Source: Scilla litardierei
Lineage: Eukaryota; Streptophyta; Magnoliopsida; Asparagales; Asparagaceae
Assembly: GCA_030789695.1 (NCBI GenBank)
Contig: CM061134.1
Span: forward strand, 58,535,334-58,599,333
Length of the DNA: 64,000 nucleotides
Reading direction: 5' to 3'
The position numbers were made by a program, and so were the translations under genes. This document shows positions 1-64,000 of the stretch, piece after piece. Below the pieces are notes generated by a model. It was not told the origin of the DNA, searched no databases, and saw only the letters and a list, made by a program, of their open reading frames with translations. Position 1 is the first letter of the stretch; each line of letters begins with the position of its first letter.

Positions 1-1172
1 GACTTGGGCAAGGAAACTGAAGGTAAGGTAAACTGGCAACCTAGCAGTTATAGTATGATGCATGGCAAGTATAGTATGGAAGTGACAAGTAAAGGGAAGT
101 ACAAGTAGCAAGTATGTCATGGATAACAAGTAAAACACGGACAAGTACAAGTCAAGTGGTTCACGTCAAGTGAACAAGTCAAGTAAACAAGTTGTGCACA
201 GAGATTCCGTCTGTTGGCTAGAGTGGCTGATCGGGCCAACTCCTAAGCTCAAGTGACCGTTTATCTCTACCCCTCCACGTGTATCGAGCCAGGGAATTAC
301 CCCGAACACGGAATGCTCGCTTCTGGAACACGAGCCAGGAAGTGTATTTAACAAGTATGGCGTAGGGTTATACCTGCAACGCAGGTGCCTAGCCGGTAAA
401 CAAGTAGATCGGGCATTGGCTATCAACCAACTCACGTAGCCCGCTTCTGGAACACGGGCAAGGAAACACAAGTATTGTAGCGTGTGCTACGAATGCGACA
501 TACAACATGGATAGCATGGATGACAATTAATTCGTGTACCGTTAATCAAAATAAAACATGACATGATAGTTATGCAACATGATAAATGACGGTCCTAGCT
601 TCGTTGTCAAGCTAGTTCATGAAATTGTGCCTAGGCGAGTATCATTTCGTCGCCTAGTCTCTTTTACGCCTACAACAAGCAAATGGCCTAAGACATGGCC
701 CAAACCCTAAGTGGGAAGTTTCACTTGCCTAGCAACGAGGATGACGATCATGTAGGTTCGTCACACAAATGCTAGCTACGGAAAAGAGATCGCTGCCATG
801 GCAAAACAACATTAGAACAACATCCAACCTAATTTTATTAGGGTTTCACAAAAACACAACGGGTTATGAGAATATTAAGAGTTCGATTTATTACCGTATC
901 GGAAGCGGAAGAACGATGCCGAGCAAGCACGGCAACAGAAGAAATGATCCGGGGAACCTAGGGTTCAGATCTGGAATGGATGTGGAAATTATGGAGAAAT
1001 GGGGTTTTGGGGATTTTTGGGGGTTGGAGATGACCTAAGGCATGGTGGTAGACCAAAATAGAGAGGGAAACTCCAAGGGAGGAAGGAATGGCTTGGAGAA
1101 TTGTTGGAGAGTGATTTGGGGAAGAAGGGGGCTCAGGAGAATGAAAGAGGGGTGAAAGAAATTGTGGGTGGG

Positions 1173-1182
1173 GTTTAAATAG
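1173..1182 (-). promoter_or_regulatory. TATA box of Tk1 3' LTR
   Basis: Minus strand reads CTATTTAAAC. The identical box is at 17550-17559 in the right LTR and at 20020-20029 in Tk2. It lies about 40 bp downstream, in transcription order, of the last repeat of the palindrome array, as expected for a U3 promoter. Confidence 0.7.
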
Positions 1183-1220
1183 AGAGTGCTGGCGGCTGCC
1201 CAGAAATTAGGGTTTCGACA

Positions 1221-1652
1221 CTGATTAGTCGGTCAAAGAGCAACCACTGACCGACTAGTTTGGGAACTAGTCGGTCGGTTGACCAACGCAGACCGACTAA
1301 GTCCAAACAGTAACTCCTGTACAAAATAAGGATTTAGATTTAGTCGGTTAAAGAACAACTACTGACCGACTAGTTTGTCATCTAGTCGGTCGATGAACGT
1401 TCTTAGACCGACTAAGAATGAATAGTACTTGGCATCAAAAATGAACATAGAGTTAGTCGGTTAAAGAACATTTGCTGACCGACTAGTTTGCAACCTAGTC
1501 GGTCGACGAACGTTCTTAGACCGACTAACGATAAACAGTAACTCCTGAGAAATCTACAAAGCCCACTAGTCGGTCCATGAAGGTTTGCCGACCGACTAAA
1601 TCGTCATCTAGTCGGTCGGTTCCCCTTCTTGTACCGGCTAACGTGCACCAAA
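1221..1652. repeat. Array of GACCGACTAG / CTAGTCGGTC inverted repeats in Tk1 U3
   Basis: At least eight half-sites of TAGTCGGTC or its complement GACCGACTA alternate in orientation, mostly as pairs such as GACCGACTAG then 6-8 bases then CTAGTCGGTC. Pairs are separated by less conserved spacers containing ACAGTAACTCCTG. The array ends shortly before the TATA box. The same array is at 17600-17858 (cut short) and 19561-19982. Confidence 0.9.
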
Positions 1653-1910
1653 AGTTCCGAAATGGAGCGCGAAGCTCCGGGATCAATTCCTAAGACTCCT
1701 AGGCTTGATCTAACAATAAGATATGACCGATATGAAGCCCGTCACGAATGACTTACTCCAAAATCAACGATCAACGGAAGAAGCTAGGAAAACACGACGA
1801 AACGATCAAAAATGAAAGCTACGGAGAAGAAAACCACGCATGAGGAGAAAATCCACCAAAACGTATAATATAATATAACAAAGCCAGATACATAAAAACC
1901 AGTCGTTACA

Positions 1911-1926
1911 TCCTCCCCAACTTAAG
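1911..1926 (-). other. Polypurine tract of Tk1
   Basis: Minus strand reads CTTAAGTTGGGGAGGA directly before the LTR start TGTAACG. This is the plus-strand priming site expected at the 3' LTR edge. Tk2 has the same tract at 19279-19290. Confidence 0.85.
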
Positions 1927-1956
1927 AAAAATTCCGTCCTCAGAATTTCCCAACAC

Positions 1957-3455
1957 TCACGTGTCCGGGAACAAAAGTGGGAAACGCTCTCGCATCTCAT
2001 CCTCATTCTCCCAAGTAGACTCTCCTAGCGAGCCGTGTCGCCACATCACCCTCACAAGATTGACAACCTTGTTCTGAAGTGACTTCTGACGCCTGTCCAG
2101 AATCTGCACTGGCTGTTGGTCATACGTCATATCAGGGCGAACGGTAATCTCCGAAAAATCCACAGCATGAGACGGATCGCTAATGTATCGACGAAGCTGC
2201 GACACATGGAAAACATTGTGAACTCCCTCCAAATATGGCGGCAAGGCTAAGCGGTAAGCTACCTCGCCAACTCTCTCCAGAACGTCAAACGGTCCAATGT
2301 ATCGCGGGCTCAACTTCCCTCGCTTCCCGAAGCGAATCACACCACGATTCGGGGAAATCTTCAAGAACACATGGTCGCCCGGTTGAAACTCCAAAGGACG
2401 CCGTTTCGCATCCGCCCAATGCTTAAAACGGTCCTGAGCAATCCTCAACCTCTCCCGAATGTTCCTGACAACATCCACAGCTTCCACAATCATCTCAGGT
2501 CCCAACAGCTCCCGATCACCAACGTCATCCCAACTCAATGGCGATCGACATTTTCTCCCATAAAGAGCGGCGAAAGGCGCCATGCCGATACTCGCCTGGA
2601 AGCTGTTGTTGTAAGAAAAATCTACCAGATGTAGATGGTCCTCCCACGAACCCTTGAAATCCAACATGCACGCCCTCAGCATGTAGGCAAGATCTGAATC
2701 GTCCTCTCGGACTGGCCATCCGTTTGCGGATGGTACGCCGTGCTGAAACTCAGACGCGTACCCAAACTCTTCTGCAAACTCTACCAGAACTGAGATGTGA
2801 ACCTCGTGTCTCTGTCCGACACGATACTCACGGGGACTCCGTGAAGTCGTACGACCTCCTGCACGATTCACGTAACATCACTATCTAAACTAGGAAAAAG
2901 GAATTAGAAACGGAGCATAAAATAATTTACCTCCATATATCTCCTCGCTAGCGCCTCAGTGGACTGTCCAACTCGGAAAGGAATAAAGTGCGCAGATTTG
3001 GTCAATCGGTCTACGATCACCCAAACCGCGTCATTCTGCTTCGGACTCCGAGGTAGTCCAGTCACGAAATCCATAGTGATGTGTTGCCACTTCCACTCCG
3101 GAATTGGAAGCGGTTGTAGCAACCCTGCCGTACACTGATGCTCCGCCTTCACTTGCTAGCAAACCAAACACTTGGCTACACTCCGAGCCACACTCCTCTT
3201 CATACCATGCCACCAATAGTTCAGACGAAGATCCTTGTACATCTTGGTCCCACCAGAATGCACAGAATACGGCGAACTATGTGCCTCCACCATCAACTCC
3301 TCTCGAATATCCCCAGCTGGCACACACAACCTGGCTCCAAACCTCAGCGAGCCATCCTCATGAATCAAAAAGTCAGTCCGCAGACCGGCCTCCACCTGCT
3401 CCTGAATCTTCGCCAGCTTCGGATCCTCAGCCTGGCCAGCCTTGATCCGATCCAC
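1957..3455 (-). pseudogene. Tk1 integrase with C-terminal chromodomain-like tail, broken
   Basis: Encodes the 3' part of pol. The region near 3156-3330 has the HHCC zinc-binding pattern (H...H...KCLVC). Then come the first catalytic Asp in ITMDFVTGLP (near 3080), the SDRDTRF region after an intron-like gap (2859-2930), the core with SYNNSFQASIGMAP, the GPF/Y-like segment SPRYIGPFDVLERVG and a tail with VMWRHG...ESTW, a chromodomain-like end. Breaks: a TAG at 3156-3158 where Tk2 has a Gln codon, and a frameshift near 2690 where the second catalytic stretch changes frame. The family enzyme joins cDNA to chromatin, and the chromodomain directs it to modified histones. Non-functional as it stands. 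Confidence 0.88.
2859..2930 (-). other. 72-bp intron-like insert in Tk1 integrase
   Basis: On the minus strand the integrase frame is interrupted by a 72-bp AT-rich segment starting GTAAAT and ending GTGCAG, with in-frame stops inside. Flanking codons read M-E before and E-V-V-R-L-H-G after. Tk2 has the insert at the same codon and with the same 72-bp length (18270-18341). GT/AG ends, a pyrimidine run and a multiple-of-three length fit a small plant intron in phase 0. Splicing has not been shown. Confidence 0.6.
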
Positions 3456-3464
3456 GATCGTCGA

Positions 3465-4715
3465 CTATATCTGCATACACATCAACGAAGAAGCCTCCCC
3501 GGGAAGGACAATCTCCACACCAGACTCACAAAAATCCTGCTGCAAACTCCACTGCGAGGTCAACAACATCACCGCTGGAAGCCTACTCAGCGCATCAGGA
3601 ACCACATTCACCTTGCCAGGGTGATACTGCAAATCAATCTCATAATCCGCCATGAGCTCCAACCACCGATGCTGTCGCATGTTGAGCTCCTTCTGAGTAA
3701 AAATATACTTCAAGCTTTTGTGATCGGTGAAGATCTTCACTTTCTCACTCAGTAGGAAGTGCCTCCAAATCTTGAGTGCAAACACAACAGCAGCCAACTC
3801 CAAATCATGCGTCGGGTAATTCTTCTCATGAGTCTTGAGATGACGAGACGCATAAGCCACAACATGCCTGTGCTGATGCAACACATAACCGAGACCCTTG
3901 CCAGAAGCATCGCAAAAGATCTCAAATCCACCGCTGCGATCAGGCACAACAAGAATGGGGGCAGTCGTCAATCTCTCCCTCAGAACACCAAAAGCATTCT
4001 CACAATCACCTGACCAAACAAAAGGTACATCCTTCCGTGTCAACCTGGTCAACGGCTCAGCAATACAGGAAAAGTCCTTAATAAAACACCGATAGTAACC
4101 AACAAGTCCAAGGAAACTCCGGATCTCAGACCCTGACTGCGGAACAGGCCACTCTCTGATGGCCCTAATCTTCTCGGGATCCACAGAAATACCATCTCCC
4201 GTCACCACATGCCCCAGAAAAGCAACTCTGTCCAGCCAAAACTCGCACTTGGAAAACTTAGCATATAACTGATGCTTCCTCAAAATCTCCAATACCGTCC
4301 TCAAGTGCGAGGCATGCTCCTCCTCTGACTTTGAATAGATCAGAATGTCGTCAATAAAGATAACGACAAACTTATCCAAAAAGTCGTAGAAAATCAGGTT
4401 CATCAGATTCATGAAAACTGCGGGTGCATTGGTTACACCGAAAGGCATAACCACGAACTCGTAGTGTCCATACTTCGTCCTGAACGCTGTCTTCGGAACA
4501 TCATCCTTCTTCACCTTCAACTGATGGTAACCACTCCTCAAATCCAATTTAGAAAACACCCTCGAACCTCCAAGCTGATCAAAAATATCATCGATGCAAG
4601 GCAACGGGTATTTATTCTTGATGGTCACCGCATTCAACTCCCGATAGTCCACGCACATGCGACGCGAACCATCCTTCTTCTTCACCAGCAGCACCGGTGC
4701 TCCCCACGGAGACAA
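3465..4715 (-). pseudogene. Tk1 reverse transcriptase and RNase H
   Basis: About 416 residues. The RT has the [14 protein letters not shown] start, [16 protein letters not shown] and the catalytic FIDDILIYS box. RNase H follows with [30 protein letters not shown] and the PDALSR end. This is the polymerase that copies RNA to cDNA and removes the RNA strand. The frame joins the protease frame (4682-5371) only through a 1-base shift near 4715, so pol is not continuous here. The RT/RH part itself has no internal stop. Confidence 0.93.
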
Positions 4716-5371
4716 CTAGGGTTGATATAACCCTTCTGCAAAAGCTCATCCAGTTGCTTCTGCAATTCCTTCAACTCAGCAGGCGCCATACGATATGGCG
4801 CCTTCGAGATCGGCTGCGCTCCCGGAACCAGATCAATAGAAAATTCTAAAGCTCGATCAGGTGGCAAACCAGACATCTCCTCGGGGAAGACGTCATCAAA
4901 ATCCCGCACAACCGCTGGCCTCTCCAGCTCCATCTGCACAGCCACAAACTCCATCGGACTGGCCCGAAATCTGACAGGACCAAGCGAGCTGCTACCACGG
5001 CTAAACTCAAATACTTGATGTCCGGGAATCTCGAACACCACCTTCTTCCTCCGACAGTCGATCGTAGCATAGAAGCTCGCAAGCCAATCCATCCCAAGTA
5101 CCGCATCATAGTTGATGATGTCGTGGACAATGAAATCAGCGTAAAGCTCATGTCCACAAACCACCAATGAGCAAGAATTGCAACCAAGATGCACTGTGAC
5201 CACGCCATTCCCTGTAACGATATTCCAACTCTTGGAAAGAGGGGACGTCGACAAGGAATGCTTCTCCACGAAGCCCCGAGAAATAATGCACATCGATGCA
5301 CCAGAGTCAAAGAGGACTCGTGCAGGAAACATGCATACCAAAATCACGCCTACAAATAGTCTAACAATCAA
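4682..5371 (-). pseudogene. Tk1 aspartic protease and start of RT
   Basis: Contains the retropepsin active site FDSGAS near 5310 and the typical GMDWL stretch (near 5090), then the linker DDVFPEEMSGLPPDR and the AELKELQKQLDELL helix that opens the RT. It is cut from its gag partner by At1, which inserted just upstream at 5427. A frameshift at the end (near 4715) separates it from the RT. Its role in the family is cleavage of the gag-pol polyprotein. Confidence 0.88.
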
Positions 5372-5422
5372 GCCCTAGTCTAGCAAACAATCATATTCAA
5401 GCAAACAACATAGTCTAACAAA

Positions 5423-5427
5423 CAAAG
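5423..5427. other. Target site duplication of At1, left copy
   Basis: CAAAG directly left of the At1 LTR. The same five bases are directly right of the other LTR (14567-14571). This proves that 5428-14566 arrived as one unit. Confidence 0.95.
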
Positions 5428-6372
5428 TGACCGCGCACCCCGGCTTGCTATCCGCAAATGGCCGGGGGACCCGCGAGGGGTTTAGAAATTTGTAACCGCA
5501 AGCGCACGGTGTTGTAGTGTGGCTTGGGGGTCGAACACAGGGAGGCGAAGTTGTGCTTGAGTCAAGTAGGACCTAAATCACTCCGGGGGTGAGCTAGCCC
5601 GAATCGGTAAATGGTTGTCACGGAAAGAAATAAAGGGTATGAACAACAAGAAAGTAAACCCGGGACTTTGGTTTCCACTCCGACGAGAGACTCTCGCCGA
5701 TACGACCTACGGGTATGGATAGCGATCGGAATTAGGGTCTAATGGTGGGACGTTGCCTCTGAAAGTGGTACCGGCATTCCATGGGCCCGATATTCCGGTC
5801 GGTGCCCAGGATGATACACCGGACTTCCCGGATTCGATCAGTGGGCACTCCCGTGTCCATTAACACTGATCGATCCCGGGAGCACTAAGCCTGCAACGAT
5901 AACTCCCAACGTCTCATCATGCCGCTCCCGCGTGCTAGGACTCGACGTCTACGCTATGGGTGTGAGCTATGGCTAGGGAGTCAACCGCCAAGTTTATTCC
6001 CCCTTGGCCCAACGGTCAAAGGCGGTCTTTTTCCCGTCGATGACAATGAAACACCCCGCGTAACTGTTAGATTCCTAATCCCTATCGATTTCCTAACCCT
6101 ATGGACGCATCGAGAAGAGCCCTCGAAGGGGTTTCCATCAAAATCCCAGATTTGGGAACTACTCACAAAAATCCATTAAAAAGCGATCTAAATAAAAATT
6201 AACCGTTAGAATCATAATCAGACGATTGTAATGCGGAAGTAATAGAGTAGTTAAGACAATACTAAAATTTGCGAAAGATCTGAAAACTTACAAAAGAACA
6301 GAAATTACAGCCGTCACAATGTGAGAAAACAGTAAAAAACTCGCAGCTCTCGTTTCTGGAACCCTAGGGGTT

Positions 6373-6382
6373 CTATTTATAG
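6373..6382 (-). promoter_or_regulatory. TATA box of At1 3' LTR
   Basis: Minus strand CTATAAATAG, about 10 bp downstream of the palindrome array in transcription order. Same in the right LTR at 13933-13942. Confidence 0.75.
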
Positions 6383-6391
6383 ACTCTCGCA

Positions 6392-6765
6392 TCAACTGAT
6401 CGGTTGACAAGTCAACCGATCGGTTGATCCGTTACAAAATAATAACAGAAAACGGCGAGCTTTCACCCGATCATATGAACCGGTCGGGTGAGTTCTTGAG
6501 TGACCGGTTGGATCTTGACGCCGTCGGGTGAATCGATCGGTTTGGTGCCCGTGTCTTCAGCTCCTCATCTTCAGCTACAGATGAACCGATCGGGTGAGAG
6601 TCACCCGATCGGTTGGCATTTTGCTCGAAAAGACAGAGAACAGGCCCCCGCTGAACCGGTCTGTGAACCGGTCGGGTGACTTCCATGTGAGCTCCGGCTG
6701 AGACCGGGTGGTGCATGCGTGCATCACCCGATCGGTTGGAGATGGCCAACCGACCGGGTGAGGGG
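6392..6765. repeat. Palindrome array (AACCGATCGGTT type) in At1 U3
   Basis: About ten sites built on ACCGATCGG or ACCGGTCGG with arms ending in either GGTTGA or GGGTGA. Several are full palindromes, e.g. around 6411-6426 and 6606-6616. The right LTR repeats it at 13952-14325. Confidence 0.9.
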
Positions 6766-7006
6766 CTGAAAGATGAATTCTTTGACGTTTGACCCCCTGG
6801 ATCACGCGTGACTCCTCCCTTTGCTCCGGGGACTTGAGATATCATCGTTAAACGTCCCCTACGTGGTCAACCTCCTGCAAACATGGATAGGCAAAGAAAA
6901 GTGAAAGAAAACGAGAAAATACGAGAAAACGAATAAAAGACGGCGAAAAACACGGAGAAACACAAAAGAAAACGTGCGTGAATATATGAAATATAAACGC
7001 ACGTCA

Positions 7007-7045
7007 AAATCCCCCAAGCTGAACTCTTCCTCGTCCTCGAGGAAG
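7007..7045 (-). other. At1 polypurine tract with upstream hairpin
   Basis: Purine tract (minus: CAGCTTGGGGGATTT, 7007-7021) lies against the LTR start. Just upstream is a perfect 8-bp stem CTTCCTCG / CGAGGAAG with loop AGGA (minus; 7026-7045). The same hairpin-plus-tract unit occurs in At2 and At3. Confidence 0.85.
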
Positions 7046-8275
7046 ACGAGTGAGAGTAGGAGCTCGGAGGGAGAAAATAGAGAGGAAGAAAGAAAAAGAA
7101 AACTCTAAATCCTAGATCGTCCGTCAGAGCCAACAAAAATCAAAAACGACACACCAAGCAAGCAAACGTCAAATCACACCACTAAACCTAGGAAAACGAG
7201 TCCAAATAAGTGTCGTGGGCCCACGCGGTGAAGCGCGAGTGAGTGCAGTCGTGTGCTAGCAAATGGTGTCGCTTTCTACAATGTGCTATGAGGCTCGATA
7301 TACACAAATCCAAGATATGACCCAAATATCGATTCGAATTGAATTAAGCGGCGAATATATAGTTCAAGCATGCATGAGAATAGAGAGAATCGAAACATAT
7401 CATGCGTCAGGGACTCCACAACTAGGGTTAAGGAAATCACCACACCAAAGCCTAGATAATAGCTAAAAAGTTCCTAAGCCAAGTGTTTTCGAAAACGAGG
7501 GGGGTTGAGATGATGTGGAGTAGGACACTCGGTGCAAATTCTCGCCTTCCCTTTATTCTCGGTAAGTAGGAAAAAATATTCACACGGGAATTTTTTTTCG
7601 GTTTTGGGCATTTGTATTTTTTTTTGCTTTTTGGCTATAAAAATTTTCTTTTCTTTTCTTTTTGAGTTTTTCTTTTCTTTTCCCTTTTTTTTTTGATTTT
7701 TGGGTTTTTGGCTATACACATGTGCACTCTCCCAAGTCGGAGAACGGTACACGACGAGGGGATTTTCACCAAGTAAAACCAAAAAGAAGTCGAAATCTAA
7801 ACACTCGGGCAAAGGAAACTATTCTCGCTAAATAGAGCATAGGCTAAATGGGTTATCCTAGTCCTTAATTGTGGAATCCCGACGCATGCGAATTGAAATA
7901 TACGATATAAATATAGCATGCATATAGTAGAAACAAATACCGCATATTCAAATCGAAGCATGATAATCTAGGGGTCATTCCTGGACAGGTATATAAATTA
8001 AAATCACCAAGTAGAAGCGCATCAAATAGCTAGGCACGACGTACGACTCACAAAAAAGCTAAGTGGACCCACGATGCGTGAAATGCAAGAGGACTCGAAA
8101 TCCTAGGGTCAGTGAGTGCGATTATTGATGCCATGCTAGGTGTGTGTGATTTTGAGGCGAGTTATCATAGGATTCATCTCTAGGAGAAAGAGATAAAAAG
8201 AAGAAAAGAAAAAAATAAAAACACGATGAAAACGACACAAAAAACGAAAAAGGACTTAAACGACGCACACAGTGC
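7046..8275. other. At1 3' non-coding stretch
   Basis: No gene seen. It has runs of A/T with pyrimidine-rich minus strand (7590-7700) and two similar short blocks near 7200-7260 and 8040-8120 containing GTGGGCCCACG- or GTGGACCCACG-like text followed by AGTGAGTGC, which look like an old internal duplication. Confidence 0.6.
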
Positions 8276-8312
8276 GACTCCCCCAAGATGAAGTTTGCAT
8301 TGCCCTCAATGC
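8276..8312 (-). other. Internal hairpin and polypurine tract of At1
   Basis: Minus strand: perfect 6-bp stem GCATTG / CAATGC with loop AGGG (8297-8312), then 9 bases, then CTTGGGGGAGTC (8276-8287). It lies 1.27 kb upstream of the 3' LTR. Counterparts in At2 (25972-26009) and At3 (35570-35606) suggest a second plus-strand priming site or another conserved signal. Confidence 0.7.
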
Positions 8313-8796
8313 AATATGAGTGAAAATGGGAGGGCAATGAAGATGGGGGGGGGGGAATACGCACCGACACAAAAACAAATGAAAATGAGGAAAACACAGA
8401 GATGAAACTGAAAAGAAAGAAAGATCAAAATCAAAATCAAACGACACGAAAATAAAAATAAAACCACATGACACGACACTCAAAGGGGAAAAACAAGCAC
8501 ACACATAAAAATGAGAAAAACAACAAAACACGACAGCACACCAAAATAGACGTCCCCTAAGCTAGACCAGACAGTGCTAGCGAAATGATATGATCAATGA
8601 AATGCAGAGATATGCAAGGGGGAGTCAAAAACAAACAAGGAGAAATCAAAAGCGACTCGTGAATGGCCCCCCCTCTGACGGAGACAAAGTAGGGCCCCGA
8701 AAAGACAGATGGGCACAAATGTGGGGGGGGGGGCAAAAGTGGAAAGAAAAATCAAGCAGGGGCGCCACCCTCTGGAGGTGGTGACGGGGGCCTGTG
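8313..8796. other. At1 non-coding stretch between third ORF and internal purine tract
   Basis: Purine-rich on the plus strand, with a run of G at 8346-8354 and 8724-8733. No coding signal seen. Confidence 0.5.
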
Positions 8797-9096
8797 CTAC
8801 GGACCAGGGGTCGTGGGGGGTGGAATGTGGAGCTCGGAGACGTCGGGTGGGTCTTCACGGATGTGGCGAATGAAGCTTTGGAGAAAGGGGAGGTCTCGGT
8901 CGATGGACTCCTCGGTGATCCGACCACCCTGTTCAGCTAGGAGGATCATGGCCGTGAATCGATCGGCTTGGTCTTGATCGGGGGGAGATGGGTTGGAGGT
9001 GGTGGGTTGAGCGAGGGGCTGTGCGCGACGAGCGCGACAGGTGGGCCTAGGGTTCGAAGAGCTGGCGTCGGTGGGTTTAACACGGCGGGGAGGCAT
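8797..9096 (-). CDS. Short third ORF of At1, possible remnant of Athila-type ORF
   Basis: 99 codons from the ATG at 9094-9096. The start MPPRR, followed by a Ser/Pro/Thr-rich stretch, resembles the start MPPCTRP of the third ORF of At4 (63011), which belongs to the Athila ORF family. The rest (RFTAMILLAEQGG...SFIRHI) has no domain I recognise. It could be an internally deleted version of that ORF with only its ends left. An in-frame ATG further upstream (9168) would add 24 residues; the inner ATG is chosen because of the MPP start shared with At4. It lies about 430 bp downstream of the internal TATA box at 9527-9538. Function unknown. Confidence 0.5.
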   Translation of the reverse strand: MPPRRVKPTDASSSNPRPTCRARRAQPLAQPTTSNPSPPDQDQADRFTAMILLAEQGGRITEESIDRDLPFLQSFIRHIREDPPDVSELHIPPPTTPGP

Positions 9097-9526
9097 TGTG
9101 CGGGTGCCGTGTGTGTGTGCGAGTATGTAAAAGTGCAATGAATCGACACAAACACGAAATGCGGCCAACGAGCAAATGGAATATTTGGGGAAAAATAAAA
9201 ATTGAGCAAGGGAGCGAGTTTACCCAAATGAGATGAAGATCGTTGCTCGTAGACGCCCCGATGCTACGCGATAGGAGCACGCTGTGAAGCCGTGGCGATT
9301 TCTTCAACAAGTTTCGATATTGGGGAGAATGGGTGGAGGTTAGGGTTTTGTGTGTGTGTGGGATCGAGGAGAAAGGAGAGAAATCGATGGTGGACGGGTA
9401 GGGAGATGGGGGGGGGGGCGATCGAGGTTGATTTTGGGGAAGAAGGAGGGCAGGCGCACGAGGAAGATGCGAAACAGCGGCTTTGGATTCGAAAATGGCA
9501 AGTGCGGATCGAACGAGCGGTCGGGG

Positions 9527-9538
9527 GTATTTATATGG
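9527..9538 (-). promoter_or_regulatory. Internal TATA box of At1
   Basis: Minus strand CCATATAAATAC, lying a few bases downstream of the internal palindrome array, with the same order and spacing as in the At1 LTR. It faces the third ORF. Inferred promoter; transcription not shown. Confidence 0.55.
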
Positions 9539-9542
9539 TTTT

Positions 9543-9897
9543 AAGTCGAACCGATCGGGTGACTTGTCACCCGATCGGTTGACGATTAGGTCAAAATTCT
9601 TGCCGAAGAATTGCTACAGGTGAACCGGTCGGTTGACTTGTCAACCGATCGGTTGGCCGCTCCACTCATTTTCCCGAGAATTGAGGGCTGCTCACCCGGT
9701 CGCTTCAACCGATCGCGCTCGAACTCAACCGATCGGTTGATATTCCCCAAAAAATTTCCCGAGAGTTCTCCCTAGCTCACCCGGTCTGTCACCCGGTCTC
9801 CTCATTCCTCAACCGATCGGGTCATTTGGGGACAGATCTCGGCATGTATCTAATACATCCCAACCGATCGGGTGAGAATCAACCGATCGGTTGGGGC
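9543..9897. repeat. Internal copy of the At1 palindrome array
   Basis: About ten sites of the same ACCGATCGGTT / ACCGATCGGGTGA family found in the At1 LTRs, outside any LTR. Full palindromes include those near 9545-9582 and 9626-9655. The spacers between sites are not copies of the LTR spacers, so this is not a simple LTR fragment. Confidence 0.88.
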
Positions 9898-10026
9898 TTT
9901 GTTTCCTGCAAAAACCAACAGATTATCTAAGTCCCTGAACGGATGTTCTCGTGGCTGATTTTATTTATAAAAATAGATAAAATAAAGTAAAAAAATAACA
10001 CTAAAAAGTGGGGAAAAAGTTTAGAA

Positions 10027-10045
10027 CATGGGTTGCCTCCCCATG
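10027..10045 (-). other. Conserved AGGCAA-loop hairpin after At1 gag-protease
   Basis: Minus strand: CATGGG / CCCATG stem with loop GAGGCAA, preceded by GTTAAACAAG. At4 has the same arrangement after its gag-protease (61911-61926) with a different stem (TCGGG / CCCGA) and the same AGGCAA loop. Confidence 0.75.
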
Positions 10046-10091
10046 AAGCGCACTTGTTTAACGTCGTTGGCTCGACGCCCGCAAGAGATGT

Positions 10092-12824
10092 TCATGGTGG
10101 TTGATACGGGTGATGCCTGAAGTTCAGCATCTCTTCTTCATTGGAGCTGAAGGCCTTTGGAGTAGTCGACGGCTGGAGAAATATTTGCTCGACTACCCTC
10201 CCCTTGTTTTTGGGATCCGGGGGCTTCTCTTTCGTGTTGGCGCTTCCCGCCATCTTTTTTAGGATCCGGACCTCGTCTTTAGTGAGGTCCATGGGCTCTT
10301 TCCCCGTTCTCCTCGCAGGAGGAGCCTTGGGGAACCCGGGAGGGGTCGTTCTTGTTGCACTCGCCTTCCCAGCATCTTCTTTGTTCTTGCGGCCGTCTCC
10401 ATCCTCTGAATCCCCCAAGTCATCGGGGGAGGGGGGGTTTCTTAAGAGAATCTCCCAGGAGCTCTCTTCAGCGGCTTTTTCTTCTTCTACCTCAAGCAAA
10501 TTACACCGAGGGTCATCTGGGGGATCGGGATACTTCATGGACAACCCCAGATCAAATTCAACTTTTTCTCCGCTGACGTTTAGAGAAAGTTTTCCGTTCT
10601 TCACATCAATCAAAACGCCAGCAGTGGCCATGAAGGGCCGTCCCAGGATGATGGGGGTGTGTGCGTCTTCATGCATGTCCATGACTACGAAGTCCACTGG
10701 CACATGCACCCCTCTTATATTAACGGGGAGGTCATCCACAATCCCCACCGGATATTTGACCGACCGGTCAGCTAGTTGCAGTGTCATACTGGTGGGCTCC
10801 AAATCACCCATTCCTATCCTTTTATACATCGACAAGGGCATCAAACTTACACTCGCTCCGAGATCGACGAGTGCACGATGAATCTTTACTGCCCCGATCG
10901 TGCAGGGAATTGAGAAGCTCCCCGGGTCCTTGAGTTTCGGCGGATTTGCCCTCTGGATGAGAGCGCTACATTCCGCCGTCAACACTACTTTCTCATTTCT
11001 AGACCCTCTAGTCACCAAATCTTTCAGGAATTTCGCATAGGAGGGGATTGTTTCGATTGCTTCTAGGAAGGGGATTTGCAGGCTCAGGTCCTTTACCATG
11101 GCGAAGAACTTGCCATATTTCTCATCAATTTTGGCCTGAGCTAACCGTTGTGGAAATGGCACAACGGGTTTGAACACTTTCGGACTCCCTTCCTCCTTCT
11201 TCTTCTTCTCTTCTTCAGAGACTCCCTCCGGAGTCATAGGATTTGATGACGAAGCACCTGCGTCGTTTGATTTTTCGATCGGTCTCTCAACGACCAATGG
11301 TGCTTCCGGTTTGCTAGGGGGCACTCTAGTAGGAATTTGTGTCCCGCTTCTCAGAACGATAGCGGACACATTTGTGTGCTCGTGCACGAGTGCCGATGTT
11401 TGGGTTGCTCCCCTCGGGTTCACCTCCGGTTGTGGCGGCAATTGGTTTTGTGACCTTGAAAGGTTCGCCACTTGTAACCCCAGCTGGGTTACTTGGTCCG
11501 TGAGGGTCCGCTGACCCATTTCCAGCTTTTGGTTGATCTTCTCCTGGTTGGTTATATATTGAGTCAAGAGAGACTCAACCGGAGAGACGGCCCTCTGTTG
11601 GCCATACTGATGCTGCTGCTGGATTGGCTGCTGATTCCTGGGGGCGTAAAATTGTTGCTGAGGTTGCTGCTGAAATGGTTGTTGCTGCGGCTGCTGAGGC
11701 GGCGAGGGCTGAAATGGTGGCCGGTAGCTGAAGTTTGGGTGGTTCCGGTTGTTTGGAGAGTAGGCCGGGTTGGAATTGGTCCTTGGCGGATACGGCGCAT
11801 TTCCCGTGGGGTTGTAAAATAGTGCGCTCGCTTGATCCAACGGTGGTGAGATGTCACCACCGTCGAATTCCCCAAAGAATTCGGATTCTACCGCTGAAAT
11901 TTGCCGTGTACCGGCCCCACCGGCTCCTACCATTAGTGCGGAGATCTGGGTCGAAAGCAAGTCGAACTTGCTTGAGAGTTTGTCGATGTCCTCGACTCTG
12001 TGTATACCCCCAGATCTTGGTGTTGCTCTCTCATCACACCACCGCTCATTGTTGGATGCCATATTTTCCAGAATATGTCCGGCATCTTCCTTGCTCCTAG
12101 ACATGAAGGAACCCCCAGCCGCGGTGTCCATAGAAGATTTCAGGTCATCCCTCAACCCATTGTAGAACAGATTAATAATCTGCCACTTCGGAAGCTCATG
12201 GTGAGGGCATTTTCTTTGCATCTCCTTGTACCTCGTCCAAGCTTCATGCAAGGACTCGTGGCTGGCCTGGGAGAAGGAGGAGATCTCACTCCTCAAATTC
12301 ATGGTCTTCCCCGGAGGAAAGAACTTCGTCAGAAAAGCGTTGGAGAGCTTCTCCCAGGTATTGAAAGTGTTGTGGTCCTTCCCCTTAAGCCATTACTTGG
12401 CTTTGTCTCGTAAAGAGAAGGGGAATAGCTTCAGACGGATAGCCTCAGTTGTGCCACCATTAATCCGGAAGGTGTCACACTTCTCCAAGAAGGAGTCTAG
12501 GTGCTCGATCGGGCTCTCCATGGGTGCACCCGCAAACTGGTCCTACTGGATCCATGTCACTAAAGACGGCTTTAGCTCAAAGCTTTGGGCCGCAATAGCT
12601 GGAGAACGGATGGCGGAAGTGGACTCGATAGATGGCATCGAGTACTCCAACATAGACTTGTGAGGCGGGGTGTTCTCCTCCATGGATTCGGGATCCTCTC
12701 TTCTTCGCTTCTCGGCGGCCAAACGCCTAAGGGTGGCATTAATCTCTGGATCGAGGGGAATCAAGTCGTCGAGACTTCTTGAACTCCTGCGCATGAAAAA
12801 CAACAAACACCCGTGAAGCGACAA
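10092..12824 (-). pseudogene. At1 gag-protease, interrupted by two stops
   Basis: One reading frame of about 910 codons. Gag core in the N-terminal half: the segment after the second stop has SLHEAWTRYKEMQRKCPHHELPKWQ...FYNGL, typical of Athila gag. A Gln/Pro-rich middle (near 11560-11760) follows, then a protease with VDLGASVSLMPLSMYKR near 10850 and IILGRPFMATAG. The active site is DLGAS rather than DSG/DTG, as is usual in this lineage. Stops: TAG at 12543-12545 and TAA at 12393-12395, both in place of Gln-type codons. The longest intact piece is 736 codons (10092-12302). No RT follows; the frame ends and the AGGCAA hairpin begins. Gag would form particles, and enzymes must come from another element. 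Confidence 0.9.
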
Positions 12825-12963
12825 GTGGGAAAGAAACAGATAAAATAAGAAATAAAAATAAGAAAAAGAAAAAAGAAAAAGGAGAATGCGAAAATTATCG
12901 CGAGGTAGGGATGAGAGCTAGACACGAGGGTTCAAGAGATCCTAAAATAACAAGCACGTTGCC
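12825..12963. other. At1 5' leader
   Basis: Short A-rich (plus strand) leader between primer site and gag. Nothing else seen. Confidence 0.5.
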
Positions 12964-12981
12964 TCCCCGGCAACGGTGCCA
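12964..12981 (-). other. Primer binding site of At1 (tRNA-Asp type)
   Basis: Minus strand matches TGGCGCCGTTGCCGGGGA, the complement of the plant tRNA-Asp(GTC) 3' end, with one A for G (position 5). It lies six bases inside the 5' LTR edge. Confidence 0.88.
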
Positions 12982-12987
12982 TAAACT

Positions 12988-14566
12988 TGACCGCGCACCC
13001 CGGCTTGCTATCCGCAAATGGCCGGGGGACCCGCGAGGGGTTTAGAAATTTGTAACCGCAAGCGCACGGTGTTGTAGTGTGGCTTGGGGGTCGAACACAG
13101 GGAGGCGAGGTTGTGCTTGAGTCAATTAGGACCTAAATCACTCCGGGGGCGAGCTAGCCCAAATCGGTAAATGGTTGTCACGGAAAGAAATAAAGGGTAT
13201 GAACAACAAGAAAGTAAACCAGGGACTTTGGTTTCCACTCCGACGAGAGACTCTCGCCGATACGGCCTACGGGTATGGATAGCGATCGGAATTAGGGTCT
13301 AATGGTGGGATGTTGCCTCTGAAAGTGGTACCGGCATCCCATGGGCCCGATATTCCGGTCGGTGCCCAGGATGATACACCGGACTTCCCGGATTCGATCA
13401 GCGGGCACTCCAGTGTCCATTAACACTGATCGATCCCGGGAGCACTAAGCCCGCAACGATAACTCCCAACGTCTCATCCTGCCGCTCCCGCGTGCTAGGA
13501 CTCGACGTCTACGCTATGGGTGTGAGCTATGGCTAGGGAGTCAACCGCCAAGTTTATTCCCCCTTGGCCCAACGGTCAAAGGCGGTCTTTTTCCCGCCGA
13601 TGACAATGAAACACCCAGCGTAACCGTTAGATTCCTAATCCCTATCGATTTCCTAACCCTATGGACGCATCGGGAAGAGCCCCCGAAGGGGTTTCCACCA
13701 AAATCCCAGATTTGGGAACTACTCACAAAAATCCATTAAAAAGCGATCTAAATAAAAATTAACCGTTAGAATCATAATCAGACGATTGTAATGCGGAAGT
13801 AATAGAGTAGTTAAGACAATACTAAAATTTGAGAAAGATCTGAAAACTTACAAAAGAACAGAAATTACAGCCGTCACATTGTGAGAAAACAGTAAAAAAC
13901 TCGCAGCTCTCATTTCTGGAACCCTAGGGGTTCTATTTATAGACTCTCGCATCAACCGATCGGTTGACAAGTCAACCGATCGGTTGATCCGTTACAAAAT
14001 AATAACAGAAAACGGCGAGCTTTCACCCGATCATATGAACCGGTCGGGTGAGTTCTTGAGTGACCGGTTGGATCTTGACGCCGTCGGGTGAATCGATCGG
14101 TTTGGTGCCCGTGTCTTCAGCTCCTCATCTTCAGCTACAGATGAACCGATCGGGTGAGAGTCACCCGATCGGTTGGCATTTTGCTCGAAAAGACAGAGAA
14201 CAGGCCCCTGCTGAACCGGTCTGTGAACCGGTCGGGTGACTTCCATATGAGCTCCGGCTGAGACCGGGTGGTGCACGCGTGCATCACCCGATCGGTTGGA
14301 GATGGCCAACCGACCGGGTGAGGGGCTGAAAGATGAATTCTTTGACGTTTGACCCCCTGGATCACGCGTGACTCCTCCCTTTGCTCCGGGGACTTGAGAT
14401 ATCATCGTTAAACGTCCCCTACGTGGTCAACCTCCTGCAAACATGGATAGGCAAAGAAAAGTGAAAGAAAACGAGAAAATACGAGAAAACGAATAAAAGA
14501 CGGCGAAAAACACGGAGAAACACAAAAGAAAACGTGCGTGAATATATGAAATATAAACGCACGTCA
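12988..14566 (-). repeat. At1 5' LTR
   Basis: Same length and ends as 5428-7006. It contains the same array (13952-14325) and TATA box (13933-13942), here positioned to drive gag. Confidence 0.96.
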
Positions 14567-14571
14567 CAAAG
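14567..14571. other. Target site duplication of At1, right copy
   Basis: CAAAG, identical to 5423-5427. Confidence 0.95.
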
Positions 14572-14647
14572 CCAAATAAGAAAGGAATAGCTAGAAGAGG
14601 ATTACCTGCGATAACCTCGTCCACAGCCCCGTTCTCCACAGCAGTCA

Positions 14648-15736
14648 TCAGAAAAGCCTGTCGCCTCGACGGAAAGCTTGCTGGAAAGCCTGCCTCTGTG
14701 GAACAAGAGCTGCTCCACGTCCAGCAGGAACAGACGCCCTCTGCTGCAACGACGACGCTGCAACAGGTGCCCTCCAAGGCTGCTTCGACCTCGGACAATC
14801 CTTCATGACATGGGTAGGATCCCCACGGACGACACACTGGCCCAGGAATCTCCTACACTGATCCTTGACGTGCCCGGTCCTGCCGCAGAAATGGCAAGTC
14901 TTCAGAATAGGCCCTCCTGGCCTCTTGAACTGAGTTGGCTGATTAGGCTTGAAACCAGGCCTAACCACCGCCCTGGCCTGCTCCATAGGCCTCTTCCCAG
15001 CACCAGAAACATGTCCCCTCCTCTGACTCAGGTTCAGCTCCTGCCTCCTTGCAGCGACCAGAACCTTCTGATAAGAGTCCAGATCAGAGGAAGACACAAA
15101 ACTCTGGAGCTCCAAAGCAAGTCCCTGCAGGAACCTCTGAGCCCTCTCATCAGCATCCTGCACCATCTTCGGTGCGAACCGACTCAGCCTAGTGAACTCT
15201 TGGTGGTACTGGTCCACCGTCAAGCTCCCTTGCTTCAGATCAATGAAACGCTGCATCATCTCCTTCTTAGCAGCCTTCGGAAAGAACTCCTCATCAAACC
15301 TGGACTTAAAGGTAGCCCAAGCTATCGGCTCCACCAACATCTTCTCTTCCGCAACCCACCAGTTCCGAGCGTTATCCTTGAGTTGCCGCTTTGCCAAATC
15401 AACCCATCCAGCCAGGGTGATCTTGGCCATCCTCAGGTTATCCTCAATGTTCCGAATCCACTCATCGGCAGCCAGAGGACCTTCAGACCCATCAAAATAT
15501 GCGGGACCCAGCTCCCGAAATTGCTTCGCTCCCGGCTCGGAGTGAGGGGCCTCCGGAGCCGCCCGAGGAGCTCGACCAGCCGGAGCATTCTGGACTTACA
15601 GGCGCATGCCTTGCTGCACCTGCATCATCTGAAGCATCATCCGCATCATCTCCCTATTGGTGGGTTCCCGCTCAGGCTCCTCGTCATGAGGGGGCGCACC
15701 ACTACCACCACCACGGGTGATTCGCCTTCCTGCCAT
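14648..15736 (-). pseudogene. Tk1 gag with zinc knuckle, one stop
   Basis: Starts at ATG 15734-15736 and runs toward the At1 insertion. The N-terminal part has WIRNIEDNL and the Retrotrans_gag pattern LAKRQLKDNARNWW...FKSRFDEEFFP...QYHQEFTRLSRFAP. The CCHC knuckle CHFCGRTGHVKDQC is near 14880. A TAA at 15596-15598 breaks the N-terminal end. Downstream the frame continues to a stop at 14648, before the 14567-14571 insertion point. The product packages element RNA. About 360 codons is a normal length for Tekay gag before protease. Confidence 0.88.
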
Positions 15737-15879
15737 CTAATGACACAGAAAACGAAACAATTAGACTCATAGCTTATGACTCGGACGTCGAACTTAGTTT
15801 ATTGGACATTCTAATATTATTATCGCTATTCCGACAATTCGCAGGTACAGAAGGACCTGCATGGGCCACCAACAAAACC
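15737..15879 (-). other. Tk1 leader between 5' LTR and gag
   Basis: 143 bp. The bases next to the LTR (minus: GGTTTTGTTGGTGG) do not match the tRNA-Met primer site usual in Tekay, and I could not identify another tRNA. Confidence 0.5.
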
Positions 15880-17858
15880 TGTCACGCCCCGCTTCCCTAA
15901 AATGGAGGCGAGACGTGAAAAGGTCCGCACGAGAGTGGAGCTGTGAAGCCCCAAACCCGATAAGCGTCAATAAATCGTAAGCAGGTCCCTGTAACCACAA
16001 ACGGAACAACAATAATAACTCAAGGAGAGACAAACAAAATCTCAATCTCAGAAATTGTCCAACATTAAAAATTAAGTTCAACATCCAGAAAAACCACCAG
16101 GCTAAAAGAAAGAGTCTAAAGGCCCAGAACAAGGCCAAACAAGGACAAACGTAAACAGAGTATAGGTGCTGCGCACCGACAACTACAGCAGTCTAAAACA
16201 AAAAGGGGAAGCTCAACGAAGACACTAGGACTGGTCCCCAGTGTCCACGTACTCCTCGCCAAACACAGACTCGGGCACGGCGTCCGCAAACACCTCGTCC
16301 TCAACAACGGACTCAGGCTCGGGATCTAACATGTGTCACCCAAAAGAGTAAAGGGGCACATGTCAGCAAGTCTAAAAGACTTGGGCAAGGAAACTGAAGG
16401 TAAGGTAAATTAGCAACCTAGCAGTTATAGTATGATGCATGTCAAGTATAGTATGGAAGTGACAAGTAAAGGGAAGTACAAGTAGCAAGTATGTCATGGA
16501 TAACAAGTAAAACACGGACAAGTACAAGTCAAGTGGTTCACGTCAAGTGAACAAGTCAAGTAAACAAGTTGTGCACAGAGATTCCGCCTGTTGGTTAGAG
16601 TGGCTGATCGGGCCAACTCCTAAGCTCAAGTGACCGTTTCTCTCTACCCCTCCACGTGTATCGAGCCAGGGAATTACCCCAAACACGGAATGCTCGCTTC
16701 TGGAACACGAGCCAGGAAGTGTATTTAACAAGTATGGCATAGGGTTATGCCTGCAACGCAGGTGCCTAGCCGGTAAACAAGTAGATCGGGCATTGGCTAT
16801 CAACCAACTCACGTAGCCCGCTTCTGGAACACGGGCAAGGAAACACAAGTATCGTAGCGTGTGCTACGAATGCGACATACAACATGGATAACATGGATGA
16901 CACTTAATTCACATACCGTTAATCAAAATAAAACATGACATGATAGTTATGCAACATGATAAATGACGGTCCTAGCTTCGTTGTCAAGCTAGTTCCTGAA
17001 ATTGTGCCTAGGCGAGTATCATTTCGTCGCCTAGTCTCTTTTACGCCTACAACAAGCAAATGGCCTAAGACATGGCCCAAACCCTAAGTGGCAAGTTTCA
17101 CTTGCCTAGCACCGAGGATGACGATCACGTAGGTTTGTCACACAAATGCTAGCTACGGAAAAGAGATCGCTGCCATGGCAAAACAACATTAGAACAACAT
17201 CCAACCTAATTTTATTAGGGTTTCACAAAAACACAACGGGTTATGAGAATATTAAGAGTTCGATTTATTACCGTATCGGAAGCGGAAGAACGATGTCGAG
17301 CAAGCACGGCAACGGAAGAAATGATCCGGGGAACCTAGGGTTCAGATCTAGAATGGATGGGGAAATTCTGGAGAAATGTGGTTTTGGGGATTTTTGGGGG
17401 TTGGAGATGACCTAGGGCATGGTGGTAGACCAAAATAGAGAGGGAAACTCCAAGGGAGGAAGGAATGGCTTGGGGAATTGTTGGAGAGTGATTTAGGGAA
17501 GAAGGGGGCACAGGAGAATGAAAGAGGGGTGAAAGAAATCGTGGGTGGGGTTTAAATAGAGAGTGCTGGCGGCTGCCCAGAAATTAGGGTTTCGACACTG
17601 ATTAGTCGGTCAAAGAGCAACCACTGACCGACTAGTTTGGGAACTAGTCGGTCGGTTGACCAACGCAGACCGACTAAGTCCAAAAAGTAACTCTTGCACA
17701 AAAATAGGATTTAGATTTAGTCGGTCAAAGAACAACTACTGATTGACTAGTTTGTCATCTAGTCGGTCGATGAACGTTCTTAGACCGACTAAGAATGAAT
17801 AGTACTTGGCATCAAAAATGAACATAGAGTTAGTCGGTTAAAGAACATTTGCTGACCG
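15880..17858 (-). repeat. Tk1 5' LTR, U3 start missing
   Basis: Ends (minus) with GGCGTGACA at 15880, as in Tk2 (21726). It matches the left LTR until 17858, where it stops inside the palindrome array; about 420 bp that are present at 1491-1910 are absent. TATA box at 17550-17559. Confidence 0.92.
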
Positions 17859-17872
17859 GTTAAAGAACATTT
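17835..17872. other. Tk1/Tk2 rearrangement junction with copied filler
   Basis: CGGTTAAAGAACATTT occurs at 17835-17850 and again at 17857-17872. The second copy sits exactly between the last Tk1 LTR match (17858) and the first Tk2 integrase match. It looks like a templated insertion made during end joining. Confidence 0.75.
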
Positions 17873-19244
17873 GTGTGTGCCAGCTGGGGATATTAGAGAG
17901 GAGTTGATGGTAGAGGCACACAGTTCGCCGTATTCTGTGCATCCTGGTGGCACCAAGATGTACCAGGATCTTCGTCTGAACTATTGGTGGCATGGTATGA
18001 AGAGGAGTGTGGCTCGGAGTGTGGCCAAGTGCTTGGTTTGCCAGCAGGTAAAGGCGGAGCATCAGCGTACGGCAGGGTTGCTACAACCGCTTCCGATTCC
18101 GGAGTGGAAATGGCAACACATCACTATGGATTTCGTGACTAGACTACCTCGGAGTCCGAAGCAGAATGACGTGATTTGGGTGATCGTAGATCGATTGACC
18201 AAATCCGCGCACTTTATTCCGTTCCGAGTGGGACAGTCCACTGAGGCTTTAGCGAGGAGACATATGGAGGTAAATTCCTTTACTCTCTGTTTCTATTTCC
18301 TTTTTCCTAGTTTAGATAGTGATGTAACGTGAATCGTGCAGGAGGTCGTGCGACTTCACGGAGTCCCCGTGAGTATCGTGTCAGACAGAGACACGAGGTT
18401 CACATCTCAGTTCTGCCAGAGTTTGCAGAAGAGTTTGGGTACGCGTCTGAGTTTCAGCACGGCGTACCATCCGCAGACGGACGGCCAGTCTGAGAGGACG
18501 ATTCAGATCTTGGAGGACATGCTGAGGGCGTGTATGTCGGATTTCAAGGGTTCATGGGAGGACCATCTACATCTGGTAGAGTTCTCTTACAACAACAGCT
18601 TCCAGGCGAGTATTGGCATGGCGCCTTTCGTCGCTCTTTATGGGAGGAAATGTCGATCGCTATTGAGTAGGGATGACGTTGGTGATCGGGAGCTGTTGGG
18701 ACCTGAGATGATTGTGGAGGCTGTGGATGTGGTCAGGAACATTCGGGAGAGGTTGAGGATTGCTCAGGACCGTTTTAAGCATTGGGCGGATGCTAAACGT
18801 CGTCCTTTGGAGTTTCAGCTGGGCGACCATGTGTTCTTGAGGATTTCCCCGAATCGTGGTGTGATTCGCTTTGGGAAGCGAGGGAAGTTGAGCCCGCGAT
18901 ACATTGTACCGTTTGACATTCTGGAGAGAGTTGGCGAGGTAGCCTACCGCTTAGCCTTGCCGCCATCTTTGGATGGAGTTCACAATGTTTTCCATGTCTC
19001 GCAGCTTCGTCGATACATTAGCGATCCATCTCATGCTGTGGATTTCTCGGAGATTACCGTTCGCCCTGATATGACGTATGACCAGCAGCCAGTGCAGATT
19101 CTGGACAGGCGTTAGAAGTCACTTCGGAACAAGGTTGTCAATCTTGTGAGGGTGATGTGGCGACACGGCTCGCCAGGAGAGTCTACTTGGGTGAATGAGG
19201 ATGAGATGGGAGAGCGTTTCCCACTTTTGTTCCCGGACACGTGA
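17871..19244 (+). pseudogene. Tk2 integrase with C-terminal chromodomain-like tail
   Basis: Starts inside the HHCC region (H...HSGG-like, YWWHGM, KCLVCQQVKAEHQR) and shows the first catalytic Asp (ITMDFVT, near 18125), a 72-bp intron-like insert (18270-18341), the second (SIVSDRDTRFTS, near 18375), the Glu region ([14 protein letters not shown], near 18470), the GPF/Y-like segment (SPRYIVPFDILERVG) and a tail ESTW...FPDT. A TAG at 19113-19115 separates the last 43 codons; Tk1 has a Gln codon at that place. The core is otherwise open, so this fragment is in better shape than the Tk1 integrase. Confidence 0.9.
18270..18341 (+). other. 72-bp intron-like insert in Tk2 integrase
   Basis: GTAAAT...GTGCAG, 72 bp, phase 0, pyrimidine-rich, with an in-frame TGA at 18330-18332. 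Both flanks are open in the same frame. Same position and size as in Tk1. Confidence 0.62.
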
Positions 19245-19278
19245 GTGTTGGGAAATTCCGAGGACGGAATTTTTCTTA

Positions 19279-19290
19279 AGTTGGGGAGGA
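19279..19290 (+). other. Polypurine tract of Tk2
   Basis: AGTTGGGGAGGA immediately before the LTR start TGTAACG at 19291. Confidence 0.88.
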
Positions 19291-19560
19291 TGTAACGACT
19301 GGTTTTCATGTATTTGGATTATTATGTTATATATATATATGTTTTGGTGGATTTTCTCCTCATGTGTGGTTTTCGTCTCCGTAGCTTTCATTTTCGATCG
19401 TTTCGTCGTGATTTTCTAGCTTCTTCCTTATAATCGTCGATTTTGGAGTAAGTCATTCGTGACGGGCTTCATATCGGTCATATCTTATTGTTAGATCATG
19501 CCTAGGGGTCTTAGGAATCTATCCGGAGCTTCGCGCTCGATTTCGGAACTTTCTGTACAC

Positions 19561-19982
19561 GTTAGCCGGTGTAAGAAGGGGAACCGACCGACTAGATGAC
19601 GATTTAGTCGGTTGGCAAACCTTCATGGACCGACTAGTGGGCTTAGTAAATTACTCAGGAGTTACTGTTTATCGTTAGTCGGTCTAAGAACATTGGTCGA
19701 CCGATTAGGTTGCAAACTAGTCGGTCAGCAATTGTTCTTTAACCGACTAGCTCTATGATCATTTTGATACCAAGTACTATTCATTCTTAGTCGGTCTAAG
19801 AACGTTCATCGACCGACTAGATTTGAAACTAGTCGGTCAGTAGTTGTTCTTTGACCGACTAAATCTAAATCCTATTTTTGTACAGGAGTTACTGTTTGGA
19901 CTTAGTCGGTCTGCGTTGGTCAACCGACCGACTAGTTCCCAAACTAGTCGGTCAGTGGTTGCTCTTTGACCGACTAATCAGT
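19561..19982. repeat. GACCGACTAG / CTAGTCGGTC array in Tk2 U3
   Basis: Four to five inverted pairs in 420 bp. Individual arms have drifted but pairing is mostly kept. Repeated spacers carry GGAGTTACTGTTT (19656, 19885). Confidence 0.9.
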
Positions 19983-20019
19983 GTCGAAACCCGAATTTCT
20001 GGGCAGCCACCAGCACTCC

Positions 20020-20029
20020 CTATTTAAAC
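20020..20029 (+). promoter_or_regulatory. TATA box of Tk2 LTR
   Basis: CTATTTAAAC about 40 bp after the array, identical to the Tk1 box. Confidence 0.72.
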
Positions 20030-21726
20030 CCCACCCACGATTTCTTTCATCCCTCTTTCATTTAACTGAGCCTCCTTCTTCCCCAAATCACTCTCCAACA
20101 TTTCCCCAAGCCATTCCTTCCTCCCTTGGAGTTTCCCCCCCCATTTTGGTCTACCACCATGCCCTAGGCCATCTCCAACCCCCAAAAATCCCCAAAACCC
20201 CATTTCTCCAGATTTTCCCCCATCCATTCCAGATCTGAACCCTAGGTTCCCCGGAGCGTTTCTTCCGTTGCCGTGCTTGCTCGGCATCGTTCTTCCGCCT
20301 CCGATACGGTAATAAATCGACCTCTTAATGTTCTCTTAACCCATTTGTGTTTTTGTGAAACCCTAATAAAACTAGGTTGGATGTTGTTCTAATGTTGTTT
20401 TGCCTTGGCAGCGATCTCATCTCCGTACTTAGCATTTGTGGGACGGCCTCGTTGATCGTCATCCTCGGTGCTAGGCAAGTGAAACTTGCCACTTAGGGTT
20501 TTGGGCCATGTCTTAGGCCATTTGCTTGTTGTAGGCGTAAAAGAAACTAGGTAACGAAATGATACTCGCCTAGGCGCAATTTTAGGAACTAGCTTGACAA
20601 CGAAGCTAGATCCGACATTTATCATGTTGCACAACTACCATGTCAGGTTTAATTTCCATTAACGGTACGTAAATTAATTGTCATGTCATTGCATCCTTTA
20701 AGTGTTCCCGTGATTGCGTAGCTCCGCTACACCTTGTGAAATGATTGAGGCTAGGTGCACCCCTATGCCAAATGAAATACGCTCCTGGTTTGTGATCCAG
20801 GAAACGAGCTCTTGTGTGGGGCAACCCTGGCTCATTTACTGAGCTCGTGTACAGGGACCCTGGCTCGTTTACATGTGGGAGGGGTAAGAGTTAAGCGGCC
20901 ATTCAACTGAGAGTCTGCCCGATCAGCAACTTCAGTTGGAAGGCTAAACTCTGGGTTCTGGGGTAGTGTTAAGCGGCCAATCAGTGTGAACGTCCAACAG
21001 TTCAGCTGTAAGGCGTAAACATCTACAAACAACTTGAAATGTGACTAGTGAAAAGATTGAGATTGTTAGTAGCTTGGCTACTCTTGACATGCCCTGATAA
21101 ATTGTTCTCTTGTACTTATTGTTTCACCATGTCTTACTTGTGCACTTATACCATAACTGCCATGTCATGCATACTATAACTGCTAGGTTGTTAGTTTACC
21201 TTACTTTCAGTTTCCTTGCCCAAGTCTTTTTAGACTTGCTGACATGTGCCCCTTTACTCTTTTGGGTGACACATGTTAGATCCTGAGCCTGAGTACTTTG
21301 TTGAGGACGAGGTGTTTGCTGACGCCGAGCCCGAGCCTGTGTTTGGCGAGGAGTACGTGGACACTGGGGACCAGTCCTAGTGTCTTCGTTGAGCTTTTCC
21401 CTTTTGTTTTAGACTGTTTTGTTGTCGGTGCGTAGCACCTATACTTTGTTATGTTGTCCCTTTTGTTGGCCTTGTTCTGGGCCTTTAGACTCTTTCTTTT
21501 AGCCTGGTGGCTTTTCTGGATGTTGAACTTAATTTTAATGTTGGACAAATTCTGAGATTTGAGATTTTATTTCTGTCTCTCCTTGTATTATTATTGTTGT
21601 TCCGTTTGTGGTTACAGGGACCTGCTTATGTTTTATCGACGCTTATCGGGTTTGGGGCTTCACAGCTCCACTCTCGTGCGGACCTTTTCACGTCTCGTCT
21701 CCATTTTAGGGAAGCGGGGCGTGACA

Positions 21727-22361
21727 GACGGACCCTGACGGATTCCAGTAACTTCGGACTTTTGGGGGTCGGCTCCTCGGGAGTCACTCGGCCGAGTGAC
21801 TTTCTTTGCTTCGGCCGAGGGGACTTCTTCACTCGGCCGAGTCGGAACTCGGGACTGTACAGACGGATTACAGTAAGTCTGGGATTTTTCTTACCGTCGT
21901 CTTGATGCCACTCGGGCGAGTGGTGTCTCCGTGGTTCGGCCGAGTGGGCTGGCGATGGTCGGCCGAGTGCACGCTGATACTCATTCTGTCGCGTGTCCGA
22001 ACTGGCCGACCGAGCGGGCTGTCGATGGTCGGCCGAGTGACTCCTTCACTCGGCCGAGTGACATGCTGAAAATGCCCAATCTTCGTATTTTTTCTCCCTC
22101 GTCGCTCCTACGACGTTCTTTCTTCTTCCACTCCTCTCCAGTAGAAAAATTCCCCTCGAAAGAGTCACGGGTGACACTCCGGAGTGGGTGCATCTGCATC
22201 TCAGAATCACTCCAAATCGCTCCAAATCTCCTGAAATTCAACAAAAACAAGAAATCGTGAAAAGCATCGCAATATTGTCGAATAATCGTGAAAAACACGA
22301 TTTGAGCGATCAAAATGGCATGCAAACATGCAGAAAAAAGGTGTAAAATATGGAGTGATCA
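21727..22361 (-). repeat. At0: fragment of an Athila-like LTR (CTCGGCCGAG type)
   Basis: On the minus strand it starts TGATCACTCCATATTTTACACC at 22361, closely similar to the starts of the At3 (31770) and At4 (57165) LTRs, and carries the CACTCGGCCGAGTG array (21786-22065). It stops at 21726, where the Tk2 LTR ends, so Tekay material probably inserted here. The rest should lie left of the window. Confidence 0.82.
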
Positions 22362-22398
22362 GTAACCTGCATCAGCATAACCAAGTAACTGGGAGGAG
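22362..22398 (-). pseudogene. 37-bp piece of Co1 RNase H, separated by At2
   Basis: Minus strand encodes a copia RNase H stretch ending GYADAG(Y). It continues the Co1 frame that stops at 47676 on the other side of At2. At0 abuts it on the other side, so Co1 was hit twice within 40 bp. Confidence 0.8.
22394..22398. other. Target site duplication of At2, left copy
   Basis: AGGAG; the right copy is 47676-47680. Confidence 0.9.
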
Positions 22399-24104
22399 TG
22401 ATTTGGAGTGAAAAGTGTATATTTATACCCCCTAACTACCCCCATTTTGTGCTAAGAATTATATTTAATCTTGCTCTTTTTGGGTATATTTTCACTTCAT
22501 ATCATTTTTAGAGCTTATCCTCACTCTTCGCACAAAATATGGATTTTATCATCTTTATTGGCTTCCTGATATTTTTCATATGCTCCTGGTATTATTGTGA
22601 TCATATTGTCAATTTTTGAGAATTATTTGAATAATGGATTATTTTATATGAATTTTGGGAGGTCAATATTAATTTTTAATAGGCATTATATTAATTTTCT
22701 CATCATATGGACTAATTTCTCCTTCTCCCATTTTTCAGGTACTCCTGGGAGTCTTGGGGATTTTCCAGAATTTTCTGGGATTTTTCTGAGATTTCTAGGT
22801 ATTATTTGGGAATTATTTGGAGGAGAAAATGGGGTTAAAACCAGAAAAGGATTTTATTGGGGTGCCACGTGGCACGATCCCACGGCGCCACGTGGCACCG
22901 ATCCAGCCGCCCGTATGCGGGCCGCCGCCGCCACCGCTTAGTGTTTAAAAAAATAATCCTGCGGCCCGCTCCAAGAGCGGGCCGCTTGTTCCTTATTTTA
23001 AAAAACATTTTTTGCGGGCCGGCCCGCTCCGCTGTGTTAAGTAAAAGAAAACAATTTAATTAAAAAAACGAAGCGGGTTTCGAAGCGGGAGCGGCCCACT
23101 TCGAAATTTCGAAGCGGGCTTCGCCCTGCTTGCTGGCTGAGCGCGCGCAAGTGCGGGCTTTCGGGCCCGATTTCAGCAACCCGCAAGCCCGATTGCAAGG
23201 GAGATGCGAAAATTGGACATTATTGCAGCCTGAAGGGTTTTTTGGGTGAAAGGAGTTCGTTTTAAGGGTTTTTTCGGCCAGAGGTTTTTTTGGGCTCTTC
23301 TTCTTCCCCAAGGCTAGGGATAGGGTTGGAAGCCATGAAAACTTAGAAAGCTTGGTGGAGGAGCAAATTGGAAGAGGTTAGGGCTCATTTGGAGAGATCT
23401 TGGGGACACCATTCCTCTTCCCCTTTGTATTTTAATATCTCTCTATTTTAATGAATTTGGGTTAACTTTGAATGAAAATTCCATCTTTTGATTCATGATG
23501 ATTGGGTAGTGTTAATTTGCTTGGGTTGTGATTCATTGTGTTTGGTTGCTAATTTTAGCCCTAATTTCCTCTTGCCTATTATCTTGCTAATCGTGGATGA
23601 ATTGTTAGGGCACACTTTAATTGGTTAAGACCCGAAAGGGCACAATTCGAGATGAATCCATGCTCCTAATTTGATTAGTGCTATGATGATGCATCCATGC
23701 TTATTGCAAATTTTTGTGTTCATGAAAGCTAAATATTCCGATTGAGTTTCCTTAGCCGGATGATCAATTGAGTTATATGTGGTAATTAGAGCTTGATCAA
23801 CACCAATCTTAGTGAACCCACAACCCATGCTTTCTCTCCTAGCTATCCTAACTCCACTTTTGGTTCTCTAACCCTACCCATTTAGGTTAGGATTTTGGTT
23901 TCACCACACTTTTTCCCACACTCATCCACCGTTAAGCGAGGTAGTTGTAACACGCTATTATCTTTCTTTATCGATCAATTTTGCGAGTGTAGAACGACTT
24001 ACCCCTGTTATCCGACCCGGTACTCACCGGTTATTTATTATTGCATTGACACTCATACGCTTGGGAGTGGAAGGCGTGCACTTGCGCGTTTTCCGGTTCA
24101 ATTA
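22399..24104 (+). repeat. At2 5' LTR
   Basis: 1706 bp, starts TGATTTGGAG and ends GGTTCAATTA; the right LTR ends ...AATCA, so the terminal C of CA has changed here. It contains a GC-rich palindrome block (22862-23110). A possible TATA (GTATATTTATA, near 22427) lies only about 30 bp from the LTR start. Confidence 0.92.
22862..23110. repeat. GC-rich palindromes in At2 LTR
   Basis: GTGCCACGTGGCAC (22862-22875) and a second site with core GCCACGTGGC (22887-22896) contain the plant G-box core CACGTG. Further inverted repeats: GCGGCCCGCTC/GAGCGGGCCGC near 22960-22985 and GCGGGCCGGCCCGC near 23015. The right LTR has the matching block at 27515 onward. Confidence 0.8.
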
Positions 24105-24106
24105 AT

Positions 24107-24124
24107 TGGCGCCGTTGCCGGGGA
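24107..24124 (+). other. Primer binding site of At2 (tRNA-Asp)
   Basis: TGGCGCCGTTGCCGGGGA, a perfect complement to the tRNA-Asp 3' end, two bases inside the LTR. Confidence 0.93.
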
Positions 24125-24284
24125 CAACGGTTTCAACTATTTGCAATTTTTTGATTGATTTTGAAAGTTTTAGTGTAATACTTCTATCTCTTAGTGTTGT
24201 ATCTTTCCATTTTATTTATTTTCCACTTATTGAGTCTTTTGGTTGTTTATTCTCATTTTCTTGAGAAAATTTTTTTACAACAAA

Positions 24285-25811
24285 ATGGCATCATCTTCAG
24301 ACTTTTTCCGACATTGATTCGGAGGATATTCCACTTCCACCATTCTTTCATGGTTCAGAGTGGGAAAATCCTTATTTACATTTGAAAATGTTTGAAGATC
24401 GGATATTTTCATGTCTTGGTGGGAAAATTTGCGATGATTGCATATACTTTAGATTTTTTCTTCTTCTTTACAAGATGATGCTAGATTGTGGTATGATTTA
24501 TTGTCTCTCGACTCACATTTTACTTGGTTGTCATTTCAGGCTGAATTTCTCCGAGTATTTTTGTCTACTTTCTTGGAGCAGGTACAGGGGCGGCAAGCCA
24601 TTGAGCAGCATATAGGGAGCTTTGTCCAATCTGAATGGGAGGCCTACCATCAGGCTTGGCAGATGTTCACTGATTTGGTGCGTGCGTGCCCACACCAGAG
24701 CTTTCACGAGGATCATCTCCTGCAGATCTTCTACACAGGATTATCGCCATCTGAGCGAGAGTTCGTGCAGATGAGTTGCGGTGGAGAATTCTTTGATTAT
24801 TCGACCGAGGATTCATGGTGTTACCTGAGGGACCTTGCAGAGTATGAGGAGACCGTCCAGCAGGTCCAGGACCAGCCCGAGGAGCCAGCTGAGGGCTCAT
24901 TCCATTACGGCCCTACGGAGGAACAAACAGAACACGATGATGGGGCGCATTGGAACCAAGTAGAAGAAGCCGAATGTACATATTTTAAGGAGTCAGAGGA
25001 GATGGATGATGGAGTGCGTGTCGACCACGACGATGAAACGATGCTTTTTCACTTTGAGGTTGAGGATGAAGCGGATATGCATGATGGCCAAGAGCAGATT
25101 GAGGACACCATGGAGCCTGAGCCACAATCCACTTCAGAGTTAGCTTCGCAGGTCGAGGCGGTTGAGTACTTAGGGAGGACGACTGAGATGAACTATTTCT
25201 AGGATGACGAGGATGATGCGTGCTTGGATTTGCCCGAAACATGTCTACCTCCAGTCCTGTCTCAGATGTCACTTCCCTTGCCTCAGGATGCGCACTTGCC
25301 AGTCATCGAGGAGATTTGTCAGGAGCAGTTACCAATTGTGGGGAGTGCCGCAGAGATTGTTGATGTTGACGTCGAGGAAGATGATAGTGACGGGGATTGT
25401 GACATGATATATATTGAGCCCGAGCTCCCTCATACTCTGGTTTTCTCTCTATAGCCACTTTCACCTCCTCCTGAGGTAACGTATCATGCCACACCTAGCA
25501 CCAGTATTCAGGGAAGTTCCCACCATCTCATGCCTTGCATTTCTGAAACCAAATATTCACTTCCATATACATTTGCTTCAGATTGTTGTCAATTGCATTT
25601 ACATTCTTTTATTTGTTTTGACGACCCGTTTTGGAATGCTTTTGCAGGGCATGTAGACATGTCTTGGATTGATGCAGCTCGTCTCCCACATGACATATAT
25701 TATCCAAAGGGGACGCTTGGAGTTGCATTCCTGGAATCCAAAGAAGCCAGTGGAGGCCTAGCTCCAAAGCAGCTGGCGGAGGAGCAAAAGGATATGATCG
25801 AGCAGTTGTAA
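24285..25811 (+). pseudogene. At2 gag-like gene with acidic C-terminal extension, broken
   Basis: ATG at 24285. The gag core is recognisable: WENPYLHLKMFEDR, LWYDLLSLDSHFTWLSFQAEFLRVF and YHQAWQMFTDLVRACPHQSFHEDHLLQIFYTGLS. After this the protein becomes very acidic (24890-25450) and ends with a module FICFDDPFWNAF...LAEEQKDMIEQL (25610-25811). Breaks: a shift soon after the ATG, another near 24465, TAG at 25200-25202 and TAG at 25452-25454; after 24486 all pieces are in one frame. The acidic part replaces the protease/polymerase region. A similar acidic module without gag is the only gene of At3. Role unknown. Confidence 0.75.
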
Positions 25812-25971
25812 CCACCATTATACATTCGAGATCCGCCTTTTGCTAAGGTGTATTCTTTCCTTTACGTAGTGTAAAGAAATAAAAAGTTAGTTAGTTTGCT
25901 TTTGTATATTTGCTTTCGTATGCTTTTCTTTTCTTTTTTTAGGATCTTTTGCCGAGATCTAATACTCTCCC

Positions 25972-26009
25972 AACATTGAGGGCAATGTTTATTTTAAGTT
26001 GGGGAAGAG
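25972..26009 (+). other. Internal hairpin and polypurine tract of At2
   Basis: AACATTG / CAATGTT, a perfect 7-bp stem with loop AGGG (25972-25989), then TTATTTT and AAGTTGGGGAAGAG (25996-26009). About 1.04 kb upstream of the 3' LTR. Confidence 0.72.
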
Positions 26010-27014
26010 TGTTAGAATCTTTAGGATTGTTATGATTTTGAAGGTAGCTCAAATTTTTTTTAAGATACCTCCATTTCGCCATCACCCATTACTCTTTCTT
26101 GCATATCATATTTGTCCTCATTGTCCCTATGCCGCTAGCTCTTTGTTTAGTCCCTACATGCTTAATGCTATGCAATTTTTTCGGATTATTAGTTTGGCAT
26201 CAAACTTATGGATATTTGATTGGCGTGTTTTAATTTCTTTTCCAATTTGGATTCAAATGCTAATATGCCATGTATGAGACTATTTCATATGTCGTGATGC
26301 TCTCTTTGAAACAATTTGGGAAAAGTTTGGTGTAAGCGATTTCATGTTGGGATGAATGATGAAGTTTTTGATTGGATTGGGAATGGCCAATTTGTTATGC
26401 TTTGTTTTCTTCTAAGGAATGGGTGGTTGAATTGCTTGATTGTGTTGGAATGAGAGAAAGAGAGCGTTAATATACGTGAATGGTTTTCCTAATCAAATTG
26501 AGTAGCCGGTGCCCCACGAAACATTGGGGAGAACGCCAAAGATGAGATTTAGGGGATCACTACATCCCTTTGCCTATATAGTGTTATCGCGTGTATGCAA
26601 AGGTGGCTGTGTTTGCATTTCATAGCGTTATCGCGTGAATGCAAAACATAAACATCCAAAAAAAAGAAAAAAGAAGGAAAAAGAAAAGAAAAGAAAAATG
26701 AATGAATAAACAAAAGAATAAGCAATATGAGTGATGCAATCTCATCTCCCACCACTTAGAGTAATTTCTTTTGTTTTGGCCATTTTGATGAAAATTAGAA
26801 ACTTTCCCATTTGTGATATATCCCAAAGATTGCGATACATTGCTTATTACTTCACTTTTCTTTGAATTGGATAGAAGAGAATGTCATTTGTTGTTTACTT
26901 TCATACATTGGGTATATTGGCTTTGAAATCATTAGGAAATACCATTTGGAGTGTGCCATGAGGATATCTTGAGTTTGGTGCATGTTTTTCACTTTAATCC
27001 GAATTTATCGCATA
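26010..27014. other. At2 3' non-coding stretch
   Basis: AT-rich, no gene. An inexact direct repeat TAGTGTTATCGCGTGTATGCAAA / CATAGCGTTATCGCGTGAATGCAAA-type block is at 26578-26648, followed by an A-rich purine run (26655-26720). Confidence 0.55.
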
Positions 27015-27050
27015 TTTTGCTAGGGACTAGCAAAAAGCTAGTTGGGGGTG
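27015..27050 (+). other. At2 terminal hairpin and polypurine tract
   Basis: TTTTGCTAG / CTAGCAAAA, a perfect 9-bp stem with loop GGA (27015-27035), then AGCTAGTTGGGGGTG up to the LTR start at 27051. Confidence 0.82.
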
Positions 27051-27646
27051 TGATTTGGAGTGAAAAGTGTATATTTATACCCCCTAACTACCCCCATTTT
27101 GTGCTAAGAATTATATTTAATCTTGCTCTTTTTGGGTATATTTTCACTTCATGTCATTTTTAGAGCTTATCCTCACTCTTTGCACAAAATATGGATTTTA
27201 TCGTCTTTATTGGCTTCCTGATATTTTTCATATGCTCCTGGTATTATTGTGATTATATTGTCAATTTTTGAGAATTATTTGAGTAATGGATTATTTTATA
27301 TGAATTTTGGGAGGTCAATATTAATTTTTAATAGTCATTATATTGATTTTCTCATCATATGGAGTAATTTCTCTTTCTCCCATTTTTAGGTACCCCTGGG
27401 AGTCTTGGGGATTTTCCAGAATTTTCTGGGATTTTTCTGAGATTTCTATGTATTATTTGGGAATTATTTGGAGGAGAAAATGGGGTTAAAAACATAGAGA
27501 AGGATTTTATTGGGGCGCCACGTGGCGCAATCCCACAGTGCCACGTGGTGCCGATCCATCCGCCCGTATGCGGGCCACCGCCGCCGCCGCCGCCGCCGCT
27601 TAGTGTTTATAAAAATAATCATGCGGCCCGCTCTTGGAGCGGGCCG
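27051..27646 (+). repeat. At2 3' LTR, left part
   Basis: Matches 22399-22982. Broken at GGGCCG by the insertion of Si1; resumes at 46576. Confidence 0.93.
27642..27646. other. Target site duplication of Si1, left copy
   Basis: GGCCG here and TGCCG at 46571-46575: four of five bases match, and the uninterrupted At2 LTR has GGCCG. Confidence 0.75.
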
Positions 27647-28324
27647 TGTAAGGACCCTGTCTATGGGGAATACACTAGAAGGGGGGGGGGGTGAATAGTG
27701 TTTATGCAAATTTTAAAGGAATTTATGCCAAATAAAATGCAATCCAACAAATAGTGCGGAATAGAAATACAACCCAAAGAGAAACACACGCAAACGCAGT
27801 TATGTTTCAAGGGTTCGGATTACCCAAGTCAACTCCCGACTTGTTCCCGGTAATCCTACGTCCCTACCACCCGGATACCACCGGATACTCAAGTTAGAAT
27901 CCTAACTTGAGGTTTCCTTAAAACCCACTTGTAGCAACCCTACAAGTGCAATCGAATACAATCGATGTCCTTGACTCCCACAACCAGGGAGCAAGCAAAA
28001 ACCACTCTCACAACCGAGAGCACAATTCAAATAAAGAAGTTATGAAATCTGAAAGCAACACTTACAATCACCTATGCCTTGAAGTAGAACTTGAAGGAGA
28101 AGTGTGATGTGTGTTAAAGAACTCTCTTGGAAGAGAGGAGAAAAGCCCTTTCTATTGACTGCACCAAATGCCTAGAAGATCAAGCTTTGGTTCTAGGTTG
28201 GAGAGCAAGAGAACAAGATTTGGAAATACTTAGGGCTTTGGATTTGAAAGCTTTGATCTTTGGAAATGAAAGCTTGAAGGATTTTGCAATGAATGAGTAA
28301 CCTTCCAATGAAATAGTAGAAGCT

Positions 28325-28334
28325 CTATTTATAG
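28325..28334 (-). promoter_or_regulatory. TATA box of Si1 3' LTR
   Basis: Minus strand CTATAAATAG, the same ten bases as in At1, about 90 bp downstream of the palindrome array. The copy in the 5' LTR is 45428-45437. Confidence 0.72.
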
Positions 28335-28420
28335 ATTTCTCAAATCCACAAAACAGTTTAGGCAAAAACCCAATCGAAATCGGTGAGAAAAATCTCAACG
28401 GATATAATCTGAACTTGCGA

Positions 28421-29072
28421 CAGTCGACTGTTGAACAAACCACAGTCGACTGTTGCACAGTCAGCAAGGGTAGGTGAGAATTCATAACGGTAACTTACCA
28501 CGTGGACAGTCGACTGATGAAGCCAAGACAGTCGTCTGTAAAACCAACAGGCGACGGTACATTCTTCGACAGGCGACTGGCCGAGAGAAGAGTAAGTTAG
28601 ATAAAATACTGAAAATCTCACAAGATACAGGACAGACGACTGATGCAAGGAACACAGTCGACTGTCAATCAGAACAGGCGACTGTATATCCTTAAACAGA
28701 CGACTGTCACAGACATGAGAAATTTCCAGAGAGCTGAGTCAAAGAATAGACTTACAGACAGGCGACTGTTGCAGCATAGACAGTCGACTGATCTAATAGA
28801 CAGTCAACTGTATATACAGCATAAGTCGACTGGCCGTAGAAATCTGATCAAACAAAGTTTGGGCAAGGAGAGACATGCGACTGATGAACCATTCACAGTC
28901 GACTGTCGCTAAGACAGGCATCTGATAAACGTTCAACAGTAGCCTATACGAGATAATCAGAGAGGACCCAAAAACTGCATTGTAATAGTCTGTGCATAAC
29001 AGGCGACTGTAGAACAAAACACAGTCGACTGTTTTTGAGACAGGCGACTGTAAACTGTTAAGCAGTCGGCTG
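28421..29072. repeat. ACAGTCGACTGT / ACAGGCGACTGT array in Si1 U3
   Basis: Roughly 25 sites of CAG(T/G)CG(A/T/G)CTG, many perfect palindromes (e.g. ACAGTCGACTGT near 28442), spaced about 20-40 bp. The copy in the 5' LTR is at 45524-46175. Confidence 0.92.
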
Positions 29073-29467
29073 TTATGAACAATCCTAGCACAAACAAAAT
29101 AGAATTGAATTGAGATCAAAGGACAAAGGTCTAGAGATGTCCTATGACCGAAAGTAGATGTGTGTGAGTGCTCCATCATAGTTCTACTTCAAAGCTACAT
29201 ACTAGAAGAGATAAAAGAAAAATTACATTGAAGAATAATCTCTTCTTTCCATCGTATGAGCTTGAAGTCTTTACGGAGCTTCAATCATCAATCTACGATC
29301 ATCCAATTCATATCATTTGCCTTCAATCACGTTTGTGAGTCATCCATTGCTAGTTGATCTTCATAGTAAGCTTAGGCAATGGATTAACTGCAAAATAGGG
29401 GATTAGTCACAAGTATTTATGTTTGCTCATCATTAACACCAAGTAGGGAGAAGTCCAATACTCAACA

Positions 29468-29779
29468 TTCTCCCCCTTTTTGATGATGACAAACAAACAT
29501 AAACAAAAAGATAAATAGTTGTGCGTAATGAAAACTTACTCCCCCTACATAGATGCCAATCAAGTTAGTCAACAAATATTAGAGCATCTACATAGCAATT
29601 GAAGCAAATGAGTGAGATATGAATGAATTTAATTCAAGAAATCTAGGAAATAAAATCCCTATTCATTGTAATCTTACTCCCCCTGAATCTAAGGCAACGA
29701 AAATCTTAGATTCAAGCGTTAGAAACATACTTAGCACATCCATTATGAATCTTGTATGTTTATTTCTCTCCCCCTATGG
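29468..29779 (-). other. Multiple polypurine tracts of Si1
   Basis: Four minus-strand tracts with core GGGGGAG: 29468-29482 (next to the LTR), 29535-29550, 29673-29688 and 29766-29779. Two share GGGGGAGTAAG exactly. Multiple tracts upstream of the 3' LTR are a known Sirevirus feature. Confidence 0.85.
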
Positions 29780-30404
29780 CATTATCCAAAAAGGTGGGAG
29801 CAAATAACAACAACAATAATAGAGCTAAAATACGAACTAACAACAATCAAGGAGTATAAAGATATATCGAATCAAAAACTCATAAAATCTCATCAAATAC
29901 ACATGTGAGTAATGGAAGTGAAATCCAATATCAACATTTTAGATAAACGAAATGAAAATAATTTTCACAAATTCATCACATCAACGAAAGAGCATGAATT
30001 AACCAATATCAAATTCGTGTATTGTCTCAGAAGCACATCAAGAAGAGTGAAGCATACATGGAGACAACATAACATACATCACACAAATATGATAAGCAAT
30101 AAAGCAAAGTGTGACACAAAAGAGGGTGCACCATCATATATATAGATATAAAGCAGCTGAGTACATCAACGGATGGTCAGCAACATGGCCATCCCAAAAA
30201 GATACATCATGATCAACAAAAAGAATACATCATGACGACATCAAAAAATATATCACCATACAAATATAAAAGTGTCGCAGACAGCATCATCCATCATACA
30301 AAGACAAAACATATATCAGAATCACTCAACCTAAACAAAAGCAGACCCCACAAAATAAAAACAAGGTCTTCAGGTGAGTGAACAGAACAGCATCAGCAGC
30401 AGCC
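29780..30404. other. Si1 3' non-coding stretch
   Basis: AT-rich, with several CATCA / ATACATCA repeats near 30180-30260. No gene seen. Confidence 0.55.
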
Positions 30405-30998
30405 TCAGTCAATCTGAATGACTGAGGGGTCCGACGGACGGCCAGAAGATCGGAACAAAAGCCGAGCAGAGCGACGAGTAGGAAAATCTGGAGACTTCCT
30501 CTTAGAAGACAAAACACGAACAGCAGATGAACCAACAGGAACATGAGGTGGAGTCTGGACAACGGAGGTCGGAGACACATGGGGTTTTGGCGTGAAGCCA
30601 GGAGGAGGAGAAACACAAGCAGGAGACGTGTTCGCAGAGGTAGCAAACAGGTCACGAAGCTCAGGAGGAACAGGACAAGCAAGATGCTTACACGAGATAA
30701 GCTGAAGCTTAAGCAAAAGCGAAAGCTTCTCATCAAGGGAAACAGACAGCATTTCAAGAGCACAGACACGAGCGTCCAATTGACGAAGTAGAAACTCCGT
30801 GGACCGAGAAGGATCCTCAGCAGCCCGAGATGAGTGTTCAGTAGCATGCACAGATGGGATAGGGTCACTGACAGAGATATGAAGAGGCTCTCCCGATGAT
30901 TGAGGCGAAGAGGGAGCCGGATCAGGTTTTGGTGAAGGAACAGGCTCATTGAGGAAGTCGAGTGAGACATTAGGGAAGAAATGATCGAAAAGAGCCAT
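30405..30998 (-). CDS. Si1 3' ORF in env-like position
   Basis: About 197 codons from the ATG at 30996-30998 (an upstream in-frame ATG at 31037 adds 13 residues). Starts MALFDHFFP, then a Pro/Ser-rich stretch, a helical LDARVCALEMLSVSLDEKLSLLLKLQLI segment that could be a short coiled coil, a second Pro-rich part and a basic Ser/Arg-rich tail (SSKRKSPDFPTRRSARLLFRSSGR). I see no signal peptide, clear membrane anchor or fusion peptide, so the label env-like refers to position only. It is open throughout. It lies downstream of an internal palindrome array (31314-31672) with a weak TATA. Function unknown. Confidence 0.65.
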   Translation of the reverse strand: MALFDHFFPNVSLDFLNEPVPSPKPDPAPSSPQSSGEPLHISVSDPIPSVHATEHSSRAAEDPSRSTEFLLRQLDARVCALEMLSVSLDEKLSLLLKLQLISCKHLACPVPPELRDLFATSANTSPACVSPPPGFTPKPHVSPTSVVQTPPHVPVGSSAVRVLSSKRKSPDFPTRRSARLLFRSSGRPSDPSVIQID

Positions 30999-31228
30999 GG
31001 CCGAGCACGGAGATAGGGCAAGAAACAGAACGAACAAAACCTAACAAGTCACGAGATAGACGGAAGCGACCTAACCTCGTTGAGTGACAGAACAAAAGGC
31101 AACGACTCCTCGAGATTGACGCACGAAAGGGAGTGAAATTGACAGCAAATGAGCATCAATCGAGCGGGAAAAACGCACAGTCGAAACGGAGGAGAGAGAA
31201 TCGACGAGGGGAAATGATCGCTTCGACT

Positions 31229-31243
31229 GAATATAAAATAAGG
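31229..31243 (-). promoter_or_regulatory. Weak TATA-like box upstream of Si1 3' ORF
   Basis: Minus strand CCTTATTTTATATTC, about 70 bp downstream of the internal array and 230 bp upstream of the ATG at 30998. Weaker than the LTR box. Confidence 0.35.
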
Positions 31244-31313
31244 AAAATCAATCTGAGCCGTTGGATCAAGGAATCGACGGCTCGGATCAAATCACATGAA
31301 CCGACACAGCAGG

Positions 31314-31672
31314 AGACAGTCGACTGGAGAACAAAAGTCAGTCGACTTTATGAAGTGATAAAATTAAAGCTCAGAAAGATGGGCAATCGACTGGCAAGTA
31401 TAATGCAGTCGCATGTCCGCTGGAAAGTCGACTGACATATAAACAACAGTCGGCTGGCCGAGAATTAATACAGATCACAAGAATAACAGAGAACACTGTA
31501 AAAATTCGATAGAGAGTATAGTCGCCTGATAACTAAATTGCAGTTGCCTGTTAAGCTAACAGTCGACTGTAGAACAGTCATCAGTCGGCTGTGTGAAAGA
31601 TATCAATTTTCATATGGAGGATATAGAGTAGGGCAGTCCACTGTCAAAAGAAAAACAGTCGTCTGTCCTGGT
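31314..31672. repeat. Internal copy of the Si1 palindrome array
   Basis: About ten sites of the CAGTCGACTG family (e.g. 31317, 31341, 31426, 31560, 31584, 31655) outside the LTRs, between pol and the 3' ORF. Spacers do not match the LTR spacers. Confidence 0.88.
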
Positions 31673-31764
31673 CCAAAAATGCACAGTGAGATAGAATTCC
31701 AGAGAATAACAACACTCACCCTAGGACCTATACTCTAATCACAAATACATCTTAAAATCATTAT

Positions 31765-31769
31765 GAAAC
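31765..31769. other. Target site duplication of At3, left copy
   Basis: GAAAC here, AAAAC at 39132-39136; four of five match. Confidence 0.7.
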
Positions 31770-32083
31770 TGATCGGTCCATATTTTACACCTTTTTCTGC
31801 ATATTTGCATGCCATTTCGGTTGCTCATATTGCGATTTTCACGATTATTCGATGATATTGTGTTACTTTTCACTATTTCTTGTTTTTGTCGGATTTCAAG
31901 AAATATGAGCAATTGGGAGCAAAAAATGAGCTTAAAGGACTTGCACGCGTAATGGAGCATCGCTCATGGACTTATTGAGGACCTATCAGCGATAGAAGAT
32001 GAGTGGAAGAAGAAAGAACGTCGTAGGAGCGACGAGTAAGCGAAATGATGAAGATTGGGCATTTTCAGCATGCCACTTGGTCG

Positions 32084-32590
32084 AGTGAAGGAGTCACTCG
32101 GCCGAGCAAATAAGCCCGCTCGACCGGCCAGATCGGATACGCAATTGCTTGAAGATTAGCGTGCACTCGGTCGAGTGACGACATCCCACTCGTCCGAGTA
32201 TGGCGACACCACTCGCCCGAGTGGCACACGAACGACGGCATCCAAAAGACTAGACTTACTATAATCCGTCAGTCGACTTCGAGCTCCGACTCGGCCGAGT
32301 ACCAAAATCCCCTCGACCGAGTGACATTTGCCGCTCGGCCGAGTGATGCCGAGGACACGCAGCGCCCAGATTTTCAGATAGCCTCCTACTCTTTTGAAAT
32401 TTGCTATCATTCCAGCAATCAAAGTATTTTTCTCATATTTTTTATGCATAGTATACTTCATGAAGATTCCAACGCCGCTAAAAACGCACAAATCGGAGGT
32501 CGAATGAAATCTGGGGAATTTCTGCAAGTTGATGCTGCAGTGCTGAAATTTCCACTCGGCCGGGTCACATGTTCCACTCGGCCGAGTGCG
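32084..32590. repeat. CACTCGGCCGAGTG array in At3 U3
   Basis: About twelve CTCGGCCGAG-type sites, several drifted (CTCGTCCGAG, CTCGCCCGAG, CTCGACCGAG). The 3' LTR has the same array at 37434-37945. Confidence 0.9.
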
Positions 32591-32681
32591 GCCTGGGCCC
32601 AGATTTTAAGTTGCGGTTTGGGCTGTTTTTAGGCACGAATTTGAGGGGGTTTCTAGGGTTATTTTCTAGGGTTTTGGGAGA

Positions 32682-32690
32682 CTATATAAG
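32682..32690 (+). promoter_or_regulatory. TATA box of At3 5' LTR
   Basis: CTATATAAG, 90 bp after the array. The 3' LTR copy is 38040-38048. Confidence 0.75.
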
Positions 32691-33076
32691 GGTTTTGTAG
32701 CCACCATTAGAGGGGGTTCCCAATATGTTTTCCTGAGGTTCCCACATGTTTTCTTAGAGTTATTTTTAGAGGTTAGGCCATGCCCTAGGCCCCCTCTTGG
32801 ATCTAAAAGCTTGTATTTTGGATTGAAGATCTTCATCAAGCTAAGTATTTTGTTCTTATTGTTTGAATCTTTGTTTTGATATCTTTATATATGCAAGCAA
32901 TGTTTTTTTATCGATTTCTCTATCGTTATTGCTATGCTTGAGTAGATTTGAAGTTCTAGGGCATGGGGATGAACCCTATGGATCTAATTTCAGATTTGTG
33001 ATGAATGAATTTCTAAATTGCTAGAATTGCTAGGAGGTTAGGTTGTGATCGATTTATTACGGATAGCTAGGGATTT

Positions 33077-33378
33077 CCATCGATTGGGGTTTGCAAGAGA
33101 TTGGATTCTAATCGATGGGAAGGCCTAAATTTTCGATTTAGGTTTATAATCGAGATTCTCTAGACTTGGTTTGCAAGAGATTGGACCAAAGCTAGGATTT
33201 TTATTATAAATCTATACCCATATTCGTTTGCAAGAGATTGGACGAATACGAACTATCACAACCTAGATCGTGACTCGAGTTTGCACGAGAGTGGGCTCGA
33301 GGAGCGATTACACGATGATGTCGACCCTAATGCTAGTGGCTTAGGTTAGGGTTTGCGCGAGAGTGGGCCCTAACCTAG
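33077..33378 (+). other. Five hairpins with a constant loop in the transcribed part of the At3 LTR
   Basis: Each hairpin has a 16-base loop core TTTGC(A/G)(A/C)GAGA(T/G)TGG(A/G) and its own stem. Stems: CCATCGATT/AATCGATGG (33077-33118, extended inward by G-C and G-T pairs), CTAGACTTGG/CCAAAGCTAG (33160-33195, 8 of 10), TATTCG/CGAATA (33221-33248), CTCGAG/CTCGAG (33274-33301) and TTAGGTTAGGG/CCCTAACCTAG (33341-33378, 10 of 11). The set lies downstream of the TATA box, so it would be in the RNA. It also occurs in the 3' LTR (38434-38740) and in At4 (58321-58618). Confidence 0.85.
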
Positions 33379-33780
33379 ATTACTATAGACCGACAATAGC
33401 GCGAGAGCGTGAGCTTGGTTCTCTATTCAGTTACGACTAGTTCACCTCGACACAAGTCTCGTAATATTGAGATTCACGATTTACAAGGATGAATGACGAT
33501 CCGTAGTGGGGATTCCCTAGCCCTAGACACTTTTATTATATTTTGTTTGAATCGATATTTGACTGACTTCTTTATCACCGACATCGACATCCACCACCAT
33601 TGTCATTACATCATACCATAACCATCTCCACCAATAAAACATTCGTAGTCGAGCCAACCTAGGATAGATTGGAACCAACACCACCTCCTCGTGTTCGATA
33701 CCTGCTCGCCACTTGACCGTGCGCTTGCGGTAAAACTACAATTGTTCTCCGGGTGTATATCCGGGGCCCGATCAAGTTTT

Positions 33781-33798
33781 TGGCGCCGTTGCCTGGGA
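33781..33798 (+). other. Primer binding site of At3 (tRNA-Asp type)
   Basis: TGGCGCCGTTGCCTGGGA, one mismatch to the tRNA-Asp complement, six bases inside the LTR. Confidence 0.88.
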
Positions 33799-33960
33799 GG
33801 TGTTTCCCGTTGGGTGCCAATTTGTCACAATTAGGCTGATTTGACGAAAATTTTTTTTAAAAAGGGAAATTTTCACCCCCGCCACCATTACTATCATTTC
33901 TATATTATTTTGTGCCACTGATATTTTTCTCCAGGTATTTATCTTTGCTTATCAGGTGTT

Positions 33961-35148
33961 ATGGATGGTATTATGTGGACCGCAGATTTTGAGGAGGAAG
34001 CATTTCAGAACTTATTGGAGGGCCTCTTGGAGTCAGTGAGGTTCACCGGTTCAGAGAGCATTACAGCAGATGATGCATTTGATCTATGATTTGTAGATTT
34101 TGTTATGAACCGTGTTTCAGCTGCAGGAACAATTGAGGAGGACATCCATGTCAGTCTTGAGGGGGATAGACTATATTTTCAGATTGCTTGCGGGCATTTC
34201 CCTCTACATGATACATCCCCACAAGTTGACATACCTGAGCAGCCAGCATCACCATCCCAGAGAGAGCCTACATTGATAGTTGATGAGAAGGCAAAGGAGC
34301 ACACTATCGAGCCAGAGCATATTGCTGAGGATGCCTCACATACGGAGCCAGAGCATGCTTTTGAGGAGGCCTTACACACAGAGCCAGAGCTTATCACCGA
34401 GGAGGTCGTGCATCGGGACGAGGACACAGCCATTCATGAGGATCCCGAGCACTATCCTCCTCCATTAGAGCTTCCGCAGCCACCTCATCCTCCCACTGAC
34501 GCAGAGGACTACCCCACAGAGCTTTTGGCCCCCCTTTAGGGAGATCTCTTTACTCCCTCACCCTTTATCTTTGATTTCCCTCCCATGTATGATGTTTTTT
34601 ATGATTCATCGTGCCTTTTGCAGGATTCATGTACATATGATCAAGAGGTACGATGGGACGTATATGAGGAGGAGAGCGAGGAGTTAGCACCCATGGACGC
34701 ATATGAATATGATCAAAAGGTGCACTGGGATGAGTCTGACGATGAGGATGAGCATCTTGATGAGGTCCACACCTATGATCTAGATTTACCTGAGCAGCAT
34801 AGAGAAGACACCGTGGAGACAGCTATCACGGCACGTGAGGATATTGGATTATTTCCAAGGAAGTATCGTCCACCATTATTTATTCCATACATTTCTATAG
34901 ACGATCCTCTTTGGGATACTTTTATTATGAGGGTGAATTTTTTGCAGTGAACTGATGCATCCTATTCTTTGCAGGGTACATGTGGAGTCCTTGTGGGAAT
35001 GCTGGAGGATGCATTGCTGGAGTTCGTTGGAATCCATGGACATACGCGCCTGGCAGAGCCACGGAAAGAGCAGTTGGAGCAGTTGCCTGCACCGGCAAAG
35101 ATACTGGATCCGCCTTTTGCTATAGGTGATATCAATCCAGTAGTGTAG
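33961..35148 (+). pseudogene. At3 acidic ORF of unknown function, three stops
   Basis: One frame of about 395 codons from the ATG at 33961 to TAG 35146-35148, interrupted by TGA 34087-34089, TAG 34537-34539 and TGA 34948-34950. The protein is very rich in Glu and Asp, with repeats of the type EPEH(I/A)...EDA.HTEPE (34300-34400) and a His/Pro-rich stretch. The end PYISIDDPLWDTF ... AKILDPPFAIGD matches the end of the At2 gene (FICFDDPFWNAF ... IRDPPFA). No gag core, zinc knuckle or enzyme domain. The stop at 34948 is followed by a pyrimidine run and TTTGCAG, so a small intron there is also possible. Confidence 0.65.
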
Positions 35149-35569
35149 AAATTTTATGCTTTCAATAAACACGAATCCTCTCGACAGCGAGGGGGCCGAA
35201 TAGATTTGATTGAATAAATATCAACTCATATGACGGCAACAAAAATCTTTTACACCCCAAACCCATTATATATATTAATTGCCCTCTTCATATTTGATAC
35301 GCCACATCCTTTTGCTCACCACCATCGAGCATTTCTTTCAAGTGAATACTCACTTTCTTATTCATTTGACTTGACCACTCTTTGCAACGCCATGACATTT
35401 TTGATTGAGTCATTTGAATAGGATTGTTTGGTACAAGCTTGGGGGAAAGCGCTCTCATGCATCATTGTATGTGCATGTAGTTGCATTAGGATTTCATGTC
35501 ATTCATTTCATCATTTTTCATTCACCCCCATTATTATTATCGTTGTTCTTCATATTCTTCCACTATGAT

Positions 35570-35606
35570 CACATTGAGGACAATGTGAAGTTTAAGCTTG
35601 GGAGAG
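35570..35606 (+). other. Internal hairpin and polypurine tract of At3
   Basis: CACATTG / CAATGTG, a perfect 7-bp stem with loop AGGA (35570-35587), then AAGTTT and AAGCTTGGGAGAG (35594-35606). About 1.5 kb upstream of the 3' LTR. Confidence 0.72.
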
Positions 35607-37086
35607 TGCATTTCCATGCCATTTAGATGCATTAGCTGCATTTTTACTTTATTTTAGGGTTTTTAGAATTTTTAAAAAATTTGGCATCATCTTTTTGATT
35701 TTTCCATCTTATTTTCCTTTTATGAGTGTTCATGCATCATATTGCGTGCTTGATTTTTCTTTTCTTTCCTCTCATTTATTTTTATTTCTTTATTTTCCTT
35801 TTTTCTTCTTCCGCTAGATGAGTTTTGTATGATGATATCTCTTATTGCTTTACCAACCATCACGATGCTTATTATTCCTTGCCATGCTACTTAGATTATT
35901 CCATAGTCTTGCTATTCACATGTGCTTGCAAATCTATTTCTTTTGATGATTCCTCTACATGAATGCATGATATTAATTGAAACTGAATGTATGGATTAGT
36001 GTTTAGTATGCTTTTGTTGGAAATGCACCAAGATTCACGCATCATTAGTATATCTGAAGCATCAGTTTTATTGTCTTATTCGCCTCCTGTTGCATCTTGA
36101 TATGATTGTACGCTTTACTGCTTGACTTCACTATTTATTGAAATGATTGAGAATATCCATGCTTACATATGAGTTTTAGTTGAAGTATTATTTTATTGAA
36201 CCGTTCGTGCACATCTTATAGTGAACCGAGTGTTACATTATTTCTTTCTCCACATATATCTTTTTATTCTCTACATGTCACTTGAGTTCACCTCCTAAAG
36301 CTACTTATATCACATCTATTTCCCAAAAATCCCCACAAAAGAAAAAGTTAGCTCCAAAAAGTCCAAAAAGCCAAAAAGGAGCAAAAATCCAAAAAAACAA
36401 ATCATATGGCTCCTACAAAAATCCAAAAAGAAAAATGAGAAACAAAGTCCAAAAGAAAAAAGGGATATTTCTCTATCTCATTATTGGAGCCACAAAATAC
36501 TTGGGAAAACCAAGGCAAAAATCCCATTTTCCACTATCATATTCCTTTAGATGCGATGCCTCAAGCTAAGCTTGGGGGGGGGGGACTCGTTTGACCATAT
36601 GAGTGAGTACGACATTAGAGTGGAGAGGTGCACGAATGAGGAAGTTTGATAATGTTGAAACTTAGCAAAATACTTTAGTTATGGAGATTTCTTATGAATC
36701 GATGTAAATATGCGAATGCCATGTCTCTTATTCCATTCTCTATTGCATGCTTGGTGTGATTCTAATATGCTACAGTTATAACTCTTGATTGAAAAGTGCA
36801 TCGCCAACATTTGTATATTAAATCCTATGAAATGCGTGACGTGGATATGAATTGATTGTATTTATTTAGAGAATCCCTTTTGTTGTTCTTAAAATCTTGC
36901 AAGTACCATGTTTATGTAAGATATGAAATCCTTATAGCATGTGATTTGTATTTTCCAAGTTATCGTGATGTGTAGCTTATGGCTTGAGATCTGAGAGAAG
37001 AATCTAGCGACCCCTTCCACCTCGTGTTCTTTCTTTTTCATTCCATTTTCTTTATTTTCATCTCCCGAGTTCGTCTCTCTACTTAT
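35607..37086. other. At3 3' non-coding stretch
   Basis: AT-rich, no gene. It holds an A-rich run of CCAAAAAG repeats (36330-36460) and a further purine-tract-like AAGCTTGGGGGGGGGGA (36566-36583). Confidence 0.55.
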
Positions 37087-37125
37087 CTTCCTCGAGGACG
37101 AGTAAGAGGTAAGCTTGGGGGATTT
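37087..37125 (+). other. At3 terminal hairpin and polypurine tract
   Basis: CTTCCTCG / CGAGTAAG with one mismatch and loop AGGA (37087-37106), then AAGCTTGGGGGATTTT to the LTR edge. Nearly the same hairpin as in At1 (7026-7045). Confidence 0.82.
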
Positions 37126-39131
37126 TTATCGGTCCATATTTTACACCTTTTTTCTACATATTTGAATGCCATTTCGGTTGCTCACATTGCGATTTTCACG
37201 ATTATTCGATGATATTGTGTTACTTTTCACTATTTCTTGTTTTTGTCGGATTTCAGGAAATATGAGCAATTAGGAGCAAAAAATGAGCTTAAAGGACTTG
37301 CACGCGTAATGGAGCATCGCTCATGGATTTATTGAGGACCTATCAGCGATAGAAGACGAGTGGAAGAAGAAAGAACGTTGTAGGAGCGACGAGTAAGCGA
37401 AATGATGAAGATTGGGCATTTTTAGCATGCCACTCAGCCGAGTGAAGGAGTCACTCGGCCGAGCAAAGAACCCCGTTCGGTCGGCCAGATCGGACACGCA
37501 ATTACTTGAAGATTTGCGTGCACTCGGCCGAGTGATGACATCCCACTCGTCCGAGTATGGAGACACCACTCGCCCGAGTGGCACACGAATGACGGCATCC
37601 AAAAGACCAGACTTACTGTAATCCTTCAGTCGACTACGAGCTCCGACTCGGCTGAGTACCAAAAGCCCCTCGGCCGAGTGACGTTTGCCGCTCGGCCGAG
37701 TGATGCCGAGGACACGCAGCGCCCAGATTTTCAGACAGCCTCCTACTCTTTTGAAATCAGCTATCATTACAGCAATAACAGTATTTTTCTCATATTTTTT
37801 TATGGATAGTAGACTTCATGACGATTCCAACGCCGCTAAGAACGTGCAAATCAGAGGTCGGATGAAATCTGGAGAATTTCTACAAGTTGATGCTGCAGTG
37901 CTGGAATTTCCACTCGGCCGGGTCACATGTTCCACTCGGCCGAGTGCGGCCTGGGCCCAGATTTTAAGTTGCGGTTTGGGCTGTTTTTGGGCACGAATTT
38001 GAGGGGTTTTCTAGGGTTATTTGCTAGGGTTTTGGGAGACTATATAAGGGTTTTGTAGCCACCATTAGTGGGGGTTCCCAATATGTTTTCTTGAGGTTCC
38101 CACATGTTTTCTTAGAGTTATTTTTAGAGGTTAGGCCATGCCCTAGGCCCCCTCTTGGATCTAAAAGCTTGTATTTTGGATTGAAGATCTTCATCAAGCT
38201 AAGTATTTTGTTCTTATTGTTTGAATCTTTGTTTTGATATCTTTATATATGCAAGCAATGTTTTTTATCGATTTCTCTATCGTTATTGCTATGCTTGAGT
38301 AGATTTGATGTTCTAGGGCATGGGGATGAACCCTATGGATCTAATTTCAGATTTGTGATGAATGAATTTCTAAATTGCTAGAATTGTTAGGAGGTTAGGT
38401 TGTGATCGATTTATTACGGATAGCTAGGGATTTCCATCGATTGGGGTTTGCAATAGATTGGATTCTAATCGATGGGAAGGCCTAGTTATTCGATTTAGGT
38501 TTATAATCGAGATTATCTAGACTTGGTTTGCAAGAGATTGGACCAAAGCTAGGATTTTTATTATAAATCTATACCCATATTCGTTTGCAAGAGATTGGAT
38601 GAATACGAACTATCACAACCTAGATCGTGACTCGAGTTTGCACGAGAGTGGGCTCGAGGAGCGATTGCACGATGATGTCGATCCTAATGCTAGTGTCTTA
38701 GGTTAGGGTTTGTGCGAGAGTGGGCCCTAACATAGATTACTATAGACATGCAATAGCGTGAGAGCGTGAGCTTGGTTCTCTATTCAGTTACGACTAGTTC
38801 ACCTCGACACAAGTCTCGTAATATTGAGCTTCACGATTTACAAGGATGAATGACGATCCGTAGTGGGGATTCCCTAGCCCTAGACACTTTTATTATATTT
38901 TATTTGAATCGATATTTGACCGACTTCTTTATCACTGACACCGACATCCACCACCATTGTCAATACATCATACCATAACCATCTCCACCAATAAAACATT
39001 CGTAGTCGAGCCAATCTAGGATAGATTGGAACCAATTCCACCTCCTCGTGTTCGATACCCGCCGGCCACTTGACCGTGCGCTTGCGGTAAAACTACAATC
39101 GTTCTCCGGGTATATATCTGGGGCCCGATCA
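37126..39131 (+). repeat. At3 3' LTR
   Basis: 2006 bp; the first bases read TTATCGG instead of TGATCGG, so the terminal TG has mutated. Array 37434-37945, TATA 38040-38048, hairpin set 38434-38740 with one loop changed to CAATAGATTGG. Confidence 0.93.
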
Positions 39132-39300
39132 AAAACCAATAAATCCATTGAAACACAAATTACTCCAATCAACTTCGAAAACTCATGAAATCAAATAAGT
39201 CACAATTGCCTTTCTTAATCTCATAAAACAATAAAGCACATGAAGAAAGAAAATTAAGAATATGAGCTCAATAAGGAGTTATAGCATGAAAATTGAGCTT
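39132..39300. other. Si1 spacer between pol and At3
   Basis: AT-rich, non-coding; begins with the At3 target duplication. Confidence 0.6.
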
Positions 39301-41420
39301 CTAGATTTCAGATTCACCCATAATTCCCAATTCTCCACACAACCTCACAAATGAATCTTCTTTAAGAGGTTTAGTGAAGATATCGGCAATTTGTTTTTGG
39401 GTTTCAATGTACTCTAAGATGATGTCCTTCTTAGCTACATGATCATTTATAAAATGGTGTCTCACGTCTATGTGTTTGGTACGGGAGTGGTGTACCGGAT
39501 TCTTGGAAAGACAAATAGCACTTTGATTATCAACCATGATAGGGCAAGTATCACAATTGACACCATAGTCACTAAGAGTGTGTCTCATCCAAAGAACTTG
39601 TGCACATGCAAGACCCGCGGCAATATATTCCGCTGCAGTCGTGGACAATGACACCGAATTCTGTTTCTTAGAGAACCAAGAAACTAAGGAATGTCCTAAG
39701 AAATGGCATGTGCCACTAGTACTTTTCTTGTCGGACTTGCATCCGGCAAAGTCGGCATCACTATATGAGATTAACTCATACGTGCTAGACTTAGGGTAAA
39801 GTAACCCATAATCAAGGGATTGATTGAGATAACGAAATATTCGTTTAACCGCAATCAAGTGTGACTCCTTAGGTCTTGCTTGATATCTAGCACATATACA
39901 TACAGAAAACATGATATCGGGCCTACTAGCGGTTAAGTAAAGTAAGCTACCGATCATACCTCGATATAGACGAAAGTCTACATCTTTTCCGCTTTCATCC
40001 TTGTGTAGATGAGTAGTAGTACTCATGGAAGTCCTTTTGCTTGAAGACGATTCCATCCCGAATCGCTTAATAAGCTCCCTTGTGTACTTTGTCTGATGTA
40101 TGAAAGCGCCATTCTCCATTTGTCGAATTTGCAATCCAAGGAAGTAGGTGAGCTCTCCCATGTGGCTCATCTCAAACTCATCCTTCATAGACTTGGAAAA
40201 TTCTTGACAAAGATTAAAGTTAGTAGAACCGAAAATAATATCATCTACATAAACTTGAATCAAAAGAATGTCATTTTCATAATCTTTAATGAAGAGTGTA
40301 GAATCAACTTCTCCCATTTTAAAACCTAAATTCAAAAGAAAGGTCTTAAGGCGATCATACCAAGCTCTAGGAGCTTGTCTCAATCCATACAACGCTTTCT
40401 TAAGTTTGAAAACATGGTTTGGAAATTTCTCATGAATAAAACCGGGAGGTTGAGAAACATAGACTTCTTCATTTACAAATCCATTTAAAATGCACTTTTA
40501 ACATCCATTTGAAATAATTTAAAATTCTTATGGGATGCAAAAGATAAAAGCAACCTAATAGCTTCTAATCTAGCTACGGGGGCAAAGGATTCTTCGAAAT
40601 CAATACCTTCCTCTTGCCGGTAGCCTTGAGCTACTAACCTTGCTTTGTTCCGTGTGATTACCTCGTTTTCATCGGTCTTGTTCTTGAAGATCCATTTGGT
40701 CCCAATAGTTTGGTGACCACTTGGAAGAGGTACAAGTTTCCAAACTTCGTTTCTCTCGAATTGCGCTAGTTCTTCTTCCATTGCCACTATCCAAGAGCTA
40801 TCCTCACAAGCTTCTTGAATGTTCTTTGGCTCAATGGTAGAGACGAATGCGCAATGGGAGAATTCTTCAATGCTTGATCTCGTTCGAACACCCACACCAA
40901 TATCTCCAATAATTTGGTTATGAGGATGGTTGCGAACAGTTGGATAAGCTTTGGGTAAACCTGGATCACTAGGAACAACTTCAACAACTTCGTTAGAAGT
41001 GTTAGTCTCAACAATATTATCATTAATCTTAACATTATTAAGAGAGTCACAAAGAATCTCTACATTATCATCAACAACATGAGGAAAGTCAAAATCTTCA
41101 TAAAAATATACGTGAAGTGATTCCTCAATCGTTGAAGAAGTTTTGTTGTATATCCGGTAGGCTTTGCTACGTGTGGAATATCCAACAAAAATTCCTTCAT
41201 CGGATCTTGGCTCAAATTTGTCTAAATTACCAAAGGTGTTCTTTATAAAACATTTTGAACCAAAGACACGAAAATATTTCACTTGAGGCTTTTTATCATA
41301 AAACAACTCAAAACAAGTTTTGTTTGTTCGGGGTCTCACTAGGATCCTATTGAGCACATAACATGCAGTGTGCACCGCTTCTGCCCAAAATTGTAGTCCT
41401 AAATGACTATCATGGAGCAT
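39301..41420 (-). pseudogene. Si1 end of integrase, reverse transcriptase and RNase H
   Basis: Copia-type. Up to 41420: [15 protein letters not shown]..., the integrase end. RT starts with [31 protein letters not shown] (near 40650) and FQMDVKSAF, where a stop and frameshift occur (40485 to about 40400). It resumes with MYGLRQAPRAWYDRL (40392), the catalytic VYVDDIIFGS (near 40245) and FLGLQI. RNase H has SYSDADFAG, AAEYIAAG and ends ADIFTKPL. Order IN-RT-RH is diagnostic of copia. The break between the two RT pieces makes this copy inactive as it stands. Confidence 0.92.
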
Positions 41421-42345
41421 AGTGCGAGCACACTCAATAAGATTCCTATTTTTTCTTTCTACAACACCATTTTGTGGTGGTGCACGAGAAAAGGAAAAGT
41501 TATGAGTTATCCCGGAGTCATCACAAAACTTAGTAAAAGACTCATTCTCAAATTCTCCTACATGATCACTACGAATCGTGATAATGGTGGATCCTAAAAT
41601 ATTCTGAATCTTCTTTGCAAATTTGGTAAACTCTTCATGAGCTTCATTCTTATTAGTTAAGAATGAAACCCAAGTAAATCTAGAAAAGTCGTCAACGATA
41701 ACTAGTCCATAATGAGCATTACCTAAAGAAGCGGTTCTAGTTGGCCCAAATAAATCTAGATGTAGAAGTTCCAGAGCCTCTTAGAAGTAATCCCTTCTTT
41801 AAGCTTAAATGAAGATTTACTTATTTTACCTCTTTGACAAGAATCACAAAAGTTTTTCTTGTTAAAAACAATCTTAGGAAAACCTTTGACTAGATCATGC
41901 TTAGCTAACTTATATAAGTGCTTGAAGTGAACATGACCAAAACGGCGATGCCATAATAGTTGTTCACTTGTGTTAGCAACTAAGCAATGTTCTACGGTTT
42001 TATGCAAGCTTAAATAATAAATATTTTTATGCCTAATACCGGAAAATAAAACATTTGAATCACAATCAACAATAGTACACAATCCTTCTCCGAAGTTAAC
42101 CTTGTAACCTTTGTCACAACGTTGACTTATGGAAATGAGGTTGTGACATAAACCACTAACAAGATAAACATTAGTAATTAGGGGTTTGGAAAGATTACCA
42201 ACGATACCTACTCCAATGATGGTTCCCTTTTGATTACCTCCAAAAGTGACCATTGCACCATCTTTGATGCTAATCACTTCGGAGAGCAATGAGAGATCTC
42301 CCGTCATGTGTTTGGAGTAACCGCTATCAAGAATCCATCCTTTCC
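41421..42345 (-). pseudogene. Si1 protease and integrase
   Basis: Protease active site WILDSG near 42335, followed by MTGD. The integrase zinc-binding part is LLWHRRFGHVHFKHL...CDSCQRGK (41830-41960). The catalytic core continues in another frame below 41756, with the [13 protein letters not shown] stretch near 41560 and NGVVERKNR near 41450. One frameshift near 41756 and probably another. Confidence 0.85.
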
Positions 42346-42448
42346 CTTTAGAGCTAATAAGACTTTTATTGCTCTTCTTCTTTCTCTTGGGTACCTATAT
42401 AATATACTATAAGCTTATGGTACCCAATGTTTGTTGGGTCCAAGGGGA

Positions 42449-44724
42449 TTAGCCCTTTCGAAGCCAAGTCCAAGTGGACTTCCGCTTCCCAACATAGTTA
42501 TTATTTCTAATTACATCAGGAAAGTAGGAATCAACATAAGCATTCCTAACAATTAGACTATTGTTCTTAGGACCCCAAATAGTGTACATCTTGGGAGTCC
42601 TATTCCTAGTTGCATGCATATGAGTTGGATTTCTATGTGGTGCATGCTTCTTAGGAACATGATTTCTAGCATAAAGATGTGGTGGAGGATATGCATTGTA
42701 CATTCTAGAATGATATGTATTCTTGGGAACATGCATATTATATGAAGCATATGGGTGTGTGGGAGCACGTACATGAGTACTTCTCATGTGTAGTTGTGTA
42801 TGTGTCCGTGGGTGCAGAGCATAAAATGTGTCATGATTATCCACTTGTGAAGTAGGATGTTTCCTACGTGGATGAGTATTAGTGTACATATAAGCATGGC
42901 CTTGCTTTTGGTTTCCACTCTTAGTGGGTTTCTTGCCAAAAGGAAGAAAAGGTGATGTGGTGACATTCTTGATAGGATTGCTACCTATAGTGTCTTTGAC
43001 ACCACTTATGGATGCACCGGAGGAAGGCCTCACAAAATCTATAGTGACACCACTATAGGAGGTGCGATCATTAGATGCATTCGCTTTTACAAATCCAAGG
43101 CCAACACGATGTGTGGCCGGAAATTGATTTGCAAGCAAATCATCCAATTGTCCTTGTCCCTTATTGAATCTCACAATACGGGAGGACATGAGCTCATATT
43201 TCTCCTTTAAAGAAGAAATGTTGGTATCCAAAGTGGCCACCCGTGCTTTGAGCTCGTGCACTTGGGGTTTAAGAGAATCATTCTCTAAACCCAATTGTGT
43301 GTGACGTGTAACTAGATCACTATTATCCAAGGAATGTGTTTGATCTAGTTGAGATTTGAGGGAATTCACCTCATCTCTTAATGTGACATTTTGAGAAGCT
43401 AAGTTTGCTTTCTCAAGGGTTAAAGTATCAACAATGGTGTCATTGTTGATAATGCATGGAATGGATGACTTGCTAACTTTTGATTTCTTTAAGCTAGAGT
43501 ATCTAAGCATTAAAGATTGGTATTTAGCAAATAGTTCTTCATTAGCTATGCGAAGTTCATCCATTGTTACCTCGGTGTTATCCGTATCGGAATCACTCTC
43601 ATCCGAGAGTGGGTCTTCAAGTGCTATGAAACACATGTGGGCGCTCTCACCCTTCTCATCATCGAAATCTCTTGATGAGTCATCACTTGAGTCATCAAAG
43701 GTACCGACGAGTCCTTTCTTCTTGTCTTTCTTATTCTTGTTGGACTTGTGGTACTTTGGTACCTTCCACTTTTCTTTGTTGTTTAGCATTGGGCAATCCC
43801 TCTTGATGTGCCCTGGCTTATTACACTTATAACAAAGAGAGGAAGTAGCATTAGTAGACTCAAAACGTTTGTTGGAGGGAAATTTACCTTTGTGGAAGAA
43901 GCGTTGGAACTTCTTCGCCATTTGGGCCATTTCACCCAAATCCATCTCGTTCTCGGATTCATCACTTTCGGAGGATGACGAATTGGCGTTGAACGCCAAA
44001 GCTTTCTTCTTGGCCTCCGAGGGATTCATCATGGCTCGAATCTTCAATCGGTTATCCTGTCTTACTTCGTAAGACATAAGAGTTCCGATGAGATTCACCA
44101 TGGTGTAGTTCTTCAAGTCATTGACCTCCTCAATGGCGATTGCTCGTCTTTCCCATTTGGAGGTCATCCCCATGATAATCTTCCTTACCTTTTCAGGTTC
44201 GGTGTAGATTTGGCCAAGGGCTTCCAATTCGTTTGTGATGTCGGTAAAGCGTCCGTACATCTACGCAATGCTCTCATTTTCCTGCATGTGAAACAAGTCG
44301 AAGTTTTGCACGGCAACATATAACTTTGAAAGCTTTACCTTATTCGTTTCCTCGTGGGTAACGATGAGATGGTTCCAAATTTGATATGCACTCTTACATG
44401 TGCATATCTTGTTGAACTCATTCGGGTCCAACGCACAATGAAGAGCGTTCATTGCTTTAGCGTTGTTGACTTCGGCGGACTTCTCGGAAGTCGTCCATTT
44501 CTCTAAATCATCTCGGAGGGCTCGACGTACTCCTTGTGGAGAGTTTTCCAAAGAGAAGCACTCCTAAGGAATGTCTCCATCCTACACTTCCAATAACCAA
44601 AGTTAGTACCATTGAAACGTGGAGGACGTACCGTAGATTGACCTTCGAAAAGTGTGGACGCTCCATCACGATCGTGATTGTTGTACGTAGGCGGCGGAGG
44701 AACGTTGTTGTTGTTGGATGCCAT
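42449..44724 (-). pseudogene. Si1 gag
   Basis: Starts at ATG 44722-44724 (MASNNNN...). N-terminal PPRFNGTNFGYWKCRMETFL, then KAMNALHCALDPNEFNKI and YQIWNHL, the UBN2/gag fold of copia. The zinc knuckle CYKCNKPGHIKRDC is near 43825. A long helical region (NLASQNVTLRDEVNSLKSQLDQ, DSLKPQVHELKARVATLDTNISSLKEKYELM) follows, probably a coiled coil as in other Sirevirus gags, and the tail is rich in His, Thr and Pro. Breaks: a frameshift near 44550 and TAG near 44261. Long gag (about 750 codons) is typical of Sireviruses. Confidence 0.9.
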
Positions 44725-44738
44725 AGATAAAATCTTGC

Positions 44739-44750
44739 GCTCTGATACCA
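44739..44750 (-). other. Primer binding site of Si1 (tRNA-iMet)
   Basis: Minus strand TGGTATCAGAGC, a perfect match to the complement of the initiator tRNA-Met 3' end, two bases inside the LTR. Confidence 0.93.
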
Positions 44751-44752
44751 AT

Positions 44753-46570
44753 TGTAAGGACCCTGTCTATGGGGAAAACACTAGAAGGGGGGGTTGAATA
44801 GTGTTTATGCAAATTTAAAAGGAATTTACGCCAAATAAAATGCAATCCAACAAATAGTGCGGAATAGAAAAACAACCCAAAGAGAAACACACGCAAAAGC
44901 AGTTATGTTTCAAGGGTTCGGATTACCCAAGTCAACTCCCGACTTGTTCCCGGTAATCCTACGTCACTACCACCCGAATACCACCGGATACTCAAGTTAG
45001 AATCCTAACTTGAGGTTTCCTTAAAACCCACTTGTAGCAACCCTACAAGTGCAATCGAATACAATCGATGTCCTTGACTCCCACAACCAGGGAGCAAGCA
45101 AAAACCACTCTCACAACCGAGAGCACAATTCAAATAAAGAAGTTATGAAATCTGAAAGCAACACTTACAATCACCTATGCCTTGAAGTAGAACTTGAAGG
45201 AGAAGTGTGATGTGTGTTGAAGAACTCTCTTGGAAGAGAGGAGAAAAGCCCTTTCTCTTGACTGCACCAAATGCCTAGAAGATCAATCTTTGGTTCTAGG
45301 TTGGAGAGCAAGAGAACAAGATTTGGAAATACTTAGGGCTTTGGATTTGAAAGCTTTGATCTTTGGAAATGAAAGCTTGAAGGATTTTGCAATGAATGAG
45401 TAACCTTCCAATGGAACAGTAGAAGCTCTATTTATAGATTTCTCAAATCCACAAAACAGTTTAGGTAAAAACCCAATCGAAATCGGTGAGAAAAATCTCA
45501 ACGGATATAATCTGAACTTGCGACAGTCGATTGTTGAACAAACCACAGTCGACTGTTGCACAGTCAGCAAGGGCAGGTGAGAATTCATAACGGTAACTTA
45601 CCACGTGGACAGTCGACTGATGAAGCCAAGACAGTCGTCTGTAAAACCAACAGGTGACTGTACATTCTTCGACAGGCGACTGGTCGAGAGAAGAGTAAGT
45701 TAGATAAAATACTGGAAATCTCACAAGATACAGGACAGACGACTGATGCAAGGAACACAGTCAACTGTCAATCAGAACAGGCGACTGTATATCCTTAAAC
45801 AGACGACTGTCACAGACAGGAGAAATTTCCAGAGAGCTGAGTCAAAGAATAGACTTACAGACATGCGACTGTTGCAGCATAGACGGTCGACTGATCTAAT
45901 AGATAGTCAACTGTATATACAGCATAAGTCGACTGGCCGTAGAAATCGGATCAAACAGAGTTTGGGCAAGGAGAGACAGGCGACTGATGAACCATTCACA
46001 GTCGACTGTCGCTAAGACAGGCACCTGATAAACGTTCAACAGTAGCCTGTGCGAGATAATCAGAGAGGACCCAAAAACTACATTGTAATAGTCTGTGCAT
46101 AACAGGCGACTGTAGAACAAAACACAGTCGACTGTTTTTGAGACAGGCGACTGTAAACTGTTAAGCAGTCGGCTGTTATGAACAATCCTAGCACAAACAA
46201 AAGAGAATTGAATTGAGATCAAAGGACAAAGGTCTAAAGATGTCCTATGACCAAAAGTAGATGTGTGTGAGTGCTCCATCATAGTTCTACTTCTAAGCTA
46301 CATACTAGAAGAGATAAAAGAAAAATTACATTGACGAATAATCTCTTCTTTCCATCGTATGAGCTTGAAGTCTTTACGGAGCTTCAATCATCAATCTACG
46401 ATCATCCAATTCATATCATTTGCCTTCAATCACGTTTGTGAGTCATCCATTGCTAGTTGATCTTCATAGTAAGCTTAGGCAATGGATTAACTGCAAAATA
46501 GGGGATTAGTCACAAGTATTTATGTTTGCTCATCATTAACACCAAGTAGGGAGAAGTACAATACTCAACA
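44753..46570 (-). repeat. Si1 5' LTR
   Basis: 1818 bp. TATA 45428-45437 (minus) and palindrome array 45524-46175. Pairs with 27647-29467. Confidence 0.95.
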
Positions 46571-47675
46571 TGCCGCTTGTTCCTTATTTAAAAAAACATT
46601 TTTTGCGGGCCGGCCCGCTCCGCTGTGTTAAGTAAAAAAACAATTTAATTAAAAAAACGAAGAGGGAGCACTCCGCTTCGAAATTTTGAAGCAGGCTTCG
46701 CCCCGCTTGCTGGCTGAACGTGCGCAAGTGCGGGCTTTCGGGTGCGATTTCAGCAACCCGCAAGCCCGATTGCAAGGGAGATGCCGGCATTATTGCGGCC
46801 TGAATGGTTTTTTTAGTGAAAGAAGTTCGTTTTTAGGGTTTTTTTCGGCCAGAGGTTTTTTGGGGCTCTTCTTCTTCCCCAAGGCTTGGGACAAGGTTGG
46901 AAGCCATGGAAGCTTGGAAAGCTTGGTGGAGGAGCAAATTGGAGGAGGCTAGGGCTCATTTGGGGAGATCTTGGTGACATCCTTCCTCTTCCCCTTTGTA
47001 TTTTAATATCTCTTTATTGTAATGAATTTGGGTTAACTTTGAATGAAAATTCCATCTTTTGATTCATGATGATTGGGTAGTGTTAATTTGCTCGGGTTGT
47101 GATTCATTGTGTTTGGTTGCTAATTTTAGCCCTAATTTCCTCTTGCCTATTATTTTGCTAATCTTGGATGAATTGTTAGGGCACACTTTAATTGGTTAAG
47201 ACCCGAAAGGGCACAATTCGAGATAAATCTATGCTCCTAATTTGATTAGTGCTATGATGATGCATCCATGCTTATTGCAAATTTTCGTGTTCATGAAAGC
47301 TAAATATTCCGATTGAGTTTCCTTAGCCGGATGATCAATTGAGTTATATGCGGTAATTAGAGCTTGATCAACACCAATCTTAGTGAACCCACAACCCATG
47401 ATTTCTCTCCTAGCTATCCTAACTCCACTTTTGGTTCTCTAACCCTACCCATTTAGGTGAGGATTTTGGTTTCACCACACTTTTTCCCACATTCATCCAT
47501 CGTTAAGCGAGGTAGTTGTAACAAGCTATTATCTTTCTTTATCGATCAATTTTGCGAGTGTAGAACGACTTGTTCTTGTGATCCGACCCGGTACTCACCG
47601 GTTATTTATTACTGTATTGACACTCCTACGCTTGGGAGTGGAAGGCGTGCACTTGCGCGTTTTCTGGTTCAATCA
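46571..47675 (+). repeat. At2 3' LTR, right part
   Basis: Continues the LTR broken at 27646; 46571-46575 is the Si1 target duplication. Ends GGTTCAATCA at 47675, followed by AGGAG. Confidence 0.93.
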
Positions 47676-47680
47676 AGGAG
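47676..47680. other. Target site duplication of At2, right copy
   Basis: AGGAG, identical to 22394-22398. Confidence 0.9.
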
Positions 47681-49392
47681 GAACCTCTCTGGTAGTATAG
47701 TCCCAGATCTATATAACCCTGGAGGTAGCGTAGAAGATGCTTTACTCCGTTCCAGTAGTGCTTTATAGGCGCATCACTATGTCTGACAAGTAGATTATCT
47801 GCGAACACTATATCGGGACGCGTGCAGTTTGCCAGATATAGAAGTGCTCCAATGGCACTGAGGTAGGGTACTTCAGGACCCAATAACGCATTCCCCTCTT
47901 CCAGCGGCCGGAAGGGGTCCTTGGGAATATCCAGTGATCTTAAGACCATAGGAGTACTTAAAGGATGAAAATGTTCCATTCTAAACTTGTTTAAAAGTTT
48001 TCTTGTATAATTTGATTGGTGTAACAAGATTCCACCTCGTAGGTGTTCAATCTGTAAGCCAAGACAATACTTTGTTTTGCCTAGGTCTTTCATTTCGAAG
48101 GTAAGCTTTAGGCCTTCAGATATCTCATTGATCTCTGCGGGAGATCCTATGAGATTTAAGTCATCAACATAAACCGCAACGTTGACAAATCTTGTTCCCG
48201 TTCTTTTGATAAAGATACACGGGCAGGCCTCATTGTTTTTGAATCCTTGCTGTGCAAGGAAAACACTTAGTCTGTTATACCACATCTTTCCGGATTGCTT
48301 TAGACCATAAAATGATCTTTGAAGCCTTACCGAGAAGACGTCCCGAAGTCTCTCTTTCATCTCTGGGGATTAAACCCATCTGCAAGTCTCATATAGATCT
48401 CTTTATCGATATCGCCATATAGATATGCAGTCATAACGTCCATGAGCTGCATTTCTAGGCTTTCCAGAGATGATAGGCAAAGAAAAAAATCGGAAAGTGA
48501 TCGCATCCATGACAGGGGAATATGTATCTTCATAATCAATCCCCGGTCTTTAGGAAAATCCCTGTGCTACAAGGCGTGCCTTGTAGCGGACGATCACATT
48601 TTCTTCATTTCTTTTTTTGATGAAGACCCACTTATATCCCACAGGTTTAACACCTACAGGTGTTTGGACTACTGGTCCAAAGACTTTGCGTTTCAAGAGT
48701 GAGTCCAGCTCTACTCTTATTGTCTCGTCCCACTTTGGCCAATCATCTCTGCATTTACATTCCGATAGGGATCGTGGTTCGACGTCTTCGTCATATTCAG
48801 TGACGTGAACGGCAATAGCGAACGCAAAATTTTCCTCGATGACTGTGTTATTTCTGTCCAGTACCTCTCCAGTACATACATAATTTAATGATGTTTCTCC
48901 TGTTGTTTCCTCTGCATGGGAAATAAGGAGAGGAGAGGTCGCTGGTCTGAGCTCAGCATTCTATGAAGGGATCATCTTATTATCACCAGGAATCTTCCTC
49001 TTTCGAGGAACTTTATCTTTTGAACCTGGCGGGCGCCCTCTTTTCAATTAAGGTGCAGCCAATTCTGCTGCCGGTGGATTGCATCCATCTTTGGGGATGT
49101 CAAGCCTAGCTGGCGTGTTGGCAGCAGGGATGTGTGAACTAATAATCTTCTGGTGGTCCGTAAATTTATCCGGTAGAAGGTGTACTGTATTCTGAATGTG
49201 AAGGATCTTCAGGATCTCATCTTCACACAGATTAGTACGTGGATCATAAAGAGGTAAAGACTTATTGTCCCAATAAATGGTCTTTGAAGTGTCAGGTTTC
49301 TTTGACTATGTGCCCAGTTTTGGAAAACTTTTCTTATCGAATTCACAGTCATCAAGACGTGCATTAAATGCGTCCCCCGTAAGAGGTTCCAG
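47676..49392 (-). pseudogene. Co1 reverse transcriptase and start of RNase H, heavily broken
   Basis: Reading downward: end of integrase/linker (49392 to about 48800), RT start with PVGYKWVFIKKRNEENV and KARLVAQGF (48640-48540), a stretch with several stops (48540-48360), then SFYGLKQSGKMWYNRL (near 48310), the catalytic VYVDDLNLIG (near 48170), LGLQIEHL and RPDIVFADNLL (near 47810), a polymerase palm and thumb in good order. The frame runs into At2 after GLYYQRGSS. At least five stops or shifts between 48360 and 49392. Confidence 0.85.
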
Positions 49393-50634
49393 TTATCTAA
49401 TAATAGAGGGTGAATCAAACCCAATATAGATACCAAGACGACGCTGAAGACCCATTTTGGCCCTCTGAGGTGGTGCTATTGGGATATATACCGCACAACC
49501 AAACACTCTCAAATGAGAGATATCTGGGGGTGCACCATATGCTAGATGCATCGGGGATAATATATGGCCACCTGAGGGCCTTATCCTAATTAGCGATGCG
49601 GCATGCAATATAGCATGCCCCCAAGCATCCATAGGCAACTGGGATTGCATGAGCAATGGACATGCAATCCATTGTAGTCTCTTTATAAGAGACTCAGTGA
49701 ATCCATTCTGGGTGTGAACATGAGCTACATGATGTTCAACTTCAATACCCGTTGCCCGGCAATAGTCTTCGAAGACTTGCGAAGTAAATTCGCCCGCATT
49801 ATCAAGACATAATTTCTTGATATGATTATCGGAGAAATGAGCCCACAACCTAATTATTTGTGCCAATAGCTTTGGGAAAGCTAGGTTGTGAGTGGACAAT
49901 AGGCACACATAAGACCATTTTGTGGATGCATCAATCAGTACCATGAAATACCGAAATGGTCTACTTGCGGGGTGAATATGCCCGCAAATGTCGCCATGAA
50001 TTCTCTCTAGGAAGCCATTAGACTCTAATCCCACTTTCAGGAGGGAGGGTCTCGTTATTAGTTTTCCTTGAAAACAAGGGTGACATGGAAATTCACCCTT
50101 TTGAAGAATCTTCAGGTTCTTCAAATCATGTCCTCGGGATTCAGAGATAATGCGACGCATCATAGCTGATTCAGGGTGACCAAGTCTATTGTGCCAGAGT
50201 TGAAACTCTGGCAATGAAGGGCACTTCTGGTGCTCAGTCATATTGGCTTCTATTGGTTGAATATACGTGTGGTAGAGACCCGACAGGAGTCCCTTAAATC
50301 GTTCGTGTATGGACTTCTGGCCATCTTTTTGACGAGTCACATACATATATTCAATGTTTTCTTCATCTCTAGTTTCTAAGTGATATCCGTTAAAACGAAT
50401 ATATTTGAAACTTAAGAGATTTCTATTAGATTTTGGAGAGAATAATGCATTTTGTATTTTAAGTCTTGTGTTATTTGGGAGCAATATAATTGCTTCCGCA
50501 GATCCTTCGGTTATGTTGGACAGTCCTGAAATCGTAATAACAGGACCGTCATATTTGTTTAAGCTATTAAAATAGCATGGATCGCAAAGGATTGAGGGCG
50601 TTGAGGCACTGTCCACTAGGCACTCATACTTCAT
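49393..50634 (-). pseudogene. Co1 protease and integrase
   Basis: 413 residues open. Starts at the protease active site region CLVDSAST (the usual DSG is DSA here, seen in some copia groups). The zinc-binding part has LWHNRLGHPESAMMRRII...CHPCFQGK. Catalytic Asp in VLIDASTKWS, the second in LDNAGEFTSQVFEDYC and the Glu in HTQNGFTESLIKRLQ. Ends with FGCAVYIPIAPPQR...GIYIGFDSPSI and a stop; the family normally continues, so the TAA/TAG at 49393 is a break. Confidence 0.88.
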
Positions 50635-50758
50635 CTATATATAAGCAAAATGAAAGTTTATTTAAGTAAATGAAAACTGACATTTAAATAAAAGTGCTTT
50701 CAATTCAAACTACAGATGAAGATACAAGAATTTAAAATGCATAGATATAATGTATGGC

Positions 50759-51780
50759 TTAATCGAGCAGGTCGTCATTTTCGAAATCTTTTGCAGTGAA
50801 CTTGGTTAGCGGTTGAACAGCCGCCAAGTTTGTTTCAGGCTGAGACTTCTGGCTTGCCTGATACAGATCCTGGAGGTGTCGAGGAGTACAACAATTTCTG
50901 GACCAATGTCCAGTCATGCCACATTTATGGCATTTATCCTCCCAGTTTTTCTTAGGAATTGACACTGGATCAATGTTCTTGAGCTTCCATGTGAAGTTTC
51001 TCTTCCCTTTGTTGTTGTTGTTAGTCTGGGGTGGTGCTCCTCTTGCTGGCTTCATTACAGCTTTCCCTTTGTTCTTTCTAGCATTCTTCTTGTTTTTCCA
51101 CTTCTGGGGAGAAACATGGTGGGCTTCAGGGATATGGGCAGTACCAGCAGGGCGCAAATTATGAGTGGCAAGCATAAATCTCTATTATGCTTTGTCCTAA
51201 GAAGGCAAGAGATCAGATCAGAGAACTTCGTGAAGTTGCATTCACGATACTGTTGCATGAGGATTGCATATTTCTCGTGAAACTAGGTAAATGTCTTTTC
51301 CTACATGCGATGCTCAGTCACTTCTTCATCGCACAACTTCAGGCGTGAGGTGATATTATGAAGTGCAGAGTTATACTTAGCAACTGACTTATAGTCCTGA
51401 AGTCTGAGGTTTTCCCACTCATAACTGGCACATGGTAATATTACATCAATTTGATGTTTATAACGTGCCTCTAGCGCTTGCCACAACTCCAAATGGTCTC
51501 CTACTGTTAAGTATTCGGCCTTTAAAGTCTGATCTATATGTCTCCTGATATAGATAATGGCTTTCACCTTATCTATGTCAGAGACAATGGTAGGAGAACT
51601 GCTAGATGGTTGTGCCACTTCAGGGGCACTACTAGCAGGTGTCTCGGCCACTGCGGGGGCCAGAATCGAGTGGAGAAGTGCCATCGAACGCCAGTGGAAC
51701 TTCAGGTCCACTCGCCAGCTAAGATAGTTCTTTCCCGCTGCATCAAGAACTTCGAAATCGACGCTGGCCAATTTTGCCAT
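50759..51780 (-). pseudogene. Co1 gag
   Basis: Starts MAKLASVDFEVLDAAGKNYLSW, the common copia gag opening, with RRHIDQTLKAEYLTVGDHLELWQALEARY and the RLQDYKSVAKYNSALHNI core. Stop at 51301-51303 and another soon after, a frameshift between 51240 and 51175, then a basic stretch and the CCHC knuckle CHKCGMTGHWSRNC near 50920. About 340 codons, a normal length. Confidence 0.87.
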
Positions 51781-52428
51781 TTTAATCTATGCAATTTAAA
51801 TAAGCATGCATTAATAATTAAAAATCATGCTTAATAGAAATAAATAAGAAAAAATGCGGGGATCGGCCAAATACCCAAAACATAAAATGTCCAAAGTCCA
51901 TATTACAGTACATAAAGAAGAAAAAAGAAAAATACAAGTTGGAAACTCTATTTGGGTCCCAGATATATGCAATCTCCTCCATCTTCATAGGTAATAACAC
52001 CGGTCTTTGGCATTATACATAAATTGCTCACTACAAATTTTTCTCAGAAAAGAAAAATTACAAAGAGAAGGAATATAGTAAAAAGGGTATCTAAAAATTG
52101 GCCGATCCCTAAAAACGCATTTTGACTTATTTAAACATCCACGCAGTTATATATGCAACATGCAAATAATAATAGCGCAATATCACAGACATTACAAAAA
52201 TCATCAAGCCCAAATATTGGATAAAACAATTTTATTTAAGTTAAAAAGGATTAATTGGACCACGGGGAAACGTCATTCATCTTTAGGTTAGTTAACTAAA
52301 GACAGAGCGGTCTCAGGATCCGTTTAACCAATTTAACTTAAATAAATGTTTTATCTAATGCTTAAGAGATTTAACAATTGAAAAGTAGCAGATAAAATAA
52401 CATAATCCGCAATTCTAGTGGGCTAGAG

Positions 52429-52640
52429 GTGGGCAGCAGGCCCGATAGCAATAATAATCATATTAATTTGCAATTTGATTAACTGGGCTTCTGGCCCAAA
52501 TAAGAAGGCAAAATAAATTATTATTCTGATTGGGGCTGCAGGCCCATAAGCAAAATAAAACTCATTTTAATTTTCATTGTTATGAACTGGGCTTCATGCC
52601 CAATAAACAGCCAAACTAATTTAGTATTAAGATACGGGCT
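52429..52640. repeat. GGGCT..GGCCC short inverted repeats
   Basis: Five sites about 50 bp apart: GTGGGCAGCAGGCCCG, TGGGCTTCTGGCCCA, GGGGCTGCAGGCCCA, TGGGCTTCATGCCCA and a decayed CGGGCTGCAATAT. Each is a small hairpin with a 3-5 base loop. Confidence 0.75.
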
Positions 52641-52776
52641 GCAATATTCAAAATTTAATTTAACATAAGCCCTAAATAACAAATTTTAGGGTATTAGGTA
52701 AAGAATGTGAAAAGCCCCAAAACCCTTCATTTTACAGATAGTGTCCATCTCCCTCCCCTGTCGATGTTAAACAGCA

Positions 52777-53371
52777 AGCCCCCGTCTGAGAGGGGCTGTA
52801 GCCGAAAAATGCCCTGGCAGCACATATAACCCCCCTCCAGCGAGGGAGGGGGGGTGGCACACAGGGAAACACCCCAACGAGGGGGGGGGGGGGGGTATCG
52901 TAGAGGAGCCCCACCACTCGGGGTAGGGGGTGGGGCGTAGAGAACCCCCGTTGTCGGGGGGGGGGGGGGGGGGGCGAAGGACAGAGCCCCCCATCCAGGG
53001 GTGTCGCACAGAACCCCCCTGGGGGAGGTGCGTCGGACAGAGCCCCATCATCGGTGGGGGCATCGCGACGACAGAGGCCCACCCCGACGGGGGGGGGGGG
53101 GGGGGGGGGGGATCGACAGACCCCCCCGTCTTAGGGGGGCGGGCGGCGACAGAGGGCCCCCACTGTCCGGGGGAGCGGGCGGCGACAGAGCCCCCCGACG
53201 GGGGGGGGGGGGGGTTGCGGCGACAGAGGCCCCCCGACGGGGGGGACCGACAGAGCCCACCCGTCCGGGGGCGGGCGGAGACAGAGGCCCCCGACGAGGG
53301 GGATCGACAGAGCCCCACCCGTCCGGGGGCGGGCGGTGATCGGACACAGAGCCCCCTTTCGAGGGGAGCTG
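52777..53371. repeat. Array of C-run/G-run hairpins with CAGAG spacers
   Basis: About twelve units of the form (GA)CAGAG-CCCCC-few bases-GGGGG, e.g. GCCCCCGTCTGAGAGGGGC at the left end and GCCCCCTTTCGAGGGG at the right. Unit length 35-60 bp. Long G runs (up to about 20) may be miscounted by sequencing. Confidence 0.8.
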
Positions 53372-53721
53372 AAGGGGTTTTTTTTCTCTTTTTAGTGAGT
53401 ATTAATCAGAAATATTGCAGATTGAAACAAGCCCAAAGAAAAGGCGGTTGTAAAATCATAGCAGACTAGTTGTTTGTAATTATCTACGGGATCGATAAAT
53501 TTTACCTCTAGATCAAAGATATATGGACGATCATAATAAGAAAAATCCGTAGATCGAAATCCGCTCCCGATACGCCAAAAAAACACCGCAACAGTTCGTC
53601 GCAACGGTTTGCCGCAAGCCGGATCGCCGCAACAAATAGATTCCTTAGCGCATAAGGGATAAAATTTGAGAGGATACGGGAGAAAAAGCTCAAAGAATTG
53701 AGAGCTAAGGTGTTGATAACG

Positions 53722-53892
53722 TGTTGGAATTTGTAGAGAAAAGTGTAACCATGGCAAAGTGCCATGGTGCTACATTTATAATCTCATATGGTATATCAAG
53801 AGTAATGGAAGCCAAAGGTCCTCATTACTCCAATAAGTGGGGAGTAATGGAGGGATAAAGTAGTGGGGAGGCCAAAGGCCTCACTCACAACA
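53722..53892 (-). repeat. Co1 5' LTR, 171 bp
   Basis: Plus-strand ends TGTTGG...CACAACA are inverted. U3 has two hairpins (GAGGCC/GGCCTC 53868-53882; ATTACTCC/GGAGTAAT 53824-53848), a TATA (minus ATTATAAATG, 53773-53782) and a 9-bp hairpin ACCATGGCA/TGCCATGGT (53748-53768) just downstream. Next to it (minus) CGTTATCAACACC is close to the CGTTATCAGCACG priming sequence of many plant copia elements. Confidence 0.78.
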
Positions 53893-54729
53893 TATTTGAA
53901 TTATTTACTAAAATAAACATTTTGTGCCCGTCATACGTTGAGCTTGTGACCTATGCACCCGAGGCATCAATTTGGAGCACATGCTACTTTTTATGATTTT
54001 AGTTTTTTATTTTGTTAATATAACCAAAATACTTGAGTATTTATCAACTTCTCTTTCCGAATAATTGTCGAATAGTGTCAATTTTTTCTAGATCTTTTCT
54101 GAATTTCGAGCTTTTAAACCTTGTCAAATTATTTTCGAGCGTCAAACTTGTAACTGTGCTAGAAATGACATTAAGGAGGTGACATTATATGTTTACGTGG
54201 GGGGGGGGGTGTGTGTGTGTGGGGTCTTGAAATTTAACAATGTGGTAAATGTAATTTGAAGGGGTCCATTCCCCCAAATGCCCTTTTGGCTCCATCCACA
54301 CTCTTAGACCTTGGTTGGCAATACAGTTTAATTTTTGAAACTGAATTTTGTTAGAGTTTACAACCTTGACTAGAATCTTATAGAAACACAGTTGTTGTCT
54401 GTAATGATAGTTTGGATAATTAACAAACAGATTTCTTGACGGAAAAGGTCTAGCAATCTATTATACATTTGACAAACATTTTTGAATCCTAGGGCAGACT
54501 AGGCCAAGATAAAGAGTGGCTGAGATTTAATCTTGGTAAATCAATGGTTGAGATTGGATTTTGTGAAAGTTTTAGTGATAAAACTTAAATGGGGGGGAGT
54601 GTCTTGGAACCAAAATTTTGAAATCAAAAGTGTATTGAGAAAGATTGTGGAGATTAAATTTTGGTGGAAAAGTGTATTGGGAACAAAAACTTTGAAATTA
54701 AAAGTATCTTAGGAAAGATTGTCGAAAAA
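53893..54729. other. Unassigned sequence right of Co1
   Basis: No gene. G-run then GT microsatellite at 54199-54224. 54470-54560 is a diverged third copy of the ~190-bp repeat at 55438-55815. Confidence 0.5.
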
Positions 54730-54837
54730 CATGATCCATTAAATTAAACAAAGTAAAAAAATTAGCGTAAAAAATTCAGCGGAACAACAAAGTAGCGTAA
54801 AAAATTTTAAGTTAATACCGTCAAAGAAAAATACCCT

Positions 54838-55320
54838 AAGGTTTGTTGTTCCGCACCGAATGCGTCCGATAAATTTTTTTACACTAATTTGTTGTTCCGC
54901 GACACAGGCGCCCGTGCCGAATTTTTTTCGCATCGAATGCGCTCGCGCGTTGTTCCGCGCCAACAAACGACACCCGCACATTTTTTACGCTAATTTGTTG
55001 TTCCACGCCATAGGCGTCCGTGCCGAATTTGTTGTTCCGCACTGAATGCGCCCGTGTGTTGTTCCATGCCAAATTTGTTGTTCCACTAAATTTTTTTCAC
55101 TAAATTGTTCTGCACCGAATTTGTTGTTCCACGTCGAAGATGCTCGCGTCGAATTTGTTGTTCTGCACCGAAAGCGCTCACGCGTTGTTTCGCACAGAAG
55201 ACACCCGCGCCGAATTTGTTGTTTCGCATCGAAGGCACCCGCGCCGAATTTGTTGTTTCACACCGAAGGCACCGACGCTGAAAGTGCTCATGCCGCTAAA
55301 TATTTTTACGCTAATATGTT
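54838..55320. repeat. Minisatellite with TTTGTTGTTCCGC units, first block
   Basis: Degenerate 30-36 bp units reading roughly AATTTGTTGTTCCGC-GCCGAAGGC-GCCCGCG, about 13 copies, with TTTTTTACGCTAA in some. Frames through it give Cys/Arg-rich low-complexity peptides, not genes. Confidence 0.8.
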
Positions 55321-55363
55321 GTTCTTTTAAATTTTTGCTGTTGAAATAATTTTTTGGGGAACA

Positions 55364-55433
55364 AAGATTTCGCGGGGGAAAATCCCCGCGAAATCTTAAA
55401 CGAACCGTGCCCGTGGGCACGTGTTATGACTAG
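55364..55433 (+). mobile_element. Helitron-like 3' end, first copy
   Basis: Ends CTAG (55430-55433) followed by T, with hairpin GTGCCC-GT-GGGCAC (55407-55420) nine bases upstream. A second, perfect 14-bp stem (AAGATTTCGCGGGG / CCCCGCGAAATCTT, 55364-55397) lies before it. CTRR end plus hairpin is the Helitron hallmark. No 5' TC end or Rep/helicase gene was found, so it would be non-autonomous or truncated. Confidence 0.65.
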
Positions 55434-55437
55434 TCTA

Positions 55438-55815
55438 TATTACATTTGACAACTATTTTGAATTCTAGTGCTGACTAAGACAAGATAAAAAGTGGCTGGG
55501 AGTTGATCTTGGAAAATGGAAGGTTGAGATGAGTTTTAAGAAAGTTTTGAGGAGGAATCCATTTGTTGAAATTTGGTCCAGCTTTAAAAGTTGGTCCAAC
55601 TATTAAATGAAGGGAGCTTTGAAACCATATTACATATGACAACTGTTTTTGAATTCTAGGCTTCACTAGGAAAAGATAAAGAGCTGCTGGGATTTGATCT
55701 TGGGGAATGGAAGGATGAGATGAGTTTTAAGAAAGTTTTGAGGGAGAATCCATTTGTTGAAATTTGGTCCAGCATTGACAGTTGGTCCAACTTTAAAATG
55801 AAAGGAGCTTTGAAA
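55438..55815. repeat. Tandem duplication of a ~190-bp unit
   Basis: Unit 1 about 55438-55627, unit 2 about 55628-55815; both contain TTGACAACT or ATGACAACTGTTTTTGAATTCTAG, GGGATTTGATCTTGG-like text and TTGAAATTTGGTCCAGC. No ORF kept. Confidence 0.75.
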
Positions 55816-55879
55816 CCATGAATGTGAGCTTTGAAATTTGGTCCAGCTTTGAAATTTGGTCAACATTTGAAAGTTCGGC

Positions 55880-56290
55880 GTCCACTAATTTTTTACGCTG
55901 ATTTGTTGTTCCGCGCCGAAGGTGCCTGCATCGAATTTGTTGTTCTACACGAATTTGTTGTTCTACACCGAATTTGTTGTTTCGTGTCGAATGCACATGC
56001 GTCGAATTTGTTGTTCCTCACCGAAGGCGTCCGTGTCACTAAATATTTTTACGCTAATCCGTTGTTCTTTTAAATTTTAATAATTTTTTGGGAACAAAGA
56101 TTTTTTACGGGAGAAAATCTTAAATAAACCTAGCCCACTACAAGAGTTTTTTACGCTAATTTGATGTTCCGCGCCGAAGGCGTCCGCGTCGAATTTGTTG
56201 TTCCGTGCCGAAGGCGCGACGCGTCGAATTTGTTGCTACTTGTCGAAGGCGCCTGCGCCGAATTTGTTATTCCGCGCCGCTAAATATTTT
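55880..56290. repeat. Minisatellite with TTTGTTGTTCCGC units, second block
   Basis: Same units as 54838-55320, about nine copies, again followed by an AACAAAGATTTCGCG segment and a Helitron-like end. It reads like a second copy of the same element structure. Confidence 0.78.
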
Positions 56291-56370
56291 TACACTAATT
56301 CGTTGTTCTTTTAAATTTTAATAATTTTTAGGTGAACAAAGATTTCGCGAAGGAAAATCCTAAATGAACT

Positions 56371-56397
56371 GTGCCCGCGGGCACGTGTTATGACTAG
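56371..56397 (+). mobile_element. Helitron-like 3' end, second copy
   Basis: GTGCCCGCGGGCAC palindrome (56371-56384), GTGTTATGA, CTAG (56394-56397), then T. Same end as 55407-55433, so two related elements lie side by side. Confidence 0.65.
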
Positions 56398-57164
56398 TTA
56401 GTAGATAAATAAAAATGATGGGGACATCCATTTAAATGATTGATTCCTTCAATCAATTGCAGTAGATCACCCGAAATGGCCCAGACAGTTGAAATAATGT
56501 AAAGCGGAAGCATTTGTATATGATAATAAAGGTACAAGATGTGCTCAGTCTCCTGCAAATTCTCCCATTAAGATCGTGCATGCGAACAAGAGGAGTTTAC
56601 ACATCAATTAAATTAATTAGATAAGATAAGGTGCGAAGTATTTGGTGAAATACATGGTATATGGTATGTATGGAGTATTAATAAGTGTATTCATGTTTTC
56701 TAAAAATTAAAATTTCAAATTTTCCTAAAGGTGACACCTAGCCCTATTTATGTGTCACATGCTTAACTCTCACATACCCACCCAATTGGCATGCTACTAA
56801 CTAATGAGACGATGATGAGGATGATGGGGATTTTAAAAAGGAGAATAGAAAAAAGAAAAACAAAAGAGAAATAAGAAAACAAAGGAGAAGAAAAAAAAAC
56901 CAATGATTTCATCGTCTCCCTCTCCCCCTTAGCTCGGCCGAACCCACCATCTAAGCCCCCTCCTTTTGCTCCTCCTTCCCCACCACTCTCATAACCACCC
57001 CTGTGTCCTCCTTGACCAAATACAATTCCCCAATTTGACCACCATCCTTGGAGCTTGAAGTTTGGAGAGGAGAAAGATCTTGGAGAAGAAGAACTTGGAG
57101 GGAAAAGCTTGTAGCTTGGAGAAGGAAGGATATGGCTAGAACAAATAAGGATTTTTGAGGTCGG
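56398..57164. other. Unassigned stretch left of At4
   Basis: No gene. CCTATTTATGTGTCACATGC near 56744 and the purine-rich GAGAAG/CTTGGAG text (57040-57130) resemble the transcribed part of a Tekay-type LTR, so this may be an LTR remnant into which At4 inserted. 57160-57164 (GTCGG) would be the At4 target duplication; the other copy is outside the window. Confidence 0.4.
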
Positions 57165-57470
57165 TGATTGCTCCGTATTTTACACCCTTTTTCTACATGT
57201 TTGCATGCTACTTTGATCGCTCATATCGCGTTTTTCACGATTATTCGGCAATATTGCGATGTTTTTCACGATTTCTTATTTTTGTCGTATTTCAGGAGAT
57301 ATGGAGCGATTCGGAGTGATTTTGAGATCTAGAGGATTTGCACCCACTTCGGAGTGTCACCCGAGACTCTTTTGAGGGCTATTCGGCGATGGAAGACAAG
57401 TGGGAGAAGAAGGAACGTCGTAGGAGCGATGAGGAAGCGAAAAGATGAAGATTGAGCATTTGCAGCATCT

Positions 57471-57840
57471 CACTCGGCCGAGTGAACCACCCACTCGGCC
57501 GAGCAAGAAGACCACTCGGCCGACCAGACCGGACATTCACCAACAGAAGGAAATAGGCGTGCACTCAGCCGAGTAACGATAGTCCACTCGGCCGAGCATG
57601 GAAATCCCCATCGCCCGAGTGGCATGGGAAAATCCACTTCAAAAGAGGCCGACTTACTATAAATGTACAGGCTCTTGGCGGTTCCGACTCGGCTCGAGCA
57701 AGAGATGCCCCTCGGCCGAGTGAGTAAAGCCACTAGGGCCGAGTCACTTCCGAAGACAGACCCCCGAAAAGTCCCGACTTACTGTTATTGTACAGGGTTT
57801 GTCACTCGGCCGAGTGACAATTGTCACTCGGACCGAGTGA
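57471..57840. repeat. CACTCGGCCGAGTG array in At4 U3
   Basis: About eleven sites, including full CACTCGGCCGAGTGA palindromes near 57471 and 57802. GACTTACT followed by TGTACAGG occurs twice within it (57650, 57776). Confidence 0.9.
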
Positions 57841-57923
57841 GCCGCCCCGCCTGCTGCGTAAACTGTAATTTCTGGGCTGCGCAAGGGGCGTTTTTGTCAC
57901 GATTTTTTGGGCGATTTTGAGGG

Positions 57924-57933
57924 GTATTTAAAC
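57924..57933 (+). promoter_or_regulatory. TATA box of At4 LTR
   Basis: GTATTTAAAC, 84 bp after the array. Confidence 0.68.
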
Positions 57934-58320
57934 CCAGTTTTGCCCTAGTTTAGAAGAACTTTTTTGATACTTTTGGCAGCCTTTTTAGAGAGCTTTTTAG
58001 ATCAATAGATTAAGCTTTTCTCTTGAAGATTAAAATGCTATTTTTGTTGGATGCTATTGGGTTCTCATTGGTTTGTCTCTCTTCTTATCAAAAATCCTAT
58101 TTTTGTTGATAATTTCTCTATTGCAATGAATTGTGTTGATTTTTCTATTGAATTTCTTATGGATTGCATGATGATTATTAAGTAGTTTTATTATCATAGG
58201 GCATAAGGATGAACCCTATGAACCCTATTTCTAAGTTGTGCTGAATTGGTGAAATTCTTGCTAGAATTGATTAGGGTTAGGTTGGGATTGATTTATTACG
58301 GATAGCTAGGGACTCATATT

Positions 58321-58618
58321 GATTGGGATTTGCAAGAGATTGGATCCCAATTGATAGGAAGCCCTAGAGATTCGATTTAGATTTGAGATTGGACTCCCCT
58401 AGAATTGGTTTGCAAGAGATTGGGCCAAAGCTAGGGTTTTTAATCGTGCTTCTATACCAATACCCGTTTGCAAGAGATTGGACGGGTACGAACTATCTCA
58501 ACCTAGGTCGTAGCTCGAGTTTGCACGAGAGTGGGCTCGAGATACGATTGAACGATGATGTCGATCCTAATGCTAGCGGCTTAGGTTAGGGTTTGCAAGA
58601 GATTGGGCCCTAACCTAG
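58321..58618 (+). other. Five constant-loop hairpins in the At4 LTR
   Basis: Loop core TTTGC(A)(A/C)GAGA(T/G)TGG(A/G). Stems: ATTGGGA/TCCCAAT (58322-58351), CCCTAGAATTGG/CCAAAGCTAGGG (58397-58436, 10 of 12), TACCCG/CGGGTA (58461-58488), CTCGAG/CTCGAG (58514-58541) and TTAGGTTAGGG/CCCTAACCTAG (58581-58618). The third has TATTCG/CGAATA in At3: both arms changed together. Confidence 0.87.
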
Positions 58619-58980
58619 GTTTGCTATAGACCGGCAATAGCGCGAGAGCGTGAGCTTGGTTCCACATTTAGTTGCGACTAGTTCACCTAAAATTCAAGTC
58701 TAGCAATGATGTAACCTACGAATCACAACGATGAGATACGGTCCATAGCGGGGATTCCCAATCCCTAGGCACTTTATTTCATTAATATTTCTATCGATAT
58801 ACGAACGATTGTGTCAGTTTTACCTCAAATTATTCTTGACCATTTTGATAGCTATGTGATTAGAACGAGACACCGTCATTGTTCCTCCCTGAGTTCGATA
58901 CACTCTCTCCACTACTCCGTGTGCTTGCGGTAAAGCTACAATCGTACCCCGGGTGTATATCCGGGGCCCGACCAAGTTTT

Positions 58981-58998
58981 TGGCGCCGTTGTCGGGAA
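58981..58998 (+). other. Primer binding site of At4 (tRNA-Asp type)
   Basis: TGGCGCCGTTGTCGGGAA, two mismatches to the tRNA-Asp complement. Confidence 0.85.
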
Positions 58999-59108
58999 GG
59001 GGACAGTGTTTTATTCTCTTTACTTAGTATTTTCTTTTTGTTTCATTATTCTTATATTTTTACTCCTTTTGCATGCTAACAATTCCTTTGAAACTCTGTT
59101 TCTCCTGC

Positions 59109-61877
59109 ATGAACACGAGATCGACGGCGGACCCAGACGATATTACTTTTGATCCAGAGATCGAGCGTACCGAGAGGAGGATCAGAGCCGAGAGAAGGCA
59201 CACTACGGAGGACGGTTGTATGAACCGTGTGGAGACACCGAAGGAGCTAGCCGCACGTATGGCGAGGATCATATCCATTAGAGATAGGCTTCGGCCTAAG
59301 ACTTCTTCCACCACATCATCCATCGCCACGCCGGAACTAGCGGCGGACAAGAATTTTGAACTAAAGACGGGATTGGTAGTATTGATGCAACAAGACCCAT
59401 TTCATGGGAATGCCCATAAGAATCCGCATTACCACATCCAACTTTTCTTGTCCAAGTGCGCCACCTTCCAAATGCCGGGCGTTTCCGTTGATGCAATCCG
59501 ACTGCGACTCTTCCCCTTCACACTCAAAGATAAAGCCTTATATTGGTTGAGGACGCAGGCGGAAGGGACATTCACCACTTGGGATGAGTTGGCGAGTGCC
59601 TTCATTGACAAATTTTACCCTCCTTCCAAGACAGTGAAGATACGGAGTGCTCTCATGTCCTTTAAGCAAGGACCGCAGGAGACCCTCTATGAAGCATGGG
59701 AGCGCTTCAAGGACCTACAACATCAATGCCCCCACGACAGTATAGAAGATTGGGAGCTTGTTCACAGTTTCTACAATGGACTCCAACCGGGCACGAAGCA
59801 AATTATAGACGCAACCGCCAATGGAGCCATACTATCAAAGACCCGGATGAAGCTACGGCCTTATTAGAGGAGATGGCCTCTAATAACCAACAATGGGGAG
59901 ACGAGCGAGGATATTCTTCGTCCTCTTTGAAACCCACTAGCATTTATGAGGCCAAGGCCGTGGCGGAGCTTTCAACAAAATTTGACTCTCTCCACAAGGT
60001 GGTGGAGAGATTGGAGAAATATATCACCGAGCCATATGGAGCACCCTCTACATCTACGCCGATAAACAATATGAGTGATTGGCAAGACCAATCCCAAGCC
60101 ATGTATGTAGGAGGGGACAATGGAGAGGGAGCCTTGGAGCAAGTACAATATGTCGCAGGGAACTCCGGATATTGGGCCAACCCTGCAGCTAGAAACCATC
60201 CGGGCTTTTCATATGCAAATAATGATGGTGCTTTGAACCCCCTGCCACAACAACTTCCTCAAGCTCGGCCTCCACCACCACAACCTCAATATCAACCGAG
60301 GGGGCCACCGCAACAAAACTACCCGCCGAGGCAACAAGCGGGACCATATAGACCCCCAGGGTACAACCAAGGTTGGAGAGCTCCCAACCCACCTCAAGCT
60401 CAACCACAATAGGACCATGAAGCTAGGGTGGAGGAATTTATGATAGAGCAAAGAAAGATCAACGCTAGATTGACGGCAGGACAAGAGTCACTAAATACCG
60501 TCGTCGCTCAACTTGCAGAGCAACTTACGTTGCTCACCAAGAACACCCAACAATTGCCGGCTCAACCCGAGCCCAATCCACAGAGCAACACCGGACACAT
60601 CAATACGGTGGTTGTGGTTACAACAAGGGGTGGGAAGGATACCACTCCCGCTATGACCCAAAGCGAGCAACCCGTGGTGGAAATTTTGGAAGAAAAAGAG
60701 ACGATGATTGAGGAGGAGAGCTAAAAGGAGCCAATTGGAGGAGGAAATTCTAAAGCGGTGGAGCCACTTGATGAGCGCCGCTACATGCCATCGGTGCCGT
60801 TTCCACAACGACTAGCTAGAGCCAAGATGGAGAAAAGGCTCGCCAAGTTCCTAGAATACTTGAGGGGAGTAAGCCTCAATATTCCTTTCTTAGACGCAAT
60901 TGTTGAGATCCCGTCTTACATGAAGTTCTTGAAGGACTTGATTTCGGAAAAGGAAGGAAAAAATCATGCTTGTGGAGCAAGCAACTTGGTTTACCCGGAA
61001 GGATAAGGAGTCGGTGAAATTGAAGGATCCCGGGAGTTTCTGCATCCCTTGCACACTAGGAGGCATCCCTTTGTAAAAAGCTCTAGTTGACTTGGGTGCT
61101 AGTGTGAGCCTTATGCCCCTTAGCATGTTCCGAAAATTGAACACGGGCATCGACTTGAAGCCGACCGATATGAGAATTCAACTTGGGGACTGTCGGATTA
61201 CTAGGCCGGTAGGGATCGCAGAGAATATTCCACTCCAAGTACCGGGAGGTATATGCTTGCCTTGTGATTTTGTCATAATGGACATCAAGGAAGAGGGCGA
61301 CACTTCGCTCATACTTGGACACCCGTTCCTAGCAACCGCCGGTGTTATCGTCGATGTGCGTGAAGGAACTCTATCCTTGAATGTTGGGAACATAGAAGTC
61401 GAGCTTCACATACCCAAGGCCATGAAACACATGCCCTATCATGAAGAGTTAGACTATGTGGATCTTCTCGATGAAGTGATTGAAGAAGAAATCCCCCACT
61501 CTATTGGTGCTCTCCATGACGATGGCTTCGAAGAAGGCCAAGTTTTGGGTGAAGAAGAGAAGTTGGAGGACCCTCCAGATAGCTCCATGGATGATGATGA
61601 AGGCGACACTGATGTCACAAGAATACGAGAGCTTTGTAAGCTCTCAAAGGCTAAGAATCCAAAGAAAGCTCCACCGAATGGAAGATCGGTGTCACCGGCC
61701 AAGAAGAAGATAGGAACAAGCTCTTGCTTGGGGGACTTTCCCCCAACAATACCCATTACGAGGGGGCGTCGAGGAAGACCGATGATCATCAAGACCCAAC
61801 TCCAAGCGGCCTTCCCAGCAAATTTGACGGGTGCATCTCGTTTGCGCCCAATATCGCGAGCTAAACGAATATTTTAA
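59109..61877 (+). pseudogene. At4 gag-protease, broken
   Basis: Starts MNTRSTADPDD at 59109. The gag core has KNPHYHIQLFLSKCATFQMPGVS, LRLFPFTLKDKALYWL, TWDELASAFIDKFYPPSKT, ETLYEAWERFKDLQHQCPHD and FYNGLQPGTK. A Pro/Gln-rich middle (60220-60400) and YMPSVPFPQRLARAKMEKRLAKFLEYLRGVSLNIPFLDAI...MKFLKDL follow, then the protease VDLGASVSLMPLSMFRKL (near 61090) with LILGHPFLATAG. Breaks: frameshift near 59845, TAG 60410-60412, TAA 60722-60724, frameshift between 60940 and 61010 and TAA 61074-61076. The C-terminal end is acidic and then basic, and stops at 61877. Closest in this window to the At1 gag-protease. Confidence 0.9.
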
Positions 61878-61910
61878 GGGGTCGAGCTCATGACCTTAAA
61901 CAAGCGCTTG

Positions 61911-61926
61911 TCGGGAGGCAACCCGA
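61911..61926 (+). other. Conserved AGGCAA-loop hairpin after At4 gag-protease
   Basis: TCGGG / CCCGA stem, loop AGGCAA, preceded by CTTAAACAAGCGCTTG (itself containing the palindrome CAAGCGCTTG). 34 bp after the protease stop. Compare 10027-10045 in At1. Confidence 0.75.
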
Positions 61927-62107
61927 TGCCTTTTGTTAGTTTTTAGAATTTTTTGTCCATGAAAATCGTGACAACGGGTCCTATTTTTCATGACAGGAGA
62001 AGGAGAAATGGAGATCAATTTCAGGCCTTAGGAGGAGGAAGAAATAGACTGGAGGAAGAAAAACAGAGACCAGAGCAAAAACAGAGAGCTGATGCAGAAA
62101 ACAGCAC

Positions 62108-62445
62108 GTCACTCGGCCGAGTGCATATGCCACTCGGCCAAGCAAAGACTCCACTCGGCCGAGTGGAGCACCAAACAGGAAAGTTTCTGCAGACCAACTC
62201 TCTGTCAATTTCTGTAAGTTTTAGTTTTAATTGCCACTCGGGTGAGTGACTTGTCACTCGGCCGAGTGAAACAGATACCCTCCTAGCTTAAAAATTGCTG
62301 AGTGGCAGAGCCACTCGGCTGAGTGGAGTTTCTCCCTTCTGCCGAGTGAACCAAAGCCACTCGGCCAAGTTGTAAGTGGCAAGGTGATTTTCGAAATTTT
62401 TCCCGTTTACGCACTCGGCCGAGTGACATTGTCACTCGGCCGAGT
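62108..62445. repeat. Internal copy of the At4 palindrome array
   Basis: About nine CACTCGGCCGAGTG-type sites outside the LTR, between gag-protease and the third ORF: e.g. 62110, 62132, 62152, 62254, 62411, 62433. Same motif as the At4 LTR array. Confidence 0.9.
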
Positions 62446-62457
62446 CGTAACATTTCC

Positions 62458-62467
62458 TATATATAAG
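62458..62467 (+). promoter_or_regulatory. Internal TATA box of At4
   Basis: TATATATAAG, about 13 bp after the last palindrome of the internal array and 545 bp upstream of the third-ORF ATG. A good match to the TATA consensus. Transcription start not shown. Confidence 0.6.
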
Positions 62468-63010
62468 AGGCAGCGGCAGGCGCAGTTTTCGAAACGAAAA
62501 AAATTCCCCATTTCGCCTGAGCCCGCTGCCATTTCCTCTCCCTTGCCCGCTGCAACCCTTCTCCCTGCCTGACCCAGCCACGCCCCGGCCTAACCGACCT
62601 CCGATCACCGGCGACGACTTCCAGTCACCCCGCCGATGACCGGCGACCACTCACACTCGCCGGCGCCAGCCAACCGCCGATCATCCCCTCTTTTGCCCCA
62701 AAAGCCCCTCTTCTCCTTGTTTCTCTTAATCTGTATGCCCGTTAAGCCCCTAACCCAAATTAATTTTTATATCTATCTATTATCCCCCATCTCCCCTATA
62801 TATATTGAATATTATTTGCTGATTCGATCGTTTGATTTGCAGGCTAGCTTGGGGGAGCTTTGGGGAGCTTTTGGACGCGCATTGAGCTTTGCGACGGAGG
62901 CGTCTATTCGCACGCACTACTCATTGCTCTCGCGGCGTGTTCAGGTACACTCATTCCATCATATAGCACACCGCATTATTTATTTTGTTGGGACACGTCT
63001 CACGGCACAC
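62468..63010 (+). other. Putative leader of At4 third ORF
   Basis: GC-rich at first, then AT-rich with TTTGATTTGCAG at 62832-62843, a good 3' splice site, and TTCAGGTACAC near 62944, a possible 5' splice site. The in-frame open stretch from 62636 probably is not translated. Possible leader introns. Confidence 0.45.
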
Positions 63011-64000
63011 ATGCCGCCGTGCACTAGGCCCCGTACACGGGGAGCCTCTTCGAAGCGGAAGAGGACCGATGATGCCGGTCCCTCTCACGCTAGGGAGGAA
63101 TCCCATCCACCTAGCCCACCACTGCCACTGCCACCTACACAGCCAATCCCTGCTGATCCTGTCCCTCCACCTGCTCCCGTTGTTGGGCCGATGGGGATCA
63201 CGTTTCGAAATGACGCACACCGCGCCAGGTTCGAGCGTATCTGCCATCGCTCGATAGTACCCTCTAAGTTCGCGCACTTAGCTGACCTTGACCACCTAGG
63301 GGTACTCGAGGGGCTTCTCACGTTGTACGACAACGTGGGATGGCGTGATTTTTTGTCGGTGTCGGTGGATACTTACATCCGTCTGACACTAGAGGTCCTG
63401 AGCTCTATTGACCGGACCCCTGGAGGATGCACATTCCGCTTGATGGATCGAGAGTGCAAGATCACTCTCGACACGCTTCATGCATTCTTCCAGTGGCCCG
63501 ATGTCCCTGTCCCTGACCGTGCCTACGCTCCCACGCACATCACACCCCCGTCATTCGACACCTCCACCTTCTGGACACGGATCACAGGATCCCCACTTGC
63601 CTTTGAACCTAGTAGGGCCAAGGCCTTAGCCATCCTGCACCCCTGCCTCCGCATTGCATAGCGCCTCATGGCGACTACTTTCCTAGTGAGGTACGAGCCC
63701 GGGACCATGTCTACGCCAGAGCTCTACATGCTCTACACGATGACTCGCCCCAGGGTTCTGGATAGGGGTAGTAACGACCTGGTCCTCGCCGTCAAGATAG
63801 ATATTGCTAGTTGGTTTCTGGACCGCATCATCATTTCTGTGAGTGCTCGCTCACCTATTTGTTGCGGCGGTCTGATCACACTTCTGTCCCTTATGACCGG
63901 CATGGACCTACCTGACAACTTGCGTCGAGCACCGGGCCCCACTTCACTTTCGATAGACGTTATGGCCCGGATGAAGATGCTTCGTCCCCACGGTCGCAGG
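63011..64000 (+). pseudogene. Athila-type third ORF of At4, one stop, runs off the window
   Basis: ATG at 63011-63013 (MPPCTRPRTRG). A basic and Pro-rich start is followed by the conserved body: FERICHRSIVPSKFAHLADLDHLGVLEGLLTLYDNVGWRDFLSV, TYIRLTLEVLSSI, CKITLDTLHAFFQWPD, ALAILHPCLRIA. TAG at 63659-63661 where a Gln would be expected, then the same frame stays open to 64000 (RLMATTFLVRYEP, LYMLYTM, WFLDRIII, ICCGGLITLL). This matches the Athila ORF family found in the env-like position of Athila elements. No signal peptide is visible in the part seen. Function unknown; the family is sometimes annotated as plant transposon protein. Confidence 0.82.

What the first reader, a model, noticed from the sequence alone, without database searches (positions are those of the whole stretch)
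33077..33378. Five successive LTR hairpins share one loop sequence but have different stems
In the transcribed part of the At3 LTR, TTTGC(A/G)(A/C)GAGA(T/G)TGG(A/G) appears five times, each time between the arms of a different inverted repeat. In hairpin 1 the stem is extended only if G-U pairs on the sense RNA are allowed (33086-33089 with 33106-33109), which points to RNA rather than DNA structure. A fixed loop on variable stems is the pattern of a repeated RNA recognition element, for example for gag packaging or dimer formation.
Basis: partly seen in the sequence, partly recalled or inferred. Interest (0 to 1): 0.88.

Follow-up and report, generated by a model that had tools for sequence, protein, structure and literature searches.

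The report
Repeated RNA hairpins in plant retrotransposon
A very abundant plant jumping gene carries, in the part of its end repeat that should lie near the start of its RNA, five hairpins with different stems but the same tip, and the pattern of mutations suggests that selection kept this RNA fold while the element was still copying itself.

Summary
The 16-nt motif occurs five times (33090-33367), each time inside its own inverted repeat. The element's other LTR and a relative about 80% identical (58.3 kb) carry the same five. The host genome (3.68 Gb) holds 198,509 exact motif copies, against 16 for the reversed pattern. Of 69 LTRs examined, 67 show all five, mostly at spacing 80/57-59/53/71-74.

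The "loop" is itself folded: a U.G pair, a UG bulge, a 3-bp stem with a covarying closing pair (A-U or C-G), and a GAGA tetraloop.

On a tree of 62 arrays, changes on internal branches keep pairing 109:31 (share 0.78; expected 0.55, 0 of 1000). Changes on terminal branches behave as neutral (0.48; expected 0.475). Internal changes also favour G.U over A.C (59:13), which points to the sense RNA. A strict per-pair test is weak: one significant pair.

Function is not shown. I favour a multivalent signal by which Gag, or another particle protein, recognises the genomic RNA. Nuclear export or translation is the main rival. Transcription is inferred, and no other plant species could be searched.

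The parts
31770..33774 (+). 5' LTR (copy A) of the element that holds the array
   Evidence: 95.7% identical to the second LTR over 2002 aligned positions; flanks GAAAC / AAAAC
32683..32689 (+). TATA-like box TATATAA, 407 nt upstream of motif 1
   Evidence: TAT(A/T)TAA in 28 of 29 aligned LTRs, TATATAT in one; promoter activity not tested
33039..33049 (+). 5' arm of the predicted long-range stem P0 around hairpins 1-3
   Evidence: 11 bp perfect with 33255-33265; predicted in both A and C; its test pair is in 37 of 62 single-sequence folds
33060..33135 (+). hairpin 1 (motif 33090-33105)
   Evidence: its test pair is in 57 of 62 single-sequence folds
33139..33214 (+). hairpin 2 (motif 33170-33185)
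   Evidence: 61 of 62 folds
33221..33248 (+). hairpin 3 (motif 33227-33242)
   Evidence: 46 of 62 folds
33255..33265 (+). 3' arm of P0
33266..33309 (+). hairpin 4 (motif 33280-33295)
   Evidence: 62 of 62 folds
33336..33383 (+). hairpin 5 (motif 33352-33367)
   Evidence: 62 of 62 folds; its tip pair 33358-33363 is the one individually significant covarying pair; RNAalifold on 62 sequences keeps the tip but not the outer stem
33399..33410 (+). possible sixth hairpin, GCGC-GAGA-GCGU, without the TTTGC motif
   Evidence: predicted in A and C and 41 of 62 folds; not supported beyond chance by the tree test
33781..33798 (+). primer-binding site
   Evidence: TGGCGCCGTTGCC found exactly in 10 of 29 aligned copies, at 691 nt after motif 1 in copy A; tRNA-Asp match is recalled
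37126..39131 (+). 3' LTR (copy B)
   Evidence: the start was read by eye, the script used 37128
38396..38767 (+). same array in copy B; motifs at 38447, 38527, 38584, 38637, 38709, two of them with 1 mismatch
58278..58651 (+). same array in the relative (copy C); motifs at 58329, 58409, 58467, 58520, 58592
   Evidence: 80.7% identical to copy A

Best explanation
The array is a structured RNA element in the 5' leader of the element's genomic RNA, between promoter and primer-binding site. Five (perhaps six) stems, three of them probably gathered on a junction, each present the same tip (U.G pair, UG bulge, 3-bp stem, GAGA tetraloop). The most likely reader of the tip is the element's own Gag or another protein of its particle. 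Binding several tips at once would let it pick the genomic RNA, including that of copies without gag such as the one at 31.8-39.1 kb. Shown by sequence analysis: the array, its order, the predicted sense-strand fold, and constraint on pairing in lineages that went on copying. Inferred: that the region is transcribed, that a protein reads the tips, and that this protein is Gag.
For: Array and spacing in 67 of 69 LTRs; 198,509 motif copies against 16. Tip pair 7-12 is A-U 113, C-G 29, U.G 2, A.C 1 of 145. Internal branches keep pairing (0.78 against 0.55, 0 of 1000) and prefer G.U to A.C; terminal branches are neutral. The motif columns are the best kept of the classes compared (0.95 pairwise identity) and the rest of the array has 0.82, against 0.66-0.74 for three other LTR stretches. 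It lies downstream of a TATA-like box and upstream of the primer-binding site. The element 31.8-39.1 kb has no stop-to-stop frame over 149 aa inside, yet keeps the array. The only strict CX2CX4HX4C knuckles in the window lie at 14855, 43793 and 50891, outside this family's elements.
Against: No RNA, binding or packaging data. The poly(A) site is unknown, so the array may also be in the 3' end and in spliced RNA. Per-pair covariation is weak: 1 of 102 pairs; in a smaller set 3 of 134, two of them with mainly non-pairing states. Stem P0 and hairpin 6 get no covariation support of their own, and P0's test pair is in 37 of 62 folds. For hairpin 4 the energy model prefers a six-base loop; the tip pair C5-G14 is in 3 of 62 folds. 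Much of the sense-antisense energy gap is base composition: shuffles differ by about 29 of 47 kcal/mol. No profile search of the gag-less interior was made.
Confidence: 0.45

Rival explanations
1. The tips bind host proteins that export the unspliced RNA, stabilise it, or help ribosomes past its long leader.
For: Same structural evidence as above. Copy A has 17 ATGs between an assumed start (32710) and the primer-binding site, which plain scanning would find hard. Constitutive export elements of retroviruses also repeat one structural unit (recalled).
Against: Nothing here tells it from Gag recognition; no host factor is known to me for this tip.
Confidence: 0.27
2. The array serves reverse transcription, for example strand transfer between the two ends, if it lies in the R region.
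For: An AATAAA follows the array in copy A, so it may be in R.
Against: AATAAA is not shared by most of the 29 copies at that place; a single structure would do, and identical tips on five stems are not needed.
Confidence: 0.1
3. The hairpins matter as targets or sources of small RNAs in silencing, as proposed for Sirevirus LTR palindromes.
For: In maize, small RNAs are enriched in structured LTR regions (passages of PMC10760457).
Against: That would not explain one tip on unrelated stems, nor why lineages that succeed keep the pairing; the same paper reports no obvious LTR peak of such structure in Ty3/RLG elements.
Confidence: 0.08
4. DNA-level function: cruciforms or binding sites for transcription factors.
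For: The U3 of these LTRs does carry family-specific DNA palindromes.
Against: Changes on internal branches favour G.U over A.C beyond a composition-matched null, which DNA would not do; the array lies downstream of the TATA-like box.
Confidence: 0.06
5. No function: the motif spread by local duplication and the stems are by-products.
For: The motif is nearly identical in the five places.
Against: The stems differ from each other and pair with themselves; constraint on internal but not on terminal branches.
Confidence: 0.04

Closest known systems
GACG-tetraloop hairpins of alpha- and gammaretroviral leaders (packaging, dimer stability)
   Same: Several hairpins with one tetraloop sequence in the 5' leader; said to act in RNA packaging (passages of PMC516450)
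   Different: GACG rather than GAGA; two main hairpins (recalled) rather than five or six; no binding shown here; different branch of retroelements
Sirevirus (Ty1/copia) LTR repeated palindromes
   Same: Plant LTRs with many copies of a structured motif (passages of PMC2829016; PMC10760457)
   Different: There the palindrome itself is repeated, upstream of the TATA box; here the tip is repeated, stems differ, and the array is downstream of the TATA-like box
Ty1 packaging region
   Same: LTR retrotransposon whose RNA selection is thought to depend on structure in the 5' part (passages of PMC8396678)
   Different: Ty1 relies on other structures (a pseudoknot, palindromes); no repeated tip described in the passages seen
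Retroviral constitutive transport elements (CTE, IAP RTE)
   Same: Repeated structural unit read by a host protein (recalled; one search found no paper)
   Different: Other location and other motif (recalled); not testable here

Membership tests
Conserved structured RNA element of an LTR retroelement | Pairing kept by selection on the sense RNA | tested here: met
   Internal branches 109 kept, 31 lost (null share 0.55, 0 of 1000), G.U:A.C 59:13; terminal branches neutral
Conserved structured RNA element of an LTR retroelement | Significant covariation pair by pair | tested here: inconclusive
   1 of 102 pairs, 0 outside the structure, in my own R-scape-like test
Conserved structured RNA element of an LTR retroelement | Present in the transcript | not testable with these tools
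   Only a TATA-like box and primer-binding site were seen
Retroviral-type packaging signal | Bound by Gag and needed for packaging | not testable with these tools
   No binding or packaging data
Gammaretroviral GACG hairpin pair | GACG tetraloops | tested here: not met
   Loop is GAGA in nearly all of 145 tips
Sirevirus LTR palindromes | One palindrome repeated upstream of the TATA box | tested here: not met
   Array is downstream of the TATA-like box and stems differ
Athila lineage of Ty3/gypsy | Place in a reverse transcriptase tree, with PBS and gag type | tested here: inconclusive
   PBS seen, Retrotrans_gag in copy C's element; no RT tree was made and the name Athila is recalled
Rfam families, including LTR ribozymes | Match above gathering score | tested here: not met
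   31700-39200: one match, a miRNA model at 30.2 bits against a cut-off of 99

The most novel reading that the evidence does not exclude
A plant Ty3/gypsy lineage, whose Gag may lack zinc knuckles, selects its RNA through a multivalent array of five or six identical bulged GNRA-tipped hairpins inside the LTR; the same signal keeps gag-less relatives mobile and has spread to about 200,000 tips in one genome.
Probability: 0.35. Interest if true: 0.85.

Novelty: new variant of a known kind. Interest (0 to 1): 0.7.

Why it matters
As far as I know, how plant LTR retrotransposons choose their RNA, and how copies without proteins stay mobile, is largely open. This is a compact, very abundant and directly testable RNA element with a defined tip whose binding partner can be sought. 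The comparison of internal with terminal branches of retroelement copies also gives a clean way to tell selection on RNA from decay after insertion: here pairing is kept in the first and neutral in the second. Eight of my ten paper searches bear on prior description. In the rows listed I saw no such array; some lists were cut (15 of 329, 15 of 37), and most subscription papers are not held.

Tried and rejected
Viral contigs: two motif patterns gave 4 and 45 contigs with one match each, none with two near-matches on one strand, so chance. A 19-base pattern from the array found nothing in viral or genome contigs; those collections hold no plants by design. Rfam: one sub-threshold miRNA model. 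A near-match of the motif at 15924 and 21667 lies in another LTR pair and has only a short local stem. A covariance model of the 15 window hairpins found no further member in the window; the next best has E 0.16. The other long LTR (12988-14570) has palindromes, but I saw no shared-tip array among the repeats listed. Genome-wide tip counts are half done: G7-C12 3, C7-G12 with A6 31,509, G7.U12 255; the A7.C12 count did not complete, so no G.U against A.C comparison rests on them.

Results that cut against the reading: RNAalifold on 62 sequences did not recover hairpin 5's outer stem; one measure, pairs with double change, was reached by 32 of 500 shuffles; per-helix covariation is mostly not significant; my first expectation for terminal G.U excess (p 0.007) disappears under the better null (562 of 1000); some 40-bp bins outside the array are as well kept, e.g. 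0.88 at 33690 and 0.90 at 32490, the latter with many gaps.

Rows dropped: of 69 LTRs, L114 was left out of the trees; 68 were aligned and 62 kept below 98.5% identity; the smaller test used 20 of 29. Most LTRs were found by the motif, so '67 of 69' is conditional on having it; L099 was a place chosen blind. Some LTRs are probably the two ends of one element.

Full report
What is there. The motif TTTGC(A/G)(A/C)GAGA(T/G)TGG(A/G) occurs exactly five times between 33090 and 33367. All other matches in the window with at most one mismatch lie in two further LTRs. The flanks of each copy pair with each other: 25 of 30 positions are Watson-Crick in copy A, no random draw in 200,000 exceeds 20, and of 119 swapped assignments one ties. 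The copies sit in the LTR 31770-33774, whose partner ends at 39131 (95.7% identical; flanks GAAAC and AAAAC). Between the two LTRs the longest stop-to-stop frame is 149 aa; no profile search was made there. A relative, 80.7% identical over 613 positions, carries the same five hairpins and is followed by a frame with a Retrotrans_gag match.

The tip. In the sense RNA the shared 16 bases can fold as U1-A/G16, U2.G15, bulge UG, C5-G14, A/G6-U13, A/C7-U/G12, loop GAGA. Over five hairpins in 29 LTRs (145 tips), pair 7-12 is A-U 113, C-G 29, U.G 2, A.C 1, and pair 2-15 is U.G in 142. On the 15 window hairpins (13 distinct) 97.2% of cells pair, 7 of 11 pairs have double changes (reached by 32 of 500 shuffles), and the covariation score is 0.688 against 0.270 (0 of 500); sliding the register by one base drops pairing to about 50%. 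Energy alone does not settle the tip. In the C-G version a six-base loop is favoured by 1.1 and 2.3 kcal/mol; in the A-U version the tetraloop is favoured by 1.8. Covariation of 7 with 12 favours the tetraloop.

The wider fold. The sense strand of 33030-33430 folds at -149.5 kcal/mol (z -7.2), the antisense at -102.6 (z -5.5); shuffle means are -106.5 and -77.0, so much of the gap is composition. The relative gives -156.5 (z -7.7) with the same layout: an 11-bp stem around hairpins 1-3, then hairpins 4 and 5, and a short sixth GAGA hairpin. Between A and C, 117 pairs are predicted in both; 128 of A's pairs stay paired against 117.2 expected (1 of 5000), 6 change on both sides against 1.5 (11 of 5000), and 2 become A.C against 8.4. 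In single-sequence folds of 62 arrays the test pair of each helix is present in 37 (P0), 57, 61, 46, 62, 62 (hairpins 1-5) and 41 (sixth); the sense strand is the more stable in 62 of 62.

Abundance and order. The genome holds 198,509 exact motif copies against 16 for the reversed pattern. All five copies are found in 25 of 26 sampled LTRs, 39 of 40 more and 3 of 3 in the window. Spacing is 80 between motifs 1 and 2 in each of the 67, then 57-59, 53 and 71-74, with three exceptions (45 in L087; 43 in L130 and 54 in L132), while arrays go down to 71% identity. The exception L114 has lost about 1 kb of its LTR, including hairpins 1-3. Mean pairwise identity is 0.95 in the motif columns and 0.82 in the rest of the array, against 0.73 in U3, 0.66 between TATA and array, and 0.74 after it.

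Selection on RNA. I aligned 68 arrays, kept 62, built a tree and counted changes by parsimony. Cells paired: 94.4%, against 82.8% when the same changes are re-placed along the tree within paired or unpaired sites (0 of 500). Pairs with double changes: 23 against 14.1 (3 of 500). Covariation score: 23.1 against 20.0 (5 of 500). By helix, the share paired exceeds the null for P0 and hairpins 1-5 (at most 2 of 500), not for the sixth (195 of 500); per-helix covariation is mostly not significant. The sharpest test splits branches. Internal branches, where lineages went on copying, keep 109 and break 31 pairs; terminal branches, mostly life after insertion, keep 143 and break 154 (Fisher 2.5e-9). 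The two classes differ in mutation types, so I re-placed each branch's own changes among paired sites of the same base. Internal branches keep a share of 0.779 against 0.551 (sd 0.021, 0 of 1000) and turn Watson-Crick pairs into G.U rather than A.C with a share of 0.819 (59:13) against 0.649 (0 of 1000). Terminal branches give 0.481 against 0.475 (322 of 1000) and 0.600 (108:72) against 0.602 (562 of 1000). So pairing of the sense RNA was constrained while lineages copied themselves and free afterwards. Cautions: the structure was drawn from copy A, the nulls ignore rate differences within a site class, and per pair only 33358-33363 is significant (1 of 102, none outside the structure). A smaller set gave 3 of 134, two of them with mainly non-pairing states.

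What it does. A TATA-like box lies 407 nt upstream of motif 1 in copy A; 28 of 29 aligned LTRs have TAT(A/T)TAA there and one TATATAT. The exact primer-binding site was found downstream in 10 of 29. The array should therefore lie in the 5' leader; whether it is also at the 3' end depends on the poly(A) site, which I could not place. One tip on unrelated stems suggests a reader of the tip that profits from several copies. The element without gag keeps the array, as a cis-acting signal should be kept. Strict zinc knuckles occur at three places in the window, none in this family's elements. The 120 listed of 790 relatives of a neighbouring element's gag-protease protein show no zinc-knuckle family among their Pfam accessions (the accession is recalled). 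RNA choice by this type of Gag may therefore rest on something else. That is why I put Gag or particle recognition first (0.45) and host export or translation second (0.27). Loop-loop dimerisation looks unlikely.

Against what is known. The nearest working analogue is the GACG hairpins of retroviral leaders (passages of PMC516450). Sirevirus palindromes lie upstream of the TATA box (passages of PMC2829016); in maize such structures peak in Copia LTRs but show no obvious peak in Ty3/RLG elements (passages of PMC10760457). Ty1 relies on other structures (passages of PMC8396678). No Rfam family reaches its cut-off in 31700-39200. I rate it a new variant of a known kind, function unproven. The name Athila is recalled and was not tested by a tree.

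Noticed in passing
32552-32588, 37436-37946, 57472-57831, 62114-62445, 21781-22057: Many copies of a palindrome close to CACTCGGCCGAGTG, in the part upstream of the TATA-like box in copies A and B and in related stretches.
   Followed up: partly
13949-14322 and 9548-9895: Another LTR element (LTRs 5428-7009 and 12988-14570) has its own palindrome, near CAACCGATCGGTTG, in the LTR and also inside the element. Family-specific palindromes recall Sirevirus repeated motifs.
   Followed up: partly
1225-1619, 17602-17791, 19586-19976: Tandem arrays of a third palindrome, near GACCGACTAGTCGGTC, with units of about 113 bp.
   Followed up: no
52829-53336: Very G+C-rich tandem repeats with a run of 23 G.
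   Followed up: no
L114 (G000:C1:3902980-3903610): An LTR copy with an internal deletion of about 1 kb that removes hairpins 1-3.
   Followed up: partly
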